DNA of 64,000 bases, from positions 62,001 through 126,000 of the forward strand of contig JAJFGJ010000006.1 of assembly GCA_021776175.1 (NCBI GenBank), written 5' to 3'. The stretch's first letter is position 1. Each line of letters begins with the position of its first letter. The position numbers and the translations under genes were made by a program. This DNA is from Kiloniellaceae bacterium. Its GTDB lineage: Bacteria > Pseudomonadota > Alphaproteobacteria > Kiloniellales > J153. Positions 1 through 64,000 of this stretch are shown one piece after another. The notes under the pieces were generated by a model that saw only the letters and a list, made by a program, of their open reading frames with translations, was not told the DNA's origin and did not search any database.

Positions 1-255
1 CTTGGACGAGCACACATGAAGCGCGCTCAAGGTCCGGACCTGGGCCTCGTCCGATAGAAGCCCGCTCCCGTTCAGGCCCTCTCCCAAGCGCACGATGCGC
101 GAGAAAGCATCGAACACGCGAAACCCCTCCCCGGCCCGGCGGGCGACCAGCAGGCGGCAGTTATTGGTGCCCAAATCCAGGGCGGCGAACACCGCCTCGC
201 GTCCCTCTGTTTGGCGCGAAGCACCCGCTCCGTTCTTGGCAGCATATTCCGCCAC
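1..255 (-). CDS. ppx: Ppx/GppA exopolyphosphatase, N-terminal part (cut by window edge)
   Basis: This is the start of a Ppx/GppA-family phosphatase, which removes terminal phosphate from polyphosphate or pppGpp in the cytoplasm. Reading leftward from a GTG at 255 the protein shows the ASKHA nucleotide-binding strand ALDLGTNNCRLLVAR followed by FRVFDAFSRIVRLGEGL, typical of the first 70 residues of alphaproteobacterial family members. The reading frame is open to base 1, so the remainder lies outside the window. Family assignment is firm; the choice between exopolyphosphatase and guanosine pentaphosphatase cannot be made from this fragment. Confidence 0.8.
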   Translation of the reverse strand, partial: MAEYAAKNGAGASRQTEGREAVFAALDLGTNNCRLLVARRAGEGFRVFDAFSRIVRLGEGLNGSGLLSDEAQVRTLSALHVCSSK

Positions 256-429
256 GTCTAAAGCTCCCTTTTCGCGGCTCTAAATCCGACCGCGTTATTT
301 GGGATATCCTAAACGCCATGGCCGCAAGTACGCCAGGGCAGGCGCGCCAAATTCTAAAAAACGTGACATCTTGGCACCGCACCGGCCAAGCGCGAAGCGC
401 GGCCTAGCCGCTGGAAGCGCGGAAAACGG

Positions 430-459
430 TTGAATTCCTTACCCCTGAGGGACTACATA
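430..459 (+). promoter_or_regulatory. Putative sigma70-type promoter for tRNA-Gln
   Basis: TTGAAT at 430-435 and TACATA at 454-459 are separated by 18 bases. The expected start point lies roughly 40 bases before the tRNA. The match is by eye only, and the -10 hexamer is imperfect. Confidence 0.35.
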
Positions 460-504
460 GTTCAGGAATGGGCCGGTTCGATTGAACCGTCCATCCCGCC
501 CCAC

Positions 505-578
505 TGGGGGATAGTTTAGCGGTAGAACTTCCGGCTCTGACCCGGACAGCCCTGGTTCAAATCCAGGTCCCCCAGCCA
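505..578 (+). tRNA. tRNA-Gln (CTG anticodon)
   Basis: The sequence folds into a complete cloverleaf. The acceptor stem TGGGGGA pairs with TCCCCCA. There is a D arm with the AGCGGTA loop, an anticodon stem TCCGG/CCGGA around loop CTCTGAC, and a T arm CCTGG-TTCAAAT-CCAGG. Anticodon CTG reads CAG. The discriminator base is G and a CCA end is encoded at 576-578. The U1-A72 acceptor pair is characteristic of glutamine tRNAs. Confidence 0.95.
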
Positions 579-612
579 ATCTTCATAACCAAGGCCGTCA
601 AGGAGCGTTTCA

Positions 613-629
613 CGGCGCCATAAGCGCCG
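613..629. terminator. Possible hairpin between tRNA-Gln and pit
   Basis: CGGCGC at 613-618 and GCGCCG at 624-629 form a perfect 6-bp stem with a 5-base loop between two converging transcripts. Neither side has a proper run of T, so an intrinsic terminator is only a possibility. Confidence 0.25.
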
Positions 630-662
630 GTCGGCCCGCACTTCCCTTTTGAGACATCCCGG

Positions 663-2141
663 CTAATCCCGAAACAGGAGGTAGGCCTCTTCGCGCTGGT
701 CCTCGAGTTGGCGGTTGGCCAACTTATTGGACGGCGTGAGAGCGAGGCTTCGCCAGGCGGCACTGGCCTCGGCCAAGGCGGCTTCGAAACGCCAACGGTG
801 CAGAAAGTGCGCGCCTATCATGGCCCGCAAGGCGGCGCGCTGCTCCAGCGAAAAAGAGGATCCCTGCAATCGGTTCAGCTTGCTTCGCGCCACGGTCAGG
901 GATTCGATCATGGCAAAGGCACGGGTCGTCTTTTCCAATGCCGGCTGCGGCGTGTCCAGCGCCCCAAGTGCCTCCTCCAGCGCGGCCCAGCTCTCGAAGC
1001 GGCGGTCTTTCAGGGCCGCCAAGGAGGCGCTGGAGACACCTTGCGCGGCGAGCTTCTCCACGACCGGCGGGGAAAGAACATAGGCGTGATCCTGAAAGAC
1101 CCGCTGATTGAATACGTTCTGCAAGAAAAATAAGGAAATGAAGCAGATCGCGCCGGCGGCGATCGGGGTGGTGATCCAGCCCGATGCGATCCCGCCCAGG
1201 ACACGCCAGCGAATACCGCGGCCGCCCTTGAGGAGGCCAATGCCGATCACCGCCCCGACCACCGCTTGAGAACTGGAGACCGGCACCAGGGGAATGGTCG
1301 GCAAGCCATTGGAGGCGAGTAAGTGCTCCAGCCCCTGGGAGGCGAACAGCAGCAGCACGATGGAATGGGACACGACGACCACCCAGGCGGCGAGTGGGGA
1401 AAGGGGAAACAAACCGGAACCCACGGTCATCATCACCCGCTTGGAATAGGTGAAGATGCCGATGGCGATCGCCAGGGCGCCGAGCAGGAAAAGCTGCTGG
1501 ATCGCGGTAAAGTGGAACAGCTCGCTGCCGCCGAAAGCGGTAAAGGGGTTGGAGGGCACGAAGACGCCCATCACGTTGGCGATATTGTTGGCGCCCAGGG
1601 AATAGGCGCCAAGCGCGCCGGCCAGGATGAGGCCGCCGCGCGTATAGGCGTCGAGACGGAAGATGTGAAGCTTCGCCCAGGTGACCAACTTGCCGGTGAA
1701 CTTGAACAGCAGAACCCCGATAACGCCCGCCAGCAGGGGGCAGGCGACCCAGGTGGCGAGAATCTTCATCAGCGAACCGCTGTCGGTCGGCGAGCCGGTA
1801 AAGAGGTTCCAGCCGATGATCGCGCCGACAATGGCCTGGCTGGTCGAAACCGGCAGGCCCAGCTTGGTCATCCAGTAAACAGTCAGGGCCGCGGAAAAGG
1901 CGGCCATGCCAGCACCGGCAACGGTGTTGACCGCCCCCAGTTTGCCAAGCGTATGGGCCGCGCCGGCGCCGGAGATCACAGCACCGAGGATGACGAAGAT
2001 GCTGCAGACGGCGGCGGCCACCCAGAACCTCACCATGTGAGTTCCGACCGCGGTGCCGAAAACATTCGCCGCGTCGTTGGCGCCTAGCGACCAGCCGAGG
2101 AACAAGCCGCCGGCCAAAAATACCAGTATGGAAACTTCCAC
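663..2141 (-). CDS. pit: PiT-family inorganic phosphate transporter
   Basis: This is a secondary transporter of the inner membrane that takes up inorganic phosphate (as metal-phosphate or with H+/Na+). The family-defining signature GANDAANVFGTAVGT is near the N-terminus and a second half-repeat GANNIANVMGVFVP lies in the middle. Many hydrophobic segments cover the first 330 residues. A hydrophilic tail of about 130 residues follows, rich in Ala, Leu and Arg, which is longer than in E. coli PitA. The start is GTG at 2141 with GGGAAGAG just upstream. It lies 20 bases downstream of a DUF47 gene, and this pairing is recurrent for PiT systems, so the two form an operon. Substrate specificity within PiT cannot be read directly. 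Confidence 0.92.
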   Translation of the reverse strand: MEVSILVFLAGGLFLGWSLGANDAANVFGTAVGTHMVRFWVAAAVCSIFVILGAVISGAGAAHTLGKLGAVNTVAGAGMAAFSAALTVYWMTKLGLPVSTSQAIVGAIIGWNLFTGSPTDSGSLMKILATWVACPLLAGVIGVLLFKFTGKLVTWAKLHIFRLDAYTRGGLILAGALGAYSLGANNIANVMGVFVPSNPFTAFGGSELFHFTAIQQLFLLGALAIAIGIFTYSKRVMMTVGSGLFPLSPLAAWVVVVSHSIVLLLFASQGLEHLLASNGLPTIPLVPVSSSQAVVGAVIGIGLLKGGRGIRWRVLGGIASGWITTPIAAGAICFISLFFLQNVFNQRVFQDHAYVLSPPVVEKLAAQGVSSASLAALKDRRFESWAALEEALGALDTPQPALEKTTRAFAMIESLTVARSKLNRLQGSSFSLEQRAALRAMIGAHFLHRWRFEAALAEASAAWRSLALTPSNKLANRQLEDQREEAYLLFRD

Positions 2142-2161
2142 CGAACTCTTCCCGCGCCGCC

Positions 2162-2812
2162 TTAGATGGTGCGCTTGATGGCGTAGATCGTCAGTTTATC
2201 AGCCACGTCTTCGGCCATGTCGGAGATCCAGACGATACGCTCGGCGAAAAAGCGCAGATGGATCTTGTTGGCCAAGGGGAGATCCATCTCGAATATCTCC
2301 CGGCGAATCTTGGTGACCAAGACATCGGCGTCTTTTTCGTAGTAGTGAACCTTGTGCAGGTGGTCTTTGATGGTCTGAACGTCGCGGAAAAAGGCGCGTG
2401 CCGCCAACACCAGGGACTCGGCCGCGGCGCCGGAAAGCTTGGCCAATTCGCTGTAATACGGCCGCAGCGATTCGGGAATTTCGGGTGCTTCGGTGGAAAA
2501 GTAGAACAGGACGCTCTTAAAGGAATCGATAATCCCGTCGAGAGCTTCCAAAAGGGTGAGCACGTCGCCGCGGGCATCGGGAATCAGGGTCTCGTTGTAC
2601 ATCTGCAACTCGACCGCGAGGCCCAGCTTGTCGCCGCGTGCCTCCAAGGCAACCACTTGCTCGAGCCGCTGGTTAAAGCGCTCGCTGACGCCTTCGCTCA
2701 TATAGCTGTCTATGGCCTGATCGAAGGCCATGGCCGATTGAGAGACCAGGTCGAGAATCTCGTCTACCTTGAGTTCCAACTGTTTGGTGCGCTTGAAGAG
2801 TTGAACAGCCAT
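2162..2812 (-). CDS. DUF47/PhoU-like Pit accessory protein
   Basis: A 216-residue, largely helical cytoplasmic protein of the DUF47 (TIGR00153, YkaA-like) family, distantly related to PhoU. Recognisable segments are MAVQLFKRTKQLELKVDEIL at the N-terminus, a central region with LEALDGIIDSFKSVLFYF, and C-terminal HYYEKDADVLVTKIRREIF. Family members are usually encoded directly before a PiT transporter and are thought to modulate its activity. That is the arrangement here, with the pit start 20 bases downstream. The ATG at 2812 is preceded by a GGGAAAGG stretch. Length is normal. The regulatory role is inferred from family and context. Confidence 0.88.
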   Translation of the reverse strand: MAVQLFKRTKQLELKVDEILDLVSQSAMAFDQAIDSYMSEGVSERFNQRLEQVVALEARGDKLGLAVELQMYNETLIPDARGDVLTLLEALDGIIDSFKSVLFYFSTEAPEIPESLRPYYSELAKLSGAAAESLVLAARAFFRDVQTIKDHLHKVHYYEKDADVLVTKIRREIFEMDLPLANKIHLRFFAERIVWISDMAEDVADKLTIYAIKRTI

Positions 2813-3024
2813 GGCCTTTCCCGGTTCCCTATTTTCGTGGAGACGTTCTAGCCTGCGAATCCAGCTAGGCCGGTTGAAATATCACACTATTGCCGTGACC
2901 GCCAAAGGTGCGTTTCACAAACGGTTAAAAAGCGCTAGCTTGGCCCGGCTTTAACCTGTGCGATCGGTGGAGGATTCCACATGTCGTTGGATTCCTGTTT
3001 CCCGGCAAACGCCAAGGTGGATTT

Positions 3025-3687
3025 GTGGTTAAACCCTATCGAACGAGCGAGGTTCGTTGGTTTTTTTCCGGCGCCATCCCCTCGGCCGTCACCAACTGGT
3101 TTGTCCGTACCTTGCCGGGGGACTGGCGGGAAGGCGCCCTGATCCGCGAGGACGTTTATCTTCTCGTGCCGGGAAGAGACGATATCGGATTGAAGTTCCG
3201 CAAAGATAGAGTTCAGTTGAAGTTGCGCTGCGATCGCTACCCTTTTTCGGTGCTGAAGGGCCGTATCTCCGGGGTGGAGACGGATTGGGAGCGCTATTCC
3301 TGGGCCTACGATAAAAAGGAAAACGATTTTATACGGGCCTTTTCCGGGCAAGCCGGCGAAGGCCGCAGGGTGGCTGTCGTTAAAAAGCGGCGCCAAAGGA
3401 TCTATGACTTGATGCCGGATGGTAGACTGCGTCCCCTTGCGCCTAGGAAGAAAGCGAAAGCGCCGGTTTTCATCGAAGTGACCGAGATTGCCTTTCCCGG
3501 CTTTACGGGATGGAGCCTGCAGTTGGAACTCGTCAACCCGCATGCCGAGGTGCGCGGGCACTTGCCACTGGCTGCCGTGGAATTATTGCGAAAATTTCCC
3601 GCCTTACCTCTAAAGCGGCGTGGCAGCCTCGACTATCCGGCAATGATCCGGCGCCGGGCTCTTTCGCCCAAACGCGCGAAAGCTTGA
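3025..3687 (+). CDS. Uncharacterised CYTH-like protein
   Basis: A 220-residue soluble protein beginning at GTG 3025 with AAGG upstream. The pattern EVRWFFSG ... DVYLLVPGRDDIGLKFRKD ... VQLKLR ... VAVVKKRRQ ... FIEVTEI resembles a CYTH-type tunnel fold, with alternating charged strands and paired basic and acidic residues. Proteins with this EVRWFF start are seen as conserved hypotheticals in cyanobacteria and proteobacteria. No enzyme activity can be assigned. An overlapping minus-strand ORF (2935-3561) has shadow-like composition and was set aside. It stands alone, divergent from the DUF47-pit operon. Confidence 0.6.
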   Translation: MVKPYRTSEVRWFFSGAIPSAVTNWFVRTLPGDWREGALIREDVYLLVPGRDDIGLKFRKDRVQLKLRCDRYPFSVLKGRISGVETDWERYSWAYDKKENDFIRAFSGQAGEGRRVAVVKKRRQRIYDLMPDGRLRPLAPRKKAKAPVFIEVTEIAFPGFTGWSLQLELVNPHAEVRGHLPLAAVELLRKFPALPLKRRGSLDYPAMIRRRALSPKRAKA

Positions 3688-3699
3688 ACGGATTATGCT

Positions 3700-3891
3700 C
3701 TAGGCGCCGGTTTCCGCGCTCAAGAGTTGCCTTGCTCGCGATACGCAACGGCGCAGGTCCGCTTCGGCGAGGCCATCGACACGCATCACCGCCTGAACGA
3801 TGGGATCGGCGATCAAATCCTCAAGGGCCGGTTCGCCCGAAAACCGGCCTCGGGTCATGGAATTGCAATCGAACATGGTCCGTCCTGTCAT
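3700..3891 (-). CDS. Small uncharacterised protein, probable CRP/FNR-regulated
   Basis: A 63-residue polypeptide if started at ATG 3891 (AAGGTG eight bases upstream), or 58 residues from ATG 3876. The C-terminal half reads EDLIADPIVQAVMRVDGL followed by a basic helix. That pattern, a short acidic helix then VMRADG-like, is common in small alphaproteobacterial hypotheticals associated with low-oxygen or denitrification genes, but I cannot name a family. It has no signal peptide or membrane segment. A perfect TGTGA-N6-TCACA site and a -10 element lie upstream at the spacing of a class II activated promoter, which supports the gene being real. Confidence 0.55.
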   Translation of the reverse strand: MTGRTMFDCNSMTRGRFSGEPALEDLIADPIVQAVMRVDGLAEADLRRCVSRARQLLSAETGA

Positions 3892-4264
3892 AAGCAGCAC
3901 ACCTTGGGAACCGCCCCAGGCCACAGTTCCTAAATATAAGGGACATGCGGCCAATCGTTTGTGACGCCGGTCACACTTCGATGCGGAATATAGCGATAAC
4001 CGACCCCTGTCAGGACCGGCCTCACGCACTGTGAAAAGAGATGCTGGTGGCCCAAACCCGATGCCGCGATAGAGCTAACCGCACCTCCCAGCGTCGTGCG
4101 GTCTTCGCGAGGATTCAAGTCAATATCAAGAACAAATAAGTGTTTCCCCTTATTGAGCTTTAATAATTTCTTAACTGCTGCGGTTAAGTATGGTTAACGC
4201 GGCACAGGAAGATTTCAGCCTGAATCGCACCCTTCATCAGCCACGCCAGTATCAGGAGGTGATG
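3892..4264. other. Gene-free interval holding the CRP/FNR-type promoter and AT-rich leader
   Basis: About 370 bases without a supported gene. The left part contains the promoter of the small minus-strand gene. The part from about 4120 to 4200 is AT-rich with three TTAA tetramers (4171, 4184, 4194) and presumably carries the promoter of the secreted-protein gene that starts at 4265. A short minus ORF at 3930-4118 has no protein-like features. Confidence 0.5.
3933..3975 (-). promoter_or_regulatory. Class II CRP/FNR-family promoter
   Basis: TGTGA (3960-3964), six bases, then TCACA (3971-3975) is an exact CRP-type palindrome centred at 3967.5. On the minus strand TATATT at 3938-3933 can serve as -10, placing +1 near 3926 and the site centre at -41.5. 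That is the classical spacing for a class II activator site. The regulated gene is the small ORF beginning at 3891 or 3876. Which CRP/FNR-family protein binds is unknown. Confidence 0.6.
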
Positions 4265-4582
4265 ATGGCAAAGTGGGTCTGGATCATTGGACTGGCGCTA
4301 GTTTTCAGCCAGGGGCCAAGCATAAGCGCTTCCGCCGCCCAAAATCGATCCTGCGACAAACGGCAAAGTGTCATCGGGCATCTAGCCAACAAATATAAGG
4401 AAGCGACTGTAGCTATCGGCGTGACCAATACCGGGGCCCTGGTCGAGGTTCTTTCGACCGGCGATGGTCTGACCTGGACCATCATTGTCTCGAACCCGGA
4501 TGGCATGACTTGCCTGCTGGCGACCGGTGAAGGTTGGCGCTCAATCCATTCCAACCTAGCGGACCTGGAACCCGAGGCTTAG
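4265..4582 (+). CDS. Small secreted protein of unknown function
   Basis: A 105-residue exported protein. AGGAGG at 4254-4259 fits ATG 4265 best (ATG 4262 would be too close). Residues 1-25 form a signal peptide (MAKWVWIIGLALVFSQ then small residues, predicted cut near ASA). The mature part carries two cysteines (RSCDKRQ and GMTCLLATGEGW) and a repeated beta-like pattern VAIGVTNTGALVEVLSTGDG. It resembles conserved alphaproteobacterial periplasmic hypotheticals that end in CLLATGEGW; no function is known to me. No partner gene is evident nearby. Confidence 0.7.
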   Translation: MAKWVWIIGLALVFSQGPSISASAAQNRSCDKRQSVIGHLANKYKEATVAIGVTNTGALVEVLSTGDGLTWTIIVSNPDGMTCLLATGEGWRSIHSNLADLEPEA

Positions 4583-4773
4583 CCGGCCTGAAGCCCGCCG
4601 AACAACCAACCCCGTCCTTCCGTTCGTTCGCACGATAAGACCGCCGCAACCTCACACCAGCGCCACGCCTGGGCCACGATACCGATGGTTTCCGATACCG
4701 GTTTGCGCCAAGCATTCTAGATCGCCCCATCGCCAGTCAGATTCATAAGTGACTGGAACAGCGCTTTCAGGCC

Positions 4774-5376
4774 TTAGTTATCGTCATCTTTCTTCATCAT
4801 CCGGTCATGGTGGCCATGATGGCCACGGCGGCCCATGTCGTCACGGTTGAGCGCACCGTCATCGTTGCGGTCCATCATCTTGACCATCCCCGAATAGGGA
4901 GCGGAGAATTCAGCCCCGGTGACCGCGCCGTCGCCATCGGCATCTAAATACTGGAAGCGGTCGACCATGCGCTCACGCATGGCGTCGAGCCAAAGAGCCT
5001 CATATTCCTTCAACTTCAGGGCCCCGTCACCATCCGTATCGAAACGGGCTAGGCGAGCGGCCCGCGCCTGGTCGATCTCCGTCTGCGTGACGGTGCCATC
5101 GCTGTTTGCATCGATGCTGTCGAACATACCCATCATGCCTCGGGCGCCGTACGGGCCCTGGCCCATGCCGTGCCCCATCCCGCGACCCTGCCCCATGCCG
5201 TGGCCCATGCCGTGCCCCATCCCGTGGCCCTGGCCCATTTCGTGGCCCATGCCGTAGGACGATCCGCCCCAGCGTTTTCCCTTCTCGCTGTGCGCTTGGG
5301 TGGCACCGGCGATACCCAGGCCGGCTAGAAGAATGGCGGCGCTGGCGACGATCGTGACTTTGGATCTGGTTTTCAT
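4774..5376 (-). CDS. Secreted EF-hand protein with Gly-His-Met repeats
   Basis: A 200-residue exported protein. Residues 1-28 are a signal peptide. Residues about 41-84 are a low-complexity block of repeated GHGM/GQGM tetrads with 6 His and about 15 Met, a composition suited to soft-metal binding. Four EF-hand loops follow: D89-E100 (DANSDGTVTQTE), D113-E124 (DTDGDGALKLKE), D145-E156 (DADGDGAVTGAE) and D169-D180 (DRNDDGALNRDD), the last ending in Asp rather than Glu. The tail (185-200) is His-rich (GHHGHHDRMMKK). It is divergent from a two-component system 208 bases away whose sensor loop is also His/Met-rich, suggesting joint metal sensing and binding. Calcium binding is expected from the loops; binding of copper or another metal by the repeats is inference. 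Confidence 0.82.
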   Translation of the reverse strand: MKTRSKVTIVASAAILLAGLGIAGATQAHSEKGKRWGGSSYGMGHEMGQGHGMGHGMGHGMGQGRGMGHGMGQGPYGARGMMGMFDSIDANSDGTVTQTEIDQARAARLARFDTDGDGALKLKEYEALWLDAMRERMVDRFQYLDADGDGAVTGAEFSAPYSGMVKMMDRNDDGALNRDDMGRRGHHGHHDRMMKKDDDN

Positions 5377-5494
5377 CTCGTCCTCACTGGTTAGGTATTA
5401 AATTCCGCGATGACTATAATTTGGAGCCAGATTACCGAGTTTCCATGCCTTGGCCGGGGTAATTTGGTCGCGGATCGTCGCAAGACGGCGACGT

Positions 5495-5511
5495 GATACA
5501 ATTGGATACAA
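5495..5511 (+). promoter_or_regulatory. Tandem GATACAA repeats, possible response-regulator binding site
   Basis: GATACAA at 5495-5501 is repeated exactly at 5505-5511, a 10-base start-to-start spacing that places both on one face of the helix. OmpR/PhoB-family regulators typically bind such direct repeats. The pair lies in the interval between the EF-hand gene and the response-regulator gene. A second direct repeat, TAATTTGG, occurs at 5417 and 5460. Confidence 0.45.
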
Positions 5512-5584
5512 ATTTTCGTCCCCTTGTTGGGTGGCGCGCCTCATATTCAAACTTGGACCGAAGCCGACACTAATTTCGAGAGCC

Positions 5585-6304
5585 ATGGAATCGACGCCTC
5601 ATATCCTCGTGGTCGACGATCACCGCGACATCCGCGACCTCTTGGCCAAGTACCTGGGCAAGCACGGTCTGAGGGTCACGGCCGCCGAGGGCGGCGCGGC
5701 CATGCGGCGCGTCCTGAAGACCAGCGCCATCGATCTGGTCGTGCTCGACATCATGATGCCGGGCGAAGACGGGCTCAGCCTGTGCCGCCATCTGCGCGAG
5801 ACCACCGGCCAACCGGTCATACTCTTGACCGCCATGGCGGAGGAAACCGACCGCGTGATTGGATTGGAAATCGGCGCCGACGACTACTTGACGAAACCCT
5901 TCAATCCACGCGAGTTGCTGGCCCGTATCAAGGCCGTTCTACGCCGCGCCCAAAGCCTGCCGCGAACGAGCGGCGCGGCGGCCAAGGGGCGCATCCGCTT
6001 CGATCGCTGGACCTTCGATCCCAACCGGCGCGAGTTGATCGACACCCAGGGCACCGCGATTCCCCTCAGTACCGCCGAAGCGCGTTTATTGAGCACCTTT
6101 CTCGACCATCCCGGAATGGTGTTGTCGCGCGATCAATTGCTCGATCTGACCCAGGGCCGCGCCGCCAAGGTGTTCGATCGCAGTATCGACAATCAGGTTA
6201 GCCGCTTGCGCCGCAAAATCGAGGCCGACCCGAAGAACCCGGCCTTGATACAAACCGTCTGGGGCGGCGGTTATCGGCTGGGCGCGGAGGTCGCGCGCAC
6301 ATGA
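5585..6304 (+). CDS. OmpR-family response regulator
   Basis: A 239-residue two-component transcription factor. The receiver domain occupies residues 1-120 with acidic pocket VVDD (10-12), phospho-acceptor D55 in VVLDIMMPG, and the conserved Lys in DDYLTKPF. The winged-helix DNA-binding domain follows (SRDQLLDLTQGRAAKVFDRS ... VWGGGYRLG). The ATG at 5585 is chosen because the receiver begins right after it; the longer upstream extension has no domain. The stop overlaps the kinase start (ATGA, 6301-6304), so the two are translationally coupled. The likely target interval is the shared upstream region with the GATACAA repeats and the EF-hand gene. Confidence 0.93.
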   Translation: MESTPHILVVDDHRDIRDLLAKYLGKHGLRVTAAEGGAAMRRVLKTSAIDLVVLDIMMPGEDGLSLCRHLRETTGQPVILLTAMAEETDRVIGLEIGADDYLTKPFNPRELLARIKAVLRRAQSLPRTSGAAAKGRIRFDRWTFDPNRRELIDTQGTAIPLSTAEARLLSTFLDHPGMVLSRDQLLDLTQGRAAKVFDRSIDNQVSRLRRKIEADPKNPALIQTVWGGGYRLGAEVART

Positions 6305-7758
6305 TCCGTTTCTGGCCTCGAAGCCTGGCGGGGCAAATGATCGCCCTGCTGTTGCTGGCCCTCGTGACCGCCCAGGCGATCAGCGTGTTCCTGTTTCTCG
6401 ACGAGCGCCGGCACGCGGTCCGCGCCGCCGACCGCGCGCAGGTGTTGTCGCGGACGCTCTCTATCGTCCGGCTGCTTGGCGAGACCCCGCCGGAGCTGAG
6501 CGATCGAATCATTGAGACCGCGAGTGGGCCGCGATTACGCTTTTGGCTGGCCCAGGAGAGCGCCGTCGACGCCGGCGATCCGGCCCACCGCGACAATCCC
6601 CTGCGCCACCATCTGGCGGGCATGTTACGCGGCACGCAGGCGGAAAACGTCCTGGTTCGCATAGAAAACGCCGCGCCAGGCGCCGCCACGCCCTGGGGTC
6701 ACATGATGCCGCGCCGGTGGCGGGAGCGAATGCACCACAACCACATGGATGACGGCGACGACAAGGATTCGGAGCAACCGCGGCATTGGCGCGACCGGCA
6801 CCGCCCCGCTCCCTTGAGTTTAACCATCGCAGTGCGCTTGGCGGATCGCCGCTGGCTCAACGCCGCGACCTTGCTGCCCCCCGCCGCGCCGGCCTGGGCA
6901 TGGTCTACCTTGACGTGGCTCGTGCTCATGGCGGCGGCGGTCACCGTTATCGTGGTCTTTTCGGTGCGCCGGATCACGCGGCCCATGCGCGCCCTGGCCA
7001 CCGCGGCGGAACGCCTGGGCCGCGGCGAAGAGGTTCCGCCGCTCCACGAAGAGGGGCCGCGCGACGTTCGCCAATCCACCCAGGCCTTTAACGAAATGGT
7101 CGAGCGGCTCCAGCGGTTCGTGCGCGACCGCACGCGCATGTTAGCCGCCATCAGCCACGATCTGCGGACCCCCATCACCAGCCTTCGCTTGCGCGCCGAG
7201 TTTGTCGAGGACCCCGAGGTTCGGGAAAAGATCCTGGAAACCCTGGCCGAGATGCAGGAAATGGTCGAGGCCGTGCTGACCTTCGCGCGCGAGGATGCCG
7301 CGCGCGAGGCGACCCGTCCCATGGACCTGCCGGCGCTGATCGCCAGCCTATGCGACGACCTGGCCGACGGCGGCCTGGATGTACACTTCGCGGACACCCC
7401 ACAGCACCTTTATCATTGCCGGCCGGTGGCCTTGAAACGGGCCTTGAATAACGTGATCGAAAACGCGGTCGCCTATGGCGCGCGGGCACGGGTCGCCCTG
7501 GCCGATCGGGACACGGCCTACGAGATCACGGTCGACGATGACGGTCCGGGTATTCCCGAGACCGAACTGGACCGGGTCTTCGAGCCTTTTCTCCGCCTGG
7601 AATCCTCGCGCAGCCGCGATACCGGCGGCGCCGGTCTTGGCCTCGCCATCGCCCGTTCTATCTTCCGCGGCCATGGTGGGGATATCGTCCTCGCTAACCG
7701 GCCGGGCGGCGGGCTGCGCGCGACGATCCACCTGCCAAAAATCCGCCAGGACGCCTGA
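6301..7758 (+). CDS. Sensor histidine kinase with His/Met-rich periplasmic loop
   Basis: A 485-residue inner-membrane kinase. TM1 is near residues 10-30, a periplasmic sensor runs from 31 to about 200, and TM2 lies near 205-222. Then come HAMP (VRRITRPMRAL...), a HisKA box with phospho-acceptor H286 in AAISHDLRTP, and HATPase motifs N (NNVIENAVAYG), G1 (DDGPGIPE), F (VFEPFLRLE) and G2 (GGAGLGLAIARS). The sensor domain contains a cluster of His, Met and Asp near residues 138-170 (WGHMMPRRW, RMHHNHMDDGDDKD, HWRDRHR), suggesting direct metal-ion sensing. It is coupled to the response regulator by a 4-base overlap. The stimulus is inferred, not proven. Confidence 0.92.
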   Translation: MIRFWPRSLAGQMIALLLLALVTAQAISVFLFLDERRHAVRAADRAQVLSRTLSIVRLLGETPPELSDRIIETASGPRLRFWLAQESAVDAGDPAHRDNPLRHHLAGMLRGTQAENVLVRIENAAPGAATPWGHMMPRRWRERMHHNHMDDGDDKDSEQPRHWRDRHRPAPLSLTIAVRLADRRWLNAATLLPPAAPAWAWSTLTWLVLMAAAVTVIVVFSVRRITRPMRALATAAERLGRGEEVPPLHEEGPRDVRQSTQAFNEMVERLQRFVRDRTRMLAAISHDLRTPITSLRLRAEFVEDPEVREKILETLAEMQEMVEAVLTFAREDAAREATRPMDLPALIASLCDDLADGGLDVHFADTPQHLYHCRPVALKRALNNVIENAVAYGARARVALADRDTAYEITVDDDGPGIPETELDRVFEPFLRLESSRSRDTGGAGLGLAIARSIFRGHGGDIVLANRPGGGLRATIHLPKIRQDA

Positions 7759-7799
7759 CGTCCACGGCACGGTTGTCAGATCGCGAGTGAGAAGGCCAA

Positions 7800-8471
7800 A
7801 TGCGGACCATGAGCGATGTAACCAAGACCGGCGAGAAGGTGCCCGACTTCCATGAGGATTTCCGGGCCCGCCTGCACGACTTGTTCCTTTGGCGCCGGGA
7901 CGTGCGGCGGTTCCGGCGCGACCCCGTGCCAGCCGAAACGGTGAAGGAATTGCTGTCGATCGCGGTCTTGGCCCCATCGGTGGGCTACAGCCAGCCTTGG
8001 CGCTTCGTCTCGGTCGAGGACGCGGCCCGCCGCGCCGCAGTTCGCGACAACTTCGCGCGCTGCAATGCCGAGGCCCTGGCCCAGCACCATGGCGCGCGGG
8101 CCGAGCTTTACGCCCAGCTTAAACTCGAGGGCCTGGACAAGGCGCCGGTTCAACTCGCCGTCTTTTGCGACGAAGGAACCCAGACCGGCCATGGCTTGGG
8201 GCGCCGGACCATGCCGGAAACCCTGCGCTATTCCGTGGTCATGGCCGTGCATACCCTTTGGCTCGCGGCCCGGGCGCGCGGGATCGGCGTCGGTTGGGTC
8301 TCGATCCTCGATCCCGAGGCCGTGAATCGGACTTTGGATATTCCCCAGGATTGGTCGCTGGTGGCCTATCTATGCCTTGGCTGGCCCGAGGAAGAACACT
8401 TGGACCCGGAACTCGCGCGCAGCGGTTGGGAGGACCGGCAGGAATCCGCCGGCACACTTCTGAAACGTTGA
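7800..8471 (+). CDS. bluB: 5,6-dimethylbenzimidazole synthase BluB
   Basis: A 223-residue flavin-dependent nitroreductase-fold enzyme. It converts FMNH2 and O2 to 5,6-dimethylbenzimidazole, the lower ligand of vitamin B12. Diagnostic parts are LFLWRRDVRRFRRDPVPAE, the APSVGYSQPWRFV segment distinctive of BluB, and GVGWVSILDPE near the C-terminus. The ATG at 7800 has AGAAGG upstream. It follows the sensor kinase by 41 bases and may be a read-through passenger. No other cobalamin genes are adjacent and no cobalamin riboswitch is visible upstream. A corrinoid-binding protein is encoded later in the window (55552-57414), a possible consumer. Confidence 0.9.
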   Translation: MRTMSDVTKTGEKVPDFHEDFRARLHDLFLWRRDVRRFRRDPVPAETVKELLSIAVLAPSVGYSQPWRFVSVEDAARRAAVRDNFARCNAEALAQHHGARAELYAQLKLEGLDKAPVQLAVFCDEGTQTGHGLGRRTMPETLRYSVVMAVHTLWLAARARGIGVGWVSILDPEAVNRTLDIPQDWSLVAYLCLGWPEEEHLDPELARSGWEDRQESAGTLLKR

Positions 8472-8477
8472 AATCAG

Positions 8478-8873
8478 CTAGGAAATTATATCCAGGAGCT
8501 CGCCAAGCAGGCGGTCTTCGGCCCTGATTATCGAGGCATTGGCCTGATAGCCGCGTAGCGCGGAGATTTGATTTACCAACTCGCGCTCCAGCTGAACGTT
8601 CGGCCGATTCACCAAGCCATTGGCGTCGGCATCGGGCGCGCCGGGCTCGAACCCTTTCACGGAGGGCGGATCGACAGGCACGGCCGTGGCTTTCACACCG
8701 CCGCCAACCTGCGACGTCAAGGCCACCCGATGAGGCACGAATTCACCCGCGCGCGGCGCGGCGCCGGGTTCGACGCCCCGACTACCCATGTTGACGATAT
8801 TGCTGGCCGAGACCTCAAAACGCTTGGTCTGGGCGGCCAGGCCGGATAAGGCGGTACTGAAGATCGGGTTCAT
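8478..8873 (-). CDS. Flagellar rod/hook-like protein (FlgC-type)
   Basis: A 131-residue protein with the two ends typical of flagellar axial proteins. The N-terminal segment is NPIFSTALSGLAAQTKRFEVSASNIVNMGS (Flg_bb_rod) and the C-terminal segment is RELVNQISALRGYQANASIIRAEDRLLGELLDI (Flg_bbr_C). The middle is short, as in FlgC. The ATG at 8873 is preceded by GGAGGTTCC; the longer ORF to 8930 has no similarity. It stands alone, far from any flagellar cluster in this window, so it may be a divergent FlgC homologue or an accessory rod protein. An authentic flgC would normally lie with flgB and fliE. Confidence 0.75.
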   Translation of the reverse strand: MNPIFSTALSGLAAQTKRFEVSASNIVNMGSRGVEPGAAPRAGEFVPHRVALTSQVGGGVKATAVPVDPPSVKGFEPGAPDADANGLVNRPNVQLERELVNQISALRGYQANASIIRAEDRLLGELLDIIS

Positions 8874-9108
8874 GGAACCTCCATCGGCGCGCAATGAAAG
8901 CACAGTAATTAAATTCAAATAACGATGCAACTAATTGTTATTATTATGATTTAATCTTGTATTTTAGCAACTCTAATGGTTCTTCGCCCGCGCCTATGCT
9001 CATGACGCCGGTCCGGGATGCGAATTGCGCAATGCCAAGCCCTTGTAATCTTATGCCGGAGAGATATATATCGGTTCGGAATAACAACTGCCCGGTAACA
9101 AGGCCGAC
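8874..9108. other. AT-rich intergenic region between the rod-like gene and padR
   Basis: About 235 bases with markedly higher AT content than the flanking genes, especially 8895-8975 (ATTAAATTCAAATAACG, TAATTGTTATTATTATGATT). It separates two divergent genes and likely contains both promoters. ORFs here on either strand lack protein features. Confidence 0.4.
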
Positions 9109-9651
9109 ATGGACATTCGAACTCTCTGCCTCGGCGTACTGAGCCGGGGCGACGCCACCGGATATGAGATCAAAAAGAGCTTCGAGGAGGGGCCTTTCGG
9201 CCATATCCACGCCGCCAGCTTCGGGGCCATCTACCCGGCCCTGGGCGCGCTCAGCGATGCCGGCATGGTCCTGGGAACGGAAATGGCCCAGGAAAAACGC
9301 CCCGATAAGAAGGTGTTCTCGATCACGGAGCGCGGACGCACGGCCCTGTGCGAGGCCCTGATGGCGCCCCCGGGCGAAGACAAAGTGCGTTCCGACTTCC
9401 TGTTTATTCTATTTTTCGCCCACTACTTACCGGTGCCGCGCCTGGCGGAGCTGATCGACAACCGGATCGCCTGGTACTGCGGCACCCTGGAGCGCATGGA
9501 GTCCTGCGATCACGAATCCAGCCGGCCCGGAGAAGTTTTCGTCCATGGCCTCGGTCTGGCCGTTTACCGGGCCGCCGCCGACTATCTCACGGCCAACCGC
9601 GAGCGCTTGCTTGAAGAAGTATCGGCGGGCGCCCGCATGGTCATCGAGTGA
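9109..9651 (+). CDS. PadR-family transcriptional regulator
   Basis: A 180-residue regulator. Residues 1-85 form the PadR winged helix: LCLGVLSRGDATGYEIKKSFE, then FGAIYPALGALSDAGMV, then KKVFSITERGRTAL. The C-terminal half is the helical Vir_act_alpha_C-like dimerisation domain (LFILFFAHYLPVPRLAELIDNRIAWY...). PadR proteins normally repress a neighbouring transporter or detoxification operon. The MFP-RND efflux pair begins 88 bases downstream in the same direction, so this gene is its probable local regulator. The inducer is unknown. Confidence 0.88.
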   Translation: MDIRTLCLGVLSRGDATGYEIKKSFEEGPFGHIHAASFGAIYPALGALSDAGMVLGTEMAQEKRPDKKVFSITERGRTALCEALMAPPGEDKVRSDFLFILFFAHYLPVPRLAELIDNRIAWYCGTLERMESCDHESSRPGEVFVHGLGLAVYRAAADYLTANRERLLEEVSAGARMVIE

Positions 9652-9674
9652 TACGCGGGGACGAATGGCCCGAA

Positions 9675-9707
9675 ATTCCGTATAGCTTTTTATCAGATTC
9701 GTATAAC
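9675..9707 (+). promoter_or_regulatory. Direct repeats upstream of the RND operon
   Basis: ATTCCGTATAGC at 9675-9686 and ATTCGTATAAC at 9697-9707 share GTATA cores exactly 21 bases apart, two helical turns. They sit in the 88-base gap between padR and the membrane-fusion gene, a plausible operator for PadR. Seen by eye; binding not shown. Confidence 0.35.
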
Positions 9708-9739
9708 GACTTACCCGGGATTATATAAGAATCCGCATC

Positions 9740-10879
9740 ATGAAACGCTCCTTCCTTATCGCATCCGTATTGGCCCTGGCGGCCATTGCTTGGATTGGAT
9801 CCGGCCAGTTCGGCGCTTCCGATCGAACCAAGACCAGCGGAAAACCGCCCGCCGATTTGAGCGCGCGCGAGGCCGTCCCCTCGGTGCGGGTCCGGGTTCA
9901 GCGGGCCGAGGTCCGTCAGGCGCGCATCACCTTGCGAGGGCAGACGGAGGCGGACCGCAAGGTCAACATCAAGGCCGAAACGAAGGGCCGCATCGCCGAA
10001 CTGAATGCGGAAAAAGGACGATGGGTGACCGCCGGCACGGTTCTGGCACGGATCGTCGCGGACGAGCGCCCCGCCCGCCTCGCGGAAGCCAAGTCCCGGC
10101 TGACCCAACGCCAGATGGAATTCAAAGCGTCACAGCAGCTTAGCGAGAAGGGCTTTCGCGCTGAAACACAGCTCGCCTCGGCACGGGCCAACTTGGATGC
10201 GGCGCGCGCGGCCGTGAAGGCGGCGCAAATGGCGCTTGACGATATCTCCATCAAAGCACCCTTCGACGGGCTGATCGTGGAACGCTACGTCGAGATCGGA
10301 GATTTCGTCGAAATGGGCAATCCCGTCGCGCGCTTGATCGATCTGGATCCCCTGCTGGTCGTGGTCCAGATCAGCGAGCGCGACGCGGGCCGCCTGACAA
10401 TCGGTGCCCTGGCATCCGCGCGCCTGATCGCCGGGCAGACCGTCGAGGGGATCGTCAGCTTCATTTCACCGGAAGCCGATCCGGCGACCCGAACCTTCCG
10501 GGTCGAAACCGAGGTCGCGAACACCGATGGCGTATTGCCCGACGGCGCCAGCGCCGAGGTGACCTTGCCGCTCCAGAAAGTGACCGCGCACCGGGTATCG
10601 CCGGCGATTCTGACACTGAGCGATTCGGGGCGCATCGGCGTCAAGACCCTGGGTCCCGGCAATACGGCCGTCTTCATGCCGGTCCAGGTGATCGACGAAG
10701 AGGCCGCGGGTATCTGGATAACGGGGCTGCCGGAGCGCGTTACCGTGATCACCGTCGGTCAGGAGTTCATAAGCGACGGCCAGAAAGTGCGGCCCATAGA
10801 CGAAAAGACGCTCGCCCCCTTTGTGCGCGGAACGGACAGCCCCAGCACCGCCGTCCTTCCCCGCGGCGGCGCGACATGA
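9740..10879 (+). CDS. RND efflux periplasmic adaptor (membrane fusion protein)
   Basis: A 379-residue adaptor that links an inner-membrane RND pump to an outer-membrane channel. The N-terminal hydrophobic segment (residues 5-22) acts as signal or anchor and has no lipobox cysteine. It has the split lipoyl/hairpin layout: VNIKAETKGRIAELNAEKGRWV, a coiled-coil hairpin with repeated Ala/Lys/Glu (about 115-165), then ISIKAPFDGLIVERYVEIGDFV, and beta-barrel and membrane-proximal domains. The stop overlaps the pump start by four bases (ATGA). No outer-membrane factor is encoded next to it. Confidence 0.92.
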   Translation: MKRSFLIASVLALAAIAWIGSGQFGASDRTKTSGKPPADLSAREAVPSVRVRVQRAEVRQARITLRGQTEADRKVNIKAETKGRIAELNAEKGRWVTAGTVLARIVADERPARLAEAKSRLTQRQMEFKASQQLSEKGFRAETQLASARANLDAARAAVKAAQMALDDISIKAPFDGLIVERYVEIGDFVEMGNPVARLIDLDPLLVVVQISERDAGRLTIGALASARLIAGQTVEGIVSFISPEADPATRTFRVETEVANTDGVLPDGASAEVTLPLQKVTAHRVSPAILTLSDSGRIGVKTLGPGNTAVFMPVQVIDEEAAGIWITGLPERVTVITVGQEFISDGQKVRPIDEKTLAPFVRGTDSPSTAVLPRGGAT

Positions 10880-13800
10880 ACGCGATCATCGACGCCGCGA
10901 TCGGCCGCTCGAGAACGGTCATCGCCAGCCTGCTGTTGATCCTGATCGCGGGAAGCTACGCCTATGTGAACGTGCCCAAGGAAGCCGAGCCCGATATCCA
11001 GATACCGGTGCTTTACGTCAATATCTCCCATGAGGGGATTTCCCCCGGCGACGCCGAAAGTCTGCTCATCGAACCGATGGAAGAGCAGTTGCGCGACATC
11101 GAGGGTATCAAGGAGATGCGCTCCATCGCCTTCCTGGGCGGCGCTAACATCGTGCTTGAATTCGAAGCCGGATTCGATGCCGACAAGGCGCTCGCCGACG
11201 TGCGCGAGAAGGTCGATCTCGCGAAGCCCGAGCTCCCGGACGACGCCGACGAACCGACGGTTCACGAGATCAACCTCAGCCTGTTTCCTGTCTTGGTCGT
11301 CACCCTATCGGGCGAGGTGCCGGAACGCACCCTGCTGCGCCTGGCGCGCGACTTGAGCGATGAGATCGAGGGTCTGTCCAGCGTCCTCAGCGCCCGGATC
11401 GCCGGAGACCGCGACGAGGTCGTGGATCTGATCGCCGATCCCCTGGTTCTGGAGAGTTATAACCTCAACGCGGACGACATCATTACCGCGGTCAATCGCT
11501 CGAATCGCGTGATCGCGGCGGGCGCGATCGATACCGGGCAAGGCCGTTTCGCGGTCAAGCTGCCGGGCCTGTTCGAGACGGTCGAGGATATCCTCGACAT
11601 GCCGCTCAAGATTAGCGGCGACGCCGTCGTGCGCGTGCGCGACGTCGCGAAACCGCGCCCGACTTTCAAGGACCCTAAGGGATTTGCCCGAATAAACGGC
11701 AAGCCCGCCTTGGCGCTGGAGATAACCAAGCGGACCGGGGAAAACATTATCGAGACCATCGAAAACGTGCGCCAAGCCGTCGAGGCCGCGCGGCAATCCT
11801 GGCCGGCCGAAGTTACGGTTACCTACAGCCAGGACAAATCCACTGGCATCCGCTCCATGCTCGCCGACTTGCAAAACAATGTGATGAGCGCGGTTCTGCT
11901 GGTCATGGTCGTCATTGTCGCCGCCCTTGGCTTGCGCACGGCGGGCCTGGTCGGCATCGCGATTCCAGGCTCGTTCCTGGCCGGTATCCTGGTTCTCGCC
12001 GCGCTTGGGTTCACGATCAACATCGTCGTGCTGTTCGCCCTGATACTCGCGGTCGGGATGCTGGTCGACGGCGCCATTGTCGTGACCGAATTCGCCGACC
12101 GAAAGATGATGGCGGGGGAACCGCCACGCACCGCCTACGCCTTGGCCGGAAAACGCATGGCCTGGCCCATCACCGCCTCGACCGTGACCACCTTGGCGGC
12201 CTTCATGCCGCTGTTGTTTTGGCCGGGCATCGTCGGCGAGTTCATGAAATACCTGCCGATCACGCTGCTCGCCACTCTCTCGGCGTCCTTGTTCATGGCC
12301 CTGGTATTCGTTCCCACCTTGGGCTCCGTTTTCGGGCGGCCGGGGGGTGGCGTGAACGCCTCCACCATGAAGGCGCTTGCGGCCACGGACGGCGGGGATA
12401 TCGACCGGATCGGCGGATTTACCGGCCACTACGTGCGGGTCCTGCACGCAGCCCTGCGCCACCCGGCCAAGGTTCTGACGGCGGCGGTCGTGGTCATGAT
12501 CGCCGCGCAAGCCGCCTACGCGAACTTTGGCCGCGGGATCGAATTCTTCCCCAAGGTGGAACCGGACAACGCGGCGCTGCAAATACACGCCCGGGGCAAC
12601 CTTTCCATCTGGGAACGCGACGCCCTGCTGCGGCAGGTGGAGGCCAAAATTCTCGACCTTCAGCGCCAAACCGGAGAGCTGCATTCCATATATGCCGCCA
12701 GCGTCGCCTCCTCGGGTATCGAACGCGACGAGCCCGAGGATTTGATCGGCACGATTCAACTCGAATTCACCGATTGGTACGCCCGCCGCCCGGCCGATGA
12801 AATACTGGCCGACATAAGGCAACGCACGGCGCCCCTGGCGGGCGTGATCGTCGAATCCCGCAAGCAAGAGGCAGGCCCTCCGGTCGGCAAACCGATCCAA
12901 ATCGAGATCGGGTCCGAATATCCCGGCCTGATAGAGCAGGCCGCGAAACGGGTTACCGGGGCCCTGGAGGCCATAGGCGGTTTCATCGACATGGAAGATG
13001 GCCAGCCGGTGCCGGGAATCGAATGGGAGCTACAGATCGACCGCGCGCAGGCCGCGAAGTTCGGCGCCGACGTGACATTGATCGGCAGCTACGTGCGCAT
13101 GATCACCAACGGCATGAAGCTCGGCGACTTCCGCCCCGACGGCAGCAACAAGGAAGTCGACATCGTCGTGCGCCTGCCGGTGGCAGACAGAAACATTACC
13201 CAGCTAGACCAGATTCGCGTGCAAACGAAGATGGGCCTGGTGCCGATCTCCAACTTCGTTACCCGTACGGCCAAGCCGAAAGTCGGCTTGCTGCGGCGCG
13301 TGGACGGCCGCCGCACCATGACCGTGAAAGCGGATGTCGCGCCCGGCGTTCTGGCCAACGACAAAGTGCGGGAAATACGCGCATGGCTGTCCGCCGCCAA
13401 CATGGATCCGCGTATCGACGTATCCTTCAAGGGCGAAGACAAGGAGCAAAAGGAAGCTCAACAATTCCTGGTCAAGGCCTTCGGAGTCGCCATTTTCCTG
13501 ATGGCCATTATTCTGGTCACGCAGTTCAACAGCTTCTACAGCGCGTTTCTGATCCTCTCCGCGGTCGTCATGTCCACGATCGGCGTTATGACCGGCCTGC
13601 TGGTCATCGATCAGCCATTCGGTATTGTCATGTCGGGAATCGGCGTCATTGCGCTGGCCGGCATCGTGGTCAACAACAACATCGTGCTGATCGATACCTT
13701 CGACCGCTTGAAGCATACGGCGGCAACCCCGGCCGAGGCGATTCTGCGCACCGGCGCGCAACGCCTGCGTCCGGTGCTCCTGACCACCATCACGACCATC

Positions 13801-14037
13801 CTGGGACTCACGCCCATGGTGCTGGGCATGAACGTGGATTTCATCACCCGCGAGGTTCTGCTGGGCGCCCCCTCGACCCAGTGGTGGCGTCAGTTATCGA
13901 CCGCGATCGCCTTTGGCCTTAGCTTCGCGACCGTGCTGACCCTGATCGTGACCCCCTGCGCCCTGATGGTGCGCGCGAATGCCGCGGCGTGGCGCGAGCG
14001 CAGGCGCGAGAGAAGCGCCGCGCCGGTCAAAGTGTGA
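10876..14037 (+). CDS. RND efflux transporter permease
   Basis: A 1053-residue inner-membrane proton/drug antiporter of the AcrB superfamily. TM1 lies near residues 11-30, then a porter domain (about 35-330), a TM2-6 block with the helix carrying GMLVDGAIVVTEFADRKMM (the D pair used in proton relay), a second half with TM7, a second periplasmic domain, and terminal TM helices with GIVVNNNIVLIDTFDRLK. The sequence is closer to the HAE1-like group with short loops than to heavy-metal CusA. It is translationally coupled to the adaptor. Substrate is unknown; regulation by the upstream PadR protein is likely. Confidence 0.93.
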   Translation: MNAIIDAAIGRSRTVIASLLLILIAGSYAYVNVPKEAEPDIQIPVLYVNISHEGISPGDAESLLIEPMEEQLRDIEGIKEMRSIAFLGGANIVLEFEAGFDADKALADVREKVDLAKPELPDDADEPTVHEINLSLFPVLVVTLSGEVPERTLLRLARDLSDEIEGLSSVLSARIAGDRDEVVDLIADPLVLESYNLNADDIITAVNRSNRVIAAGAIDTGQGRFAVKLPGLFETVEDILDMPLKISGDAVVRVRDVAKPRPTFKDPKGFARINGKPALALEITKRTGENIIETIENVRQAVEAARQSWPAEVTVTYSQDKSTGIRSMLADLQNNVMSAVLLVMVVIVAALGLRTAGLVGIAIPGSFLAGILVLAALGFTINIVVLFALILAVGMLVDGAIVVTEFADRKMMAGEPPRTAYALAGKRMAWPITASTVTTLAAFMPLLFWPGIVGEFMKYLPITLLATLSASLFMALVFVPTLGSVFGRPGGGVNASTMKALAATDGGDIDRIGGFTGHYVRVLHAALRHPAKVLTAAVVVMIAAQAAYANFGRGIEFFPKVEPDNAALQIHARGNLSIWERDALLRQVEAKILDLQRQTGELHSIYAASVASSGIERDEPEDLIGTIQLEFTDWYARRPADEILADIRQRTAPLAGVIVESRKQEAGPPVGKPIQIEIGSEYPGLIEQAAKRVTGALEAIGGFIDMEDGQPVPGIEWELQIDRAQAAKFGADVTLIGSYVRMITNGMKLGDFRPDGSNKEVDIVVRLPVADRNITQLDQIRVQTKMGLVPISNFVTRTAKPKVGLLRRVDGRRTMTVKADVAPGVLANDKVREIRAWLSAANMDPRIDVSFKGEDKEQKEAQQFLVKAFGVAIFLMAIILVTQFNSFYSAFLILSAVVMSTIGVMTGLLVIDQPFGIVMSGIGVIALAGIVVNNNIVLIDTFDRLKHTAATPAEAILRTGAQRLRPVLLTTITTILGLTPMVLGMNVDFITREVLLGAPSTQWWRQLSTAIAFGLSFATVLTLIVTPCALMVRANAAAWRERRRERSAAPVKV

Positions 14038-14051
14038 TCTAGTCGAATTCG

Positions 14052-15116
14052 TTATGTGTATTTTTTAACGGCCCGCGCGATTTCGCTTAGCAACTGCGCG
14101 CCGACTTCGCCGCCGTCTCCCTGAATTCGGTTCTTGAGTACGGTGCCGATGGCGTTGATATGAGCCTCGATCAACTTGCGGGTGTTGTCGGTAATTTTCA
14201 TATCGGGATTCGCCGTGGCGTCGAACAAAGACTTGCCGAAATCGGTAATCAGCGGATAGTCGAAAGTGCTTCCCTGGCCGTGAAGTTCGTTCGCGATTTT
14301 ATTGATATTGGCGACGTCCTTCCGGCTGGCCTTGCTGGGTTCCTTGGCCGGCCGCAGCTTCTCCAAAGACCGGGACATGGATTTGATATGCTTGTCCACC
14401 CAATCGGCATAGTCGCCAATAAGGTCCTGAATCCGCGCCTCGATCGCCCGAATTACCTGCGGGTCGAACTCAACCGGCTCACGTGCCGCGTTAGGACCGA
14501 GCTTCCTGCGGATCCGGTTGTCCGGGTAAAAATAGAGCGCGTGCACGTCATCGCGTAACTTGCGCACATCCGAATCGGGCTTCACGGTCTGAATCTGTTC
14601 CGGAGTTGTCTTGCGGCGCTCTTCAGCCACGGCGTAATTCGTGCGCCTCCGGTTGGGACCGAAGTAGCCCGGCGCCAAGACGTATTGGCGGCTCCTGTTG
14701 ACCACCAGCAATATGTGTTCCGCCAGGGTTTTGGCGGAAAAAGGCTTGGCTAGAACCCCGGACACGCCGGTGTCCCGCGCCTCTCCCACGACATCCCTGC
14801 TGGCCACGCCGGAGACCATGATGAAAGGCACGAATCTGTCCGGCGCCCCTTCGCCGGTGCGCACCCAACGCAGGAACAGATTTCCGTTCACGCCCGGCAT
14901 CATATAGTCGGACAAGATCAAATCGACCTCGCCCAAGACGGCTCCGACCGGGTCCGTGCGGCTCAGTTTCAGGCGCTCGATCGCACTCGAGCCATCCGGC
15001 TCGGTGATAATTTTCTTGATGCCGAGCGCGCCGAGCGTCGAAACCAATAACTTGCGCATGAACACGTTATCGTCGACGACAAGCACGCAAATTTTTTCCC
15101 AATTTAGATTTTGCAT
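14052..15116 (-). CDS. Response regulator with long C-terminal helical extension
   Basis: A 354-residue protein. Residues 8-140 are a receiver domain: VVDD pocket (13-16), phospho-acceptor D70 in LILSDYMMPG, and the switch Lys in VLAKPFSAK. Instead of an effector domain of a known class, residues about 150-354 are a mostly helical, charged region (DPQVIRAIEARIQDLIGDY, KHIKSMSRSLEKLRP, ANELHGQGSTFDYPLITDFG). Its spacing, including an H-G-Q-G segment, is reminiscent of an Hpt-like bundle, although I cannot confirm a phospho-His. The ATG at 15116 is used because the receiver starts there. It is followed convergently by the RND permease and may act in a phosphorelay. Confidence 0.8.
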   Translation of the reverse strand: MQNLNWEKICVLVVDDNVFMRKLLVSTLGALGIKKIITEPDGSSAIERLKLSRTDPVGAVLGEVDLILSDYMMPGVNGNLFLRWVRTGEGAPDRFVPFIMVSGVASRDVVGEARDTGVSGVLAKPFSAKTLAEHILLVVNRSRQYVLAPGYFGPNRRRTNYAVAEERRKTTPEQIQTVKPDSDVRKLRDDVHALYFYPDNRIRRKLGPNAAREPVEFDPQVIRAIEARIQDLIGDYADWVDKHIKSMSRSLEKLRPAKEPSKASRKDVANINKIANELHGQGSTFDYPLITDFGKSLFDATANPDMKITDNTRKLIEAHINAIGTVLKNRIQGDGGEVGAQLLSEIARAVKKYT

Positions 15117-15183
15117 TTCCGTTAACCGCGGTCCGCCACGTGAAGGAAGAAGAAGGGGGTAGTTGGAATCATCTCGCGCGAGC

Positions 15184-15975
15184 CTAAGGTTGCCGACCCG
15201 CGCCTGTGCCAAGGGTATGCATGCCATGCCGTTTCAATAAACGGCGATATACCATCATCGCGACCGGTACGCTCGCTAAATAGACGAGCCCTATCGCCCC
15301 AAGCGTGACCCAAGGAGTGCCAATCAAAAAGGCCGCTAAAGCGCCAACGCCAATCAACGCCAGGCCAACATATCTGCGCGGGATCTTCACTCGCTTGGCG
15401 GAAAATGTCGGGACCGTGCTGACCATCAGCGCCGCGACCCCGGCCAGCATGAAACCATTGAACCACGCGGAACCCAACACACCCTCTCCCAGCTCGAAGC
15501 TGAGAACCATGGGCAGAAGCGCGAGCCCCGCCCCCGCCGGCGCGGGAACGCCGGTGAAAAAGCGCTCAGCCCATGGAAACGGCTTGCTATCGCCGAGGTT
15601 CACGTTGAACCGCGCGAGCCGCAGGGCGCACGACACCGCGAACACCAGAGCCAGGGCCCAGCCGATTCCTCCGGCGCCGCTCAGCGACCATAGGTAAACG
15701 ATCAAAGCCGGCGCGACGCCAAAGCTGATCGCGTCGGCAAGGGAATCGAGTTGCGCGCCGAATTCGCTGGTCACGCCCATGAGGCGCGCGATCTTACCGT
15801 CCAAGGCATCCATGACCATCGCGAACACGATGGCCGCGATCGCCAGTTCCCATCGTTCGAGAAGAGCCATGCGCACAGCCGTCAAGCCGGCGCAAAGCCC
15901 CAGGAGCGTGAGCGCGTTCGGCACCAAGCGGCTGAGGGTCAGAACAGGAAGGCCAGGGCGCCGGCGCAAGGGCAT
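15184..15975 (-). CDS. pssA: CDP-diacylglycerol-serine O-phosphatidyltransferase
   Basis: A 263-residue integral membrane enzyme that transfers a phosphatidyl group from CDP-diacylglycerol to L-serine, the first step to phosphatidylethanolamine. The CDP-alcohol phosphotransferase signature DG-x2-AR-x8-G-x3-D-x3-D is complete in DGKIARLMGVTSEFGAQLDS followed by LAD (around residues 58-80). Around eight hydrophobic helices follow. It starts one base after the psd stop codon, so psd and pssA form a tight operon, the usual alphaproteobacterial arrangement. Confidence 0.93.
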   Translation of the reverse strand: MPLRRRPGLPVLTLSRLVPNALTLLGLCAGLTAVRMALLERWELAIAAIVFAMVMDALDGKIARLMGVTSEFGAQLDSLADAISFGVAPALIVYLWSLSGAGGIGWALALVFAVSCALRLARFNVNLGDSKPFPWAERFFTGVPAPAGAGLALLPMVLSFELGEGVLGSAWFNGFMLAGVAALMVSTVPTFSAKRVKIPRRYVGLALIGVGALAAFLIGTPWVTLGAIGLVYLASVPVAMMVYRRLLKRHGMHTLGTGAGRQP

Positions 15976-15976
15976 T

Positions 15977-16663
15977 TTAGCGAACCTCTCCTACCCTGTT
16001 TTCTTCGCTGGAGTTCAAATCGGCCATAACAGTCTCTCCCCCGATCATGCGCTGACCCTTCGAAACAAGCGAAGCGACGCCGGGCGGCAGATATAAATCG
16101 GTCCGGCTGCCAAATCGTATGAGGCCGAATCGTTCGCCTGCCCGCACTGTCTGTCCGTCTCTTAAATTGCAGATAATCCGCCGCGCGATCAAACCCGCTA
16201 TCTGAACGAAAGCAACTTGACGGCCGTCGTCCAAGGTCATGCGTACCAGTTGCCGCTCGTTTTCCTCGGACGCCTTATCGAGCGCCGCGTTGACGAATTT
16301 ACCGTGGTGATATTTCAGGGCCGTGATGGTCCCGTCACAGGGAACGCGGTTGATGTGTACATCGAAAACACTAAGAAACACGCTAATGCGCGTGACGACT
16401 TCGCTCCCCATGTCGAGTTCGGCGGGCGGCGCCACCTGCGCGACCGAGGTGACCAAACCATCCGCCGGGCTTACAGCGAGGCCTTCGCGGACCGGTACGT
16501 ACCGCGGTGGGTCCCTGAAGAAAAAGACGATAAAGACCGTTATCAAAACGGCGAGCCAAGCCAGCGGCGGGAAAAACAGAAACAACCCAAGGGCCACGAC
16601 GGCGCTGGCGCCTATGAAAGGCCACCCGGCGCGATGTATCGGTACGAAAAAATCCTTCAGCAA
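15977..16663 (-). CDS. psd: Phosphatidylserine decarboxylase proenzyme
   Basis: A pyruvoyl-dependent membrane enzyme that decarboxylates phosphatidylserine to phosphatidylethanolamine. It is the short bacterial type, with hydrophobic N-terminus (GWPFIGASAVVALGLFLFF), SPADGLVTSV, FLSVFDVHINRVPCDG, and self-cleavage site FGS in GLIRFGSRTDLYLP, where the Ser becomes the pyruvoyl group. I choose TTG 16663 (LLKDFFVPIHRAG, GAGG seven bases upstream), giving 228 residues, the normal family length. The longer frame from GTG 16762 adds 33 residues of unlikely composition. It is operonic with pssA. Confidence 0.88.
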   Translation of the reverse strand: MLKDFFVPIHRAGWPFIGASAVVALGLFLFFPPLAWLAVLITVFIVFFFRDPPRYVPVREGLAVSPADGLVTSVAQVAPPAELDMGSEVVTRISVFLSVFDVHINRVPCDGTITALKYHHGKFVNAALDKASEENERQLVRMTLDDGRQVAFVQIAGLIARRIICNLRDGQTVRAGERFGLIRFGSRTDLYLPPGVASLVSKGQRMIGGETVMADLNSSEENRVGEVR

Positions 16664-16827
16664 TATACGGCCTCGTTCGGTTCGATCCAGGGATTGGCGG
16701 GCCCAGGGCCCGTTCAGCTTGGCGGATAAGATAAGGTATACACGCCGAAGCGCAATCGGCACCGATTTTACTCTACCTTAAGCCCGAGCGTGTTACCGCA
16801 GTCGGGACACCACGCAAGGAGAGAAGA

Positions 16828-17361
16828 TTGGCCTCTTCGAGCCCGGAAAACGACGCGAATCCCACGGCCGAGCCCGGGCATCTTCGGGACACGGTGGCCC
16901 TGGCCGCCAAATCGGACGGGCAAGTTCAGCTCGGGGACTTCGAGATCGACGAAAACGGGCGCCTGCGGCCGCGTCCCGATGGCGCGCCGATCTCGTTCGG
17001 CTTCTCCTACAATGGCATCGATTTCATAGCCAAGGTCGAACCCGGAACGGACGGGCGGATCAGCCTGGACGCGGAGCTCGGCAAGCTGCCATACCGGGCC
17101 GAAATCGGCGAACGGCGGCGGCTGACAAGACAGATCGTCAGGGCGGCCCAGGACCTGCCGCGCGGCAGAATCGACATCTCGGACACCTCCGACATGCATC
17201 TCACGGCGCGGATGGAACCGGCGGCGCTGCTAACGCCCACCGCGGTCCTCACGGCGCTGACCGCGATCCTGCTCGACTTCAAGCCTTACCTGGACCTTTT
17301 GCATGAGGTCATGCTGGCGCCCCAGGGCCTCGAACCGGGGCCTCCGGCCCTGAAAGCCTAA
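16828..17361 (+). CDS. Uncharacterised protein, TTG start
   Basis: A 177-residue soluble protein starting at TTG 16828, supported by AAGGAG at 16816-16821 with six-base spacing. The core (FGFSYNGIDFIAKVEPGTDGRISLDAELGKLPYRAEIGERR) suggests an alpha/beta fold with antiparallel strands resembling small chaperone-like or YbjN-type domains, but I cannot name the family with confidence. The C-terminus (DFKPYLDLLHEVMLAPQG) is helical. It has no signal peptide or cysteines. It is divergent from psd-pssA; an antisense ORF on the other strand is a shadow. Confidence 0.62.
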   Translation: MASSSPENDANPTAEPGHLRDTVALAAKSDGQVQLGDFEIDENGRLRPRPDGAPISFGFSYNGIDFIAKVEPGTDGRISLDAELGKLPYRAEIGERRRLTRQIVRAAQDLPRGRIDISDTSDMHLTARMEPAALLTPTAVLTALTAILLDFKPYLDLLHEVMLAPQGLEPGPPALKA

Positions 17362-17393
17362 GTTCCTTAAACCGGCGCGCGGCCTGCGGATGC

Positions 17394-18863
17394 TCAATTT
17401 TGCGCCGGCACCATGAATATCTGACCCGGATATATGAGGTCGGGATCGCCGATCTGGTTTTGATTGGCGGCGTAAATGACCGAGTAACGCACGCCCTGGC
17501 CGTAAATACGCCGGGCGATCCGCCACAGGCTATTTCCAGGCTGCACGATCACGGCCATCTCGTCGCCCACGGCGGCCACGAGGTTCGCCCGGGAGAACGG
17601 CGACTCGACGCGCGCGACAACCTTGCCGGTCTCGTTCACCTGGTCGATACGCAGGCTATGCACGCCGAAGGGGACTTCACCGTCCAATTGCGCGCGCCAG
17701 CGACCAGCGGCCCCAACCACCGCACGTCCCGCCGGGCGGTCATCCAAATACAATAGCAAAACGGCCCCCGCCGCGCCGCGGCCACCGATCACGGCACGGC
17801 CGCGATCGTCGTAATCGACGGTCTCGAGTAACAGCGCCTTGTCGCCCAGATTTCTTGGAACCGGCTCCGGCGCCTGAATGATCCGGATGGCTCCCATGCC
17901 CGAGCGCGGCATGAGCACGGCAAGCGGCCGCAAGGTTTCCACCGCCGGGCTGGCGCTCGCGGGTTCCGGAACCGGGCTCGCACTGGAGCCGCTGGTTTCG
18001 GCGGACTCGACTGCCGGCGCGGGGTCCGGTGCGGCGATCCCATGGGCCTTCGCGGGGGCCGGTGCGGCGGTTTGGGTGGCTGGGGCTGGTGCCGCGGCCG
18101 GCGGTGCCTGGGCCAGGACCGGCTCGGCGATCTCGGGAGCCGAGGCGGCGGCCGGCGGTGCCGGGGCGGCGGCCGGCGGGACCGGGGCGGCGGCAGGCGG
18201 TGGCTGCGTCTTGGCGACCAGAGCCGGCGCCGGCACGTTCAAGACGACGATGTTTTCCGACAACAAAATTTCGCCGGAGGTCAGGCGGGATTCCAAGCTG
18301 AGTTCATGGGCACCGGGCGCGAGCGGCTCGCGCAGGACGATGACCCACTCGCCGTTTTCATTGGTCAAGACCTCGGCCAGGCCGAGCGTCCCGTCGATCA
18401 GGCGCACGGTACTGCCGGGCGTGGCCCGGCCGGCCACCACCGCCTCACCGCTCGGCTCCACCCTCACGACATCGAAACTTGGCAGAACCGCCACCAGGCC
18501 CGTTTCGCGGGGCGGCGCGACTTCGCGGGTTTCCACGCTCGGCTTCGCGGCGACGGGCTCCTCTGTTGCCTGGACGGCGGGCGCCGGTTCCTGAGGCGCG
18601 GCGCGCGCGACGGCCTCTTGACTATCTTGCTTTGGCGCCGGCGCGGCCTGAGGTTCCGGCGCGGGCTTGGGCGCCTGGGAGATAACCGGGCTAGGAGCGG
18701 ATTCCGGCTGCGGCACGGGCACCGCCTGGGTCTCGGGCGGTTTCGCCAACTCGACCTGGGCGGCGATGGGCGTGCCGGGTTCAGCGCGCTCGAACCAGAA
18801 GTAACCGAGCGCGCCAAACAAGATAAGAACGGCCAGGCCGATAATGAGTCCGGTACGATTCAA
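17394..18863 (-). CDS. LysM-domain cell envelope protein with Pro/Ala-rich linker
   Basis: A 489-residue membrane-anchored protein. TTG at 18863 starts it, with AGAGGA eight bases upstream. Residues 5-24 are an N-terminal transmembrane helix. Residues about 30-120 and 210-290 are Pro/Ala/Glu-rich, low-complexity spacer. Between and after them are Ig-like segments (EPSGEAVVAGRATPGSTVRL; RGAAGAVLLLYLDDRPAGRAVV). The C-terminal 50 residues are a LysM motif (VIVQPGNSLWRIARRIYGQG ... LIYPGQIFMVP) that binds peptidoglycan. The layout is familiar from alphaproteobacterial LysM proteins of unknown role. A 33-bp tandem duplication lies just before the start. Confidence 0.85.
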   Translation of the reverse strand: MNRTGLIIGLAVLILFGALGYFWFERAEPGTPIAAQVELAKPPETQAVPVPQPESAPSPVISQAPKPAPEPQAAPAPKQDSQEAVARAAPQEPAPAVQATEEPVAAKPSVETREVAPPRETGLVAVLPSFDVVRVEPSGEAVVAGRATPGSTVRLIDGTLGLAEVLTNENGEWVIVLREPLAPGAHELSLESRLTSGEILLSENIVVLNVPAPALVAKTQPPPAAAPVPPAAAPAPPAAASAPEIAEPVLAQAPPAAAPAPATQTAAPAPAKAHGIAAPDPAPAVESAETSGSSASPVPEPASASPAVETLRPLAVLMPRSGMGAIRIIQAPEPVPRNLGDKALLLETVDYDDRGRAVIGGRGAAGAVLLLYLDDRPAGRAVVGAAGRWRAQLDGEVPFGVHSLRIDQVNETGKVVARVESPFSRANLVAAVGDEMAVIVQPGNSLWRIARRIYGQGVRYSVIYAANQNQIGDPDLIYPGQIFMVPAQN

Positions 18864-18870
18864 CTTCGAA

Positions 18871-18936
18871 TCCTCTAAATGCTGGACGACAACCTGGTGC
18901 GCGTCCTCTAAATGCTGGACGACAACCTAGTGCGCG
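18871..18936. repeat. 33-bp tandem duplication upstream of the LysM gene
   Basis: Two adjacent copies (18871-18903 and 18904-18936) beginning TCCTCTAAATGCTGGACGAC differ at one base (GG versus AG near the end). The copy next to the gene contributes the TTTAGAGGA Shine-Dalgarno region; the second copy duplicates it. Confidence 0.85.
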
Positions 18937-18981
18937 GGCCGGTCAGGCGCAATCTCGCTTAGCGGCCACGTCTTTTCGGGC

Positions 18982-19914
18982 TCACTCTGCCTGAGAACCC
19001 GACCCTAGGCGGGCGATGGGGGGTAAGCTAAACAAATAACTAGCGACTGCCGCGCGATCCTCGTCATTTAGGTAACTTGTACTTTCCTCTATCACGTCGG
19101 TCATGGCGCCGCCCGCGAAATCACCGTCCGGCAAAAACCCGGATTTTAGAAAGTAAGTTAAGTCCGTTTCGCTCCAGCCGCCGATACCCTGATCTGAATG
19201 AGGGGTGATGTTCGGCACTTTCTTGCCGTCCGGGCCGGCCGGGTTCCCGGACAAACGCCGTTCCCGGTCGGCGGCGCCAAGGAAATTGCGCGGCGTGTGG
19301 CACTCGCCGCAGTGCCCCAGGTTTTCGACCAGGTAAGCGCCCCGGTTCCATCGCGCGTCCTGGTCCGGATCCTCGACCCGATATCCCTCTGTGAAGAACA
19401 ATAGTTTCCAGGGCCACAGGGTGAAGCGGTATCCAAAGGGAAACTTCAAATCGTGGGCCCGATTCGGCGTCGCGGCGGCCGGGCGGGAGAACAGATAAGA
19501 TTTCAAGTCGCGCATATCGCGCGCGTTCATACCCGTATAGGAAGGATAGGGAAACGCCGGATAGTAGTGACGGCCGTCCGGGGCCCGCCCCTTGCGCAAG
19601 GCGGCGATGAATTCGTCGTCGGACCAGGCCCCGATCCCATGAACCGGGTCCGGAGTGATGTTAGGCGAGTAGAAGATGCCGAAGGGCGTCGCCAAGGCGC
19701 GCCCGCCGGCCAGGGGCGCGCCCTTGTTCTTGCTATCCGTATGACAGGCTTGGCAGCCGGCGGCGCGGAAGATGTATTCGCCACGAACAATGGCCGATTC
19801 GTCGCCGGCCGCCCGCGCGGGCTCCACGGACCCCAAACCCAGAACCAACAGCACGGCGGCCGCCCGGATATAGGACCGGCCGCCGCCGGCCCATGGGCCC
19901 GCGCGCCAGATCAC
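18982..19914 (-). CDS. Secreted di-heme cytochrome c
   Basis: A 310-residue periplasmic cytochrome. A signal peptide covers about residues 14-36. Two heme c sites are visible: CQACH followed by the downstream sequence SPNITPD, and CGECH (LGHCGECHTPRNFLGA) followed by NITPHSDQGIGGWSE. Each is the fold of a class I cytochrome c domain, with Met ligands likely in YTGMNARDM and GGAMTDV. Proteins of this type act as electron acceptors for periplasmic dehydrogenases. The GTG at 19914 is weakly supported by its leader. It lies 13 bases after a mono-heme cytochrome gene in the same operon. No dehydrogenase is adjacent, so the electron donor is unknown. Confidence 0.88.
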   Translation of the reverse strand: MIWRAGPWAGGGRSYIRAAAVLLVLGLGSVEPARAAGDESAIVRGEYIFRAAGCQACHTDSKNKGAPLAGGRALATPFGIFYSPNITPDPVHGIGAWSDDEFIAALRKGRAPDGRHYYPAFPYPSYTGMNARDMRDLKSYLFSRPAAATPNRAHDLKFPFGYRFTLWPWKLLFFTEGYRVEDPDQDARWNRGAYLVENLGHCGECHTPRNFLGAADRERRLSGNPAGPDGKKVPNITPHSDQGIGGWSETDLTYFLKSGFLPDGDFAGGAMTDVIEESTSYLNDEDRAAVASYLFSLPPIARLGSGSQAE

Positions 19915-19927
19915 CGGAGGCCGGCGT

Positions 19928-20389
19928 TTATTTCTTTTCCGCCCGGAAGGGCTTATGGCATCCGCCGCAGGACTTGCCGAGTTGTTGCAGACCGCCGCCG
20001 AAGGCCGAGGGATCGCCGGCTTGCGCGACCTTGACCAGATTGGCGCTGGCGGCCTGGAAAGCCTTCACCGCCGCGTCGAACTTCGCCGGCTCGGCCCAAA
20101 TCGCGGGCAGCGCCCGGTTCTTGGCCTGGGACTCGTTGTCCGTGCCCTTGGGAAACAGGTGCGCGACGAGTTGGCTCATTTCCTGGATAGCCCGCGCATG
20201 GGCGGCGACATCGCCGGCGAAACTGACCTCGCCCTTGACCACGCCGGCAATGGCCCCGGTGTGCCCGCCGATCGCCTTCATGACCGCCTGGCGGTACTTG
20301 ATAACGTTCCCCGGCTCATCCGCGGCAAAGGCTTGCGCCGTCGTCACGGTGGCCAAACCCAAAATAACGGCGAAAATAGCTTTCCTCAT
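19928..20389 (-). CDS. Class II cytochrome c (cytochrome c' family)
   Basis: A 153-residue periplasmic four-helix-bundle cytochrome. The signal peptide is MRKAIFAVILGLATVTTAQA. The heme site is CGGCH near the C-terminus (LGKSCGGCHKPFRAEKK), the position typical of cytochrome c'. The N-terminal region KYRQAVMKAIGGHTGAI fits the family. The ATG at 20389 has GGGAGT upstream. It precedes the di-heme cytochrome by 13 bases, so the pair is co-transcribed. Cytochromes c' bind NO or CO or shuttle electrons; which applies here is open. Confidence 0.88.
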   Translation of the reverse strand: MRKAIFAVILGLATVTTAQAFAADEPGNVIKYRQAVMKAIGGHTGAIAGVVKGEVSFAGDVAAHARAIQEMSQLVAHLFPKGTDNESQAKNRALPAIWAEPAKFDAAVKAFQAASANLVKVAQAGDPSAFGGGLQQLGKSCGGCHKPFRAEKK

Positions 20390-20574
20390 AGGTACTCCCT
20401 CTTGTTTTTTGGTGGTGGGCGCTCCGGACAAAACTCCAGATACAATCGCCCCGGAACTTGACGTCAGGGTATCGGTCCCGATATTGGCCGTCCAGCCCGT
20501 GCCACGTTATCTTGTGCTTTCAAGTGCCTATCGGCACTAAATTCACGAAACAGTGAACAACGAAAGGGACCGCG

Positions 20575-21159
20575 ATGTCTGAGGTGAGTTCGCTTTGCGT
20601 CTATTGCGGATCGTCCAGCGAGGTCGACCCCCAGCACCTGGGCGCCGCGCGCGAAACCGGCCGCCAAGCCGCCGAACGGGGGATCGAAATCGTCTTCGGC
20701 GGCGGCCATGTCGGCATGATGGGGGCCCTGGCCGATGGCGCCCTGGCCGCCGGCGGGCGCGTGACCGGCATCATCCCGGAGATTCTCATGGCCCGCGAAG
20801 TGGCGCATGGCGGCGTGAGCGAGATGATCGTGGTCGATTCCATGCACACCCGCAAACGCATCATGTTCGAGCGTTCCGACGCCTTCTGCGCCCTGCCCGG
20901 CGGCATGGGCACCCTGGACGAAACCTTCGAGATACTGACCTGGAAACAATTGGGCCTTCACGACAAGCCCATCGTGCTAGCTAATCTCGGCGGCTACTGG
21001 AACACGCTTCTGGCCATGCTGGAATTCCAGACCGCCGAAGGCTATGTCCGGCCCGGGCAAATGGGCTTGTTCCAGGTCGCGATGCAAATCGAGTCCATCT
21101 TCGGCGCCCTGGCGGCATCTCCCACGCCCAAGACCCCGGGCGACAGCGAACGGTTCTAG
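20575..21159 (+). CDS. LOG-family nucleoside monophosphate phosphoribohydrolase (TIGR00730)
   Basis: A 194-residue Rossmann-fold enzyme of the lysine-decarboxylase-like LOG family, which hydrolyses nucleoside monophosphates, including cytokinin riboside monophosphates, to base plus ribose phosphate. Signatures are VYCGSSSEVDPQHLGAARE, FGGGHVGMMGALADGAL and the catalytic motif CALPGGMGTLDETFEILTW. Length is normal for the bacterial group. AAGGGA precedes the ATG. It is monocistronic, divergent from the cytochrome operon. The physiological substrate is not evident. Confidence 0.9.
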   Translation: MSEVSSLCVYCGSSSEVDPQHLGAARETGRQAAERGIEIVFGGGHVGMMGALADGALAAGGRVTGIIPEILMAREVAHGGVSEMIVVDSMHTRKRIMFERSDAFCALPGGMGTLDETFEILTWKQLGLHDKPIVLANLGGYWNTLLAMLEFQTAEGYVRPGQMGLFQVAMQIESIFGALAASPTPKTPGDSERF

Positions 21160-21205
21160 GGCCTGGATAATCGGGTACTAGCCTAGGCTATGAACCGTTA
21201 TCGCG

Positions 21206-21568
21206 CTAACTGTCGCTCCAGCGGCGATAGGCTTCCAGCATCTCGCGGCTGGTGCGGTCCAGCTCTTCGGCGTCGCTGGGGTTGCGTTGAGCGGCGCTCT
21301 TGTACGCATTGCGGGCATCGACGAATTCCACCAGCAAGCTTGCTTGATCCAGTGCGGTACCTGAGCGCCGCTGCGGGTGCGCGGCGGCGGCGATTTGCTC
21401 CGCCTCTTCCAAGGCCCGGTGCAGGCGGGCCGCGACACCGCTTTCACCGACCTCGTAGGCATGGGCGAAGGCCGCCAATATCTTGTCGGACAAGCGCCGG
21501 TCGTACTTCGGCGCCGGGTTCGCGACCAAGATGTCGGAGAGAAGCGGAAGAACAATGGTTTGTCGCAT
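21206..21568 (-). CDS. Uncharacterised helical protein
   Basis: A 120-residue cytoplasmic protein (MRQTIVLPLLSDILVANPAP start at 21568). It is predominantly helical, with Ala/Arg/Glu-rich segments (LSDKILAAFAHAYEVGESGV, ALDQASLLVEFVDARNAYKS) and no recognised domain, signal or membrane segment. Composition matches neighbouring genes. It is convergent with the LOG gene. I do not recognise it. Confidence 0.55.
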   Translation of the reverse strand: MRQTIVLPLLSDILVANPAPKYDRRLSDKILAAFAHAYEVGESGVAARLHRALEEAEQIAAAAHPQRRSGTALDQASLLVEFVDARNAYKSAAQRNPSDAEELDRTSREMLEAYRRWSDS

Positions 21569-21805
21569 GTCGAGGCCTATATCTTTTCGGTGGCGGTGGA
21601 AACGCCGTATCCCGTTTTGTGTCACGGCGAACCCGAAAAATACGGCAGCGCCCCTTTAGGGCCCGTAAAGATGCAAACAAGCAGCGCGTTTTATGTTCGG
21701 AATCAACAAGGTAGGGAGTGCGATTTTGCTTGCCGCCGTTGATTACTTGTTAAGCAAAGGACGGGCACTCTTACCTCGTCGAAACATCAATTCGCAGGGG
21801 GTACC

Positions 21806-22030
21806 ATGGCCTTGTCCAGGCGCGTCGTCGAGACCTTGCTCGACCTCGTTGAGATAAAGCTGAGCTGCATGGAAGTCCATGACCGCGAGGATACGCGCGA
21901 AGCGACATGCCTGGAGGCTTGCCGCCAAGAACTGAAAACACTGATGTCCGGCGGCGCCTCGACGTCCGACGGCGGAACCGTCGCGGCCTTTGCCAAGCGC
22001 GGCAGGGGACGCCGCCGCGCCACGGCCTAG
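21806..22030 (+). CDS. Small conserved uncharacterised protein
   Basis: A 74-residue protein whose N-terminal half (RRVVETLLDLVEIKLSCMEV, HDREDTREATCLEACRQEL) is a helical hairpin pattern I recall from conserved small alphaproteobacterial hypotheticals. The C-terminus is a basic Arg-rich tail (KRGRGRRRATA) that could bind nucleic acid. Three cysteines are present. Function unknown. It is convergent with the first GST gene. Confidence 0.6.
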   Translation: MALSRRVVETLLDLVEIKLSCMEVHDREDTREATCLEACRQELKTLMSGGASTSDGGTVAAFAKRGRGRRRATA

Positions 22031-22060
22031 CTACCTAGCTACCCTAGCTACCCTCTCCTA

Positions 22061-22714
22061 TCAGGGATCGGGCGGTGTCCAACCGGGCGCCATGCCCTGA
22101 GGAATGGCCATTCCGCGCTGAACCGCCGGGCGCGCGGCCTGGGCATCGTACCAACGCTTCACATTCGGGAAATCAGGCAACTCTATGCCTTGCCAGGGAT
22201 GGCGCGCCACCCAGGGCAGGGTCGCCATGTCGGCGATGGAATAATCCCCGGCCAGATACTCAACCTCGCCCAGGCGCTTGTCCATGACCCCGTAAAGGCG
22301 CCTGGCCTCGTTGGAGTATCGTTCGATCGCATAGGGAATCTTATCCTTGGCGAAACGCCGGAAGTGATGGGCCTGGCCCAGCATGGGCCCGAAATTTCCC
22401 ATCTGAAACATCAGCCATTCCATGACCGCCGTGCGCGCGCCCGGCGCCCGGGGCAGGAACCGGCCCGTCTTCTCCGCCAGGTAGATCAGAATCGCGCCGC
22501 TTTCGAAGACACTGAGCGGCACGCCGTCCGGCCCTTCCCGGTCCAAGATGGCCGGGATCTTGTTGTTCGGGCTGATTTTCAGAAACGCCGGCGCGAACTG
22601 CTCGTCCTTGCCAATATTTACGGGATGAACCGTGTAAGACAGTTCCATCTCCTCCAAGGCGATGGAGACCTTGCGGCCATTGGGCGTACTCCAGGTATAA
22701 AGCTCGATGGTCAT
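22061..22714 (-). CDS. Glutathione S-transferase, YfcG/Nu class (paralogue 1)
   Basis: A 217-residue cytosolic thiol enzyme. The N-terminal thioredoxin-like domain has LYTWSTPNGRKVSIALEEM, in which the Thr-Pro-Asn of YfcG-type disulfide reductases replaces a Ser/Tyr active site. It continues with FLKISPNNKIPAIL and FESGAILIYLAEKTGRF. The C-terminal helical domain has FQMGNFGPMLGQAHHFR and YSIADMATLPWV. It is highly similar to the gene at 24718-25413 and lies 17 bases downstream of a PLP trans-sulfuration enzyme in the same direction, which hints at a sulfur/thiol context. AGAGGACGG precedes the ATG. Confidence 0.9.
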   Translation of the reverse strand: MTIELYTWSTPNGRKVSIALEEMELSYTVHPVNIGKDEQFAPAFLKISPNNKIPAILDREGPDGVPLSVFESGAILIYLAEKTGRFLPRAPGARTAVMEWLMFQMGNFGPMLGQAHHFRRFAKDKIPYAIERYSNEARRLYGVMDKRLGEVEYLAGDYSIADMATLPWVARHPWQGIELPDFPNVKRWYDAQAARPAVQRGMAIPQGMAPGWTPPDP

Positions 22715-22730
22715 ATCCGTCCTCTGACAA

Positions 22731-23882
22731 TTAAATTCCGTTAAGCGCCTGTTCGAGATCGGCGATCAGGTCGCCCACATCCTCGATACCGATGGAAAGG
22801 CGCAGCAGGTTCGCCGGAACCGGAGAGTTCGCTCCCTCGACACTGGCGCGGTGTTCGATCAGGCTTTCGGTCCCGCCCAGCGACGTCGCGCGCACGGCAA
22901 GACGGCACCGGCCGGCCACTTCCAAGGCCTCGGCGGCGCCGCCTTTGACCTGAAAACTCAACATGGCGCCGAAGCCGCCCCGCATCTGACCCTTGGCGGT
23001 GGCATGACCGGGGTGGCTCTCCAAGCCCGGATAGAGCACAGCTTCGAGACTTCCATGCCCCTCGAAGTGCCGGGCGATAGCCAGCGCGTTGGCGCTGGCC
23101 CGTTCCACGCGAAGGTGCAAGGTGCGCAAACCCCGGTGCAACAGCCAGGCCTCGAAGGGGCCGAGAACCGCGCCGCCCAGGGCCCGGTTGGCGCGAACCC
23201 TGGTCCAGAATTCATCGGCGCGGGCGGTGACCAGCAGCCCGGCGACGGCATCGCCGTGGCCGTTGAGCGCCTTGGTCGCCGAATGCATGACCATGTCGGC
23301 GCCATAGTCCATGGGCCGGCAATGGACCGGCGTCGCCACGGTCGAATCGACGACCAAGCGGGCGCCCGCCTTGTGCGCGACCTCGGCGGCGGTAGCGATA
23401 TCGACCACGTCCCAGGTCGGGTTGCAGGGCGTTTCGATCCAGATCAGCTTGGTCCGCCCCGGCTTGACCGCGCCCGCCAGGGCCGCCGGATCGGCCGCGT
23501 CGGCCAGGTCGAGACCGAGCCCCCAATCGGCGCAGAAACCGATCAGCCAGTCGCGCACGCCCCAGTACATGACTTTTTGCGCGACGATGTGATCGCCCGG
23601 CCGCAGGGCCTGAACCACGGCGGCGGCGGCGGCCATGCCGGAGGCCAGAAGCATCGCCTCCGCTCCTCCTTCCAGGCGGGCCAGCAAGGTTTCGACCGGA
23701 GGATAACCGGGATTGGAATCGCGGCTATAACCGGCCGCCGGATTGATCAAGCCGTAATCTTCGCCGCGCGCGTAATTGGTCGAAGGATGAATCGGCGGCG
23801 CCACGTCGCCGTTATCGTCCTCCGGCCGCCGGCCGCCGTGGGCTAAAAGAGTCGCGGGCTTCAGCTTCGATTCTTCGCTCAT
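22731..23882 (-). CDS. Cys/Met-metabolism PLP enzyme (cystathionine beta-lyase-like)
   Basis: A 383-residue PLP-dependent trans-sulfuration enzyme. The PLP lysine is in MVMHSATKALNGHGDAVAG. Other family marks are AMLLASGMAAAAAVVQALRP, IWIETPCNPTWDVVDI and the C-terminal SLGGTESLIEHRASVEG, which contacts substrate carboxylate. Candidates are cystathionine beta-lyase, gamma-lyase or O-acylhomoserine sulfhydrylase; specificity cannot be decided from sequence alone. It is followed at 17 bases by a YfcG-type GST. No SAM riboswitch is visible in the 83-base leader. Confidence 0.88.
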   Translation of the reverse strand: MSEESKLKPATLLAHGGRRPEDDNGDVAPPIHPSTNYARGEDYGLINPAAGYSRDSNPGYPPVETLLARLEGGAEAMLLASGMAAAAAVVQALRPGDHIVAQKVMYWGVRDWLIGFCADWGLGLDLADAADPAALAGAVKPGRTKLIWIETPCNPTWDVVDIATAAEVAHKAGARLVVDSTVATPVHCRPMDYGADMVMHSATKALNGHGDAVAGLLVTARADEFWTRVRANRALGGAVLGPFEAWLLHRGLRTLHLRVERASANALAIARHFEGHGSLEAVLYPGLESHPGHATAKGQMRGGFGAMLSFQVKGGAAEALEVAGRCRLAVRATSLGGTESLIEHRASVEGANSPVPANLLRLSIGIEDVGDLIADLEQALNGI

Positions 23883-23965
23883 ACGCCAGGGTTACCCGGC
23901 GGCGGGCGGAAAGCCAAGCGTGGGATTATCTCGCTACGGGCCCTCCGGCGCCGCGGCGGCACCAA

Positions 23966-24577
23966 TCACATGCCCAAGCGCTTCATAAAGCTCAGATCGT
24001 AGGACTCACCGCCGGCCATGGCCGAGGAGGGTGCCGGCAGGTCGTGGGCATGGACGTGCCCGGCCCGGCAGCGCTCCAGAATGGCGCGTGCCTTGTCTTC
24101 CTGATCCTTACCGTGGGTCGCGACCCAGAACAGCAGGCCGCCACGGTCGAGCTGCTCCTGCAGGTGCTTGGCATGGTGTTGGTCCATGAACTTGGCCAGG
24201 ACGCCGCCAATGAGGCCGCCCACACCGGCCGCCACCGCCGTGCCCAGGACGGCCACACCGATTGTCCCGCCGCTGGCCACGATCACGCCGACCGTGCCCA
24301 GCGCCCCGACGTAGGCCAAACCGCTGACGACCGCGGTCTCGGCCTCGACCCGCGAATCCTTGCTAATATAGACCGTCCGCGGGATCGACAGGTCGTCCTC
24401 GAGTTCGTCCACCTTATCGTATTTGTGGCCCAGCTTTTCTTCGACCGCGTGCTGGCTCGCGAGCAGGCTCAAGCTCGAACGGTCGAATCCTGAAATGAGC
24501 ATTTCGTCGACAGCGTTCTGCAGCGACGCCTCGTCGTGGAATACGCCGACGGTTTCGCGTACGACATTCTCGGCCAT
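23966..24577 (-). CDS. Stress-type protein with glycine-zipper segment
   Basis: A 203-residue protein. Residues 1-75 resemble the general-stress-protein 17M-like domain (VGVFHDEASLQNAVDEMLIS, then FDRSSLSLLAS). A Gly/Ala-rich hydrophobic stretch (AYVGALGTVGVIVASGGTIG ... GVGGLIGGVLAKF) from about 90 to 140 could be a membrane-inserting glycine zipper. A C-terminal alpha/beta segment (LLFWVATHGKDQEDKARAIL) mirrors the N-terminal domain. GGAGGGCGAG precedes the ATG. Similar proteins in alphaproteobacteria are often envelope-stress or general-stress induced. Function is not established. Confidence 0.75.
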   Translation of the reverse strand: MAENVVRETVGVFHDEASLQNAVDEMLISGFDRSSLSLLASQHAVEEKLGHKYDKVDELEDDLSIPRTVYISKDSRVEAETAVVSGLAYVGALGTVGVIVASGGTIGVAVLGTAVAAGVGGLIGGVLAKFMDQHHAKHLQEQLDRGGLLFWVATHGKDQEDKARAILERCRAGHVHAHDLPAPSSAMAGGESYDLSFMKRLGM

Positions 24578-24717
24578 TGTCTCGCCCTCCCGATCTGGAG
24601 ATGCTGACTAGCCCCTCTTAAACCCCTCATAAATTTCCCATTGACATTGTAGCGCCAGTCTTAGCGGCCACGAATTGACCTAGCGCAACCCGTCGCGAGT
24701 TCCGCGCGGCCAGCGTC

Positions 24718-25413
24718 TCAGCGCCGCTGATACTGCGCGGCCCCGAACATCGCCTCGCGCGCCTTGTCGTCTATGGGCCCCTGGCGCCGTCGATCGGCCA
24801 GCACTTGAACGCCGCGCTCGACCGCCGGGCGGGCGGCGATACCCTCGAACCACTGTTTCACATTGGGAAACTCTCCCAGGTCGACACCCTGGTTCTCGTG
24901 CGAGCGCAACCAGGGAAAGGTCGCCATATCGGCGATGGTGTAGTCGTCGCCGGCCAGGTAGGCGGACTCCCCCAGGCGGCGGTCGAGGACCCCATAAAGC
25001 CGTTTCGCCTCGTTGGTATAGCGGTCGAAGGCGTAATCCAGCTTCTCGGGCGCGTAGATGCGGAAATGATGCGCCTGGCCGAGCATGGGCCCGACGCCGC
25101 CCATCTGAAACATGAGCCATTGCAGCGTCTCGTAGCGCGCGCGCGGCTCACGCGATAGGAATTGGCCGGTCTTATCCGCCAGATAAATCAGGATCGCCCC
25201 GGATTCGAACAGGGAAATCGGCTTCCCGTCCGGCCCCTCGGGATCGACGATCGCCGGCATCTTGTTGTTCGGGCTGATCTTCAGGAACTCCGGCTCGAAT
25301 TGGTCCCCGGCGCCGATGTCGATGGGGATGACTTTGTAGGCAAGCTCCGTCTCTTCCAGCATGATATGGATCTTGTGCCCGTTGGGCGTCGGCCAAGTGT
25401 AAAGATCGATCAT
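24718..25413 (-). CDS. Glutathione S-transferase, YfcG/Nu class (paralogue 2)
   Basis: A 231-residue enzyme clearly paralogous to the GST at 22061-22714. The same blocks occur in order: LYTWPTPNGHKIHIMLEE, FLKISPNNKMPAIVD, FESGAILIYLADKTGQF, FQMGGVGPMLGQAHHFR and YTIADMATFPWL, but with a longer C-terminal tail (DRRRQGPIDDKAREAMFGAA). It likely acts in disulfide reduction or thiol conjugation using glutathione. It is separated from the trans-sulfuration gene by the stress-type gene, all on the same strand. A MITE lies 97 bases upstream of its start. Confidence 0.9.
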   Translation of the reverse strand: MIDLYTWPTPNGHKIHIMLEETELAYKVIPIDIGAGDQFEPEFLKISPNNKMPAIVDPEGPDGKPISLFESGAILIYLADKTGQFLSREPRARYETLQWLMFQMGGVGPMLGQAHHFRIYAPEKLDYAFDRYTNEAKRLYGVLDRRLGESAYLAGDDYTIADMATFPWLRSHENQGVDLGEFPNVKQWFEGIAARPAVERGVQVLADRRRQGPIDDKAREAMFGAAQYQRR

Positions 25414-25510
25414 TCGTGTTTAACTCCCGTGCGAGTGGCTTTGCGCTTGGTGGCGAGTGAGGCACGCGAACCGGCAAAAAACAAGACCACCGGTTATTCA
25501 CAGCCCGCCA

Positions 25511-25781
25511 CTAGGGCCTGTGGACACTTAGGATGCCGCCGAGGCGGGATCGGATTATCCCACCCGTTAGGAGCGGGCGGCGCCGTGTGGCAGGCCCCCC
25601 ACAAGCCGTTCGCGACGCGGCGGGTGGGATAATCCGGCCCGTCCCAACGGGATTGGGCCAAAATGACGCGAGGCCGCGTCGCTCGTCCTTGAATATGCTC
25701 TGCATGTCCTGCGTCCTCGCTCCTACCCTGGCGTAATTTTGGCCCAACCGCGACGGCATCCTAATTGTCCACAGGCCCTAG
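25511..25781. mobile_element. MITE-like element with 28-bp terminal inverted repeats
   Basis: A 271-bp element. The left end 25511-25538 begins CTAGGGCCTGTGGACACTTA and the right end 25754-25781 is its inverted copy with one mismatch. The ends include CTAG, so the target duplication may be TA or CTAG. Two further inverted repeats lie inside: GGATTATCCCACCCG near 25552 against CGGGTGGGATAATCC near 25621, and TTGGGCCAAAAT near 25654 against ATTTTGGCCCAA near 25736. There is no transposase; the short internal ORFs have low-complexity, shadow-like translations. It is probably a non-autonomous derivative of an IS element with TA-type insertion. It fills most of the 400-base gap between the GST and cupin genes. 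Confidence 0.75.
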
Positions 25782-25813
25782 ACAGAACACCGGCATCACG
25801 CTTATGTGGGGAC

Positions 25814-26491
25814 ATGGATCAAGCACTCAACGCCGATCTCGAACGCCCGGCCTTCGTGGACACCGCCGCCATGGATTGGCAGGCCAGCCCAAGCCCGAGC
25901 GTCTGGCGCAAACGCCTCGATCTTTTCGGCGGCGAGCAAAGCCGGGTCACCTCGATCGTGCGCTACGACGCGAAATCGAACTTTCCCGAGCACGCCCACC
26001 CCGAAGGCGAGGAAATCCTGGTGTTGAAGGGCGTCTTCTCGGACGAACACGGCGACTACCCGGCCGGCACCTACCTGCTCAATCCGCCCGGGTTCCGCCA
26101 CGCGCCGCGATCGCTCAAGGGCTGCGTAATCTTCGTCAAGCTGCGCCAGTTCGGGGGCGAGCGGCGCAGTCACGTTGTCATCGATACCGGAAAAGCAAAA
26201 TGGAAACCAGGACCGGTGCCCGGCATCGATATCCTGTCCCTGTACCGGCACAGCGCCCATCCCGAGACCATGGACTTGGTTCACATATCAGCCGGGGCGA
26301 CGCTGCCGCGCCGGGAATTCCCTGGCGGCGTCGAGGTCTACGTGACCAAGGGCGGTTTCAAGTTCGACGGCAAGGAGCACAAGGAAGGCACCTGGTCGCG
26401 TATCCCCGACGGCGGTGAATTCGGCGCCCGCGCGATCAAGCCCTGCACCTTCTATCGCAAGTGCGGACACCTGAAGTTGACCATCGATTGA
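25814..26491 (+). CDS. Cupin protein (ChrR/anti-ECF cupin-like)
   Basis: A 225-residue double cupin. The first cupin carries the metal-ligand pattern in FPEHAHPEGEEILVLKGVFS and GTYLLNPPGFRHAP; the second half (LVHISAGATLPRREFPGGVE ... KEHKEGTWSRIPDG) is degenerate. Proteins of this form resemble the ChrR C-terminal cupin-like domain but lack its N-terminal zinc anti-sigma domain. The ATG at 25814 is used because the longer frame extends into the MITE. It overlaps the start of the following acetyltransferase. Substrate unknown; a metal-dependent dioxygenase or sensor are both possible. Confidence 0.8.
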   Translation: MDQALNADLERPAFVDTAAMDWQASPSPSVWRKRLDLFGGEQSRVTSIVRYDAKSNFPEHAHPEGEEILVLKGVFSDEHGDYPAGTYLLNPPGFRHAPRSLKGCVIFVKLRQFGGERRSHVVIDTGKAKWKPGPVPGIDILSLYRHSAHPETMDLVHISAGATLPRREFPGGVEVYVTKGGFKFDGKEHKEGTWSRIPDGGEFGARAIKPCTFYRKCGHLKLTID

Positions 26492-27204
26492 ACCCGGACC
26501 TCAACCATCTCAATCAACCCATCGGTTTTCCAGTGCAAGATTGGACACCGCGCCCGCGGCCGCCGCGCGCGGCCATGGACGGAGCCTTCTGCCGAGTCGA
26601 AGCGCTGGACCCGGATCGACACGCGGCGGAGCTACATGACGCGAACATGCGCGACACCGAGTCTCGCATATGGACTTACCTGGCCTATGGCCCCTTCCAT
26701 GACTTGGCCTCTTATCGCGATTGGGCGACGGCGGGTTCCCTGAGCGACGATCCCCTGTTTCACGCGGTGATCGATAAACGCACGGGCACGGCGGCGGGCG
26801 TGGCAAGCTATCTGCGGATCGATCCTGAGAACGGGGTTATCGAGGTCGGGCACATCAACTTCGCCCCGCCCCTGCAAAAGACCCCGGCGGCGAGCGAGGC
26901 CATGTTCCTGATGATGGCACGGGTCTTCGACGACCTTGGCTACCGGCGCTACGAATGGAAATGCGACGCCTTGAACGCCCCCTCGCGCGCGGCGGCCGAA
27001 CGGCTAGGGTTCCGCCACGAAGGCCTGTTCCGTCAGGCCACGATGTACAAGGGCCGCAACCGCGACACCGCCTGGTACGCCATGACCGATAAGGACTGGC
27101 CTGAAATCAAGGCGGCGTTCCAGGCCTGGCTCGCGCCCGGTAATTTCGACGCCCAAGGCAAGCAACGCCGGCGCCTGGGCGAGTTGATCCGCCCTCGCAG
27201 CTAA
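26488..27204 (+). CDS. GNAT-family N-acetyltransferase (RimJ/RimL-like)
   Basis: A 238-residue acetyl-CoA-dependent transferase. The start is taken at TTG 26488 (overlapping the cupin stop by four bases), because relatives begin with LNxLxQPxGFPV followed by a Pro-rich WTPRPRPPR stretch, exactly as seen here. GTG 26461 is an alternative. The GNAT core is present: VASYLRIDPENGVIEVGHIN, the acetyl-CoA loop region, then YEWKCDALNAPSRAAAERLG followed by FRHEGLFRQATMYKGRNRDT. It is coupled to the cupin gene. The acetylated substrate is unknown. Confidence 0.85.
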   Translation: MNPDLNHLNQPIGFPVQDWTPRPRPPRAAMDGAFCRVEALDPDRHAAELHDANMRDTESRIWTYLAYGPFHDLASYRDWATAGSLSDDPLFHAVIDKRTGTAAGVASYLRIDPENGVIEVGHINFAPPLQKTPAASEAMFLMMARVFDDLGYRRYEWKCDALNAPSRAAAERLGFRHEGLFRQATMYKGRNRDTAWYAMTDKDWPEIKAAFQAWLAPGNFDAQGKQRRRLGELIRPRS

Positions 27205-27235
27205 TCCCAGCTTGTTGGATTTCACCTAACCTCTT

Positions 27236-27320
27236 TCGTCGTCCCGGACTTGATCCGGGACCTTCGGCCAATCACGAGTCTCGGTCTATGAAAAGATCCC
27301 GGATCAAGTCCGGGATGGCG
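27236..27320. repeat. REP-like palindromic repeat, copy 1
   Basis: An inverted repeat. The left arm is CCCGGACTTGATCCGGGACC (27243-27262), and the right arm GATCCCGGATCAAGTCCGGG (27295-27314) matches it inverted with one difference. It lies between two convergent genes (acetyltransferase and YkgJ-like). Two related copies occur at 36641 and 40427. Confidence 0.85.
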
Positions 27321-27344
27321 AAAAAAGCCGTGGCGCGGCGAGGT

Positions 27345-27740
27345 TTAATCGTGGTTCCAGGTGGTTGAGACGTAGTCCTTGTCTTCCTGGGTACGGCGTT
27401 CGAACTTCAAGAAATCGTAATAGCCGCAATGCCCCGGTCCGGGAAATTCCCGGCAGATCTTGGGCCGTGCCTTATAGACCGTGCATCCGCGCGTCTCGGA
27501 ATCGATGAAGCGGCAGATGGTGCCGTAATGCTCGTCTTTTTGATGGCGCAGGATGATCTCGCCCTTGTCGTGGCCCTTCTTGGTGAACCTTTTGAGCGCC
27601 CTTTCCTCATCCACGCCGAAGTGTTCGGCCAGGCGCGCGATGTCCTTCTTCTTGACGACGATGCGGGCATAGGAGCAACAGTACGCGGGGCACTTGTCGC
27701 AGTTATAGAGGATCCTCGGGGGTTTCTTTTTATTGGGCAT
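27345..27740 (-). CDS. YkgJ-family cysteine-cluster protein
   Basis: A 131-residue protein with eight or more cysteines arranged as in the YkgJ (UPF0153) family, thought to hold zinc or an iron-sulfur cluster: NCDKCPAYCCSYARIVV, then TICRFIDSETRGCTVYKARP and KICREFPGPGHCGYYDF. The ATG at 27740 begins MPNKKKPPRILYNC; the longer frame adds a stretch with no family match. The chemical role is unknown, although some relatives chaperone metal or assist oxygenase maturation. It is monocistronic. Confidence 0.85.
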   Translation of the reverse strand: MPNKKKPPRILYNCDKCPAYCCSYARIVVKKKDIARLAEHFGVDEERALKRFTKKGHDKGEIILRHQKDEHYGTICRFIDSETRGCTVYKARPKICREFPGPGHCGYYDFLKFERRTQEDKDYVSTTWNHD

Positions 27741-27905
27741 GGTAACTCTCTGGCGGTTCGGTCCGCATATATATAAAAACACGGCTCAATGGATACCCGG
27801 ATCACTTCCGGTCACGATAACGGTTATGTCGGCGATCGCGTGGCCACACTAACCATGGACGCGCTTCTTGCAAGCACCGCCATGTCATGCCGCATCGTTT
27901 TATTC

Positions 27906-29363
27906 TCAGCCTAGTTTTTTCCGCAGAAGCTGGTTGACCATGGCGGGGTTCGCCTTGCCTTGACTCGCCTTCATGATCTGACCGACGAACCAACCGAGCA
28001 CCTTTTCGTTGCCGGATTTGAACTGTTCGACCTGGCCCGGATTATCGGCGATTACCTGGTCCAACATGGCCTCGATGGCGCCGCTGTCGGAGATTTGCTT
28101 CAGGCCCTTTTCCTCGACGATGGCGGCGGCGTCCTTGCCGCTCTCCCACATGGCGTCGAAGACGTCCTTGGCGATGCGCCCCGATATGGTCCCGTCTTGA
28201 ATCAGGTCGAGCAGTCCGCCCAGCTTGTCCGCGTCCACCGGCGACGCCCCGATTTCCACGCCCTCGCGGTTGAGGGCCCCGAACAACGCGCCGGTGACCC
28301 AGTTAGCCGCCTGCTTGGCATCGCGCGCGCCGCCTCCGGCTACCGCCGACTCGAAGTACGCCGCCGTTTCGCGCTCGGCAACCAGAACCCCGGCATCGTA
28401 GGCGCTTAATCCAAAGTCGGCGATGAAGCGCGTTTTCTTGGCATCCGGCAATTCGGGCAAGCCGCGCTTGAGTTCCGCCACCCAGCCGGCATCCAACACC
28501 ACAGGCAGCAGATCGGGATCGGGAAAATAGCGGTAGTCGTGTGCCTCTTCCTTGCCGCGCATGGCGCGCGTCGTGCCTTTGTTCGGATCGAAGAGCCGTG
28601 TTTCCTGAACCACCTCGCCGCCGTCTTCGATCGCCGCGACCTGACGCTTGGCTTCGTGCTCGACCGCCAGCTTCGCGAAGCGGATCGAGTTCACGTTCTT
28701 GGTCTCGGTCCGGGTGCCCAGGTCTTCGCCCGGGCGGCGCACGGACACGTTCACATCGCAGCGCATGGAACCTTCTTCCATGTTGCCGGTGCAGGTGCCG
28801 AGATAACGCAGGACCGAGCGCAGCTTTTCCAGATAGGCGCCCACTTCCTCGGCGGAGCGCATATCGGGTTTGGACACGATCTCCATCAAGGTGACGCCGG
28901 AGCGGTTGAGGTCGATATAGGTTTGGCTCGGATGCTGGTCGTGCAGGCTCTTGCCCGCGTCTTGTTCCAGGTGCAGGCGCTCGATCCCAACCTCCTTGAC
29001 CGAGCCGTCGGGCAGGTCGAGGGTCAAGGCCCCCTCGCCCACGATGGGTTCCAGGTACTGCGAGATCTGATAACCCTGGGGCAGGTCGGGATAGAAGTAG
29101 TTCTTGCGCTCGAATACGGAATTAAGATTGATCTTGGCGTTGAGGCCCAGGCCGGTCTTGACCGCCTGCTCGATGCTTTTCTCGTTCAGCACCGGCAACA
29201 TGCCCGGCATGGCCGCGTCGACCAGGGAGACTTGGGTGTTAGGCTCGGCCCCGAAGGCGGTCGCGGCGCCGGAAAACAACTTCGACTCGGCGATCACCTG
29301 GGCATGGACCTCCAGCCCGATAACCACCTCCCACTCGCCGGTTTTACCTTGGATCATGGACAT
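27906..29363 (-). CDS. gatB: Aspartyl/glutamyl-tRNA(Asn/Gln) amidotransferase subunit B
   Basis: A 485-residue subunit of GatCAB, which amidates Glu-tRNA(Gln) and/or Asp-tRNA(Asn). The kinase-like cradle domain is seen in [40 protein letters not shown] and [15 protein letters not shown]. The YqeY-like tail domain ends [18 protein letters not shown] 29363 (MSMIQGK) follows GGAAAG. It is last in the gatC-gatA-gatB series, here 200 bases after gatA, separated by an inverted repeat. The presence of tRNA-Gln in the same window fits the indirect Gln-tRNA pathway. Confidence 0.95.
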
Positions 29364-29402
29364 AACTTTCCGCTCACAAGTCACTCAAACCAAACAAAAG
29401 GT

Positions 29403-29556
29403 TTCACCACGAAGACTCGAAGACACGAAGAAGAAAAGAATTTACCGCATAATTCCTAGTTGGATCGTAAACAGCGCGCCGGTCTTCATTCATGCGGATT
29501 CCCAGAAACAAATTTCTTCGCGCAGCCTTCGTGTCTTTGCGTCTTCGTGGTAAAAT
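29403..29556. repeat. Inverted repeat in the gatA-gatB gap
   Basis: CCACGAAGACTCGAAGACAC at 29407-29426 is matched in inverted orientation around 29529-29551 (GTGTCTTTGCGTCTTCGTGG) with two differences. Arms extend a few bases further on each side, about 28 bp in total, around an 80-base centre. Similar ACCACGAAGACACGAAG repeats are scattered in many bacterial genomes. It interrupts an otherwise tight gat operon. Confidence 0.75.
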
Positions 29557-29563
29557 TTATTTC

Positions 29564-31042
29564 CTACCGCCCGGCGACAAACGCGGGCAGCGCGTCGAAG
29601 CCGGCGGCGTCTTCCAGGACACCGGCCACACGCAGCATGGTTTCCTCATCGAAGGCACGGCCGATAACCTGCAGGCCGAGCGGCAGGCCGTTACCGGTCA
29701 AGGCCGCCGGGACCGAAATACCGGGCAGGCCGGAAAGATTGGCCGGGACCGTGAAGATATCGTTCAGATACATGGCGATGGGATCGTCCATGCGCTCGCC
29801 GATGGCGAAGGCGGCCGAGGGCGCGGTCGGGGTCAAGATGGCATCGACATCTTCGAAGGCTTGCGTGAAATCGCGAAGGATCAGCGTGCGGACCCGGCGC
29901 GCCTTGTTGTAATAGGCGTCGTAGTACCCGGCCGAAAGGACATAGGTGCCGATCATGACCCGGCGCTTAACCTCGTCGCCGAAGCCTTCGCCCCGGGTCG
30001 CCTCGTACATTTCGTCCAGGGTCGCGCCGGGCACGCGCAAGCCGTAGCGCACACCGTCGTAGCGGGCCAGGTTGCTCGAGGCCTCGGCCGGGGCGACGAT
30101 GTAATAGGCGGGCAGCGCGTACTTGGTATGGGGCAGGCTGATATCGACGGTCGTCGCGCCCGCCGCCTCCAGCCACTTGATCCCGTCCCGCCACAAGGCT
30201 TCGATCTCGTCCGGCATGCCGTCCATGCGGTATTCCTTGGGAATACCGATTCTCAGTCCGCGCACATCGCCGGTGAGCGCCGCCTCGTAGTCGGGCACGG
30301 GTATATCGACACTGGTCGAATCCTTAGGATCGTGCCCAGCCATGGCGCCCAGCATGATCGCACTGTCGCGCACACCGCGGGTCAGGGGCCCGGCCTGATC
30401 GAGGGAGGACGCGAAGGCGACCACGCCCCAGCGCGAACAGCGCCCGTAAGTCGGTTTCTTTCCGACCAATCCGGTGATGGAAGCCGGTTGCCGGATCGTG
30501 CCGCCGGTATCGGTGCCGGTCGCGCCCGGTGCGATGCGCGCCGCGACCGCCGCCGCCGAACCGCCCGACGACCCGCCGGGCACCAGCGCGCGGTTATCGC
30601 CCTGGCCGCGCCAGGGGTTTTCCACATTGCCGTAATAGCTGGTGATATTGGCCGAACCCATGGCGAACTCGTCCATGTTGGTCTTGCCCAACATGACCGC
30701 GCCGGCGCGCCAAAGATTAGCGGTCACGGTCGATTCATAGGGCGGGACGAAGCCATCCAAAATGTGCGAACCGGCGGTGGTCAAGACGCCCTCGGTGCAG
30801 AACAAGTCCTTGATCGCGAGCGGAATGCCCTCCAGCGCCCCCGCCTCGCCCTTGGCCCGGCGCGCGTCCGAGGCTCGCGCCATGTCCAGGGCGCGCGCCG
30901 GCGTCTCGGTGATGAAGGCGTTGAGCGGCCGCGCCGATTCCATGGCCTCGATCGAGGCCTGCGTCAATTCCGTGGCCGAGAACTCACCCTTGGCCAGGCC
31001 ATCGCGCGCCGCCGCGACGGTCAACTCGTTGAGGCGCGCCAT
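29564..31042 (-). CDS. gatA: Aspartyl/glutamyl-tRNA(Asn/Gln) amidotransferase subunit A
   Basis: A 492-residue amidase-signature protein that releases ammonia from glutamine for GatB. The catalytic Ser-cisSer-Lys region is seen as [20 protein letters not shown] (Lys) and [18 protein letters not shown], with [16 protein letters not shown] carrying the nucleophilic Ser region. The ATG at 31042 overlaps the gatC stop by one base (TAATG), a translational-coupling arrangement. Length matches the family. Confidence 0.95.
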
Positions 31043-31329
31043 TATTCTATGACCTTGGGGACGGCGAAAAAGCCGTGTTCGGATTCGGGCGCGTTCGCGA
31101 CCACCTTGTCGCGGCAGCCGCCGTCGCTCACCGCATCCGCGCGCTTCGCCAGGCGCACCTCGACCACGGAAGTCATGGGCGCGATTCCCTTGGTATCCAA
31201 CTCGCCGAGTTGTTCGACCCAACCCAGGATGCTGTTGAGTTCGCCGGCCAGCGCCTCCCGCCGTGCCTCGGGAACGCGGATACGCGCCAGCTTAGCGATA
31301 TGCGCGACCGTGGATTTGTCGACCGCCAT
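31042..31329 (-). CDS. gatC: Aspartyl/glutamyl-tRNA(Asn/Gln) amidotransferase subunit C
   Basis: A 95-residue small subunit that stabilises GatAB. It has the standard family pattern: [20 protein letters not shown], then [20 protein letters not shown], then PMTSVV, and a C-terminal FFAVPKVIE that inserts at the GatA-GatB interface. ATG 31329 begins MAVDKSTV. It is the first gene of gatCAB and overlaps gatA. Confidence 0.93.
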
Positions 31330-31450
31330 GAACCCCGCCCCATTGTTTGGAAACGCACGCGCCGGCCGGGGCCGCGCTATGTGCGAAAGCGGCAGGAAAC
31401 TAGCACCCGGCCTAGCGGGCGGCAAGCAATGCGAGGGAGGCGTTGGGCGC

Positions 31451-32065
31451 CTACTGGCGCGTCAGAAGGCCTAGTTCGACGCGCTCGCCGCCAAGATTGA
31501 CGACATATTGCATGATCTCGATCTTGGGTGCCTCGAGCGGCGCCTTTCTACCCGAGCTGGCGTCGCTGGTGCCGGCGCTGGCTTCCTGATTCCGGGACAT
31601 CTTGCGGTAGTTCTCGGCCTGACGGGTCAGATCGCTGGACGCCCCTGAAACCGGCTCGGCGGCGACCAGCGCGATATAGTCCGCCTTGCCGTAACGAAAG
31701 CAATTGGTGAAGGGCACGATATAAAATATGTGCTCGTCGCCATTCGGCCCCCCGTACTCCAGATCGACGGTACAGCGTTTGGGACTGGCATAGATCAGTT
31801 TCCCGGCGGTCTGTCCCGGCTCGATCGTGTGGATCCGCAAGCGAACGGGCTGCGGCCGGTCATCGATCCTGATGATCGTCAGCCAGTCTCCGATAAGCAT
31901 TCGCGGCGGAATCAGATTGCGCGACACCGCCCCGATATCCAGCCGGGCCGCCTGTGCGTATGCCGGAGCGACCGCGCCGAGCAAGCCCAGCAGGACAACC
32001 GCCGCGCTCAAGATCGATCTAACCGCTCCGCGTTCTATGGACTCTTGGCCCACGGGTTTCGCCAT
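31451..32065 (-). CDS. Secreted uncharacterised protein
   Basis: A 204-residue exported protein. ATG 32065 with GCGGGA upstream begins a cytosolic stub (MAKPVGQESIERG), then a hydrophobic signal segment (ILSAAVVLLGLLGAVAPAYA). The mature region contains two cysteines (SPKRCTVDLEYGG and VPFTNCFRYGKADY), likely one disulfide, and a Ser/Ala-rich linker before a conserved-looking tail (IEIMQYVVNLGGERVELGLL). I do not recognise the family. It follows gatCAB's upstream edge and is divergent from ruvX. Confidence 0.65.
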   Translation of the reverse strand: MAKPVGQESIERGAVRSILSAAVVLLGLLGAVAPAYAQAARLDIGAVSRNLIPPRMLIGDWLTIIRIDDRPQPVRLRIHTIEPGQTAGKLIYASPKRCTVDLEYGGPNGDEHIFYIVPFTNCFRYGKADYIALVAAEPVSGASSDLTRQAENYRKMSRNQEASAGTSDASSGRKAPLEAPKIEIMQYVVNLGGERVELGLLTRQ

Positions 32066-32141
32066 TCCCGCTATCCCTTCATTGGCATCGAGGCAGCGAC
32101 ACGCTAGACCAGAAAGGTAAAGATCGCGGTAATACCTAGGG

Positions 32142-32166
32142 CTAGGGCCTGTGGACACTTAGGATG
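32142..32166 (+). repeat. Solo copy of the MITE terminal repeat at the start of ruvX
   Basis: CTAGGGCCTGTGGACACTTA followed by GGATG (25 bases) is identical to the left terminal repeat of the element at 25511-25535. No second end is found within the next few hundred bases. The last three bases are the ATG of ruvX. The repeat ends there, so it may be one end of a decayed element. Confidence 0.7.
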
Positions 32167-32631
32167 ATCGTCACTCTCGATACGCTGCCGGGCCTCCTGG
32201 CCCCGGGCCGCCGCCTGCTTGGCTTGGATGTCGGCGAGAAAACCCTTGGCCTGGCGATATCGGATTCTGCGCTTCGCGTGGCCTCGCCGCTGGAAACCCT
32301 GCGCCGGATCAAGTTCACCAAGGACGCCGAAGCCCTGCGTCGGGTCGTGGAGGACCGCCAGGCGGGCGGCCTGATCCTGGGGCTGCCGGTCAACATGGAT
32401 GGCAGCGAGGGCCGGGCGTGCGAATCGGTACGCCAATTCGCCGCCAACTTGGAACAAATCGCCAAGATAGACCTACCCATGGCGTTTTGGGACGAGCGGC
32501 TATCCACCGCGGCGATTCAGCGCTTGCTGATCGACGAGGCGGACATGACCCGCAAGCGCCGGGGGCAGGTCGTGGATAAGATGGCGGCCGCCTACATCCT
32601 GCAAGGCGCCCTGGACGCCCTGGGGACGTAA
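32164..32631 (+). CDS. ruvX: Holliday junction resolvase-like protein RuvX (YqgF)
   Basis: A 155-residue RNase H-fold nuclease, implicated in pre-16S rRNA 5'-end processing. It has the family marks RRLLGLDVGEKTLGLAISD, VVEDRQAGGLILGLPVNMDG and FWDERLSTAAIQRLL, with the acidic residues expected at the active site (D in LDVG, E near the middle, D of DERLS). The ATG at 32164 lies in the last bases of a repeat identical to the MITE end and has no good Shine-Dalgarno. It is the only in-frame ATG before the conserved core. Synteny with gatCAB and pyrB is usual. Confidence 0.9.
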   Translation: MIVTLDTLPGLLAPGRRLLGLDVGEKTLGLAISDSALRVASPLETLRRIKFTKDAEALRRVVEDRQAGGLILGLPVNMDGSEGRACESVRQFAANLEQIAKIDLPMAFWDERLSTAAIQRLLIDEADMTRKRRGQVVDKMAAAYILQGALDALGT

Positions 32632-32635
32632 CGCC

Positions 32636-33226
32636 CTAACCGATGTAACCGCGAATCGCCACCGCCATGCGTTCCGGGTCCATGATCGGCGGAAACAGGG
32701 TCAGGAACTCGCCCTCCGGCCCCATGAGGTAGATGAAAGAGCCGTGCTCGACGATCGGTTGTTTTTGCAAGGTCCAGCCGACCAGCTTGGCCGAAACCTT
32801 GTAGGCCTTGGCGGCGGCGTTCAGTTGATCGAAACTGCCGGTCAGGCCGATCAATCGCGGGTGAATCTTGGCCACTGCGGGGGCCAGGGCCGCCACCGTG
32901 TCGCGCTCCGGGTCGATGGTCACCAGGATCGGCGCGATTCCCTCTCCCTCCGGGCCCAGGATATCCAAAGCGGCGGCCACGGCCCGCAGGCCGGTTGGGC
33001 AGATACCGGGGCAATTGGCGTAGCCGAAAAAAACCAGCATGTGGTGGCCGCGAAAATCCCGCTCGCTCACCGGCCGGCCGGTGTGATCGATTAGTTCGAA
33101 CGGCCCGCCCGGATCGACCGGCAGGGGCGCCGCCCGGTCATGCTGCTTGGGATCGTGCGCCCCCGCTCCCGCAGGCAAAATGGCGAGGACCAGCGCGGCA
33201 AAGACGCTCAGCACGACGCGGCGCAT
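32636..33226 (-). CDS. SCO1/SenC-family copper chaperone
   Basis: A 196-residue periplasmic thioredoxin-fold protein that delivers copper to cytochrome c oxidase CuA or acts as a thiol-disulfide reductase. Signal peptide 1-23. The copper ligands are C72 and C76 (YANCPGICPTG) and H161 (PIVEHGSFIYLMGPEG). It is the last gene of a three-gene operon (34203 to 32636) whose other two members are secreted cysteine proteins, with gaps of three and five bases. No oxidase genes are adjacent, so the target is open. Confidence 0.92.
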   Translation of the reverse strand: MRRVVLSVFAALVLAILPAGAGAHDPKQHDRAAPLPVDPGGPFELIDHTGRPVSERDFRGHHMLVFFGYANCPGICPTGLRAVAAALDILGPEGEGIAPILVTIDPERDTVAALAPAVAKIHPRLIGLTGSFDQLNAAAKAYKVSAKLVGWTLQKQPIVEHGSFIYLMGPEGEFLTLFPPIMDPERMAVAIRGYIG

Positions 33227-33229
33227 GGT

Positions 33230-33769
33230 TTAGTCTCCCAAGAATTCTTTGTCGGCATCGAGCCCGAGGCCGAGTTTGCCGTGGCGCGAGATCAGGTCCT
33301 TCACACGGGGGTCGTTTTCAAACCACCGCTTCGCGGCGGCGCTGTCCGCCGCGACGTTATTGCGCTCCGCCCACTTGTTCGTGAAGCGATTGGCCCGTTT
33401 CCAGGCCCCGTCCGGCGCCTCGCGCACGAACTGCAAGGCCATGAAAGTGTACCCCCTGTTGGTCACCATCAGGCCATCGGCCACCACGCGCTTGGCGCAA
33501 AAGCCAATCAGTTCGTCCACCGCGCCCGCGAAGAACACCTGATTTTTCATGGGCAATATCAGACGGCCCTCATCGTTAAGCAGCCCAAGCTGGCGCGTGC
33601 CCCCGCCGCAATTGGCCGGGCAGTCGCCGGAAAGTTCGCACAAAATATCGACCACCTTGGCTTCGAAGCGCACCGCCTCCTCGCCGGGCAGACCCCACTT
33701 TTCCGCCGCCTGGGCGGCCGGCGATAAAACCGCCAGGGCCATAGCGGTAACGCCAATCAAATGCCGCAT
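33230..33769 (-). CDS. Secreted cysteine protein, related to its neighbour; role unknown
   Basis: A 179-residue exported protein. Signal peptide 1-22 (MRHLIGVTAMALAVLSPAAQ). The mature N-terminal part looks like a small beta-barrel (VRFEAKVVDILCELSGDCPA, then NCGGGTRQLGLLNDEGRLIL) with C44, C50, C54 and C91. A helical tail follows (about 115-179). The arrangement V-x-D-x-x-C-x-x-x-G-x-C/H ... C-x3-C ... GLL-x-DG parallels that of the 142-residue protein upstream, so the two appear to be paralogues. It is fitted between that gene (five bases) and SCO1 (three bases). ATG 33769; a much longer ORF in the same frame to 34042 overlaps the neighbour and is not believed. Confidence 0.75.
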   Translation of the reverse strand: MRHLIGVTAMALAVLSPAAQAAEKWGLPGEEAVRFEAKVVDILCELSGDCPANCGGGTRQLGLLNDEGRLILPMKNQVFFAGAVDELIGFCAKRVVADGLMVTNRGYTFMALQFVREAPDGAWKRANRFTNKWAERNNVAADSAAAKRWFENDPRVKDLISRHGKLGLGLDADKEFLGD

Positions 33770-33774
33770 GTCCG

Positions 33775-34203
33775 TTACTCCCCGAACGGCTGTATGCCGT
33801 ATTCGTCGTGGGTCAGGTTGACGATACCCTCGTCGCTCACGACCTGGCCGATGGTGAGATAGTTGATCCCGTCGCGCACATAGAGTTCGGCGTCGACTTC
33901 GACCTTGTGGCTTTGGATTTCCATCACACCGGGGTTGGCGACGCTGCTTGAATCCGCGCCCAGCTTCAGCACCGTATAGACCTTGCCGTCGTCGCCCTTG
34001 ATGCCGACCGGAATGCCCCCGGCGGCGCACCAGATGGCGCACAGATGATGGGCGCTACCCTCGGGATACATGATCTCGGTCAGGTAGCACCAGGAATCGA
34101 TAATTTCGCCGGTCACGCGCACCCGTTCCGGCTTCGACGGCGCCGCCTGAGCCGCCGCCGTGAACACGACCGCCGCAAGAGCCGCCAAGGTTATTGTCCG
34201 CAT
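33775..34203 (-). CDS. Secreted OB-fold-like protein with Cys/His cluster
   Basis: A 142-residue exported protein. Signal peptide 1-20 (MRTITLAALAAVVFTAAAQA). Residues 27-130 look like a five-stranded barrel (VRVTGEIIDSWCYLTEIMYP; GGIPVGIKGDDGKVYTVLKL) with C39, H52, H53, C55 and C59 grouped as HHLCAIWCAAGG. This is a plausible metal or heme site. Secreted relatives with a D-x-x-C ... H-x-x-C-A-x-x-C pattern are known to me only as hypotheticals. It is first in the operon with the 179-residue protein and SCO1, suggesting copper or respiratory-complex maturation. Function is inferred from context. Confidence 0.75.
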   Translation of the reverse strand: MRTITLAALAAVVFTAAAQAAPSKPERVRVTGEIIDSWCYLTEIMYPEGSAHHLCAIWCAAGGIPVGIKGDDGKVYTVLKLGADSSSVANPGVMEIQSHKVEVDAELYVRDGINYLTIGQVVSDEGIVNLTHDEYGIQPFGE

Positions 34204-34420
34204 GGATGCTCCCTCGCATCATGGCGCGGCCGGGGCCGCGAATTTCTATCTTGTCATCAAAGTATAGGTAACCGGGCCGGTCAAATCCTCACGCGGAGAT
34301 CACGGCGCGGGTCACAACTTCGCTAGCTAGGCCAGACTATTGCCGCCTTGACGCCCGGCGCGGCCGCGCGCCATCTTGCCGCGAACGTTTAGGCATATCA
34401 GCCGCGAGGAACTCATCTCC

Positions 34421-35653
34421 ATGTCCGGACCGCTTACCGGCCTGCGGGTCTTCGATTTGACCCGCATTTTGGCCGGACCGACTTGCACCCAATTGCTCGG
34501 CGACCTGGGGGCCGAGGTGATCAAGATCGAACGCCCCGGCGAGGGCGACGATACCCGCAAGTGGGGCCCGCCCTATTTGAAGGACGAGGGCGGCGCCGAT
34601 ACCCATGAGAGCGCCTACTACCTGTCCTCCAACCGCAACAAGCGCTCGGTCACCCTCGACATCGCCCAGGCGGAGGGTCAGGCCCTGGCCAAGCGCCTGC
34701 TCGGCACCTGCGATATCCTGATCGAGAACTTCAAGGCCGGGGGCCTGGCCAAGTACGGCCTGGGTCACGGCGATCTCAAGGCGGCGTTTCCGGACTTGGT
34801 GTACTGCTCCGTGACCGGGTTCGGCCAGACCGGCCCCTATGCGCCTCGCGCCGGATACGATTATCTGGCCCAGGGCATGGGCGGCATCATGAGCCTGACC
34901 GGGGAACCGGACGGCGCCCCGATCAAGGTCGGGGTCGGCATCGCCGATGTCGTGTGCGGTCTCTATGCCTCGACCGCGATCCTGGCCGCCCTGCGCCACC
35001 GGGACGCCATGCGCGCGCAAGGAAAGCCCGGCGGTCAGCACATCGACCTCGCCCTGCTCGACACCCAGGTCGCCTGGCTGATCAACGAGGGGCTGAATTA
35101 CCTGACCTCCGGCCAGGTGCCCCGGCGCATGGGCAACGAGCACCCGAACATCGTGCCCTACAAGGTGCTGCCCAGCGCCGACGGGCACTTCATCCTCGCG
35201 GTCGGCAACGATTCCCAGTTCCGTAAGTTCTGCGGCTTCGCCGGCGCGCCCGAGCTGCCCGTCGATCCGCGCTTCGCCACCAACCCGAAGCGCTGCGCCA
35301 ACCGCGAGGCGCTCTACGCCATCCTGCCCGAACACACCGCGAAGAAGACGCAAGGCGAATGGCTCGAAGGCCTCGCGGCCCTCGGCGTGCCCTGCGGCCC
35401 GGTCAACGATCTGGAGCAGGTCTTCGCCGATCCGCAAATCCAGGAACGGGGCATGCGCGTCCGCGTGCCCTACCCCGGGGCCGAGGGCGGCACGGTCGAT
35501 CTGATTGGAAACCCCATCAAGTTCTCCCAAACCCCGGTCGAATACCACCACCCGCCGCCCCAAATGGGCCAGCACACCGACGAGGTTCTAGGTGAGGAGC
35601 TCGGCCTAAGCACTTCGGATTTAAGCGATTTGAAAACGCGCGGTGTGATTTAG
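34421..35653 (+). CDS. CaiB/BaiF-family CoA-transferase
   Basis: A 410-residue class III CoA-transferase that moves CoA between carboxylic acids. N-terminal LTGLRVFDLTRILAGPTCTQ, then LGAEVIKIERPGEGDDTRKW and GYDYLAQGMGGIMSLTG. The catalytic Asp is likely that in QHIDLALLDTQVAWL. The C-terminal half shows GVPCGPVNDLEQVFADPQIQ and RGMRVRVPYP, family-typical. ATG 34421 (MSGPLTG) is preceded by GAGGA. The last four bases overlap the end of the convergent transporter gene. The donor and acceptor acids cannot be read from sequence. Confidence 0.9.
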   Translation: MSGPLTGLRVFDLTRILAGPTCTQLLGDLGAEVIKIERPGEGDDTRKWGPPYLKDEGGADTHESAYYLSSNRNKRSVTLDIAQAEGQALAKRLLGTCDILIENFKAGGLAKYGLGHGDLKAAFPDLVYCSVTGFGQTGPYAPRAGYDYLAQGMGGIMSLTGEPDGAPIKVGVGIADVVCGLYASTAILAALRHRDAMRAQGKPGGQHIDLALLDTQVAWLINEGLNYLTSGQVPRRMGNEHPNIVPYKVLPSADGHFILAVGNDSQFRKFCGFAGAPELPVDPRFATNPKRCANREALYAILPEHTAKKTQGEWLEGLAALGVPCGPVNDLEQVFADPQIQERGMRVRVPYPGAEGGTVDLIGNPIKFSQTPVEYHHPPPQMGQHTDEVLGEELGLSTSDLSDLKTRGVI

Positions 35654-36543
35654 GCGCGTTTCAGCACCGCTGCCGCGCGCCCGTCCACGGCGGCCAGGCC
35701 GGCGAAGATCAGGGCCATGCCGGCCATGGCGGTCCAGTCCAAGCGCTCGCCCAGGAACACCGTGCCCAGCAGGATGGCGCTGACTGGAATCAGGAAGGTG
35801 ACCAGCATCAGGTTGGTCGAACCGGCGAGCGCCAATATCCGGAAGTACAGAATGTAGGCGAGCGCCGTGGACACGACGGCCAGGGCCACGACCGCCGCGA
35901 TGGCGTCCCAGCCGGGGTTCAGGGTCCAGGGCCGCTCGGCGATCAGCGCGATGGGGAGGACCAGTATCGTCGAGCCGCAGAGCATCCCGGCGGCGGGGAT
36001 GGCCGGGGACAGGTGACGGAAGCGGCGTCCGTAGAGGCTGGCGCAGGCATAGGAGACCGCCGCACCCAGGATCGCGATCTGGGCGAAACCAGCAACGCCC
36101 AAACCGCTCAAAGCCTCGGGCCCGATCAGAGCCGCGACTCCGGCCAGGCCGAGCAGCACCCCCAAGACCCGGTTCGCCGTCATCTTCTCGTCGCTGGTCA
36201 CGGCATGGGCCAGCAATACCGTGAACAGGGGTGTCGTGGCGTTGAGGATCGACGCCAGGCCGCTATCGATATGGACTTGGCCCCAGACGATCAGGCTGAA
36301 AGGAATGGCGTTGTTGAGCGCCCCCATGACCAGGAAGGCGAGCCACAGGCCAAGATCGCGCGGCAAGCGCTGGCCGCTCACCCGAATGACGATCAGCAGG
36401 ACAATCGCCGCCAGGCCGACCCGGCACAAAACCACGGTCAAGGGCGGCAAATCCGTCAGCGCCACCTCGACAAAAAAGAACGAGCCGCCCCAGACGATGC
36501 TGAGGGCCACGATTAACAACCATTCCCGCGCGCCCATGGCCAT
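35650..36543 (-). CDS. EamA/DMT-family transporter
   Basis: A 297-residue inner-membrane protein with ten predicted helices in two EamA repeats (first: LLIVALSIVWGGSFFFVEVA ... FSLIVWGQVHIDSGLASIL; second: AILGAAVSYACASLYGRRFR ... FLIPVSAILLGTVFLGERLD). ATG 36543 is selected (GGAG nine bases upstream); GTG 36558 is alternative. Substrate is unknown: relatives export amino acids, metabolites or drugs. It ends convergently against the CoA-transferase. A REP-like palindrome lies upstream of it. Confidence 0.9.
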   Translation of the reverse strand: MAMGAREWLLIVALSIVWGGSFFFVEVALTDLPPLTVVLCRVGLAAIVLLIVIRVSGQRLPRDLGLWLAFLVMGALNNAIPFSLIVWGQVHIDSGLASILNATTPLFTVLLAHAVTSDEKMTANRVLGVLLGLAGVAALIGPEALSGLGVAGFAQIAILGAAVSYACASLYGRRFRHLSPAIPAAGMLCGSTILVLPIALIAERPWTLNPGWDAIAAVVALAVVSTALAYILYFRILALAGSTNLMLVTFLIPVSAILLGTVFLGERLDWTAMAGMALIFAGLAAVDGRAAAVLKRA

Positions 36544-36640
36544 GAGACTTCGCTCCACTTAAAATATGACAGAGCGCAGCCTTGACCGTCCCGCCCCGGC
36601 GGTCTATCCGGATCGTGCTTTACGCCGAATATCCCCATTT

Positions 36641-36730
36641 CGCCGTCATCCCGGACCCCGATCCGGGATCTTCGGTAAGGGCCGGACTCGCAACAACCCA
36701 AAGATCCCGGATCGTAGTCCGGGATGACGA
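36641..36730. repeat. REP-like palindromic repeat, copy 2
   Basis: Left arm GTCATCCCGGACCCCGATCC near 36645, right arm GATCCCGGATCGTAGTCCGG near 36703-36722; the arms pair apart from a short internal mismatch. Same architecture and about the same length as copies 1 and 3. Located between dcd and the EamA gene. Confidence 0.85.
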
Positions 36731-36753
36731 TCATTCGTCCTTAAGCCCGCCGG

Positions 36754-37902
36754 TTATCGTTTGAAGTGCTTGCCCAGCATTAAGCCCTGGCGCTGGTATG
36801 AGGAGCCCATATCCGCCCCATAGGGCCGGTCGGTGGGGGTGGCCAAGCGCTCGACAATGACCCGGCCGACGTTCTGGCCGTGTTCGACCATGAACGGGAC
36901 CTCGTGCGAGCGTACCTCCAGCACGATTTTCGCGCCGTTCGGGCCGCCGGGCGAATATCCGAATCCCGGGTCGAAGAAGCCGGCGTAGTGGGCGCGAAAC
37001 TCGCCGACCAAGGTATCGTAGGCGACCATGTCGGCGGCGTGGGTGTCGGGAATGGCCACGCTTTCCTTGGTCGCCAGGATGTGAAAATCATCGGTATGCA
37101 GAATAATTCCGCCACGTTCCGGCCTATAGATACGTTCCCAGAATGCATCCACGTCGTAGGCGTTCACCTGGTCGATATCGATGCACTCATGGGTTTTTCT
37201 CGCCTTGTACCCAACCAAGCCCGTTACCGGGTCGCCCCGTACATCGACCGAAAGCGCGATACCGTTGTCCTTGATATCCGCCGGCGCGTCCTCGGCGTGG
37301 ACAATTTTTATCTCCTCGTTGAGGCGCTTCAAAAGCGCGTCGCCCGATCGCGGAGAGCCGCGGCGCAGCCTTATTTGGGCCAGCTTGGACCCCCGGCGAA
37401 CCTTGACGTTGAACGATCGCGGCGCGACCTCGAGCCACAGCGGCCCGTTGTAGCGCTCGCGAATGGTGTCGAATTCCGTGCCGTAGTCGGTAATGACCCG
37501 GGCGAAAACATCGAGACGGCCGGTAGAGCTTTTGGGATTGGCGGCGCCGGAAACCCGCTTCCTTAGCCGCAGGGATTCCTGCAGCGGGACAATATAGACT
37601 TCGCTTTTGCGCAGCACGGCGCCGTCTTCGATACTGATTTTCTCCTCGCCGAGCAGGTCGATCTTGTCTTGGACCGTCATCTCGCGGCCAGGCAGGAAAC
37701 TGGCCGGCACCTTGTAAGCGAAACTTCCAAGCCTGAGGTCAAGGCTTGAAGGCTGTATCTGATCTCGCGAGATTGGATCTTGCGCGACAATATCGCGGCG
37801 CTCGATCGCCGCCGCGATCCATTGCGCGGGCCAAATTCCGGACTTCGGTTCCGGAGAGTCGCCAAGGAGCGGCAATTGCTCCTGTGTCGCAAACTCACCC
37901 AT
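36754..37902 (-). CDS. dcd: 2'-deoxycytidine 5'-triphosphate deaminase, long tandem form
   Basis: A 382-residue enzyme that deaminates dCTP to dUTP for thymidylate synthesis. It is about twice the length of E. coli Dcd and contains two dUTPase-fold halves: an N-terminal half (IQPSSLDLRLGSFAYKVPAS ... NPKSSTGRLDVFARVITDYG) and a C-terminal half (AADMVAYDTLVGEFRAHYAG, then FDPGFGYSPGGPNGAKIVLE, with the closing GQNVGRVIVERL). This long form is characteristic of many alphaproteobacteria. ATG 37902. It is divergent from pyrB, so pyrimidine genes face each other. Confidence 0.93.
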   Translation of the reverse strand: MGEFATQEQLPLLGDSPEPKSGIWPAQWIAAAIERRDIVAQDPISRDQIQPSSLDLRLGSFAYKVPASFLPGREMTVQDKIDLLGEEKISIEDGAVLRKSEVYIVPLQESLRLRKRVSGAANPKSSTGRLDVFARVITDYGTEFDTIRERYNGPLWLEVAPRSFNVKVRRGSKLAQIRLRRGSPRSGDALLKRLNEEIKIVHAEDAPADIKDNGIALSVDVRGDPVTGLVGYKARKTHECIDIDQVNAYDVDAFWERIYRPERGGIILHTDDFHILATKESVAIPDTHAADMVAYDTLVGEFRAHYAGFFDPGFGYSPGGPNGAKIVLEVRSHEVPFMVEHGQNVGRVIVERLATPTDRPYGADMGSSYQRQGLMLGKHFKR

Positions 37903-38077
37903 TCGACGATGATCCCCGATCTCTTGGCCGCGAGCGGTGGCGACCGCTTTTCATTTTATCCCGATCCGCGATTCGCGCCTAGCGGACAAACGCCCGCGGC
38001 TCCATATCGCGTCCCGACTGTACTCCCCTCTTTCCCGCCTTGCCAGACTCCCGCCACGCTGTCATATACCCCTTTTA

Positions 38078-39076
38078 ATGAGCCCGTCTTCGAGCACTCC
38101 TTTTTCCAGCGTTCCCTCCCCCCTCGGCTATGGCCACCGCCATCTTCTCGGAATCGAAGGGCTTACGGCGGACGAAATCGGGGTTCTGCTCGATCTTTCC
38201 GAAGGTTACGTCGCGCTAAGCCGCAGCCAGTCCAAGAAGACCGCGCTCATGCGCGGCCTGACGGTGATCAATCTTTTCTTCGAAACCTCGACCCGCACCC
38301 GCACCTCGTTCGAGTTGGCGGGCAAGCGCCTGGGCGCGGACGTGATCAATATGTCGGTTGCCTGGAGCGCGATTAAAAAGGGCGAAACCCTGATCGACAC
38401 CGCCATGACCCTGAACGCCATGCATCCCGACGTGCTGGTCGTGCGCCACCCGGATTCGGGCGCGGTCAAGCTGCTGTCCGAAAAGGTCAATTGCGCCGTC
38501 ATCAATGCCGGCGACGGCAGCCACGAGCACCCGACGCAGGCCTTGCTCGACGCCCTGACCATCCGGCGCCGGCGCGGCTCCCTGGCCGGTCTGGTGGTGG
38601 CGATCTGCGGCGATATCCTGCACAGCCGGGTCGCGCGCTCGAACATCCACCTGCTCACGGCCCTGGGCGCGAAGGTCCGCGCGGTCGCGCCGCCCACTTT
38701 AATGCCGACGGAGATCGAGAGCCTGGGGGCCGAGGTTTTCTTCGACATGCGCCGCGCGCTCGAGGGCTGCGACATCGTCATGATGCTGCGCCTGCAAACC
38801 GAGCGCATGCACGGCAGCTACGTGCCCTCGACCCGGGAGTATTTCCATTTTTACGGCCTCGACCGCGACAAGCTGGCGGCGGCCAAGCCGGACGCCCTGA
38901 TCATGCACCCGGGACCCATGAACCGGGGGGTCGAGATCGATAGCGAAGTCGCCGACGATATCGACCGTTCGCTGATACGCGCCCAGGTCGAAATGGGCGT
39001 GGCCGTGCGCATGGCCTGCCTGGATATCCTGACCCGCGATCTGCGCCGCGACAACGCCCAGGCGGGCGGCGGATAA
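38078..39076 (+). CDS. pyrB: Aspartate carbamoyltransferase catalytic subunit
   Basis: A 332-residue cytosolic enzyme that condenses carbamoyl phosphate and aspartate in pyrimidine synthesis. Carbamoyl-phosphate loop [20 protein letters not shown], then [20 protein letters not shown], the aspartate loop (MLRLQTERM) and the C-terminal [22 protein letters not shown] 38078 begins [11 protein letters not shown]; the longer frame upstream has no conserved segment. I see no clear Shine-Dalgarno (CCCCTTTTA upstream). The stop overlaps pyrC by one base (TAATG). No regulatory subunit gene is present, which is usual outside enterics. Confidence 0.95.
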
Positions 39077-40410
39077 TGGGCGCGGCAAGCAACGGAAACG
39101 GCCGCACCGCCTACCTCAACGCGCGGCTGCTCGACCCGGCCAGCGGACTGGACGCGACCGGCGCCCTGCTGGCCGAGGGCGCGCGCATCGCCGATCTGGG
39201 ACCGCGCCTGTTCAACGGCGGCGTGCCGGAGGGGATAGCGGCGATAGATTGCGCCGGCGCCTGCCTCTCGCCCGGCCTGGTCGACATGCGCGTGCAGTTG
39301 CGCGAACCGGGCGAGGAACACAAGGAAACCATCAAGACCGCCGGCCTGGCGGCGGCGCGCGGCGGCATCGCCGCCATGGCCGCCCTGCCCAATACCGAGC
39401 CGGTGGTCGACGATGTTGCCGGAGTCGAATACATCGCCCGGCGCGCCCGCGAGGCCAAGCTGGTCAAGGTCTACACCTACGGCGCCGTGACCCGGGGCAT
39501 GGAGGGCAAGGAGATCACCGAGATCGGCCTGCTGGCCGAATTCGGCGCCCGCGCCTTCACCGACGGCCTGAAAGCCGTGGCCGACTCCCAGGTCATGCGC
39601 CGGGCGCTCAGCTATGCCCGCGCCCACGATCAGGTCATCGTCCAGCACCCGGAAGATCCAAGTCTGGCCGACGGCGTCATGAACGAAGGCGGGGCCGCGA
39701 CCCGCCTTGGCCTGGCCGGTATTCCGGCCGCCGCCGAGGCGATCATGGTCGAGCGCGACCTGCGCCTGGTGGAGCTGACCGGCGGGCGCTACCACGCCGC
39801 CCATGTCTCGACCGCCGCCGCCCTGAAGGCGATCCACGGCGCCAAGGCGCGCGGCCTGCGCGTGACCTGCGACACCGCGCCCCACTACTTCGCCTTGAGC
39901 GAGGCCGACGTCGGCGACTACCGGAGTTTCGCCAAGGTGTCGCCGCCCCTGCGCGCCGAGGCCGACCGCGAAGCCGTCGCCGAAGCCGTGGCCGACGGCA
40001 CCATCGACGCGGTGGCCAGCGACCACAGCCCGCACGATCAGGAATCCAAACGCCTGCCCTTCGCCATCGCCGCCCCCGGCATCGCCGGGCTGGAGACGCT
40101 TCTGCCGCTGACCCTGGCGCTGGTCCACGGCAAGCGAATGAGTCTGCTCGACGCGCTCGCCCGCCTCACCCGCGGCCCGGCGGATATTTTGAAACTGGAT
40201 GCCGGGCGGCTGGCGAAGGGCGCGCCGGCGGACCTGACCATCTTCGACCCGGACCTCGCATGGCGGATCGACCCGGACAAGTTCCTCAGCAAGTCCAAGA
40301 ACTCGCCCTTCGAGGACTATCCCGTGCGCGGCCAGGCCCTGGCGACCGTGGTCGATGGCCGCATGATCTACCGCGCGGAGGGATTTGGCGGCGCGGCTGG
40401 TGCGAAGTAG
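39076..40410 (+). CDS. pyrC: Dihydroorotase homologue lacking the HxH zinc motif (PyrC-like)
   Basis: A 444-residue amidohydrolase of the dihydroorotase family next to pyrB. The metal-site sequence that is normally GLVDMHVHxREPG reads GLVDMRVQLREPGEEHKET here, so both histidines are replaced (R and Q). Other expected ligands persist: Asp in AFTDGLKAV, the H in IVQHPED, HVST (residues near AAHVSTAAALKAI) and D in VASDHSPHD. It therefore resembles the catalytically dead PyrC' / PyrX-type subunits that support ATCase in some bacteria. It is coupled to pyrB. A catalytically intact dihydroorotase should be encoded elsewhere in the genome. Confidence 0.9.
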   Translation: MGAASNGNGRTAYLNARLLDPASGLDATGALLAEGARIADLGPRLFNGGVPEGIAAIDCAGACLSPGLVDMRVQLREPGEEHKETIKTAGLAAARGGIAAMAALPNTEPVVDDVAGVEYIARRAREAKLVKVYTYGAVTRGMEGKEITEIGLLAEFGARAFTDGLKAVADSQVMRRALSYARAHDQVIVQHPEDPSLADGVMNEGGAATRLGLAGIPAAAEAIMVERDLRLVELTGGRYHAAHVSTAAALKAIHGAKARGLRVTCDTAPHYFALSEADVGDYRSFAKVSPPLRAEADREAVAEAVADGTIDAVASDHSPHDQESKRLPFAIAAPGIAGLETLLPLTLALVHGKRMSLLDALARLTRGPADILKLDAGRLAKGAPADLTIFDPDLAWRIDPDKFLSKSKNSPFEDYPVRGQALATVVDGRMIYRAEGFGGAAGAK

Positions 40411-40426
40411 GTAATTTACCAATTCC

Positions 40427-40516
40427 GTCGTCATCCCGGACTACGATCCGGGATCTTCGGGATGTAGCGAACCCGGTCTTACTCAAAGATCACGGATCGT
40501 AGTCCGGGATGACGAA
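40427..40516. repeat. REP-like palindromic repeat, copy 3
   Basis: Left arm CGTCATCCCGGACTACGATC near 40429, right arm near 40491-40512 (CGGATCGTAGTCCGGGATGA) pairing with it, with one base change (GATCACGG). Located between pyrC and plsY. Confidence 0.85.
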
Positions 40517-40545
40517 CTTCTGTTTATGAGTCGGTGACCTAAACC

Positions 40546-41175
40546 ATGCCCGATCCGATTTCCTGGGAATTCGCCTGGCCCTATTTTCTGGCCGCCGTGG
40601 CCGGCGGCTATGTGCTGGGCTCGATTCCCTTCGGCTTGGTGCTGACGCGGCTCGCCGGGCTGGGCGATATCCGCAAGATCGGTTCCGGCAACATCGGCAC
40701 CACCAACGTGCTGCGCGCCGGGCGCAAGGACCTGGCGGCGGCGACGCTTATTCTGGACGCGGGCAAGGGCGCGGCGGCGGTCCTGATCGCCGCCCACTGG
40801 GGCCCCGATATGGCGCTGATCGCCGCCCTGGGCGCCATGTTGGGCCATCTCTATCCGATCTGGCTCAGGTTCAAGGGCGGCAAGGGCGTCGCGACGGCGC
40901 TGGGAGTCCTGCTCGCGCTCGCCTGGCCGGCCGGCCTCGCGGCCTGCGCGACCTGGCTTCTGGCCGCGGCCCTGTTCCGCTATTCCTCGCTCTCGGCCCT
41001 GCTGTCTCTCGCCGCCGCGCCGCTTTACGTGTGGGTCTTCACGGGCGATTTGCAGTTGGTGCAACTCGCCACCATCGTCGCGCTCTTGGTCTGGGCCAGG
41101 CATCACGCCAACATCCGCCGCCTGCTGAAAGGCGAGGAGTCGAAGATCGGGCAGAAATCCGCGCCGAGTCCCTAA
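40546..41175 (+). CDS. plsY: Glycerol-3-phosphate acyltransferase PlsY
   Basis: A 209-residue polytopic membrane enzyme that transfers acyl from acyl-phosphate to glycerol-3-phosphate, the first step of phospholipid synthesis. The three PlsY motifs are present: [36 protein letters not shown], and [21 protein letters not shown]. Helices are continuous with the family. It precedes dprA by 39 bases and the run of housekeeping genes continues in the same direction. Confidence 0.94.
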
Positions 41176-41214
41176 CGCCTTGACGGACCGATGACAGCGA
41201 ACCCAAGCTAACGT

Positions 41215-42372
41215 ATGGACTCGTCCCCGATTACGCCTTCCGGCGGCACGCTAAGCCGCGCCGAGCGCCTGGACTGGCTGCGCCTGATCCGCAGCGAGCG
41301 CGTGGGGCCGGTCACCTTTCGCCAACTCTTGGCGCGCTTTGGCAGCGCCTCGGCGGCGCTGGAGGCCCTGCCCGGCCTGGCCCGGCGCGGCGGCCGCAAG
41401 GGGCCCTTGAAAATCTGCCCCAAGGCCGACGCCGAGGCGGAGATGGAAGCGCTGGAGGCCCTGGGCGCCCGCGCCGTGGTTCTGAGCGAACCCGCCTACC
41501 CGACCGCCTTGACCGCCATCGACGACGCGCCGCCGATCCTCGGCGTGCTGGGCCATGGCCATATATTGGAGCGCAAGTGCGTCGCCATGGTCGGGGCGCG
41601 CAACGCCTCCGCCAACGGCCGCCGCCTGGCGCGCCAGATCGCGGCCGAATTGGGCCAGGCGGGCTGGCTCGTCGCCTCGGGGCTGGCGCGCGGGATCGAC
41701 GCCGCCGCGCATGAAGGCGCACTCGACAGCGGCACGGTCGCCGTGGTCGCGGGCGGCCTGGACGTCATCTACCCGAAAGAGAACGCCGCGCTTTACGATG
41801 CCATCAAGGCGGTCGGCGCGATCGTATCGGAGATGCCCCTGGGCACGGTGCCCCAAGCGCGCCACTTTCCCCGGCGCAACCGCTTGATCTCGGGACTCTC
41901 CCTGGGGACGGTCGTGGTCGAGGCCGCCCCGCGTTCCGGGTCCCTGATCACGGCCCGTTTCGCCGGCGAACAGGGGCGCGAGGTCTTCGCCGTGCCCGGC
42001 TCCCCCCTCGACCCCAGGGCCCGCGGCTGCAACCACTTGATCCGCGAAGGCGCCACCCTGATCGAAAGCGCCGCCGACATAATCGAGGCGCTGAGCGCCC
42101 TGGGCGGCCCCCACGCCATGGAGCGTAAAGCGCCGGAATTCCTGTCCGGCGCCGCCAATTCGCTGGACGACGCGGACTTGTCGTTAGCCCGCCGGGAGAT
42201 CGAGGATTTGCTGGGTCCCACTCCGGTTGCGGTTGACGAACTGCTCCGGCAATGCCAAGTGTCTCCCCCGCTCGTGAGCATGGTCCTGCTCGAGTTGGAG
42301 CTGGCGGGCCGGATCGACCGGCATCCCGGCAACCGCGTGGCCACGATCGCCGGCGGCCCAAGCGGCATCTAG
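41215..42372 (+). CDS. dprA: DNA processing protein DprA
   Basis: A 385-residue protein that loads RecA onto incoming single-stranded DNA in transformation. The Rossmann-like core shows CVAMVGARNASANGRRLARQ, VASGLARGIDAAAHEGALDS and FPRRNRLISGLSLGTVVVEA, plus FAVPGSPLDPRARGCNHLIR. The C-terminal winged helix (EIEDLLGPTPVAVDELLRQC, then QVSPPLVSMVLLELELAGRI) is complete. ATG 41215. dprA-topA linkage is common in proteobacteria. The gene implies potential natural competence but no other com genes are in the window. Confidence 0.94.
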   Translation: MDSSPITPSGGTLSRAERLDWLRLIRSERVGPVTFRQLLARFGSASAALEALPGLARRGGRKGPLKICPKADAEAEMEALEALGARAVVLSEPAYPTALTAIDDAPPILGVLGHGHILERKCVAMVGARNASANGRRLARQIAAELGQAGWLVASGLARGIDAAAHEGALDSGTVAVVAGGLDVIYPKENAALYDAIKAVGAIVSEMPLGTVPQARHFPRRNRLISGLSLGTVVVEAAPRSGSLITARFAGEQGREVFAVPGSPLDPRARGCNHLIREGATLIESAADIIEALSALGGPHAMERKAPEFLSGAANSLDDADLSLARREIEDLLGPTPVAVDELLRQCQVSPPLVSMVLLELELAGRIDRHPGNRVATIAGGPSGI

Positions 42373-42447
42373 TGGGGTAATTTCACTAGGGCGGGCGGGC
42401 CGTCTTTCCAAAACCCATTCATGCCGAAACCTGGAACTGTACCGATA

Positions 42448-45110
42448 ATGAAGGTCGTTGTCGTCGAATCGCCGGCTAAGGCGAAGACCATCAACAAATA
42501 CTTAGGCGCGGATTACAAGGTGCTGGCCAGTATGGGCCATGTCCGCGACCTGCCGCCCAAGAACGGCTCCGTCGATCCGGAGGCCGACTTCGCCATGTTG
42601 TGGCAAGTCGATGGGCGCGGGGAAAAGCACCTGAAGGAAATTGCCCAGGCCACCAAAGGCGCCGAACAACTTATCCTCGCGACCGATCCGGACCGCGAAG
42701 GCGAGGCGATCTCGTGGCATATCGCCGAGGAACTGCGCCGGCGCAAGGTTCTGGGCGATACCGACGTTCAGCGCATCGTGTTCTACGAAATCACCAAAAA
42801 GGCGGTCCAGGAGGCCATGTCGCAGCCGCGCGAACTTAACCGCGAGCTGATCGACGCTTACCTGGCGCGCCGCGCGCTCGACTATCTGGTTGGCTTCACC
42901 TTGTCGCCGATCCTATGGCGCAAACTGCCGGGCAGCCGCTCGGCGGGGCGGGTTCAGTCGGTGGCGCTGCGCTTAATCTGCGAGCGCGAAGCGGAAATCG
43001 AAGTCTTCCGCGCGCAAGAGTACTGGAGCATCGAGGCCAAGGTGGCCAATGCCAAGGGCGAGACTTTCGCCGCCCGCCTGACCCACCTCAAGGGCGAAAA
43101 GCTGGACAAACTCAGCCTCGGAAACGAGGCCGCGGCCCAGGCCGCGGTCGGCGTTCTGGAATCGGCGCCCGGCTTTCGCGTCTCTTCGCTTCAGCGCAAG
43201 GAAGCGCGGCGCAACCCCTATCCCGCCTTTACCACCTCGACCCTGCAGCAGGAAGCATCGCGCAAGCTGGGCTTCGGCACCAGCCGGACCATGCGGCTCG
43301 CGCAGCAATTGTACGAAGGGATCGAGCTGGGCGGCGAGACGGTCGGCCTCATCACCTATATGCGAACCGACGGCGTAACCGTCGCCGGCGAGGCCATCGC
43401 GGGCGCCCGCCAGGTTATCGGCGAGCGTTTCGGACCCGACTACCTGCCGGCCTCGCCGCGTATCTATAAGACCAAGGCCAAGAACGCGCAGGAAGCGCAT
43501 GAGGCGATCCGGCCGACCTCGCTCTCGCGCGGCCCCCGCGACATGGCCCGCCATCTCAACGACGACCAGCGCAAGCTTTACGATCTGATCTGGACCCGCA
43601 TGCTGGCCAGCCAGATGGAAAGCGCGCGCCTGGACCAGGTCGCTGTCGATATCGATACCGAGGGCGGCACCGCGCGCCTGCGCGCCAATGGTTCGGTCCT
43701 CGTCTTTCCGGGCTTCCTGGCGGTGTACAAGGAAGGGCGCGACGACACCAAAAACGGCGGCGAAGACTCCGACAGCGACCGGCGCTTGCCGCAAGTCGCC
43801 GACGGCGAAGCGATCTCGCGCCGGGAAGTCCTGCCCGAACAGCATTTCACCCAGCCGCCGCCGCGCTATAGCGAAGCCAGCATCGTCAAGAAATTCGAGG
43901 AACTGGGAATCGGCCGGCCCTCGACTTACGCTTCGATCATCCAAGTGCTTCAGGATCGCAACTACGTGCGCTTGGAAAAGCGCCGCTTGCAGCCGGAAGA
44001 CCGGGGCCGGGTGGTAACCGCCTTCCTCAGCAACTTTTTCAAGCGCTACGTTGAATACGGCTTTACCGCCGGCATGGAGGAGCAACTCGACGACATCTCC
44101 GGCGGACGCAAGGACTGGAAAGAAGTCCTGCGCCAGTTCTGGGCCGATTTCAGCACCGCCGTCGCGGGCACCAAGGATCTTTCCATCACCGCCGTGATCG
44201 ACGCCCTGGACGAAGATCTTGGGCCGCATTTCTTTCCCATGGATCCCGAGGCCCCGGATAAGGACCCGCGCCTGTGCCGCGCCTGCGAAACCGGGCGCCT
44301 GGGCCTGCGCCTGGGGCGCACCGGCGGCTTCATCGGCTGCTCGAATTATCCCGAGTGCCGCTTTACTCGTAGTCTGGCCGTCGCCGGCAACGGCGAAGAC
44401 GGCGAACTGGCGGGGCCGAAAGAGCTCGGCCTCGACCCCGAGAGCGGGCTCATGGTCACCCTGCGCAAGGGGCCCTTCGGACTTTATGTCCAACTGGGCG
44501 AACCCGCCGGCAAGGAAAAACCCAAACGAAGCTCCCTGCCCAAAGGCTGGGCCATTGAGGATGTGTCCTTGGAGAAGGCGCTGGCGCTGCTCGCCTTGCC
44601 CCGGACCATCGGCGCGCACCCCGATGACCGGGAGCCGGTCCTGGCGGGCCTGGGCCGCTTCGGTCCCTACGTGAAACACGGCAAGACCTACCGGTCGATC
44701 CCCGTGGACGAGGATGTGACCACCATCGGCCTGAACCGCGCGGTGACGCTCATCGCCGAGGCCCCGGCGCGGCGCGGCAGCTCGGGTAAGGAAATCGGCG
44801 TTCATCCAAGCGACGGCAAGCCAATTACCCTGCACAGCGGGCGCTACGGTCCCTATGTTAAACACGCTAAGGTCATCGCCTCCTTACCCAAGAATGCCGA
44901 TCCCGATGGCTTTACTCTCGATCAGGCCGTCGAGTTGATCGCCGCGCGTGTCGAGAAAATGGGTTCGAAACCGGCGAAGAAACCGGCGAAAAAGGCGGCC
45001 AAGAAAAAGAAGCCAGCCAAGAAAAAAGCGGCGAAGAAGAAGGCGGTGAAAAAGAAGCCGGCGACGAAGAAAAAGGCCGCGGCGAAGAAAAAGGCCGCTC
45101 GTAAGGCGGG

Positions 45111-45114
<4 letters not shown>
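42448..45114 (+). CDS. topA: DNA topoisomerase I
   Basis: An 888-residue type IA topoisomerase that relaxes negative supercoils. TOPRIM is at the N-terminus (VVVESPAKAKTINKYLGADY; later ATDPDREGEAISWH). The active-site Tyr is in ETVGLITYMRTDGVTVAG. A zinc-finger tetra-Cys segment with CRACETGRLGLRLGR and CSNYPECRF is followed by topo C-terminal repeats (HPDDREPVLAGLGRFGPYVK; HPSDGKPITLHSGRYGPYVK). It ends in a Lys/Ala-rich tail of about 45 residues, a known alphaproteobacterial feature. ATG 42448 starts MKVVVVESPAKA; a start at 42421 adds nine residues. The last bases (CTGA) overlap the apparent rnr start. Confidence 0.95.
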
Positions 45115-47507
<2,393 letters not shown>

Positions 47508-47689
47508 TGCCGGCGAAGATCGATATTAACTAAAAAAGAAAGGCCGTCTTTGTTTACTATAATATTTCATAGTAAATATAAAAATAGACACATTAACGTA
47601 TTATTTAGATTTAGTTCTCGCATATAATTTCCACTTCGAATATTATCACGCCTCTCCGTAAATAAACCGTTAAAGATGGAGCGAAGGCG
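47508..47689. other. AT-rich intergenic region
   Basis: From about 47540 to 47670 the sequence is far richer in A and T than the coding flanks (TTTACTATAATATTTCATAG, then AAATATAAAAATAGACAC). It probably contains the promoter of the S41 protease gene. I see no strong stem-loop plus T-run, so a terminator for rnr is not evident. Confidence 0.45.
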
Positions 47690-49318
47690 ATGGGAGGTTG
47701 GGGTCAAAATCACCGGCGCAAGCCGGCCACACGGGTCTGGCGCCGCGCGGGGACGCTGTGCGCGGCCTTCTTCGTCGTTGCCTGCGCGACCCAGGATAGC
47801 GAATCGGCCGCCACGGCGGATCTGGGCCAGGCGCCCCAGTTGTTCAGTGTTGGGTACCGCGACATCGCCGATATCTATATTCAGGACGTGGCATCGGCCG
47901 ATCTGGCCGTCGCCGGCTTGAATAGCCTGGCCAGTATCGACCCTGGAGTAACGGTAAGCCGCGACGGCGGCTGGATCCTGCTTGAGATCGGCGGCGACAA
48001 GGCGGCCAGCCTTTCGGTCCCCGGGCGCGGCGACACCGAGGGCTGGGGCGACCTGACGGCGGCCGCGCTGGACCTGAGCCGGCGCCGCTCCGCCGAATTG
48101 GGCGCGGCCGACCCGGAACAGCTTTACGAGATCGTGTTCGACGGCATGTTGGACAAGCTGGACAAGTTTTCCCGCTACTCCGGGCGCGAGGAAGCTCGCG
48201 ACAACCGCGCCAGCCGGGATGGCTTTGGCGGTATCGGGGTCCGCATCCGGCTGATCGACGAAGGGGTGCGGATACTTTCGGTCATGAACCGGACCCCGGC
48301 GGAGCAGGTGGGCCTGCTCGACAATGACATCATCGTGAGCGTCGATGGGGATACCACCATAGGCCTGAGCCAGCGCGATGTCGTGCGCCGGCTGCGCGGC
48401 CCGCTTCGCAGTACGGTGGAACTTGGAATCCTGCGCGATGACGAACCCGGGCCTCTTAGCTTCCAGGTTTCGCGCGCACATATCGTGCCGCAGACCGTTC
48501 GTTATGCCAGATTCAACGGCGTTGCCCATATTAAAGTCAGCGGTTTCAACCAGAGCACGGCGCTCAATCTGCGCCAAACCATCCGCCGGGCGAATAAGGA
48601 AATCGGACCGGACCTAAGCGGCTATGTCTTGGATCTGCGCGGAAATCCCGGTGGCCTGCTCGACCAATCCGTCGCGGTATCGGATATATTCGTGACCGAT
48701 GGCCGCATCGTCTCGACCCATGGCCGCCATCCGGACAGTCATCAATACTTCGATGCCGAGCCCGACGATCTGGCGGCCGACAAACCGATCGTGGTGCTGG
48801 TTAACGGAAATTCCGCCTCCGCCTCGGAGATCGTGGCGGCGGCCTTGCAGGATTCCGGCAGGGCTCTCGTCGTGGGGACCTCCTCCTATGGCAAGGGAAC
48901 GGTCCAAACCGTCCTCAGGCTGCCCAACGAAGGCGAGCTGACCTTGACCTGGGCCCGCTTCCACGCGCCTTCCGGCTATGCCCTGAACGGCCGCGGAGTC
49001 ATGCCCGACATCTGCACCGCCGAACTTGAGGCCGGAGCGGGCGTCGATACCGAGCAGATCCTGGACCGGGTCCGGGTGGGACAGTATCCGCTGTCCAGGA
49101 CGCTGATCCGCCGCGACCTGGCGATCGGCGATGACAACGGGATCGCCGCGTTCCGGGCCAAGTGCCCGGCCTCTAAAGGCGCGGCCGGGGTGGAGCTCGA
49201 AGTCGCCCTGCGTCTGTTGCAGGACCCGGCTCTTTTCGCCAAGGCGATCGGCACCCAAGGGGCTACCACCGCACAGGCGCTGGCAAGCCCGCCGGTGCCG
49301 GGCATCCAAACCCAGTAG
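47690..49318 (+). CDS. S41-family C-terminal processing protease, putative lipoprotein
   Basis: A 542-residue periplasmic Ser-Lys protease. The N-terminus has a basic stretch then LCAAFFVVACATQ, a likely lipobox (VVAC). Residues about 178-270 are a PDZ domain (FGGIGVRIRLIDEGVRILSV ... LGLSQRDVVRRLRG). The S41 core follows: GYVLDLRGNPGGLLDQSVAV, the nucleophile Ser in VNGNSASASEIVAAALQDSG, and the general-base Lys in GTSSYGKGTVQTVLRL. ATG 47690 has GGAG eight bases upstream. Such proteases process envelope proteins. It is divergent in sequence from CtpA with a long N-terminal extension. Targets are unknown. Confidence 0.9.
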   Translation: MGGWGQNHRRKPATRVWRRAGTLCAAFFVVACATQDSESAATADLGQAPQLFSVGYRDIADIYIQDVASADLAVAGLNSLASIDPGVTVSRDGGWILLEIGGDKAASLSVPGRGDTEGWGDLTAAALDLSRRRSAELGAADPEQLYEIVFDGMLDKLDKFSRYSGREEARDNRASRDGFGGIGVRIRLIDEGVRILSVMNRTPAEQVGLLDNDIIVSVDGDTTIGLSQRDVVRRLRGPLRSTVELGILRDDEPGPLSFQVSRAHIVPQTVRYARFNGVAHIKVSGFNQSTALNLRQTIRRANKEIGPDLSGYVLDLRGNPGGLLDQSVAVSDIFVTDGRIVSTHGRHPDSHQYFDAEPDDLAADKPIVVLVNGNSASASEIVAAALQDSGRALVVGTSSYGKGTVQTVLRLPNEGELTLTWARFHAPSGYALNGRGVMPDICTAELEAGAGVDTEQILDRVRVGQYPLSRTLIRRDLAIGDDNGIAAFRAKCPASKGAAGVELEVALRLLQDPALFAKAIGTQGATTAQALASPPVPGIQTQ

Positions 49319-49349
49319 AGCCAGCGTGCCGCCGCGGCGCGGCGCGGGC

Positions 49350-49377
49350 TTGACTTGATCGGGCCTGCGGCTATCTT
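49350..49377 (+). promoter_or_regulatory. Sigma70-type promoter for rpmG
   Basis: TTGACT at 49350-49355, a 16-base spacer and TATCTT at 49372-49377 lie about 50 bases before the rpmG start codon. Both hexamers are close to consensus. Confidence 0.5.
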
Positions 49378-49430
49378 GCGCGCAAATCCGCCCGGCGCGG
49401 CGCGCCAGCAACGTTTCCAAGGATAATTCC

Positions 49431-49598
49431 ATGGCCAAGCCAGCGACCCAATTAATCAAGATGGTCAGCACCGCCGATACCGGCTTCTTCTACGTGACCA
49501 AGAAGAACCCGCGGACCAAGACCGAAAAGCTTGAACTGCGCAAATACGATCCGCGCGTGCGCAAGCATGTGGTGTTCAAGGAATCGAAGATGAAATAA
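49431..49598 (+). CDS. rpmG: 50S ribosomal protein L33
   Basis: A 55-residue ribosomal protein: [20 protein letters not shown] followed by [20 protein letters not shown]. This matches the cysteine-free L33 type of proteobacteria. AAGGA lies eight bases upstream of ATG 49431. It is convergent with pleD, a typical alphaproteobacterial neighbourhood. Confidence 0.95.
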
Positions 49599-49633
49599 CG
49601 GGGCCAGCCCCCGAATCTATGGGATCGACGGGA

Positions 49634-51049
49634 CTACGGCGCCAGGGCAAAGGTGCCGCTTGAGTCCAGACCGCATTCCGCTTCCGCCGCGCACACTTGA
49701 TTCCGACCGGCCCGCTTCGCCGCGTACATGGCGTTGTCCGCCCGCTTGAGCAGGCTCTCGGCCGTTTCCATGGGATCGCTCGTGGTGGCGATGCCCAGAG
49801 AAGCCGTGACCGTAATCGACGTACCGGCCTCAACGGCCGCGAAAGCTTTACTCTCCAGACTCTGGCGCAGCCGCTCGGCGACGCTTGTGGCGATGTCCAG
49901 GTCGGTGTTCGGCATGACGATGACAAATTCCTCGCCACCATAACGGGCCACCATATCGAAATCGCGGATATTGGCGCTTATGCGGCGCGTGGCTTCTTTT
50001 AGGACTTCATCGCCGGCCACATGACCGTGCCTGTCGTTCACGTCCTTAAAGTGATCCAGGTCCAGCATGATGACGGAGACGGATTTACGAGTGTCGGCGA
50101 TCTCCATCACCTGCCGGTCGAGGTGGGCGTTCATATAGCGCCGGTTGTAGACGCCGGTCAGGGCATCCGTGTAGGCCATGGAAACGCTTTTATCCAACAG
50201 ATCGCGCAGTTGACCGTGATAGCGCCGGCGGCGAATTTGGGTGCGGGTTCTGGCCAGTAGTTCGTTGCGGTCGAAGGGCCGTATCAAATAGTCGGTGACG
50301 CCCAGATCCATACCCTTGGCCAGTTCCTCCAGGTCGTCCGGGTTAATAATAAGCAGAATCGGGACATGCCGGGTTATGTCCTTGGAGCGGAACTGCGAGC
50401 AAAGCCTCAGGCCATCCTCGCCCGCCAACCGCAGGTTGACGATAATCAGGTCCGGGGCCGCGGCGTCGAGCAGCTTATCTGCTTCTTCGCCGGTTCGGGC
50501 GCGTTCGACAATGTGCCCGGCTTCGCTCAGATAACCGGTGACCTCCGCCGCCAGGATGTCCTTGCTTTCCAGCAGCAGGATACGCCCCGGTTGCACGTCT
50601 GCGGCGCTACCAACCACATCTTCCGATGACTCGATCTGCCCCGACGCCATGTGGCGCAGGCGCAACTCGTCCATCATGACCTTCAGGCGCGTCAGTGAGC
50701 GCACCCGTGCGAAAAGAGCGATATCGTTGACCGGCTTCGATAGAAAGTCGTCGGCGCCGGCTTCCAGGCCGCGCACCCGATCGTTGGCATCGCTTAGCGC
50801 GGTTACCATGACCACGGGGATATGGCGTGTCTTGGGGTCCGCCTTGAGGCTCTGGGCGACTTCGTAGCCGTCCATGCCCGGCATCATGACATCGAGAAGA
50901 ATCAGATCCGGCGACTTGGCGGCCGCCACCGCAAGGGCGCTTGGCCCATCGTTCGCGGTCAATACCTCAAAGTATTCGGCGCTAAGCTTTGCCGCGAGCA
51001 AGCGGACATTCGCGGGGATGTCATCGACAACCAGAATGCGAGCCGACAT
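49634..51049 (-). CDS. pleD: PleD-type response regulator with diguanylate cyclase
   Basis: A 471-residue cyclic-di-GMP synthase of the cell-polarity pathway. Receiver 1 spans residues 1-120 with phospho-acceptor D53 (LLDVMMPG) and the switch Lys in FLSKPVND. A second degenerate receiver occupies about 155-270 (LLESKDILAAEVTGYLSEAG, DLIIVNLRLAG lacking the usual Asp). The GGDEF domain at 300-450 carries the active-site GGEEF in ARYGGEEFVIVMP. An upstream RxxD inhibitory site is not obvious to me. It is downstream of divK (21 bases), so both are co-transcribed. In Caulobacter PleD and DivK are both controlled by PleC/DivJ. Confidence 0.94.
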   Translation of the reverse strand: MSARILVVDDIPANVRLLAAKLSAEYFEVLTANDGPSALAVAAAKSPDLILLDVMMPGMDGYEVAQSLKADPKTRHIPVVMVTALSDANDRVRGLEAGADDFLSKPVNDIALFARVRSLTRLKVMMDELRLRHMASGQIESSEDVVGSAADVQPGRILLLESKDILAAEVTGYLSEAGHIVERARTGEEADKLLDAAAPDLIIVNLRLAGEDGLRLCSQFRSKDITRHVPILLIINPDDLEELAKGMDLGVTDYLIRPFDRNELLARTRTQIRRRRYHGQLRDLLDKSVSMAYTDALTGVYNRRYMNAHLDRQVMEIADTRKSVSVIMLDLDHFKDVNDRHGHVAGDEVLKEATRRISANIRDFDMVARYGGEEFVIVMPNTDLDIATSVAERLRQSLESKAFAAVEAGTSITVTASLGIATTSDPMETAESLLKRADNAMYAAKRAGRNQVCAAEAECGLDSSGTFALAP

Positions 51050-51070
51050 TTGTTCCCGCCGTGTGGGTAT

Positions 51071-51457
51071 TTAAACAAGAAAGCGCTGCACGGTCTCGAT
51101 AAAGTGCGCCACCGAGATTGGCTTGGAAATGTAGGCTTCGCACCCCCCCTCGCGGATCTTCTCTTCATCGCCTTTCATGGCAAAGGCGGTCACGGCGACG
51201 ACCGGAATCTCTTTCAGATTGTCGTCTTCCTTGATCCAGCGGGTTACCTCCAGGCCCGAAACCTCAGGCAGCTGGATATCCATCAGGATCAGATCGGGGT
51301 GGTGCTCACGCGCGATTCGCAGGGCCTCGATGCCGTCTTTCGTTTGCAGGATGTTATATCCGTGCGCCTCCAGTAGATCGTGGAAGAGCTTCATATTCAG
51401 TTCGTTATCCTCGACCACCAGAACGGTCTTGGACTCGCCATTGACTGCTTGGGACAT
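51071..51457 (-). CDS. divK: DivK-type single-domain response regulator
   Basis: A 128-residue receiver without output domain. Acidic pocket [20 protein letters not shown], phospho-acceptor D60 in [13 protein letters not shown], then [20 protein letters not shown] and Lys in AYISKPISV. The E-D-N-E-L-N-M pattern is the DivK hallmark. It controls cell-cycle progression in alphaproteobacteria. ATG 51457 (MSQAVNG). It heads a two-gene operon with pleD. The longer open frame upstream to 51904 is Pro/Arg-rich shadow and is not part of it. Confidence 0.94.
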
Positions 51458-51651
51458 CAAGTCATAGCCCTTTCGTATTCGCGCCGCCGTTATCCAATAA
51501 AAGTGCGGGCGAACGACGGGATCGAAGACCGCCGGATTCAACCAATTCGAGATTAGGAGAATACTGTTAACGATTGGTAAGGATTTCTCGCCTGGCCAAG
51601 GATCTGGCCAGAATCGAGACGCCAGCGGGCCTTCGGGTGTAGACTTGAAGC

Positions 51652-52623
51652 ATGAGCGGTCCCGCGACCATGCGAATCGGCGTCGATCTCGGCGGCACCA
51701 AAATCGAGGCCTTGGCGCTGGACCTCGATGGGCGCCCGCTGCTGCGCCGCCGGGTGCCGACCCCCCGGGACGATTACCAGGCCACCTTGGAGGCCGTCGC
51801 GGATCTCGTCCGGTCCCTGGAGGAGGAGCTGAAGCGCCGGGGCAGCCTGGGAATCGGGGTGCCGGGGGCGATCTCACCCGCCAGTGGGCTGATAAAGAAC
51901 GCAAATTCGACCTGGCTGATCGGCCGCCCCTTCGACCGCGACCTCTCGCGCGCCTTGGACCGTCCGGTGCGCCTGGCCAATGACGCCAATTGCTTTGCCC
52001 TCTCCGAAGCTGTCGACGGCGCCGCCGCCGGCGCGCAAGTCGTCTTCGGGGTCATTCTGGGCACCGGAGTCGGTGGCGGTATTATCGTCGCGAAACGCCC
52101 GATAGGGGGCCGGAACGCCATTGCCGGAGAATGGGGCCACAACCCCCTGCCCTGGCCCCGCGACGATGAAAGGCCGGGCCCCGACTGCTACTGCGGCAAG
52201 CAGGGCTGCATCGAAACCTTCCTGTCCGGCCCCGGCCTGGCCCGGGACTATACCGCCGCCACCGGCGAGACGCTCAGCGCCACTGCCGACACGGCGCTCA
52301 GCGCCGAGGCTATCGCCACCCTGGCCGGCCAGGGCGAGGATCGGGCACGCGCGGCGCTAGAGCGCTACGAGGATCGTCTGGCGCGCGGCCTCGCCCATGT
52401 CATCAACATCCTGGACCCTGACATCGTGGTCCTGGGCGGCGGCCTGTCCAAAATCGCCCGGCTGGCCGACAGGGTGCCCGAATTGCTCGGCGCTTATGTG
52501 TTCTCCGACCGGGTCGATACCGCCGTGGCCGGCGCCCATCACGGGGATTCCGGCGGCGTTCGCGGCGCCGCCTGGCTATGGGCAGAGGACGAAATGGACC
52601 GCGCTCTCGCGGTGGCGCCATGA
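51652..52623 (+). CDS. ROK-family sugar kinase
   Basis: A 323-residue cytosolic kinase of the ROK family (fructokinase, glucokinase or N-acetylglucosamine kinase type). ATP-binding phosphate loop [17 protein letters not shown], catalytic segment [27 protein letters not shown] and the zinc motif [21 protein letters not shown] 51652. The stop overlaps dinB by four bases. Sugar specificity is not determined by sequence inspection. The pairing with dinB is unusual and may be fortuitous. Confidence 0.9.
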
Positions 52624-53900
52624 CTTCCCTGTGCCGGAGCTGTTTCGAGCCTGGCACCATGAACACCGGGGGGCCGCCGGCAAAGGCGCGCTGCCCCGCC
52701 TGCGGCGGGCACCGCTTGGTGAGCCACGACGAGCTGCACGATCTGAATATCGCGCACCTCGACTGCGATGCCTTTTATGCCAACGTCGAGAAACGCGACC
52801 GCCCGGAACTGCGCGACAAGCCGGTCATCGTCGGCGGCGGCCGGCGCGGTGTCGTCGCCGCCGCCTGCTATGTGGCGCGGGTTTACGGCGTCCATTCGGC
52901 CATGCCCATGTTCAAGGCCAGAAAGCTTTGTCCCGATGCCGTGGTGCTGCGCCCCGACATGGCGAAATATCAGCGTGCCGGACACCGTATCCGGGAGATC
53001 ATGCTGGAAACGACACCGCTGGTCGAACCCCTGTCCATAGACGAGGCTTTCCTGGACCTCACCGGCACCACGGCCCTGCATCATAGCAGCCCGGCGGCGA
53101 CCCTGACCCGTCTGGCCGGGAGGATCGAGAGCGAGGTCGGCCTGACGATCTCGATCGGGCTCAGCTACAACAAGTTCCTGGCCAAGATCGCCTCGGACCT
53201 GGACAAGCCGCGCGGCTTCGCGGTCATTGGGCGAGGCGATGCCGAGGCCTTCCTGATCGAGCGCCCGGTCGGCGTTATCTGGGGTGTCGGCAAGGCCCTG
53301 AAGCGGGCGCTGGAGCGCGACGGCATAAGCACCATCCGCGAGTTGCGCCAACACGAGGAAATCGCCCTCATGGCGCGCTATGGCGTGATCGGCAAGCGCC
53401 TGTACCGCTTCGCCCGCGGCCAGGACGCGCGCCCCGTGGAACCAAACGCGCCGGCCAAGAGCATCTCCGCCGAGACGACTTTCGATAAAGATGTCGCCGG
53501 GGCGGAGGCCTTGAGCGCCCACATCTGGCCCCTGTGCGAGAAGGTCGCCCGGCGCCTGAAACGGGCCGGCCTGGCCGGGCACGGCGTGACCCTGAAGCTC
53601 AAGACCGGCGACTTCAAGCTGCTGACCCGAAGCCGCCGCCTGGCGGACCCGACCTGCCTTGCCGAGGTCCTCTACCGGACCGCCAAACCCCTGATCGAGC
53701 GCGAGGCCGGCGGCCGCCGCTTCCGCCTCATCGGCATTGGCGCGGCCGATCTCGTGGATAGCGCCCTGGCCGACCCACCCGACCTGCTGAACCCGGACCG
53801 GGGCCGCCAGGCAAAGGTCGAGGAAGCCATGGACGCGGTGCGTGCGAAACTGGGCGACGGAGCAATCGGCAAGGGCCGGGGTCTCACAAACAGAACTTAA
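52620..53900 (+). CDS. dinB: DNA polymerase IV with N-terminal zinc ribbon
   Basis: A 426-residue Y-family translesion polymerase. ATG 52620 overlaps the ROK stop (ATGA). Residues 1-40 carry two CxxC pairs (LCRSCFEPG, RCPACGGHRLVSH), a zinc ribbon seen in alphaproteobacterial DinB. Then come the palm and fingers: IAHLDCDAFYANVEKRD with catalytic Asp, CYVARVYGVHSAMPMFKA, and PLSIDEAFLDLTGT with the second catalytic pair. The thumb, helix-hairpin-helix (GVGKALKRALERDGISTIRE) and little finger follow. No canonical C-terminal beta-clamp motif is obvious to me in the final residues. Confidence 0.93.
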   Translation: MTSLCRSCFEPGTMNTGGPPAKARCPACGGHRLVSHDELHDLNIAHLDCDAFYANVEKRDRPELRDKPVIVGGGRRGVVAAACYVARVYGVHSAMPMFKARKLCPDAVVLRPDMAKYQRAGHRIREIMLETTPLVEPLSIDEAFLDLTGTTALHHSSPAATLTRLAGRIESEVGLTISIGLSYNKFLAKIASDLDKPRGFAVIGRGDAEAFLIERPVGVIWGVGKALKRALERDGISTIRELRQHEEIALMARYGVIGKRLYRFARGQDARPVEPNAPAKSISAETTFDKDVAGAEALSAHIWPLCEKVARRLKRAGLAGHGVTLKLKTGDFKLLTRSRRLADPTCLAEVLYRTAKPLIEREAGGRRFRLIGIGAADLVDSALADPPDLLNPDRGRQAKVEEAMDAVRAKLGDGAIGKGRGLTNRT

Positions 53901-53916
53901 ACCCAGCACCGGCCTG

Positions 53917-54312
53917 TCAGGCGGCGATGATTTTCCCGTCTTCGTCCAGTTCACGCTGCAGCCGCGCAATATCCGCGGAGGCATCGACGAGCAAGGCCGC
54001 CAATTCCTGCTGCATGGCCATCGCCCGTTCGAGCTTTTGCGCGATCGTGGCGGTCTCGGAAACGACCGGGCGAGATTCCATGCTGTGGGGTGTATCGCCC
54101 GTGAGCATCCAAATCAGCGGTACTTGAAGAATCCCCGACAGCTTCACGAGTCTATCGACACGAGGCTCGCAGCGGTCGTTTTCCCAATTTTCCAGCGTCT
54201 TGTTTTTGACCCCGACCCGGCGCGCCAATTGCGGCAAACTGAAGCCAAGTTGGGTGCGTGCCTGTTCGATTCTACGGCCGGTGGTTGAGTCGAGTGTGGA
54301 TTCTGTCGTCAC
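53917..54312 (-). CDS. XRE-family HTH transcriptional regulator
   Basis: A 131-residue protein. The helix-turn-helix core at residues 12-66 reads GRRIEQARTQLGFSLPQLAR, then RVGVKNKTLENWENDRCEPR, then VDRLVKLSGILQVPLIWMLT. A C-terminal helix of about 45 residues (MAMQQELAALLVDASADIAR, then a Leu/Glu-rich end) may mediate oligomerisation. GTG 54312 start. The gene is convergent with dinB. Its operator and target are unknown. Confidence 0.85.
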   Translation of the reverse strand: MTTESTLDSTTGRRIEQARTQLGFSLPQLARRVGVKNKTLENWENDRCEPRVDRLVKLSGILQVPLIWMLTGDTPHSMESRPVVSETATIAQKLERAMAMQQELAALLVDASADIARLQRELDEDGKIIAA

Positions 54313-54433
54313 TTCATACCCCTAGTGAATTCTAAAAAGGCGGATACCGCGCGTATCGCGGGCCGAGTCCATATAGATACTACCACATCCGTCAAGTTGC
54401 GCCCAGGCCATCGCCATCGGCTGAACGTGCCTT

Positions 54434-54467
54434 GAGTTTAACCGAGCAGGGAGTTTAACCGAGCAGG
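54434..54467. repeat. 17-bp tandem duplication at the 3' end of the LysR gene
   Basis: GAGTTTAACCGAGCAGG is present twice in a row at 54434-54450 and 54451-54467, covering the stop codon and last codons of the minus-strand LysR gene. A recent slippage event is the simplest explanation. Confidence 0.85.
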
Positions 54468-55429
54468 TCGCTTGACGGTCTCCGGCGCCGCTTGGCGAGG
54501 CCCCGCATGGCCTTGGGATCGAAGGGGCGATCGTGACCGCGCGCTTCCTCCAGCAGCCAGGTCTTGAACAGCCGCACCTCCGGCCGCTCGATGGCTTCCT
54601 CCGGGGTCACAATGAAGTGGGCGTCGCGCGCCGGTATCGCGATATCGAAGGGTGCCACCAGACGGCCGTCGGCGAGGGCGTCGTCGACCATGGGCGACAG
54701 ACCGAGCGCCACGCCAATACCCTCGATGGCCGCGCGCGTGGTCATCATGTGGAGATCGAATTGCAGGGCGCCCCCGCCCGATAGGCCCGAAACCCCGGCG
54801 GCATGGAGCCACATATGCCAGTTTTCCGGCTCGCCGATCATGTGGATGAGTGTGTGCTTGACCAGATCCTTCGGCGTGGCGAGCGGCAAGCCGCCATCGA
54901 GCAGCGCCGGACCGCAGACCGGGAACAGGGCTTCCCAGAACAAGCGTTCGGCCCGAAAGCCCGGCCACTGACCGGTGCCGTAGCGGATTTCGAGGTCGGT
55001 GCCGGCCTGACCGAAGGACAAACCGTCGGCGGAGGTGGTCATGCGCAGGCCGACACCGGGATGGCGGGCGTGGAAGCGGGCCAGGCGCGGCACCAACCAA
55101 AGGTAGGTGAGAGAGGTGCTGACCCGGACGGCGACCGGGCCGCCGCGGCCGCTGCCGAACAGGTCCTGGGTGCCCGCCGCCAGGTGATCGAAAGCCTGAC
55201 GGACGATCGGCAGATAGCCGTGCCCGGCATCGGTTAGTGTGAGCGAGCGCGGCTGGCGCGTGAACAGCGCCGTGCCCAGCGCGGCCTCGAGTTGCTTCAC
55301 CTGTTGGCTGATGGCGGCGGGAGTGACATTCAGTTCCTTGGCCGCCTCGGCGAAACTGGTGTGCCGCGCCGCCGCCTCGAAGGCACGCAACCAATTGAGG
55401 GGGGGCAGGCGGCGTTTTTTCAATGACAT
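54455..55429 (-). CDS. LysR-family regulator, GcvA type
   Basis: A 324-residue LTTR. The N-terminal HTH is PLNWLRAFEAAARHTSFAEA, then AKELNVTPAAISQQVKQLEA with ALGTALFTRQPRSLTLTDAG. The periplasmic-binding-like effector domain occupies residues 95-300 (VRVSTSLTYLWLVPRLARFH, then IEGIGVALGLSPMVDDAL). The opening sequence and the W-L-V-P-R-L signature place it in the GcvA-like group. It is divergent from the UroD-corrinoid gene with 122 bases between starts and is its probable regulator. The coding region ends in a short tandem duplication. Confidence 0.9.
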   Translation of the reverse strand: MSLKKRRLPPLNWLRAFEAAARHTSFAEAAKELNVTPAAISQQVKQLEAALGTALFTRQPRSLTLTDAGHGYLPIVRQAFDHLAAGTQDLFGSGRGGPVAVRVSTSLTYLWLVPRLARFHARHPGVGLRMTTSADGLSFGQAGTDLEIRYGTGQWPGFRAERLFWEALFPVCGPALLDGGLPLATPKDLVKHTLIHMIGEPENWHMWLHAAGVSGLSGGGALQFDLHMMTTRAAIEGIGVALGLSPMVDDALADGRLVAPFDIAIPARDAHFIVTPEEAIERPEVRLFKTWLLEEARGHDRPFDPKAMRGLAKRRRRPSSDLLG

Positions 55430-55551
55430 CGCGCTTGCTCATATTGCCTTAGCTTTTCTATTGCTTAGGACAGAAAAACCTAGTTTGTCAAGGGCATGCG
55501 ACCCGGGCACCTTGAAGGCTTCCAAGAGCCGTCGCCCGAGGAGAAATTGTC

Positions 55552-57414
55552 ATGCCCGAGTTCGATTTCGAAGAGGGATTCAAGCGCTACGACGCCGCCA
55601 TGACCACCGGATCGGACGTCGTTTCCCTCATCGCCCAAATGCACGAATTCTCCATGGCCGCCACAAAGGCGCGCGGAGATGTGTTCTACACCGATGCCGA
55701 CACCTTCGTGCGCGGCATCTGCACGACGGCGCGCGATCTGGGCTTCGACACGCCAAGCTTTATTTGGGACACCTACAACATCGAGGCCGAGGCCCTCGGC
55801 GTCGAGCTGGTGACCTTCGAGGACATGGCCCCGGCCCTCAGCAACGCGGTGCCGCTGATCGCGAACGGGGCCGACCTGGCGCGGCTCAAGACACCCGACC
55901 CGGCGACCGCCGGGCGCATGCCCTTCGTGGCCGAAGTCCTGCACCTGGCCAAAGTGTATACGGGCCGCCGCCCGGCACTGGGCTTCTGCGCCCCCTTCAC
56001 CATGGCCGCGCATCTCATGACCTTCGAGAACCTGATCGTGCGGATCAAGCGCGACCCGGCCTTCGTGCACAAGGTCATGAACTTCATCGTCGACGAGGTT
56101 CTGGTGCCCTACTGCCGCCACATGCATAAGCAGTTCCCTGACCTGCCCGGATACGAAGGTTCCGACGCCACCGCTTCCCTGCCCTTCATCACTCAGGACA
56201 TGCAGGATGAATTCGCGCTGGGCCCCATAGAACGCCTTCAGCGCCAGCTCGGTCTTCCCTGTTATGTCGACAACTGGTGGGGCGATTCCTACACCGACGA
56301 CAAGGAGCGTTTTTGGGAAAACAAGCTGCGCGTGACACCGGCCTACTTCAAGATCCAAGATCCCGACCTGTGGAAGGTCGGGCTGGAAGGGCCCATGGAC
56401 TTCGCGCGCCGCAAGGGCAAGTCGGTTGTCCTGGGTATCGACAACAACCTGTTCCAGAACGGCCCGGCGGAAGAAATCGAAAAGCGCGTTCATGAATACA
56501 TGACGGCGATCGAGGAAAGCGGCGGCAAGGGCACGGTTTATTTTTGCAGCCTGTCGGCGGTCACCCCGCCAGAGTACGTCGAAGCGGCGGTCGAAGCGGT
56601 GCGTAAATTCCGCGCAGGCGACCGGCCCTGGGCCGGGCTGCACCGCGCCGGGACGCCCCAAGCGCGCGGCGAAACGGCCAAGAAGGACAAGACCGGTGCC
56701 GGCGTGGGCAGTGTTTCCAAGCCCACCCCACCGCTCTCGCCCACCGATGAGGCCAAGGAGCAACGCCTCGACGCGATCTATAACGCGGTCATGGATTACG
56801 ACGATCTGAACTGCGCCCCGAACGTGCGGGAAGCGCTCGACAATGGCGTCGATGTTTACGAGATCCTCGACGACGCCCTCATCGCGGCCATGGACGAGAT
56901 CGGCGGCATGTTCAGCGACGGCACCATCTTCGTGCCGGAAATGCTCATGGCCGCCAGGGCCATGAAGGCGGGCCTCAACGTCCTGCGCCCAATCCTGACC
57001 CAGACCGGGATGCCCCCCAAGGGCCGCGTCATCCTGGCGACCGTCCAGGGCGATGTGCACGATATCGGCAAGAACCTGGTGGGCATGATGCTGGAAGGCG
57101 CCGGCTACGAAGTATTCGATCTGGGCGTCAATCAGACCAAGGAGCAAATCATGGACAAGGCCGAGGAGCTGCACCCCAACGTTGTTGGGCTCTCCGCGCT
57201 TCTGACCACCTCCATGCCGGCCATGGCCAAGACGGTCGCCGCCTTCAAGAAGAAAGGCCTGCCCTATCCGGTAATCATCGGGGGCGCGCCGGTGACCGAG
57301 GCCTACGCCGAAGCGGTCGGCGCCGATGGCTACGGCGAGAACGCGCCGGGCGCTGTCGCCCTGGTCAACAAATTAGTGGACGGCGCCCCTCCAAGCCGCG
57401 AGCAGGCGGCCTAG
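55552..57414 (+). CDS. Fused UroD-type methyltransferase and corrinoid-binding protein
   Basis: A 620-residue cytosolic protein of two parts. Residues about 10-360 have the uroporphyrinogen-decarboxylase/MtaA-MtbA fold (RRPALGFCAPFTMAAHLMTF; VYFCSLSAVTPPEYVEAAVE). A Pro/Lys-rich linker (about 365-400) leads to a cap region and a Rossmann cobalamin-binding domain with GDVHDIGKNLVGMMLEGAGY (base-off DxHxxG motif near residue 500), then NVVGLSALLTTSMPAMAKTV. Separate UroD-like and corrinoid proteins normally collaborate in one-carbon transfer to methylated amines or methanol; a fusion is unusual. I do not see the H-x-C zinc pair of MtbA/MtaA. It is divergent from a GcvA-like LTTR and no substrate-specific MttB-type methyltransferase is adjacent. 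Confidence 0.85.
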   Translation: MPEFDFEEGFKRYDAAMTTGSDVVSLIAQMHEFSMAATKARGDVFYTDADTFVRGICTTARDLGFDTPSFIWDTYNIEAEALGVELVTFEDMAPALSNAVPLIANGADLARLKTPDPATAGRMPFVAEVLHLAKVYTGRRPALGFCAPFTMAAHLMTFENLIVRIKRDPAFVHKVMNFIVDEVLVPYCRHMHKQFPDLPGYEGSDATASLPFITQDMQDEFALGPIERLQRQLGLPCYVDNWWGDSYTDDKERFWENKLRVTPAYFKIQDPDLWKVGLEGPMDFARRKGKSVVLGIDNNLFQNGPAEEIEKRVHEYMTAIEESGGKGTVYFCSLSAVTPPEYVEAAVEAVRKFRAGDRPWAGLHRAGTPQARGETAKKDKTGAGVGSVSKPTPPLSPTDEAKEQRLDAIYNAVMDYDDLNCAPNVREALDNGVDVYEILDDALIAAMDEIGGMFSDGTIFVPEMLMAARAMKAGLNVLRPILTQTGMPPKGRVILATVQGDVHDIGKNLVGMMLEGAGYEVFDLGVNQTKEQIMDKAEELHPNVVGLSALLTTSMPAMAKTVAAFKKKGLPYPVIIGGAPVTEAYAEAVGADGYGENAPGAVALVNKLVDGAPPSREQAA

Positions 57415-57422
57415 TACTTGCG

Positions 57423-57839
57423 CTAGTCCGCCCATAGCGAATCCATGACCGGGCAATCCGGCACCGTGCCGCCTTCGCACTCGTCGGTAATACGTGACAG
57501 CGTGCGCTCCAGACGATTCAGGTCGGCGATCTTGCGGCGGACGGTTCCGAGATGGCTGAGGGTCAGATCGCGGATATCGCCGCAGGTGTAGGCCTTCGAA
57601 TCGACAAGCGACAGCAGGCTGCGCAGTTCCTCGATGCTGAAGCCCAATTCCCGGCCGCGCAGGATAAACCGCAGGCGGCGCTGGTCCTCGACGCCATAGA
57701 GTCTGTGCCCGCCTTTCGAGCGGGCTGGCGGGCGCAGCAGGCCGATTTTCTCATAGTAACGGACCGTTTCCAGGTGGCAGCCGAAACGCTTGGCCAGCGT
57801 GCCGCGCGTGATCGGCGTGGGGGTGGCGGTAAGCGGCAC
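57423..57839 (-). CDS. merR: MerR-family mercury-responsive regulator
   Basis: A 138-residue regulator started at GTG 57839 (AGAGGA ten bases upstream); GTG 57860 would overlap the promoter of merF. The MerR HTH is seen in GTLAKRFGCHLETVRYYEKI, then GLLRPPARSKGGHRLYGVED. A long dimerisation helix follows (FSIEELRSLLSLVDSKAYTC ...). The Hg ligands of MerR correspond to the Cys in AYTCGDI, the Cys in DECEGGTVPDC, and a third in the same segment; spacing from the first to the second is 35 residues, as in Tn501 MerR. It is divergent from merF-merA across a 19-base-spacer promoter. Confidence 0.9.
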   Translation of the reverse strand: MPLTATPTPITRGTLAKRFGCHLETVRYYEKIGLLRPPARSKGGHRLYGVEDQRRLRFILRGRELGFSIEELRSLLSLVDSKAYTCGDIRDLTLSHLGTVRRKIADLNRLERTLSRITDECEGGTVPDCPVMDSLWAD

Positions 57840-57854
57840 GGCTGAAATATCCTC

Positions 57855-57885
57855 TTGCACCTGTAGTTACTACAGACCGCATACT
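57855..57885 (+). promoter_or_regulatory. MerR-type promoter with 19-base spacer and central palindrome
   Basis: TTGCAC at 57855-57860 and CATACT at 57880-57885 are 19 bases apart, the overlong spacer typical of MerR-family promoters. Inside lies the perfect inverted repeat CTGTAG-TTA-CTACAG at 57861-57875. MerR bound here would untwist the DNA on sensing Hg(II) and fire merF-merA. Confidence 0.8.
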
Positions 57886-57980
57886 AACCGCATGGCGGAG
57901 GGCGACACAAAGAGCGAAGAGACGGCGATACCAGCCGCCGCCGTGGTCTCGAACGAAATCATGACAACGAGAGGTGTGCC

Positions 57981-58220
57981 GTGAACGACCGCAAAATGCT
58001 TCGTGTCGGACTTGGAGGGGCGGTTTTCTCCCTGATCTGCTGTTTCACGCCTCTGCTTGTGATTCTGCTTACCGGTGTTGGGCTTTCGGCCATGGTTGGC
58101 TGGTTGGACTATGTCTTGTTCCCGCTTCTTTTTGCCTCCTTGGGGCTGGTCGCCTACGCCTATTATCTGCGTGGAAAACAGGACAAAACGCCGTCCGGTC
58201 CACGCGAAACAAAATCATGA
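57981..58220 (+). CDS. merF: Mercuric ion transporter MerF
   Basis: A 79-residue inner-membrane mercury importer starting at GTG 57981 (GAGAGG upstream). TM1 contains the metal pair C20-C21 (SLICCFTPLLVILLTG), TM2 follows (WLDYVLFPLLFASLGLVAY), with a hydrophilic tail. The second vicinal Cys pair usually present near the C-terminus of MerF is missing here: no further Cys occurs. It overlaps merA by four bases (ATGA). No merP or merT is present, so this is the only transporter in the operon. Confidence 0.9.
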   Translation: MNDRKMLRVGLGGAVFSLICCFTPLLVILLTGVGLSAMVGWLDYVLFPLLFASLGLVAYAYYLRGKQDKTPSGPRETKS

Positions 58221-59647
58221 AGGGCGTGTCCCCCGCCGCGCCAAAACGCGGCGGCCCTTACGACCTTGCCGTGATCGGTGCCGGGTCGGCCGGTTTCTCG
58301 GCCGCCATCGCGGCCGCCGACCAAGGCGCGCGGGTGGCCCTGATCGGCCACGGCACCATCGGCGGCACCTGCGTCAATGTCGGTTGCGTGCCCTCCAAGG
58401 CCTTGATCCGCGCCGCCGAGGCCATCCACCATGCCAACGCCGCACCCCGGTTCGCGGGGGTCTCTGCCGCCGGCCAGGTTAAGGATTGGAACGCCTTGCG
58501 GGCGCAAAAGGACGCGCTCGTCGCTTCTCTCCGGCAGGCCAAGTATATCGATCTGTTGCCTGCCTACAGCGGCATCGACTACCTGGAGGGCAAGGCCCGC
58601 CTTGAACATGGCGGCGCCGCGGTGGACGGACAGCACATCGATGCCGGCAAAATCATCATCGCCACCGGGTCGCGCGAATTCGTGCCGCCCATCCCAGGCA
58701 TTACCGATGTGCCCTTTCTGACCAGCACTTCAGCCTTCGAATTGGAAAGCCTGCCCGAGACCATGATCGTGATCGGCGGCGGCTACATCGGCTGCGAGTT
58801 GGCGCAGATGTTCGCCCGCCTCGGCGTCCAGGTGACGATTGCGTTCCGCAGCCGGCTGTTGCCGGAGGGCGAGCCGGAAATCAGCGCGGCGCTCGCGGAC
58901 ATCTTTGAACAAGAAGGCATCGCCGTACGGCGGATCACCTCATACGACAGCATCCACGCGAGCAATGACGGCATAGCGCTGTCGGTGACCGTTGACGGCG
59001 CAGCCGAAATCCTCAAGGCGCGGCGGCTGTTATTGAGCGCGGGGCGCCGAGCCAATAGTGGCGGCTTGGGTTTGGCGGAAGCCGGTGTCGCCTTGACGGC
59101 GAGCGGCGGGATTAAGGTCGATGACCGCATGCGCACGACCAAGGTCGGCGTTTATGCCGCCGGCGACGTGACCGGGCGCGATGAGTTTGTCTACATGGCG
59201 GCTTACGGGGCCAAGATCGCGGCCGGCAATGCCTTGAACGACGATGGGCGGCGCTACGACAACCTGGCCATGGCGACGGTCGTCTTCACCGACCCGCAGG
59301 TGGCGAGCGTCGGTCTTACCGAGGCGGCGGCCAAGGCCCAGGGGATCGGCGCCAGGACCTCGGTTCTATCCTTGGACAATGTGCCGCGCGCGCTTGCCGC
59401 CCGCGATACGCGCGGACTTATCAAGCTGGTCGCCGAGTCCGCCACCGGCAAGCTGATCGGGGCTCATATCCTGGCGCCGGAGGGCGCCGACAGCATCCAA
59501 ACGGCGGCGCTCGCGATCAAGCAAGGCATGACCTATGGCGAGCTTGGCGACATGATCTTCCCCTACCTCACCACGGTCGAAGGCTTGAAGCTTGCCGCTC
59601 AGACCTTCGATATGGATGTGTCCAAACTCTCGTGCTGCGCGGGTTGA
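58217..59647 (+). CDS. merA: Mercuric reductase MerA
   Basis: A 476-residue FAD- and NADPH-dependent enzyme that reduces Hg(II) to volatile Hg(0). ATG 58217 is coupled to merF. FAD-binding DLAVIGAGSAGFSAAIAAA, the redox-active pair C52 and C57 in GGTCVNVGCVPSKAL, NADPH-binding IVIGGGYIGCELAQMFARLG, and the dimer interface TVVFTDPQVASVGLTEAAAK. The C-terminal pair C473-C474 (KLSCCAG) that hands Hg to the active site is intact. The N-terminal heavy-metal domain (NmerA) is absent. The large frame upstream of ATG 58217 overlaps merF and is rejected. Confidence 0.94.
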   Translation: MKGVSPAAPKRGGPYDLAVIGAGSAGFSAAIAAADQGARVALIGHGTIGGTCVNVGCVPSKALIRAAEAIHHANAAPRFAGVSAAGQVKDWNALRAQKDALVASLRQAKYIDLLPAYSGIDYLEGKARLEHGGAAVDGQHIDAGKIIIATGSREFVPPIPGITDVPFLTSTSAFELESLPETMIVIGGGYIGCELAQMFARLGVQVTIAFRSRLLPEGEPEISAALADIFEQEGIAVRRITSYDSIHASNDGIALSVTVDGAAEILKARRLLLSAGRRANSGGLGLAEAGVALTASGGIKVDDRMRTTKVGVYAAGDVTGRDEFVYMAAYGAKIAAGNALNDDGRRYDNLAMATVVFTDPQVASVGLTEAAAKAQGIGARTSVLSLDNVPRALAARDTRGLIKLVAESATGKLIGAHILAPEGADSIQTAALAIKQGMTYGELGDMIFPYLTTVEGLKLAAQTFDMDVSKLSCCAG

Positions 59648-59695
59648 CCGCACTCCGGCTTGGAGACCGTTTCATCCATATCGGCGTGGCCAGGG

Positions 59696-60439
59696 CTAAA
59701 CCCCAAATAGCCGCCCCGGTCCCGGAACTCCCTCGCCAACCCCGGCAAGCCGCAGCAGATGCCACGCGAGCGCCTGATTGCTGGAGACTACCGGCTTGCC
59801 CAGGGCTTCTTCCGCCGGCGCCAGAATTCCGAAGGTGCGCAGATTGGTGCAGGAAACAAAGACCGCGTCGCAGTCCGGCTCCGTGCCGATTTCCATGATC
59901 GCCTTGAGGGTGGACGCCTCGGAAATTCGCGCGACCACGCGATCTTGCACCTGATCGAAGGACCCAAATCCGGTAACCTGAAAGCCGTTATCCTCCAACA
60001 AGCGGCGCATGGCCTGGGATACTTCGGGCACGTAGGGCGTTAGAAAACCGAGCCTCTTAACATTGAGCGCCCGGCACCCCGCCACGACCGCTGTAATTGG
60101 ATCGGTGACCGGCACCCCCGCATGATGCCGCCCCACCATTTCGGCGACCGCATCCTGGCCGATCACCGTCGCCCCCGACGTGCAGGCATAGCCTATCGCA
60201 TCGAAGGAAACGGTTTTGGGCAGCAGGCTCGCGGTATCGGGCAGGTCCTTCTTCATCCGCGCCAAGGTCTCTTTCGTCACCAAGGGATCGTTGCGGATTC
60301 GCGCGTGGTACAACGCGATGGCGGGATCGCGATAAACCTGCCGTAACTCGTTCTCCAGGGTTTCATCGGTCTGAAGAATAATCGCGCCGAGGGTGGCGAG
60401 TCCCCCCGCCGTCCGATCGGTATCGAATGGGAGTCCCAC
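59696..60439 (-). CDS. Asp/Glu racemase-superfamily protein (maleate isomerase-like)
   Basis: A 247-residue protein of the Asp/Glu/hydantoin racemase fold, close to maleate cis-trans isomerase and arylmalonate decarboxylase. The two active-site cysteines are in IGYACTSGATVIGQ and VFVSCTNLRTFG, spanning the interdomain cleft. Start is GTG 60439, eight bases downstream of the M24 gene's stop, so the two are an operon. EutA, an isomerase-like partner of ectoine catabolism, has this fold and neighbours an M24 hydrolase. Whether this pair degrades ectoine is uncertain because no other ectoine genes are present. Confidence 0.82.
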   Translation of the reverse strand: MGLPFDTDRTAGGLATLGAIILQTDETLENELRQVYRDPAIALYHARIRNDPLVTKETLARMKKDLPDTASLLPKTVSFDAIGYACTSGATVIGQDAVAEMVGRHHAGVPVTDPITAVVAGCRALNVKRLGFLTPYVPEVSQAMRRLLEDNGFQVTGFGSFDQVQDRVVARISEASTLKAIMEIGTEPDCDAVFVSCTNLRTFGILAPAEEALGKPVVSSNQALAWHLLRLAGVGEGVPGPGRLFGV

Positions 60440-60447
60440 GGGGCCGC

Positions 60448-61575
60448 CTATATCACCGGCAATTCCGGTGCCGCCCGTTCGCTCAACAAGACAGGGGCGT
60501 CTTCGGTAATCAGGATGTTTTCCTCGTGCACCATCATTTTGCCATTCGCCATGGTTAGACTCGGCTCCAGAGTAATCGCCATGCCCGACTTGAGGATTGT
60601 TTCATCCCAAGCACATATGGATGGCCACTCGGTTAGCTGTATTCCAAGCCCGTGACCGTAGCGCCCGATATCCGACGACCCGCCGCCGACCACATCGTGC
60701 ATGGCGTGAAAGATATCGCGGCAGCGGATGCCGGCACGGGCGGCGGCCAATCCCGCCTCGGTCGCATTCCAGAGTTTTTCATATGCGGCCTTGGCCACGT
60801 CTTCCGCGCCTCCAATGGCGAAATTACGGTCGAAATCGCAAAAATACCCGCTTAGAGTCGCGCCGGTATCCAACATCAACACATCGTTTTCCCTAAGCGG
60901 TTCGCTTGACGGCGGGGATATCACATCCCCATAGCCGCCCTGCCCCGCGGCCCCGACAAGATAGGGCACGTCATCCGCCCCTTCCCGCAACAAGGCGATC
61001 TTGAAGGACCGGAATGCTTCGTCCAAGGGCTGCCCGGCATGGAAGATGTCCGGGCCGCGCGCGAAAGCGGCGCTGGCGATGGCGCAGATCTTTCGAAGAA
61101 TCGCGATCTCGGCTTCCGATTTGATCATGCGCACGGATTTGACCAGGGGCGTGCAATCCACGAATTCCACCCCAATCGACGCGCGAAGCGCCATGAAGTC
61201 GCGCGGCGGCATCCGCAGGCTCGCCTCGTCGCCCATGGGCAAACCGACACGCGAATAGCCCTTGAGAGCTTCCACCAGCAGGCTAACACCGTCGTCCGTG
61301 GGATGCGGGGACGACCATGTCCGGATATCCCCGATCCAGGTCTTGCCCATGAGGTCCGCGCCAATACGCGGAATCACCGCTATGGGTTCGCCTTTACGAG
61401 GCACGATCAGAAACCACGGCCGCGTCGGACTTTGCCAAAACAAGGTACGGAAGCCGGAGAAATAGCGCACCTCCGCCTCGGTGCAAAAAAGCAATGCGTC
61501 GAGTTGTCGCGCCTGCATGGCGGTCCGCGCCTTCTCCACGCGCGCTTGGAACTCGGTTAGGGCGAAGTCACTCAT
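60448..61575 (-). CDS. M24-family metallopeptidase (Xaa-Pro peptidase/ectoine hydrolase-like)
   Basis: A 375-residue creatinase-fold hydrolase. An N-terminal domain (about 1-150) precedes the pita-bread catalytic domain. All five metal ligands are recognisable: the Asp in LMLDTGATLSGYFCDFDRNF (two Asp), His in RYGHGLGIQLTEWP, Glu in MAITLEPSLTM and Glu in MVHEENILIT. Relatives include aminopeptidase P, creatinase and ectoine hydrolase DoeA. It heads an operon with a maleate-isomerase-like protein. ATG 61575. Substrate cannot be assigned from sequence alone. Confidence 0.88.
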   Translation of the reverse strand: MSDFALTEFQARVEKARTAMQARQLDALLFCTEAEVRYFSGFRTLFWQSPTRPWFLIVPRKGEPIAVIPRIGADLMGKTWIGDIRTWSSPHPTDDGVSLLVEALKGYSRVGLPMGDEASLRMPPRDFMALRASIGVEFVDCTPLVKSVRMIKSEAEIAILRKICAIASAAFARGPDIFHAGQPLDEAFRSFKIALLREGADDVPYLVGAAGQGGYGDVISPPSSEPLRENDVLMLDTGATLSGYFCDFDRNFAIGGAEDVAKAAYEKLWNATEAGLAAARAGIRCRDIFHAMHDVVGGGSSDIGRYGHGLGIQLTEWPSICAWDETILKSGMAITLEPSLTMANGKMMVHEENILITEDAPVLLSERAAPELPVI

Positions 61576-61621
61576 TCGCCGCTACCCAGATGCTCAAAAG
61601 TTCGAATCCGAAGGCGCACGA

Positions 61622-62449
61622 TCAGCAGCCGCCGGGAACGGCATCCAAGATTTTCAGGGTCGCACGCAAGGCGAAGTCGCCGTAATCGAGGATCAGGTCG
61701 TCGACAACGCCATTGGCATAGAGGCGAAAAGCCTGTTCATGCTCCGGTTCGGAGACCGTTTCGTCCATGCTGAAATAGGCCAGATTCATCCGCCACGATT
61801 TCTGGCCGCGCAGCAGCGGCGAATCGAGGGCATCCTTCGTGCCGGCGGGAATGACCTCCAACACGGCCGCGTTCACGAAGAAGATTCCCTCGTCGCCGGA
61901 GCCGTCGAAAACCACGCGGCCCAAGGTCGCATCGCCCCTCTCGGCCGCCTCGAGAAGAAGGAGCGAGTGCGCCGTGGGGAACAGGGTTCCCTCGGGCAAC
62001 GCCATCGCCTCGCCCTGGGCTTCCTCACCCTCGGCGCCCTCAAGCGCCGCCGAACCGCCTAGGCCGGGCCCCGAAAGCTGGGCCGCGCCACGAACATCCT
62101 CGGGCGGCTGTCCGGTGTTCAAGCGGCGGATGAAATAGCGGTAATGGCTGCCATCCTTGGCTTCGAGGGCGCTTAGGCTCCACCCGAACTCGATGACCTG
62201 GCCCTCGCTCGCGATCAGGCGGACGTGGGTGCGCTGGCTCACGGTCCAATCGGTGCAGGCATCGGCCCACTCGAACTCCAGCTTGCCATGAGCCTGGGAG
62301 ACCTGACCGCCGTTCGCCGTCTTGACCAGTGAAAGATCGTAGACCGCGCGGTGCGGCGCGGCCGACGGCGCCGCCGCGGCCTCGGCAAGCGGCGACATAA
62401 TCAGGATCGCGAGCCCGGCGCTTGAGAACAGAGATCTTATTTGGGCCAT
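61622..62449 (-). CDS. eipB: Cell envelope integrity protein EipB (DUF1849)
   Basis: A 275-residue periplasmic spiral beta-strand protein found almost only in alphaproteobacteria and required for envelope integrity in Brucella. Signal peptide from ATG 62449 (MAQIRSLFSSAGLAILIMSP). Conserved HRAVYDLSLV, then the first disulfide Cys in EWADACTDW and the second at the very C-terminus (DAVPGGC). The body follows the family (FIRRLNTGQPPEDVRGAAQL; PEGTLFPTAHSLLLLEAAE). A DUF1849 family assignment is firm. It is monocistronic, with a palindromic hairpin element upstream. Confidence 0.9.
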   Translation of the reverse strand: MAQIRSLFSSAGLAILIMSPLAEAAAAPSAAPHRAVYDLSLVKTANGGQVSQAHGKLEFEWADACTDWTVSQRTHVRLIASEGQVIEFGWSLSALEAKDGSHYRYFIRRLNTGQPPEDVRGAAQLSGPGLGGSAALEGAEGEEAQGEAMALPEGTLFPTAHSLLLLEAAERGDATLGRVVFDGSGDEGIFFVNAAVLEVIPAGTKDALDSPLLRGQKSWRMNLAYFSMDETVSEPEHEQAFRLYANGVVDDLILDYGDFALRATLKILDAVPGGC

Positions 62450-62540
62450 AGATTGAAGCTCCGGGTGCGACGCCAGGGAACCGGCGGGAGGAATATGGCC
62501 GGACGGGTGTTCATGACGGCGCCATGGGCCGCAGCCTACA

Positions 62541-62612
62541 CCAAGTCTCGACAAGAATGTCCCCTGGATTTCCTCCAGGTGGTCTCTAGGGGGCATTATT
62601 GTCGAGACTTGG
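62541..62612. repeat. 72-bp imperfect palindrome between eipB and the PilZ genes
   Basis: CCAAGTCTCGACAAGAATGT (62541-62560) is matched inverted by the segment ending at 62612 (TTGTCGAGACTTGG), extending to about 25 paired bases with two mismatches and a 22-base loop. No T-run follows on either strand. It could be a REP-type element or a strong structure at the end of the PilZ transcript. Confidence 0.75.
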
Positions 62613-62635
62613 GATAAGGTCCAGGCAGCCCCGGT

Positions 62636-63031
62636 TCAGAACCCGGCATTGTCGAGCAGCACCTCTTCGACAATTCGCGCCGACCGTTGGGCATCTTCGT
62701 CGAAATCGATGCCAAGGTCTTCGCCCCGGCTCCAGGCAACACGGCCGTTCAAATAGATCGTGAAGGGAAACTTGAGCGACACCCTTGCCCCGGCCGGCGG
62801 CGGGTGGCGCATGACGATTCGCGCGCCCACGGAAGAAAAAAGTCGAACCTTGCAAGCCTCGCCGCTATCGCCGGCATGAAGCGTGGCCGGCCAAGACGCC
62901 GGCCAACGCAGGAGATCGCCTTCCCGATCCGGGGGCGGTTCCAGATCATGGGGAAAAGCCGGCATGCGGCGATCGTGCCCAAGGCAATCGGCCGGGCTTG
63001 GCGCGAATTGATAAGCGCGCGCGCTTGGCAT
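62636..63031 (-). CDS. PilZ-like protein
   Basis: A 131-residue protein with a PilZ-type barrel: CKVRLFSSVGARIVMRHPPP and GARVSLKFPFTIYLNGRVAW, ending with RGEDLGIDFDED. The canonical RxxxR and D/NxSxxG c-di-GMP contacts are weak or absent here, so binding is doubtful. ATG 63031 has GAAGGAGAG upstream. It overlaps nothing but follows the second PilZ gene by 47 bases on the same strand, so they form an operon. Confidence 0.68.
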   Translation of the reverse strand: MPSARAYQFAPSPADCLGHDRRMPAFPHDLEPPPDREGDLLRWPASWPATLHAGDSGEACKVRLFSSVGARIVMRHPPPAGARVSLKFPFTIYLNGRVAWSRGEDLGIDFDEDAQRSARIVEEVLLDNAGF

Positions 63032-63078
63032 GGCCTCTCCTTCGCTAAGACTTCCCCGGCGCGGCATCGGCTGAACGC

Positions 63079-63639
63079 TCAATAGGCCCCGGCAAGCGCG
63101 GCCTTGGACAACAGGCCGCGCATCTGTCCCACCACGGTTTCCGGCGACGAGTCGAACTTCAGCCCGAGTTCTTCCCCTTCACGCCAGACCACGCGGGCGG
63201 GGAAAAATCCAAAATGACGCAAACCAAGACTAATGCGCGAGATCTCGGCCATGGGATCGACCAGCCTGATGCGCGCGCCGCCGGCCGAAAAATCGACCAC
63301 GTCGCACAAGTTATCGACCTGAGTATCCAGCTTGGTATGAATCGACCCCATGAGGCAGGTCGGCAGCCGTTTATGAGCGCGCCGCCTTTGACGCTCGCTA
63401 ACCTGCTTGGCCGGCCCCGTTAGCCGTCCCGGCTTAGACAAGCGAAAACGGCGCGCCAAGCCCTCCGCGCGAGGAACCGGGATACGGCGCGTCAGGACAC
63501 GAAGCAGACCCATGCGGCGCTTGTAACCCTCCCCTGCCGCCTGCATGACCAGGACGGAAATTGGAACCGCCACGCTCGCCACCATGAGAATAACGGCCGC
63601 GACCGCCAGGAACCTCGACATTTGATCTTGAAATTCCAT
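63079..63639 (-). CDS. Membrane-anchored PilZ-domain protein
   Basis: A 186-residue protein. ATG 63639 is preceded by AGGAGGTGGAAG. Residues about 9-33 form a transmembrane helix (FLAVAAVILMVASVAVPISV). A basic linker (RRIPVPRAEGLARRFRLSKP) leads to a C-terminal PilZ domain with RRRAHKRLPTC (RxxxR-type) and VVDFSAGGARIRL (D-x-S-x-x-G), the two c-di-GMP contact motifs. It likely responds to c-di-GMP made by PleD-type enzymes. It heads the two-gene PilZ operon. Confidence 0.82.
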   Translation of the reverse strand: MEFQDQMSRFLAVAAVILMVASVAVPISVLVMQAAGEGYKRRMGLLRVLTRRIPVPRAEGLARRFRLSKPGRLTGPAKQVSERQRRRAHKRLPTCLMGSIHTKLDTQVDNLCDVVDFSAGGARIRLVDPMAEISRISLGLRHFGFFPARVVWREGEELGLKFDSSPETVVGQMRGLLSKAALAGAY

Positions 63640-64000
63640 CTTCCACCTCCTGAGATCTTTTTGTTGACGACCGCGCGGCCGCTCCATGCCGCGGCGAGTT
63701 CGAGGACATTGCCGGCACGCGGGAGAAAATCTCGCACCGCCTTGAATTGCTCCAAGATAATTTACGGCTATTTATAAATTACTAAGAGACAAATATAGTA
63801 CAAGAATATGCTTAATGTTATTACTGCAATAACTTCCGTATTGTACATCTATATTTATCATAAATTTAGTGCGATTTGCATATATTTCTTGTGGATATAA
63901 GAAAATCTCGTGTCTTGACGCCGTGTCCGGCGGCGCCCAGAACAGGGAAGTTTCCCACGCGGTTAACCAAAACAAGGCGCTCGAATTTCCTATGAGGATA
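63640..64000. other. AT-rich terminal region, no supported gene
   Basis: From about 63755 to 63905 the base composition shifts sharply to A and T (TTATAAATTACTAAGAGACA; TATTTATCATAAATTTAGTG), unlike the surrounding genome. Only one short minus-strand ORF (63772-63975) exists and its translation is not protein-like. It probably contains promoters for the PilZ operon and a gene beyond the right edge, possibly beginning at ATG 63994 (ATGAGGATA), which is cut off. Confidence 0.5.

Follow-up and report, generated by a model that had tools for sequence, protein, structure and literature searches.

The window, the whole 64-kb stretch of DNA analysed here, carries on its plus strand a ruvX gene (32164-32631; 155 codons and a stop; Pfam RuvX PF03652, E 9.8e-40) whose ATG (32164-32166) forms the last three bases, at the inner edge, of a solitary MITE end. 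This solo repeat (32142-32166, plus strand) consists of the target bases CTA followed by the 22-base terminal repeat GGGCCTGTGGACACTTAGGATG. Its 25 bases are identical to 25511-25535, the left end of a complete family member, a MITE of 271 bp retaining both ends (25511-25781, no strand assigned), and differ by one base from the other end of that element (25757-25781, minus strand). A terminal-repeat profile built from 13 end sequences finds three ends in all in the window, the two MITE ends and the ruvX copy, with no partner for the latter, and in 100 dinucleotide-shuffled versions of the window the 25-mer was never matched with three or fewer mismatches. The initial annotation had recognized the 25 bases as the left MITE end, the ruvX ATG as their last three bases, and the lack of a partner end nearby, all of which is borne out by the exact identity, the shuffles, the RuvX reading frame and the profile; the interval it assigned holds for 32142-32166 only, as identity to the MITE end stops exactly at the ATG (32166) and 32167-32172 are codons 2-3 of ruvX.

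Upstream, a promoter-like block (TTGGCA-17-TAGACC, 32082-32110, plus strand) is conserved in the alignment of our genome (G000) with G001, G002 and G003, and would be a promoter that the MITE-related event left untouched. The stretch of leader common to our genome and G001 ends in CCTAGG (32135-32140, plus strand), ahead of the replacement derived from the repeat. CTAGGG is duplicated just 5′ of the solo repeat, a feature that the insertion-deletion model set out below leaves unexplained. Our ruvX leader folds less stably than all 200 shuffled versions (z +2.18), and its 70-base start region is not unlike that of the congeners. On the minus strand, a divergent ORF without a Pfam match (31451-32158) has, in its longest reading, a GTG start inside the solo repeat; the part that can be aligned to the congeners suggests a start near 32066 (ATGGCG).

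Several features point to the ATG at 32164-32166 as the translation start of ruvX. The TAG of the solo repeat (32143-32145, plus strand) is an in-frame stop 21 nt 5′ of this ATG that closes the frame upstream, there is no in-frame ATG, GTG or TTG between the two, and the next in-frame candidate is a TTG inside the RuvX motif LLGLD, which begins 17 codons after the ATG. The motif is present as written in 24 of 30 ruvX loci (our own and 23 relatives; 6 of 30 lack it in this form), and a start codon lies 18 codons before it in 22 of the 23 relatives and 20 codons before it in the remaining one; our gene alone starts at 17 and has no start codon at 18. The predicted N-terminus is accordingly M-IVTL, as compared with MT-I/V-I/V/A in relatives. 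Anti-Shine-Dalgarno pairing at ruvX amounts to -5.1 kcal/mol in our genome, -3.6 in G001, -2.6 in G003 and -6.2 in G002, which has no clear Shine-Dalgarno site; G004, from another genus, has a GGAG and pairs at -6.6 kcal/mol. The absence of a normal Shine-Dalgarno sequence had been tied to the insertion, an idea that we dropped: since G001 and G003 pair even more weakly than our gene and G002 has no clear site, the weak signal is not a consequence of the MITE event.

The ruvX loci of close relatives, where the initial annotation had proposed to look for the earlier state, provide a form without the repeat. In G001, the closest congener compared, the leader is the same up to CCTAGG (32140), and continues as TTATCTTAGCCGACC-ATGACGATC, with that gene's own start, ATG-ACG, directly after TTATCTTAGCCGACC, whereas in our genome CCTAGG is followed by GCTAGGGCCTGTGGACACTTAGG-ATGATC, with the repeat and its ATG directly 5′ of ATCGTC. 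Relative to G001, about 26 bp stand in place of some 21 bp that contained the previous start codon and codon 2; the codon lost from our ruvX is codon 2, ACG (Thr). The flanks on both sides of the repeat are colinear with G001 and G002. With RuvX of G001 87% identical to ours, the spacer has drifted too far for the exact target site at ruvX to be named. The solo repeat is absent from all 29 other ruvX loci searched, and the 25 bases do not recur there in distant genera as a conserved, non-mobile feature would. Neither an intermediate, with a full MITE at ruvX, nor our own strain's ancestral target sequence is seen in the genomes compared.

The solo repeat belongs to a family whose outer 16 bases occur 17 times exactly in our genome, where the 22-base repeat is matched 24 times with at most three mismatches. 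Some copies have the full length of about 271-298 bp, others keep both ends around an internal deletion (down to 60-66 bp), and others again are single ends; the ruvX copy, with one end only, is a MITE remnant and not an element. Paired copies of 60-298 bp occur in our genome, G002 and G003, and have the terminal inverted repeats and lack of coding capacity that characterize MITEs. They are flanked by TA on both sides, as expected of a target duplication, with YTA at the left and TAG at the right in nearly all cases; one of the paired copies read has CA on the left (C30:35291), and the ruvX solo no longer has its right side. Members of 62-66 bp are near-perfect palindromes, with a hairpin of -54.5 kcal/mol for the one folded. 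As judged by a 24-base end pattern that the ruvX copy also matches, the family is limited to the genus: 3 of 61 genomes of the order contain it, all from the genus of the window. The 16-base tip by itself is found in 6 of 38 relatives, of which four belong to other genera, and in another family of the order a ~272-bp element (L079, G013:C24) combines the same 16-base tips with a different interior, an indication that these ends are common to a larger group of MITEs. A scan of genome contigs, in which our own genome was possibly not included, returned two stretches only, both from the MAG OFTM267 (labelled Kiloniellaceae), and no relatives of ruvX were found on viral contigs.

An insertion sequence with matching ends is present in G001 (G001:C1:1-848). 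It is 848 bp long, its tips CTAGGGTCTGTGGACAATTA are identical to each other over 20 bases and the same as those of the MITE, and its two ORFs match DUF4096 (E 1.9e-27) and DDE_Tnp_1 (E 3.2e-10). Elements of the IS427 group of the IS5 family, as described from Paracoccus, are about 850 bp long and have two ORFs that together carry a DDE domain, short terminal repeats and 2-bp direct repeats (PMC3281130), and the G001 element resembles this group in size, two-ORF layout and 2-bp repeats (PMC3281130). The MITE fits an IS427-type element of the IS5 family, and the shared tips suggest that a transposase of the G001 type may move it. An IS630/Tc1-mariner origin was suggested by the TA inside CTAG, as IS630 elements prefer TA in this context, and was rejected since the matching insertion sequence encodes DUF4096/DDE_Tnp_1 proteins of IS4/IS5 type.

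The solo repeat at ruvX had been read as a singular case, a view that does not survive comparison within the genus. The profile gave 111 matches in our genome and three congeners, from which 29 single ends away from contig ends were picked by hand, usually with 13-36 bases of one end kept; one-ended remnants of ~40-250 bp are nearly absent, with one of 62 bp in G002:C18. For 12 solos, comparison with 31 ortholog stretches of congeners showed the repeat to be absent from the orthologous borders, a single weak match for L175 lying ~1.7 kb further along at a different listed site. At these borders the other side of the solo has lost flank of variable length, and in short operon spacers the solo stands in place of the ordinary spacer, as between mreD and mrdA (25 nt with the repeat in G002, 25 nt without it in G001, 18 nt in our genome). 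For L148, the ortholog spacer is nearly equal in length and, by eye, partly similar. At L147, between genes for a PPIC-type protein and anthranilate synthase I, the spacer is lengthened and CTAG stands on both sides, as in an internally deleted element.

Some of these solos lie directly at translation starts. At G002:C29:91880 (L137, G002:C29:90300-93400, 1582-1605), two DUF1538 genes are separated by nothing but the solo: the first ends in the TAG of the solo, 18 bases follow, and the ATG of the solo starts the second (252 aa), whose orthologs in G001 (GTG) and G003 (ATG) have the start codon in the same position without the repeat. This arrangement is a twin of the ruvX case in an independent assembly. 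Also in G002, a gene starting MTPAARIQ, which we take to be rsmB-like, is preceded by TAA-AGTGTCCACAGGCCCTAG-ATG, with the solo in place of an ordinary spacer, and at L154 the ATG of a PF13769 gene comes directly after GGACA. A short solo at L125 (G000:C22:43000-46200, about 1667-1680) lies 5′ of an ORF of the MTHFR family for which the first start available in frame is a GTG within the repeat, possibly a further start supplied by the terminal repeat.

At their outer tips, the ends are associated with stop codons. By a proxy that requires the TAG frame to be open over 100 codons or more and to be the longest of the three, the repeat's TAG ends a long open frame in 16 of 29 solos, as against 37 of 216 control YTAG sites (one-sided Fisher test, p 2.3e-5), and in 17 of 54 paired ends (same controls and test, p 0.018); the controls come from the window only and most scored ends from G002. 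The remaining 28 profile matches were left out, namely 14 at contig ends, four ends of insertion sequence copies in G001, G000:C2:234453 (joined to another repeat), two weak matches in G003, and seven paired ends outside the scored set or without a readable TAG. The upstream ORF has a Pfam match in 13 of the 16 positive solos; that of L125 was scanned and has none, and L144 and L156 were outside the scan, L156 being perhaps a false positive with another stop just upstream. Longer solos have a stop-position TAG in 5 of 14 cases and the shortest, below 21 bits, in 11 of 15, and the latter are more doubtful remnants. Most simply read, insertion at YTAG re-creates the TAG (TA plus the first G of the element), so that landing in a TAG stop codon would be tolerated, and the pattern suggests that later trimming could not pass the stop codon and so would leave the tip. 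A bolder view, which we hold to be unlikely, makes the repeat a portable module for gene borders: the outer tip would re-create TAG on landing in a TAG stop, the inner edge would offer GG-ATG 18 bases on, and solos would be kept again and again for their use as compact linkers from stop to start and as translation starts, as at the DUF1538 pair in G002 and at ruvX.

For ruvX, we consider it probable that a MITE inserted in the leader, that most of it was then deleted together with flanking DNA, and that the remaining end now starts the gene. An IS5-family MITE of IS427 type would have inserted at a YTAG some 20-25 bp before the original start, and a deletion would then have begun immediately inside the left repeat and extended to codon 3, removing the remainder of the MITE and some 20 bp of flank with the ancestral ATG and the threonine codon. 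From the leftover, one 22-base terminal repeat and target bases, the GG-ATG at the inner edge would have become the in-frame start, and the deletion may have been retained because an in-frame ATG remained. We infer the order of events and the deletion mechanism, for which the near-perfect palindromes of 62-66 bp would be a plausible substrate by losing one arm. An insertion or excision had been proposed as the origin of the ruvX 5′ end; a MITE-related event stands, but not in its simple form, because ~21 bp were replaced by ~26 bp, and insertion followed by deletion is preferred for the same reason. Further support comes from the 12 other single ends at borders that lack the repeat in orthologs, one of which gives the DUF1538 ATG. 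The near absence of one-ended remnants of intermediate length, which plain random deletion would not predict, counts against this account; random decay of full-length MITEs was rejected on this ground, and the solos more likely derive from short hairpin forms or were trimmed by selection.

The main rival to insertion and deletion dispenses with a host deletion step and postulates a transposase scar, in which imprecise excision or aborted transposition left one end and took neighbouring bases. That single ends are common, usually short, and almost never intermediate in length would be consistent with such a process; however, the flank lost on the other side varies at orthologous borders and the kept lengths spread over ~13-36 bases rather than forming one fixed footprint, and we regard a scar as unlikely. 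It is also conceivable that ruvX really starts at another codon and that the repeat is mere leader, as the poor Shine-Dalgarno sequence of the present ATG might indicate, yet the closed frame upstream, the position of the next candidate inside LLGLD and the homologous place of the start in relatives, one codon further out, make this quite improbable.

Still less credit is due to the idea that the 25 bases are a host functional sequence, for instance the motif of a regulator or a leader, to which the MITE bears a resemblance and which is kept at gene borders for its function. The preference of solos for such borders and for TAG stops fits this idea, but the sequence is missing from the other ruvX loci and the orthologous borders of 12 solos, its 24-base pattern is confined to one genus of the order, and paired ends also lie at stop-like TAGs, so that insertion at YTAG would explain much of the preference; a conserved regulatory motif was dropped as an account of the solos because orthologs lack the repeat. 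The least credible explanation, which we scarcely entertain, is an assembly error or a chance match. Our genome is a draft of 39 contigs at 89.65% completeness, but the shuffles speak against chance, the conservation of both flanks in G001 and G002 argues against misassembly, and the independent assembly of G002 has a like arrangement at the DUF1538 gene.

Small repeats that provide stops, sometimes starts of short ORFs, and MITEs that alter gene ends are already in print (PMC3049150, PMC5896051, PMC6382973). BOX repeats of Streptococcus pneumoniae lie at gene 3′ ends and encode the stop codon in 36 of 58 overlapping CDSs, and some BOX-encoded ORFs start in boxC without a Shine-Dalgarno sequence (PMC3049150). 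As observed here, a small repeat at a gene border gives a stop or start codon; unlike at ruvX, BOX starts open ORFs matching hypothetical CDSs only, and BOX stops lie within the repeat (PMC3049150). QMITE2 of Coxiella (PMC5896051) and MITEAba12 (PMC6382973) change gene ends, with truncated copies that lack ends and with start or stop codons near the element ends, but the effects described are C-terminal extension, truncation and fusion; in neither case does a single end take over the start codon of a conserved gene. RUP and Correia elements are MITEs at or fused to genes, and RUP uses TA targets; it is assigned to an IS630 element (PMC2229807), whereas the transposase matching the ruvX MITE is of IS5 type. 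The accessible part of the IS427 paper treats whole elements and holds nothing on MITE ends at gene starts (PMC3281130), and that of a 2024 review of prokaryotic MITEs does not contain "start codon", "stop codon" or "translation initiation" (PMC10969869). A search conducted mostly outside subscription journals brought up no example in which a conserved gene had its start codon replaced by a single MITE end. With the congeners' form at hand, ruvX offers a clean but modest example of a conserved core gene whose translation start has been replaced by mobile-DNA debris, with a bearing on start-site annotation and on the turnover of operon spacers. That a YTAG-targeting element may land in TAG stops without destroying them, its trimmed leftover becoming a gene border, is a rule worth testing.

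Other repeats are present in the window and its relatives. Three REP-like palindromes with CGTCATCCCGGA-type arms lie at 36644-36729, 40428-40515 and 27234-27323, and at G000:C2:234453 (L001) and G001:C17:41792 (L152) the same motif (GTCATCCCGG) comes directly after a solo end, which gives the impression of an encounter between two repeat families. The window also has a pair of 33-base tandem units, nearly identical to each other (97%), at 18871-18936.

Follow-up and report, generated by a model that had tools for sequence, protein, structure and literature searches.

A single-chain UroD/corrinoid protein and its locus

Analysis of a 64,000-nucleotide stretch of a Kiloniellaceae genome (hereafter the window) uncovered an intact single open reading frame of 620 aa on the forward strand (55552-57414), in which a UroD-type domain is followed by a corrinoid protein. 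The initial annotation had described it as one 620-residue chain, and the reading frame, its Pfam domains, and a copy in a sister metagenome-assembled genome (MAG) bear this out. A plausible ribosome-binding site (AGGAGA, 55539-55544, forward strand) was recognized by inspection 7 nt 5′ of the ATG. The UroD-type domain covers residues 34-352 (55651-56607) and matches the URO-D superfamily (PF01208) with 68.9 bits (cutoff 23.9, E = 5e-19), along with weak MtaA/CmuA-type matches of 29-30 bits. A fast-evolving linker (residues 361-402; 56632-56757) leads to the corrinoid half, which comprises a helical cap (B12-binding_2, residues 406-478; 56767-56985; 70.9 bits, E = 1e-19) and a Rossmann-type B12-binding domain (residues 491-602; 57022-57357; 99 bits, E = 2e-28). 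All three Pfam domain calls exceed their gathering cut-offs.

The closest solved relatives of the B12-binding domain are 1y80, 7xcn, 4jgi, and MetH, and the corrinoid half aligns across ~200 residues to the solved carriers 1y80, 7xcn (trimethylamine corrinoid protein), and MetH. Its DxHxxG motif (DVHDIG, residues 501-506; 57052-57069) is intact within GDVHDIGKN and contains the lower cobalt ligand His503. The cap and the B12-binding domain with DxHxxG are together those of methyltransferase corrinoid proteins of the MtgC/MtbC/MtaC type, and cobalamin binding is predicted from the domains and the cobalt-ligand motif. The protein falls outside the named corrinoid subfamilies, with best scores of 175.6 bits for MtgC_2 (cutoff 370) and 171 for TIGR02370 (cutoff 215); the standalone carrier encoded in the same genome likewise lies below the MtgC, MtbC, and TIGR02370 cut-offs. 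Structure prediction of the fusion from only two homologs gave a pLDDT of 37 and a pTM of 0.24, and scans of viral contigs for further homologs to deepen the alignment found none. The fusion has no hemE match at E ≤ 0.001, and a separate 407-bit URO-D gene (HemE) is encoded on another contig (C38), so that haem synthesis is independent of the fusion.

The genes neighboring the fusion encode a LysR regulator, MerR, MerA, a racemase, and an M24 peptidase. The divergent regulator (54455-55429, reverse strand), initially annotated as GcvA-type, scores 314 bits on the NCBI GcvA subfamily model, above its cutoff of 288. A close homolog (87%) is found only in the two fusion-bearing genomes, whereas the best LysR match elsewhere in the family reaches at most 49%, which argues that the two genes are gained or lost as a pair. 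Because the fusion gene is divergent from the LysR gene and convergent with the merR gene, it is probably transcribed alone. The initial annotation also reported no MttB-like gene nearby, which extends to the whole contig of the window (C35): the four MttB homologs of the genome are encoded on C27, C22 (two), and C9. The bluB gene that it had pointed to is genuine (7800-8471; TIGR02476, 290 bits), but lies 47 kb away and was rejected as part of the fusion system.

Two genes lie between the fusion and the racemase (57423-59647), one for a merR-like regulator and the other for a mercury(II) reductase (TIGR02053, 534 bits, cutoff 454). The sister genome has NIPSNAP, ABM, and PAS-domain genes at this place, suggesting that one of the two genomes underwent an exchange beside the fusion; merR/merA, being absent from this place in the sister genome, were rejected as part of the system. 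Further downstream (59696-61575), an EutA/arylmalonate-decarboxylase-like protein and an M24 peptidase are encoded in tandem, with scores that miss the EutA and DoeA (ectoine enzyme) cut-offs. An equivalent pair occurs in a related genome that lacks the fusion (G001, L075:8880-10913). The pair is therefore regarded as a unit of its own and was rejected as part of the fusion's pathway.

Conservation, spread, and origin of the two halves

A second MAG (G002, record L034), which belongs to the same Kiloniellaceae genus, encodes the same single chain at 85-87% identity with the same LysR gene beside it. When the two copies are compared, the UroD part has a dN/dS ratio of 0.15, the corrinoid part one of 0.12, and the linker one of 0.49, with 0.17 overall; both domains are under purifying selection, and the tether is loosely held. 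An assembly chimera is ruled out by these ratios and by the recurrence of the single-chain protein in the second MAG. In the sister copy (near position 9983 of L034), ~79 bp are missing that in the window contain the ribosome-binding site and the first codons, and its start is perhaps the ATG matching Met17, unless the MAG carries a small deletion.

Searches with the UroD half used overlapping genome sets, all within the Pseudomonadota. At the level of the order, strong matches were found in two of 63 genomes, both in the fusion's genus (two of its four genomes). Across the class (385 genomes) and the phylum (399 genomes), the only strong match was the window's own, and 48 genomes of another class had none. 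Weak matches (E between 3e-5 and 7e-3) were short, the majority in standalone UroD-type reading frames. A contig scan using exact peptide words had a reach of close relatives only. Among plasmids, CmuA was the sole other UroD/corrinoid chain seen, and the nearest UroD relatives were a Leisingera protein and a Thiodictyon UroD encoded beside a separate corrinoid protein and a RACE activator. The Leisingera UroD-family protein (L052:11908-13242) is 25% identical to the UroD half and has no annotated corrinoid gene adjoining. Among the genomes searched, then, this UroD lineage is present in two genomes of one genus, in keeping with the initial view of an unusual protein with no assigned substrate.

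The corrinoid domain has more recognizable relatives. It is 53% identical to MttB-adjacent carriers in three genomes of the order (G020, G026, and G030) and 45-47% identical to the common alphaproteobacterial MtgC type. Both groups share DxHxxG with the fusion, but they are standalone and partner MttB-family rather than UroD-family methyltransferases; the three matches in the order, being standalone carriers beside MttB, were rejected as fusions. In a tree of corrinoid domains, the window and sister proteins group with the MttB-adjacent carriers (91/95), on long branches. For the UroD half, a profile built with its nearest relatives had a methylcobalamin:CoM methyltransferase as best solved match, ahead of true UroD, although the profile is not independent, as one member is itself MtaA-like.

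Zinc ligands and comparison with CmuA

Zinc in MtaA and CmuA is bound by an H-x-C pair and a distal cysteine. When the fusion is aligned with CmuA/MtaA-type proteins, CYVDNWWGD (residues 237-245; 56260-56286, forward strand) replaces H-x-C, with the exact register of these first two ligands uncertain at an identity below 20% in that region. This strand reads CYVDNWWG in both the window and the sister copy. Cys332 (56545-56547, forward strand) occupies the position of the third zinc ligand in MtaA/CmuA (GC..TP.EN..A), where YFCSLSAVTPPEYV, with one substitution in the sister, brings the distal Cys, Thr-Pro, and Glu into register with GC..TP.EN. The pattern of the zinc thiol methylases MtaA/MtbA (H-x-C...C) is thus incomplete, and the initial observation that the zinc pair is not evident was correct, with the qualification that the third cysteine is retained. 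Catalytic residues could not be recognized in the UroD half, which is too diverged.

The initial annotation took the loss of the zinc pair to raise a different acceptor chemistry, which on its own it does not imply: among donor-side UroD methyltransferases, CdmB is zinc-independent, and no zinc was detected in the O-demethylase of Moorella (PMC13222342). Since H-x-C is absent and zinc-free UroD enzymes of this kind are documented, a donor-side role as methyl-donor:corrinoid methyltransferase (MTI) is favored over exotic acceptor chemistry. In the opposite direction of transfer, the corrinoid domain would be methylated by one of the genome's four MttB enzymes and the UroD domain would pass the methyl group to a small acceptor, as MtaA-type UroD methylases (MtaA/MtbA) do with coenzyme M. 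The retained Cys332 and the affinity of the corrinoid half to MttB-adjacent carriers would suit such an acceptor-side enzyme, but the thiol-activating H-x-C pair is gone and an H4-folate-type acceptor enzyme is already encoded in the genome, which leaves this arrangement unlikely.

A donor-side role gains support from CmuA of Methylorubrum extorquens CM4 (pCMU01), a two-domain chloromethane methyltransferase/corrinoid protein (PMC3621897), because this experimentally known MTI/corrinoid protein matches the fusion in length and in the order of its domains. Both proteins are alphaproteobacterial and carry an N-terminal UroD-type domain and a C-terminal corrinoid domain on one chain, of 617 aa in CmuA and 620 aa in the fusion. 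The resemblance does not extend to their sequences. Against the MtaA/CmuA family model (TIGR01463, cutoff 235), the fusion scores 29.3 bits, while CmuA of CM4 scores 456 and a homolog from the same order (G034) scores 421. The fusion's corrinoid half is only 33-35% identical to that of CmuA, its GDVHDIGKN stands against GNTQDIGKN (NxQxxG) in both CmuA proteins, and it lacks the H-x-C that CmuA keeps. No cmuB-, cmuC-, purU-, or folD-type genes were found at the locus. By these sequence measures, the fusion is not CmuA.

A diverged CmuA acting as a dehalogenase of chloromethane or another methyl halide is distinctly unlikely on the same grounds, even though domain order and size are shared, a genuine cmu-like cluster is present in the order, and a common corrinoid clade is compatible with the AU test: a single fused clade including CmuA was not rejected (p = 0.10). 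The differences in corrinoid identity and cobalt-ligand motif favor a fusion event independent of that in CmuA, which we regard as likely from the sequence comparisons, but not proven.

Proposed methyl transfer and related systems

We consider it probable, with somewhat better than even confidence, that the fusion is an MTI with a built-in carrier that works in the manner of CmuA without being CmuA. The UroD barrel would bind a small methylated compound and offer its methyl group to Co(I) in the corrinoid domain at the other end of the linker. The flexibility of this tether would let the resulting methyl-Co(III) swing over to another, separate methyltransferase. Transfer to tetrahydrofolate would probably fall to an MtgD-like pterin-binding enzyme encoded on contig C13 of the same genome, and oxidized Co(II) would be re-reduced by the RACE/ASKHA activator of the same cluster. 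The adjoining LysR gene probably switches the fusion on with its substrate. Here we infer the direction of transfer, the partners, and any substrate of the fusion.

The C13 cluster (L055:1792-8037) encodes an HD protein, a RACE activator, the pterin-binding (MtgD-like) methyltransferase, a MetF-like protein, a DUF1638 protein, and a standalone corrinoid protein. It has no adjoining MttB gene and resembles the mtg genes of marine roseobacters. In Ruegeria, MttB enzymes use a set as on C13, consisting of a corrinoid carrier, a pterin-binding methyltransferase, MetF-like and DUF1638 proteins, and RACE (PMC12478193). The C13 parts would be shared with the MttB enzymes, so the fusion would need no partners beside it. 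Counting against the donor-side reading, no tetrahydrofolate methyltransferase, activator, or transporter adjoins the fusion, unlike in the cmu, cdm, and mtv clusters.

The initial premise that methyl transfer systems of this type normally use separate chains agrees with the rarity of fusions in the genomes searched, but CmuA, MtsD/MtsF/MtsH, and an engineered protein are all fused. In MtsD, MtsF, and MtsH, the corrinoid part is N-terminal. These Methanosarcina corrinoid/methyltransferases, which move methyl groups from methyl sulfides to CoM (PMC10689795), are two-domain single chains like the fusion, but are archaeal and CoM-dependent, and are likened to it by description only. The working engineered O-demethylase of Desulfitobacterium hafniense (PMC9930637) has an N-terminal methyltransferase, a flexible linker, and a C-terminal corrinoid protein as in the window protein, but is artificial. 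CdmB/CdmC (haloalkane) and MtvB/MtvC (methoxyaromatic) pair zinc-free UroD-superfamily MTIs with a corrinoid protein (PMC13222342); unlike the fusion, they are separate chains with their own MTII in the cluster, and sequence searches with the fusion gave no specific link to either pair.

Within the donor-side reading, the substrate could be a methoxy or methyl-sulfur compound, and the fusion would then correspond, as an aerobic O- or S-demethylase, to MtvB/OdmB or MtsD. UroD-type MTIs that act on methoxyaromatics are known, some of them zinc-free (PMC13222342), and the fused Mts proteins use methyl sulfides (PMC10689795). However, no sequence search connected either group with the UroD half and no aromatic or sulfur catabolic genes adjoin the fusion, so that this more specific assignment is very unlikely. 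It is scarcely credible that the fusion is without catalytic activity and binds cobalamin for sensing or storage: the gene does stand alone and CarH-type proteins use corrinoid domains as sensors, but the fusion has no DNA-binding or signaling domain, its carrier is of the methyltransferase rather than the CarH type, and its UroD part shows the conservation expected of an enzyme.

The architecture of the fusion is already known, and the combination of parts is apparently new; among the genomes searched, only one genus has so far yielded it. Tentatively, and with considerable doubt, the fusion may represent a third type of single-chain UroD/corrinoid protein that was put together independently, joining an uncharted zinc-free UroD branch to an MttB-type carrier and acting on a donor new to corrinoid chemistry in aerobic Alphaproteobacteria. 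If so, the CmuA layout of enzyme and B12 carrier on one chain would have arisen more than once, and the fusion would offer a one-gene system for finding a new methyl donor of B12-dependent demethylation in Alphaproteobacteria, a process whose importance for glycine betaine was recently shown in marine bacteria (PMC12478193). Failing that, the fusion would be another unassigned member of a large, mostly uncharacterized superfamily.

The searches also recovered a cmu-like cluster in another genome of the order (G034, L054:3302-8798), encoding an MtrH/CmuB-like protein, a UroD/CmuC-like protein, a CmuA-like protein of 617 aa, a PaaE-like reductase, and an amidohydrolase-like protein. The match is a genuine CmuA-like protein whose neighbors resemble CmuB and CmuC, and was for this reason rejected as a relative of the fusion; the gene content makes this organism a candidate methyl-halide user.
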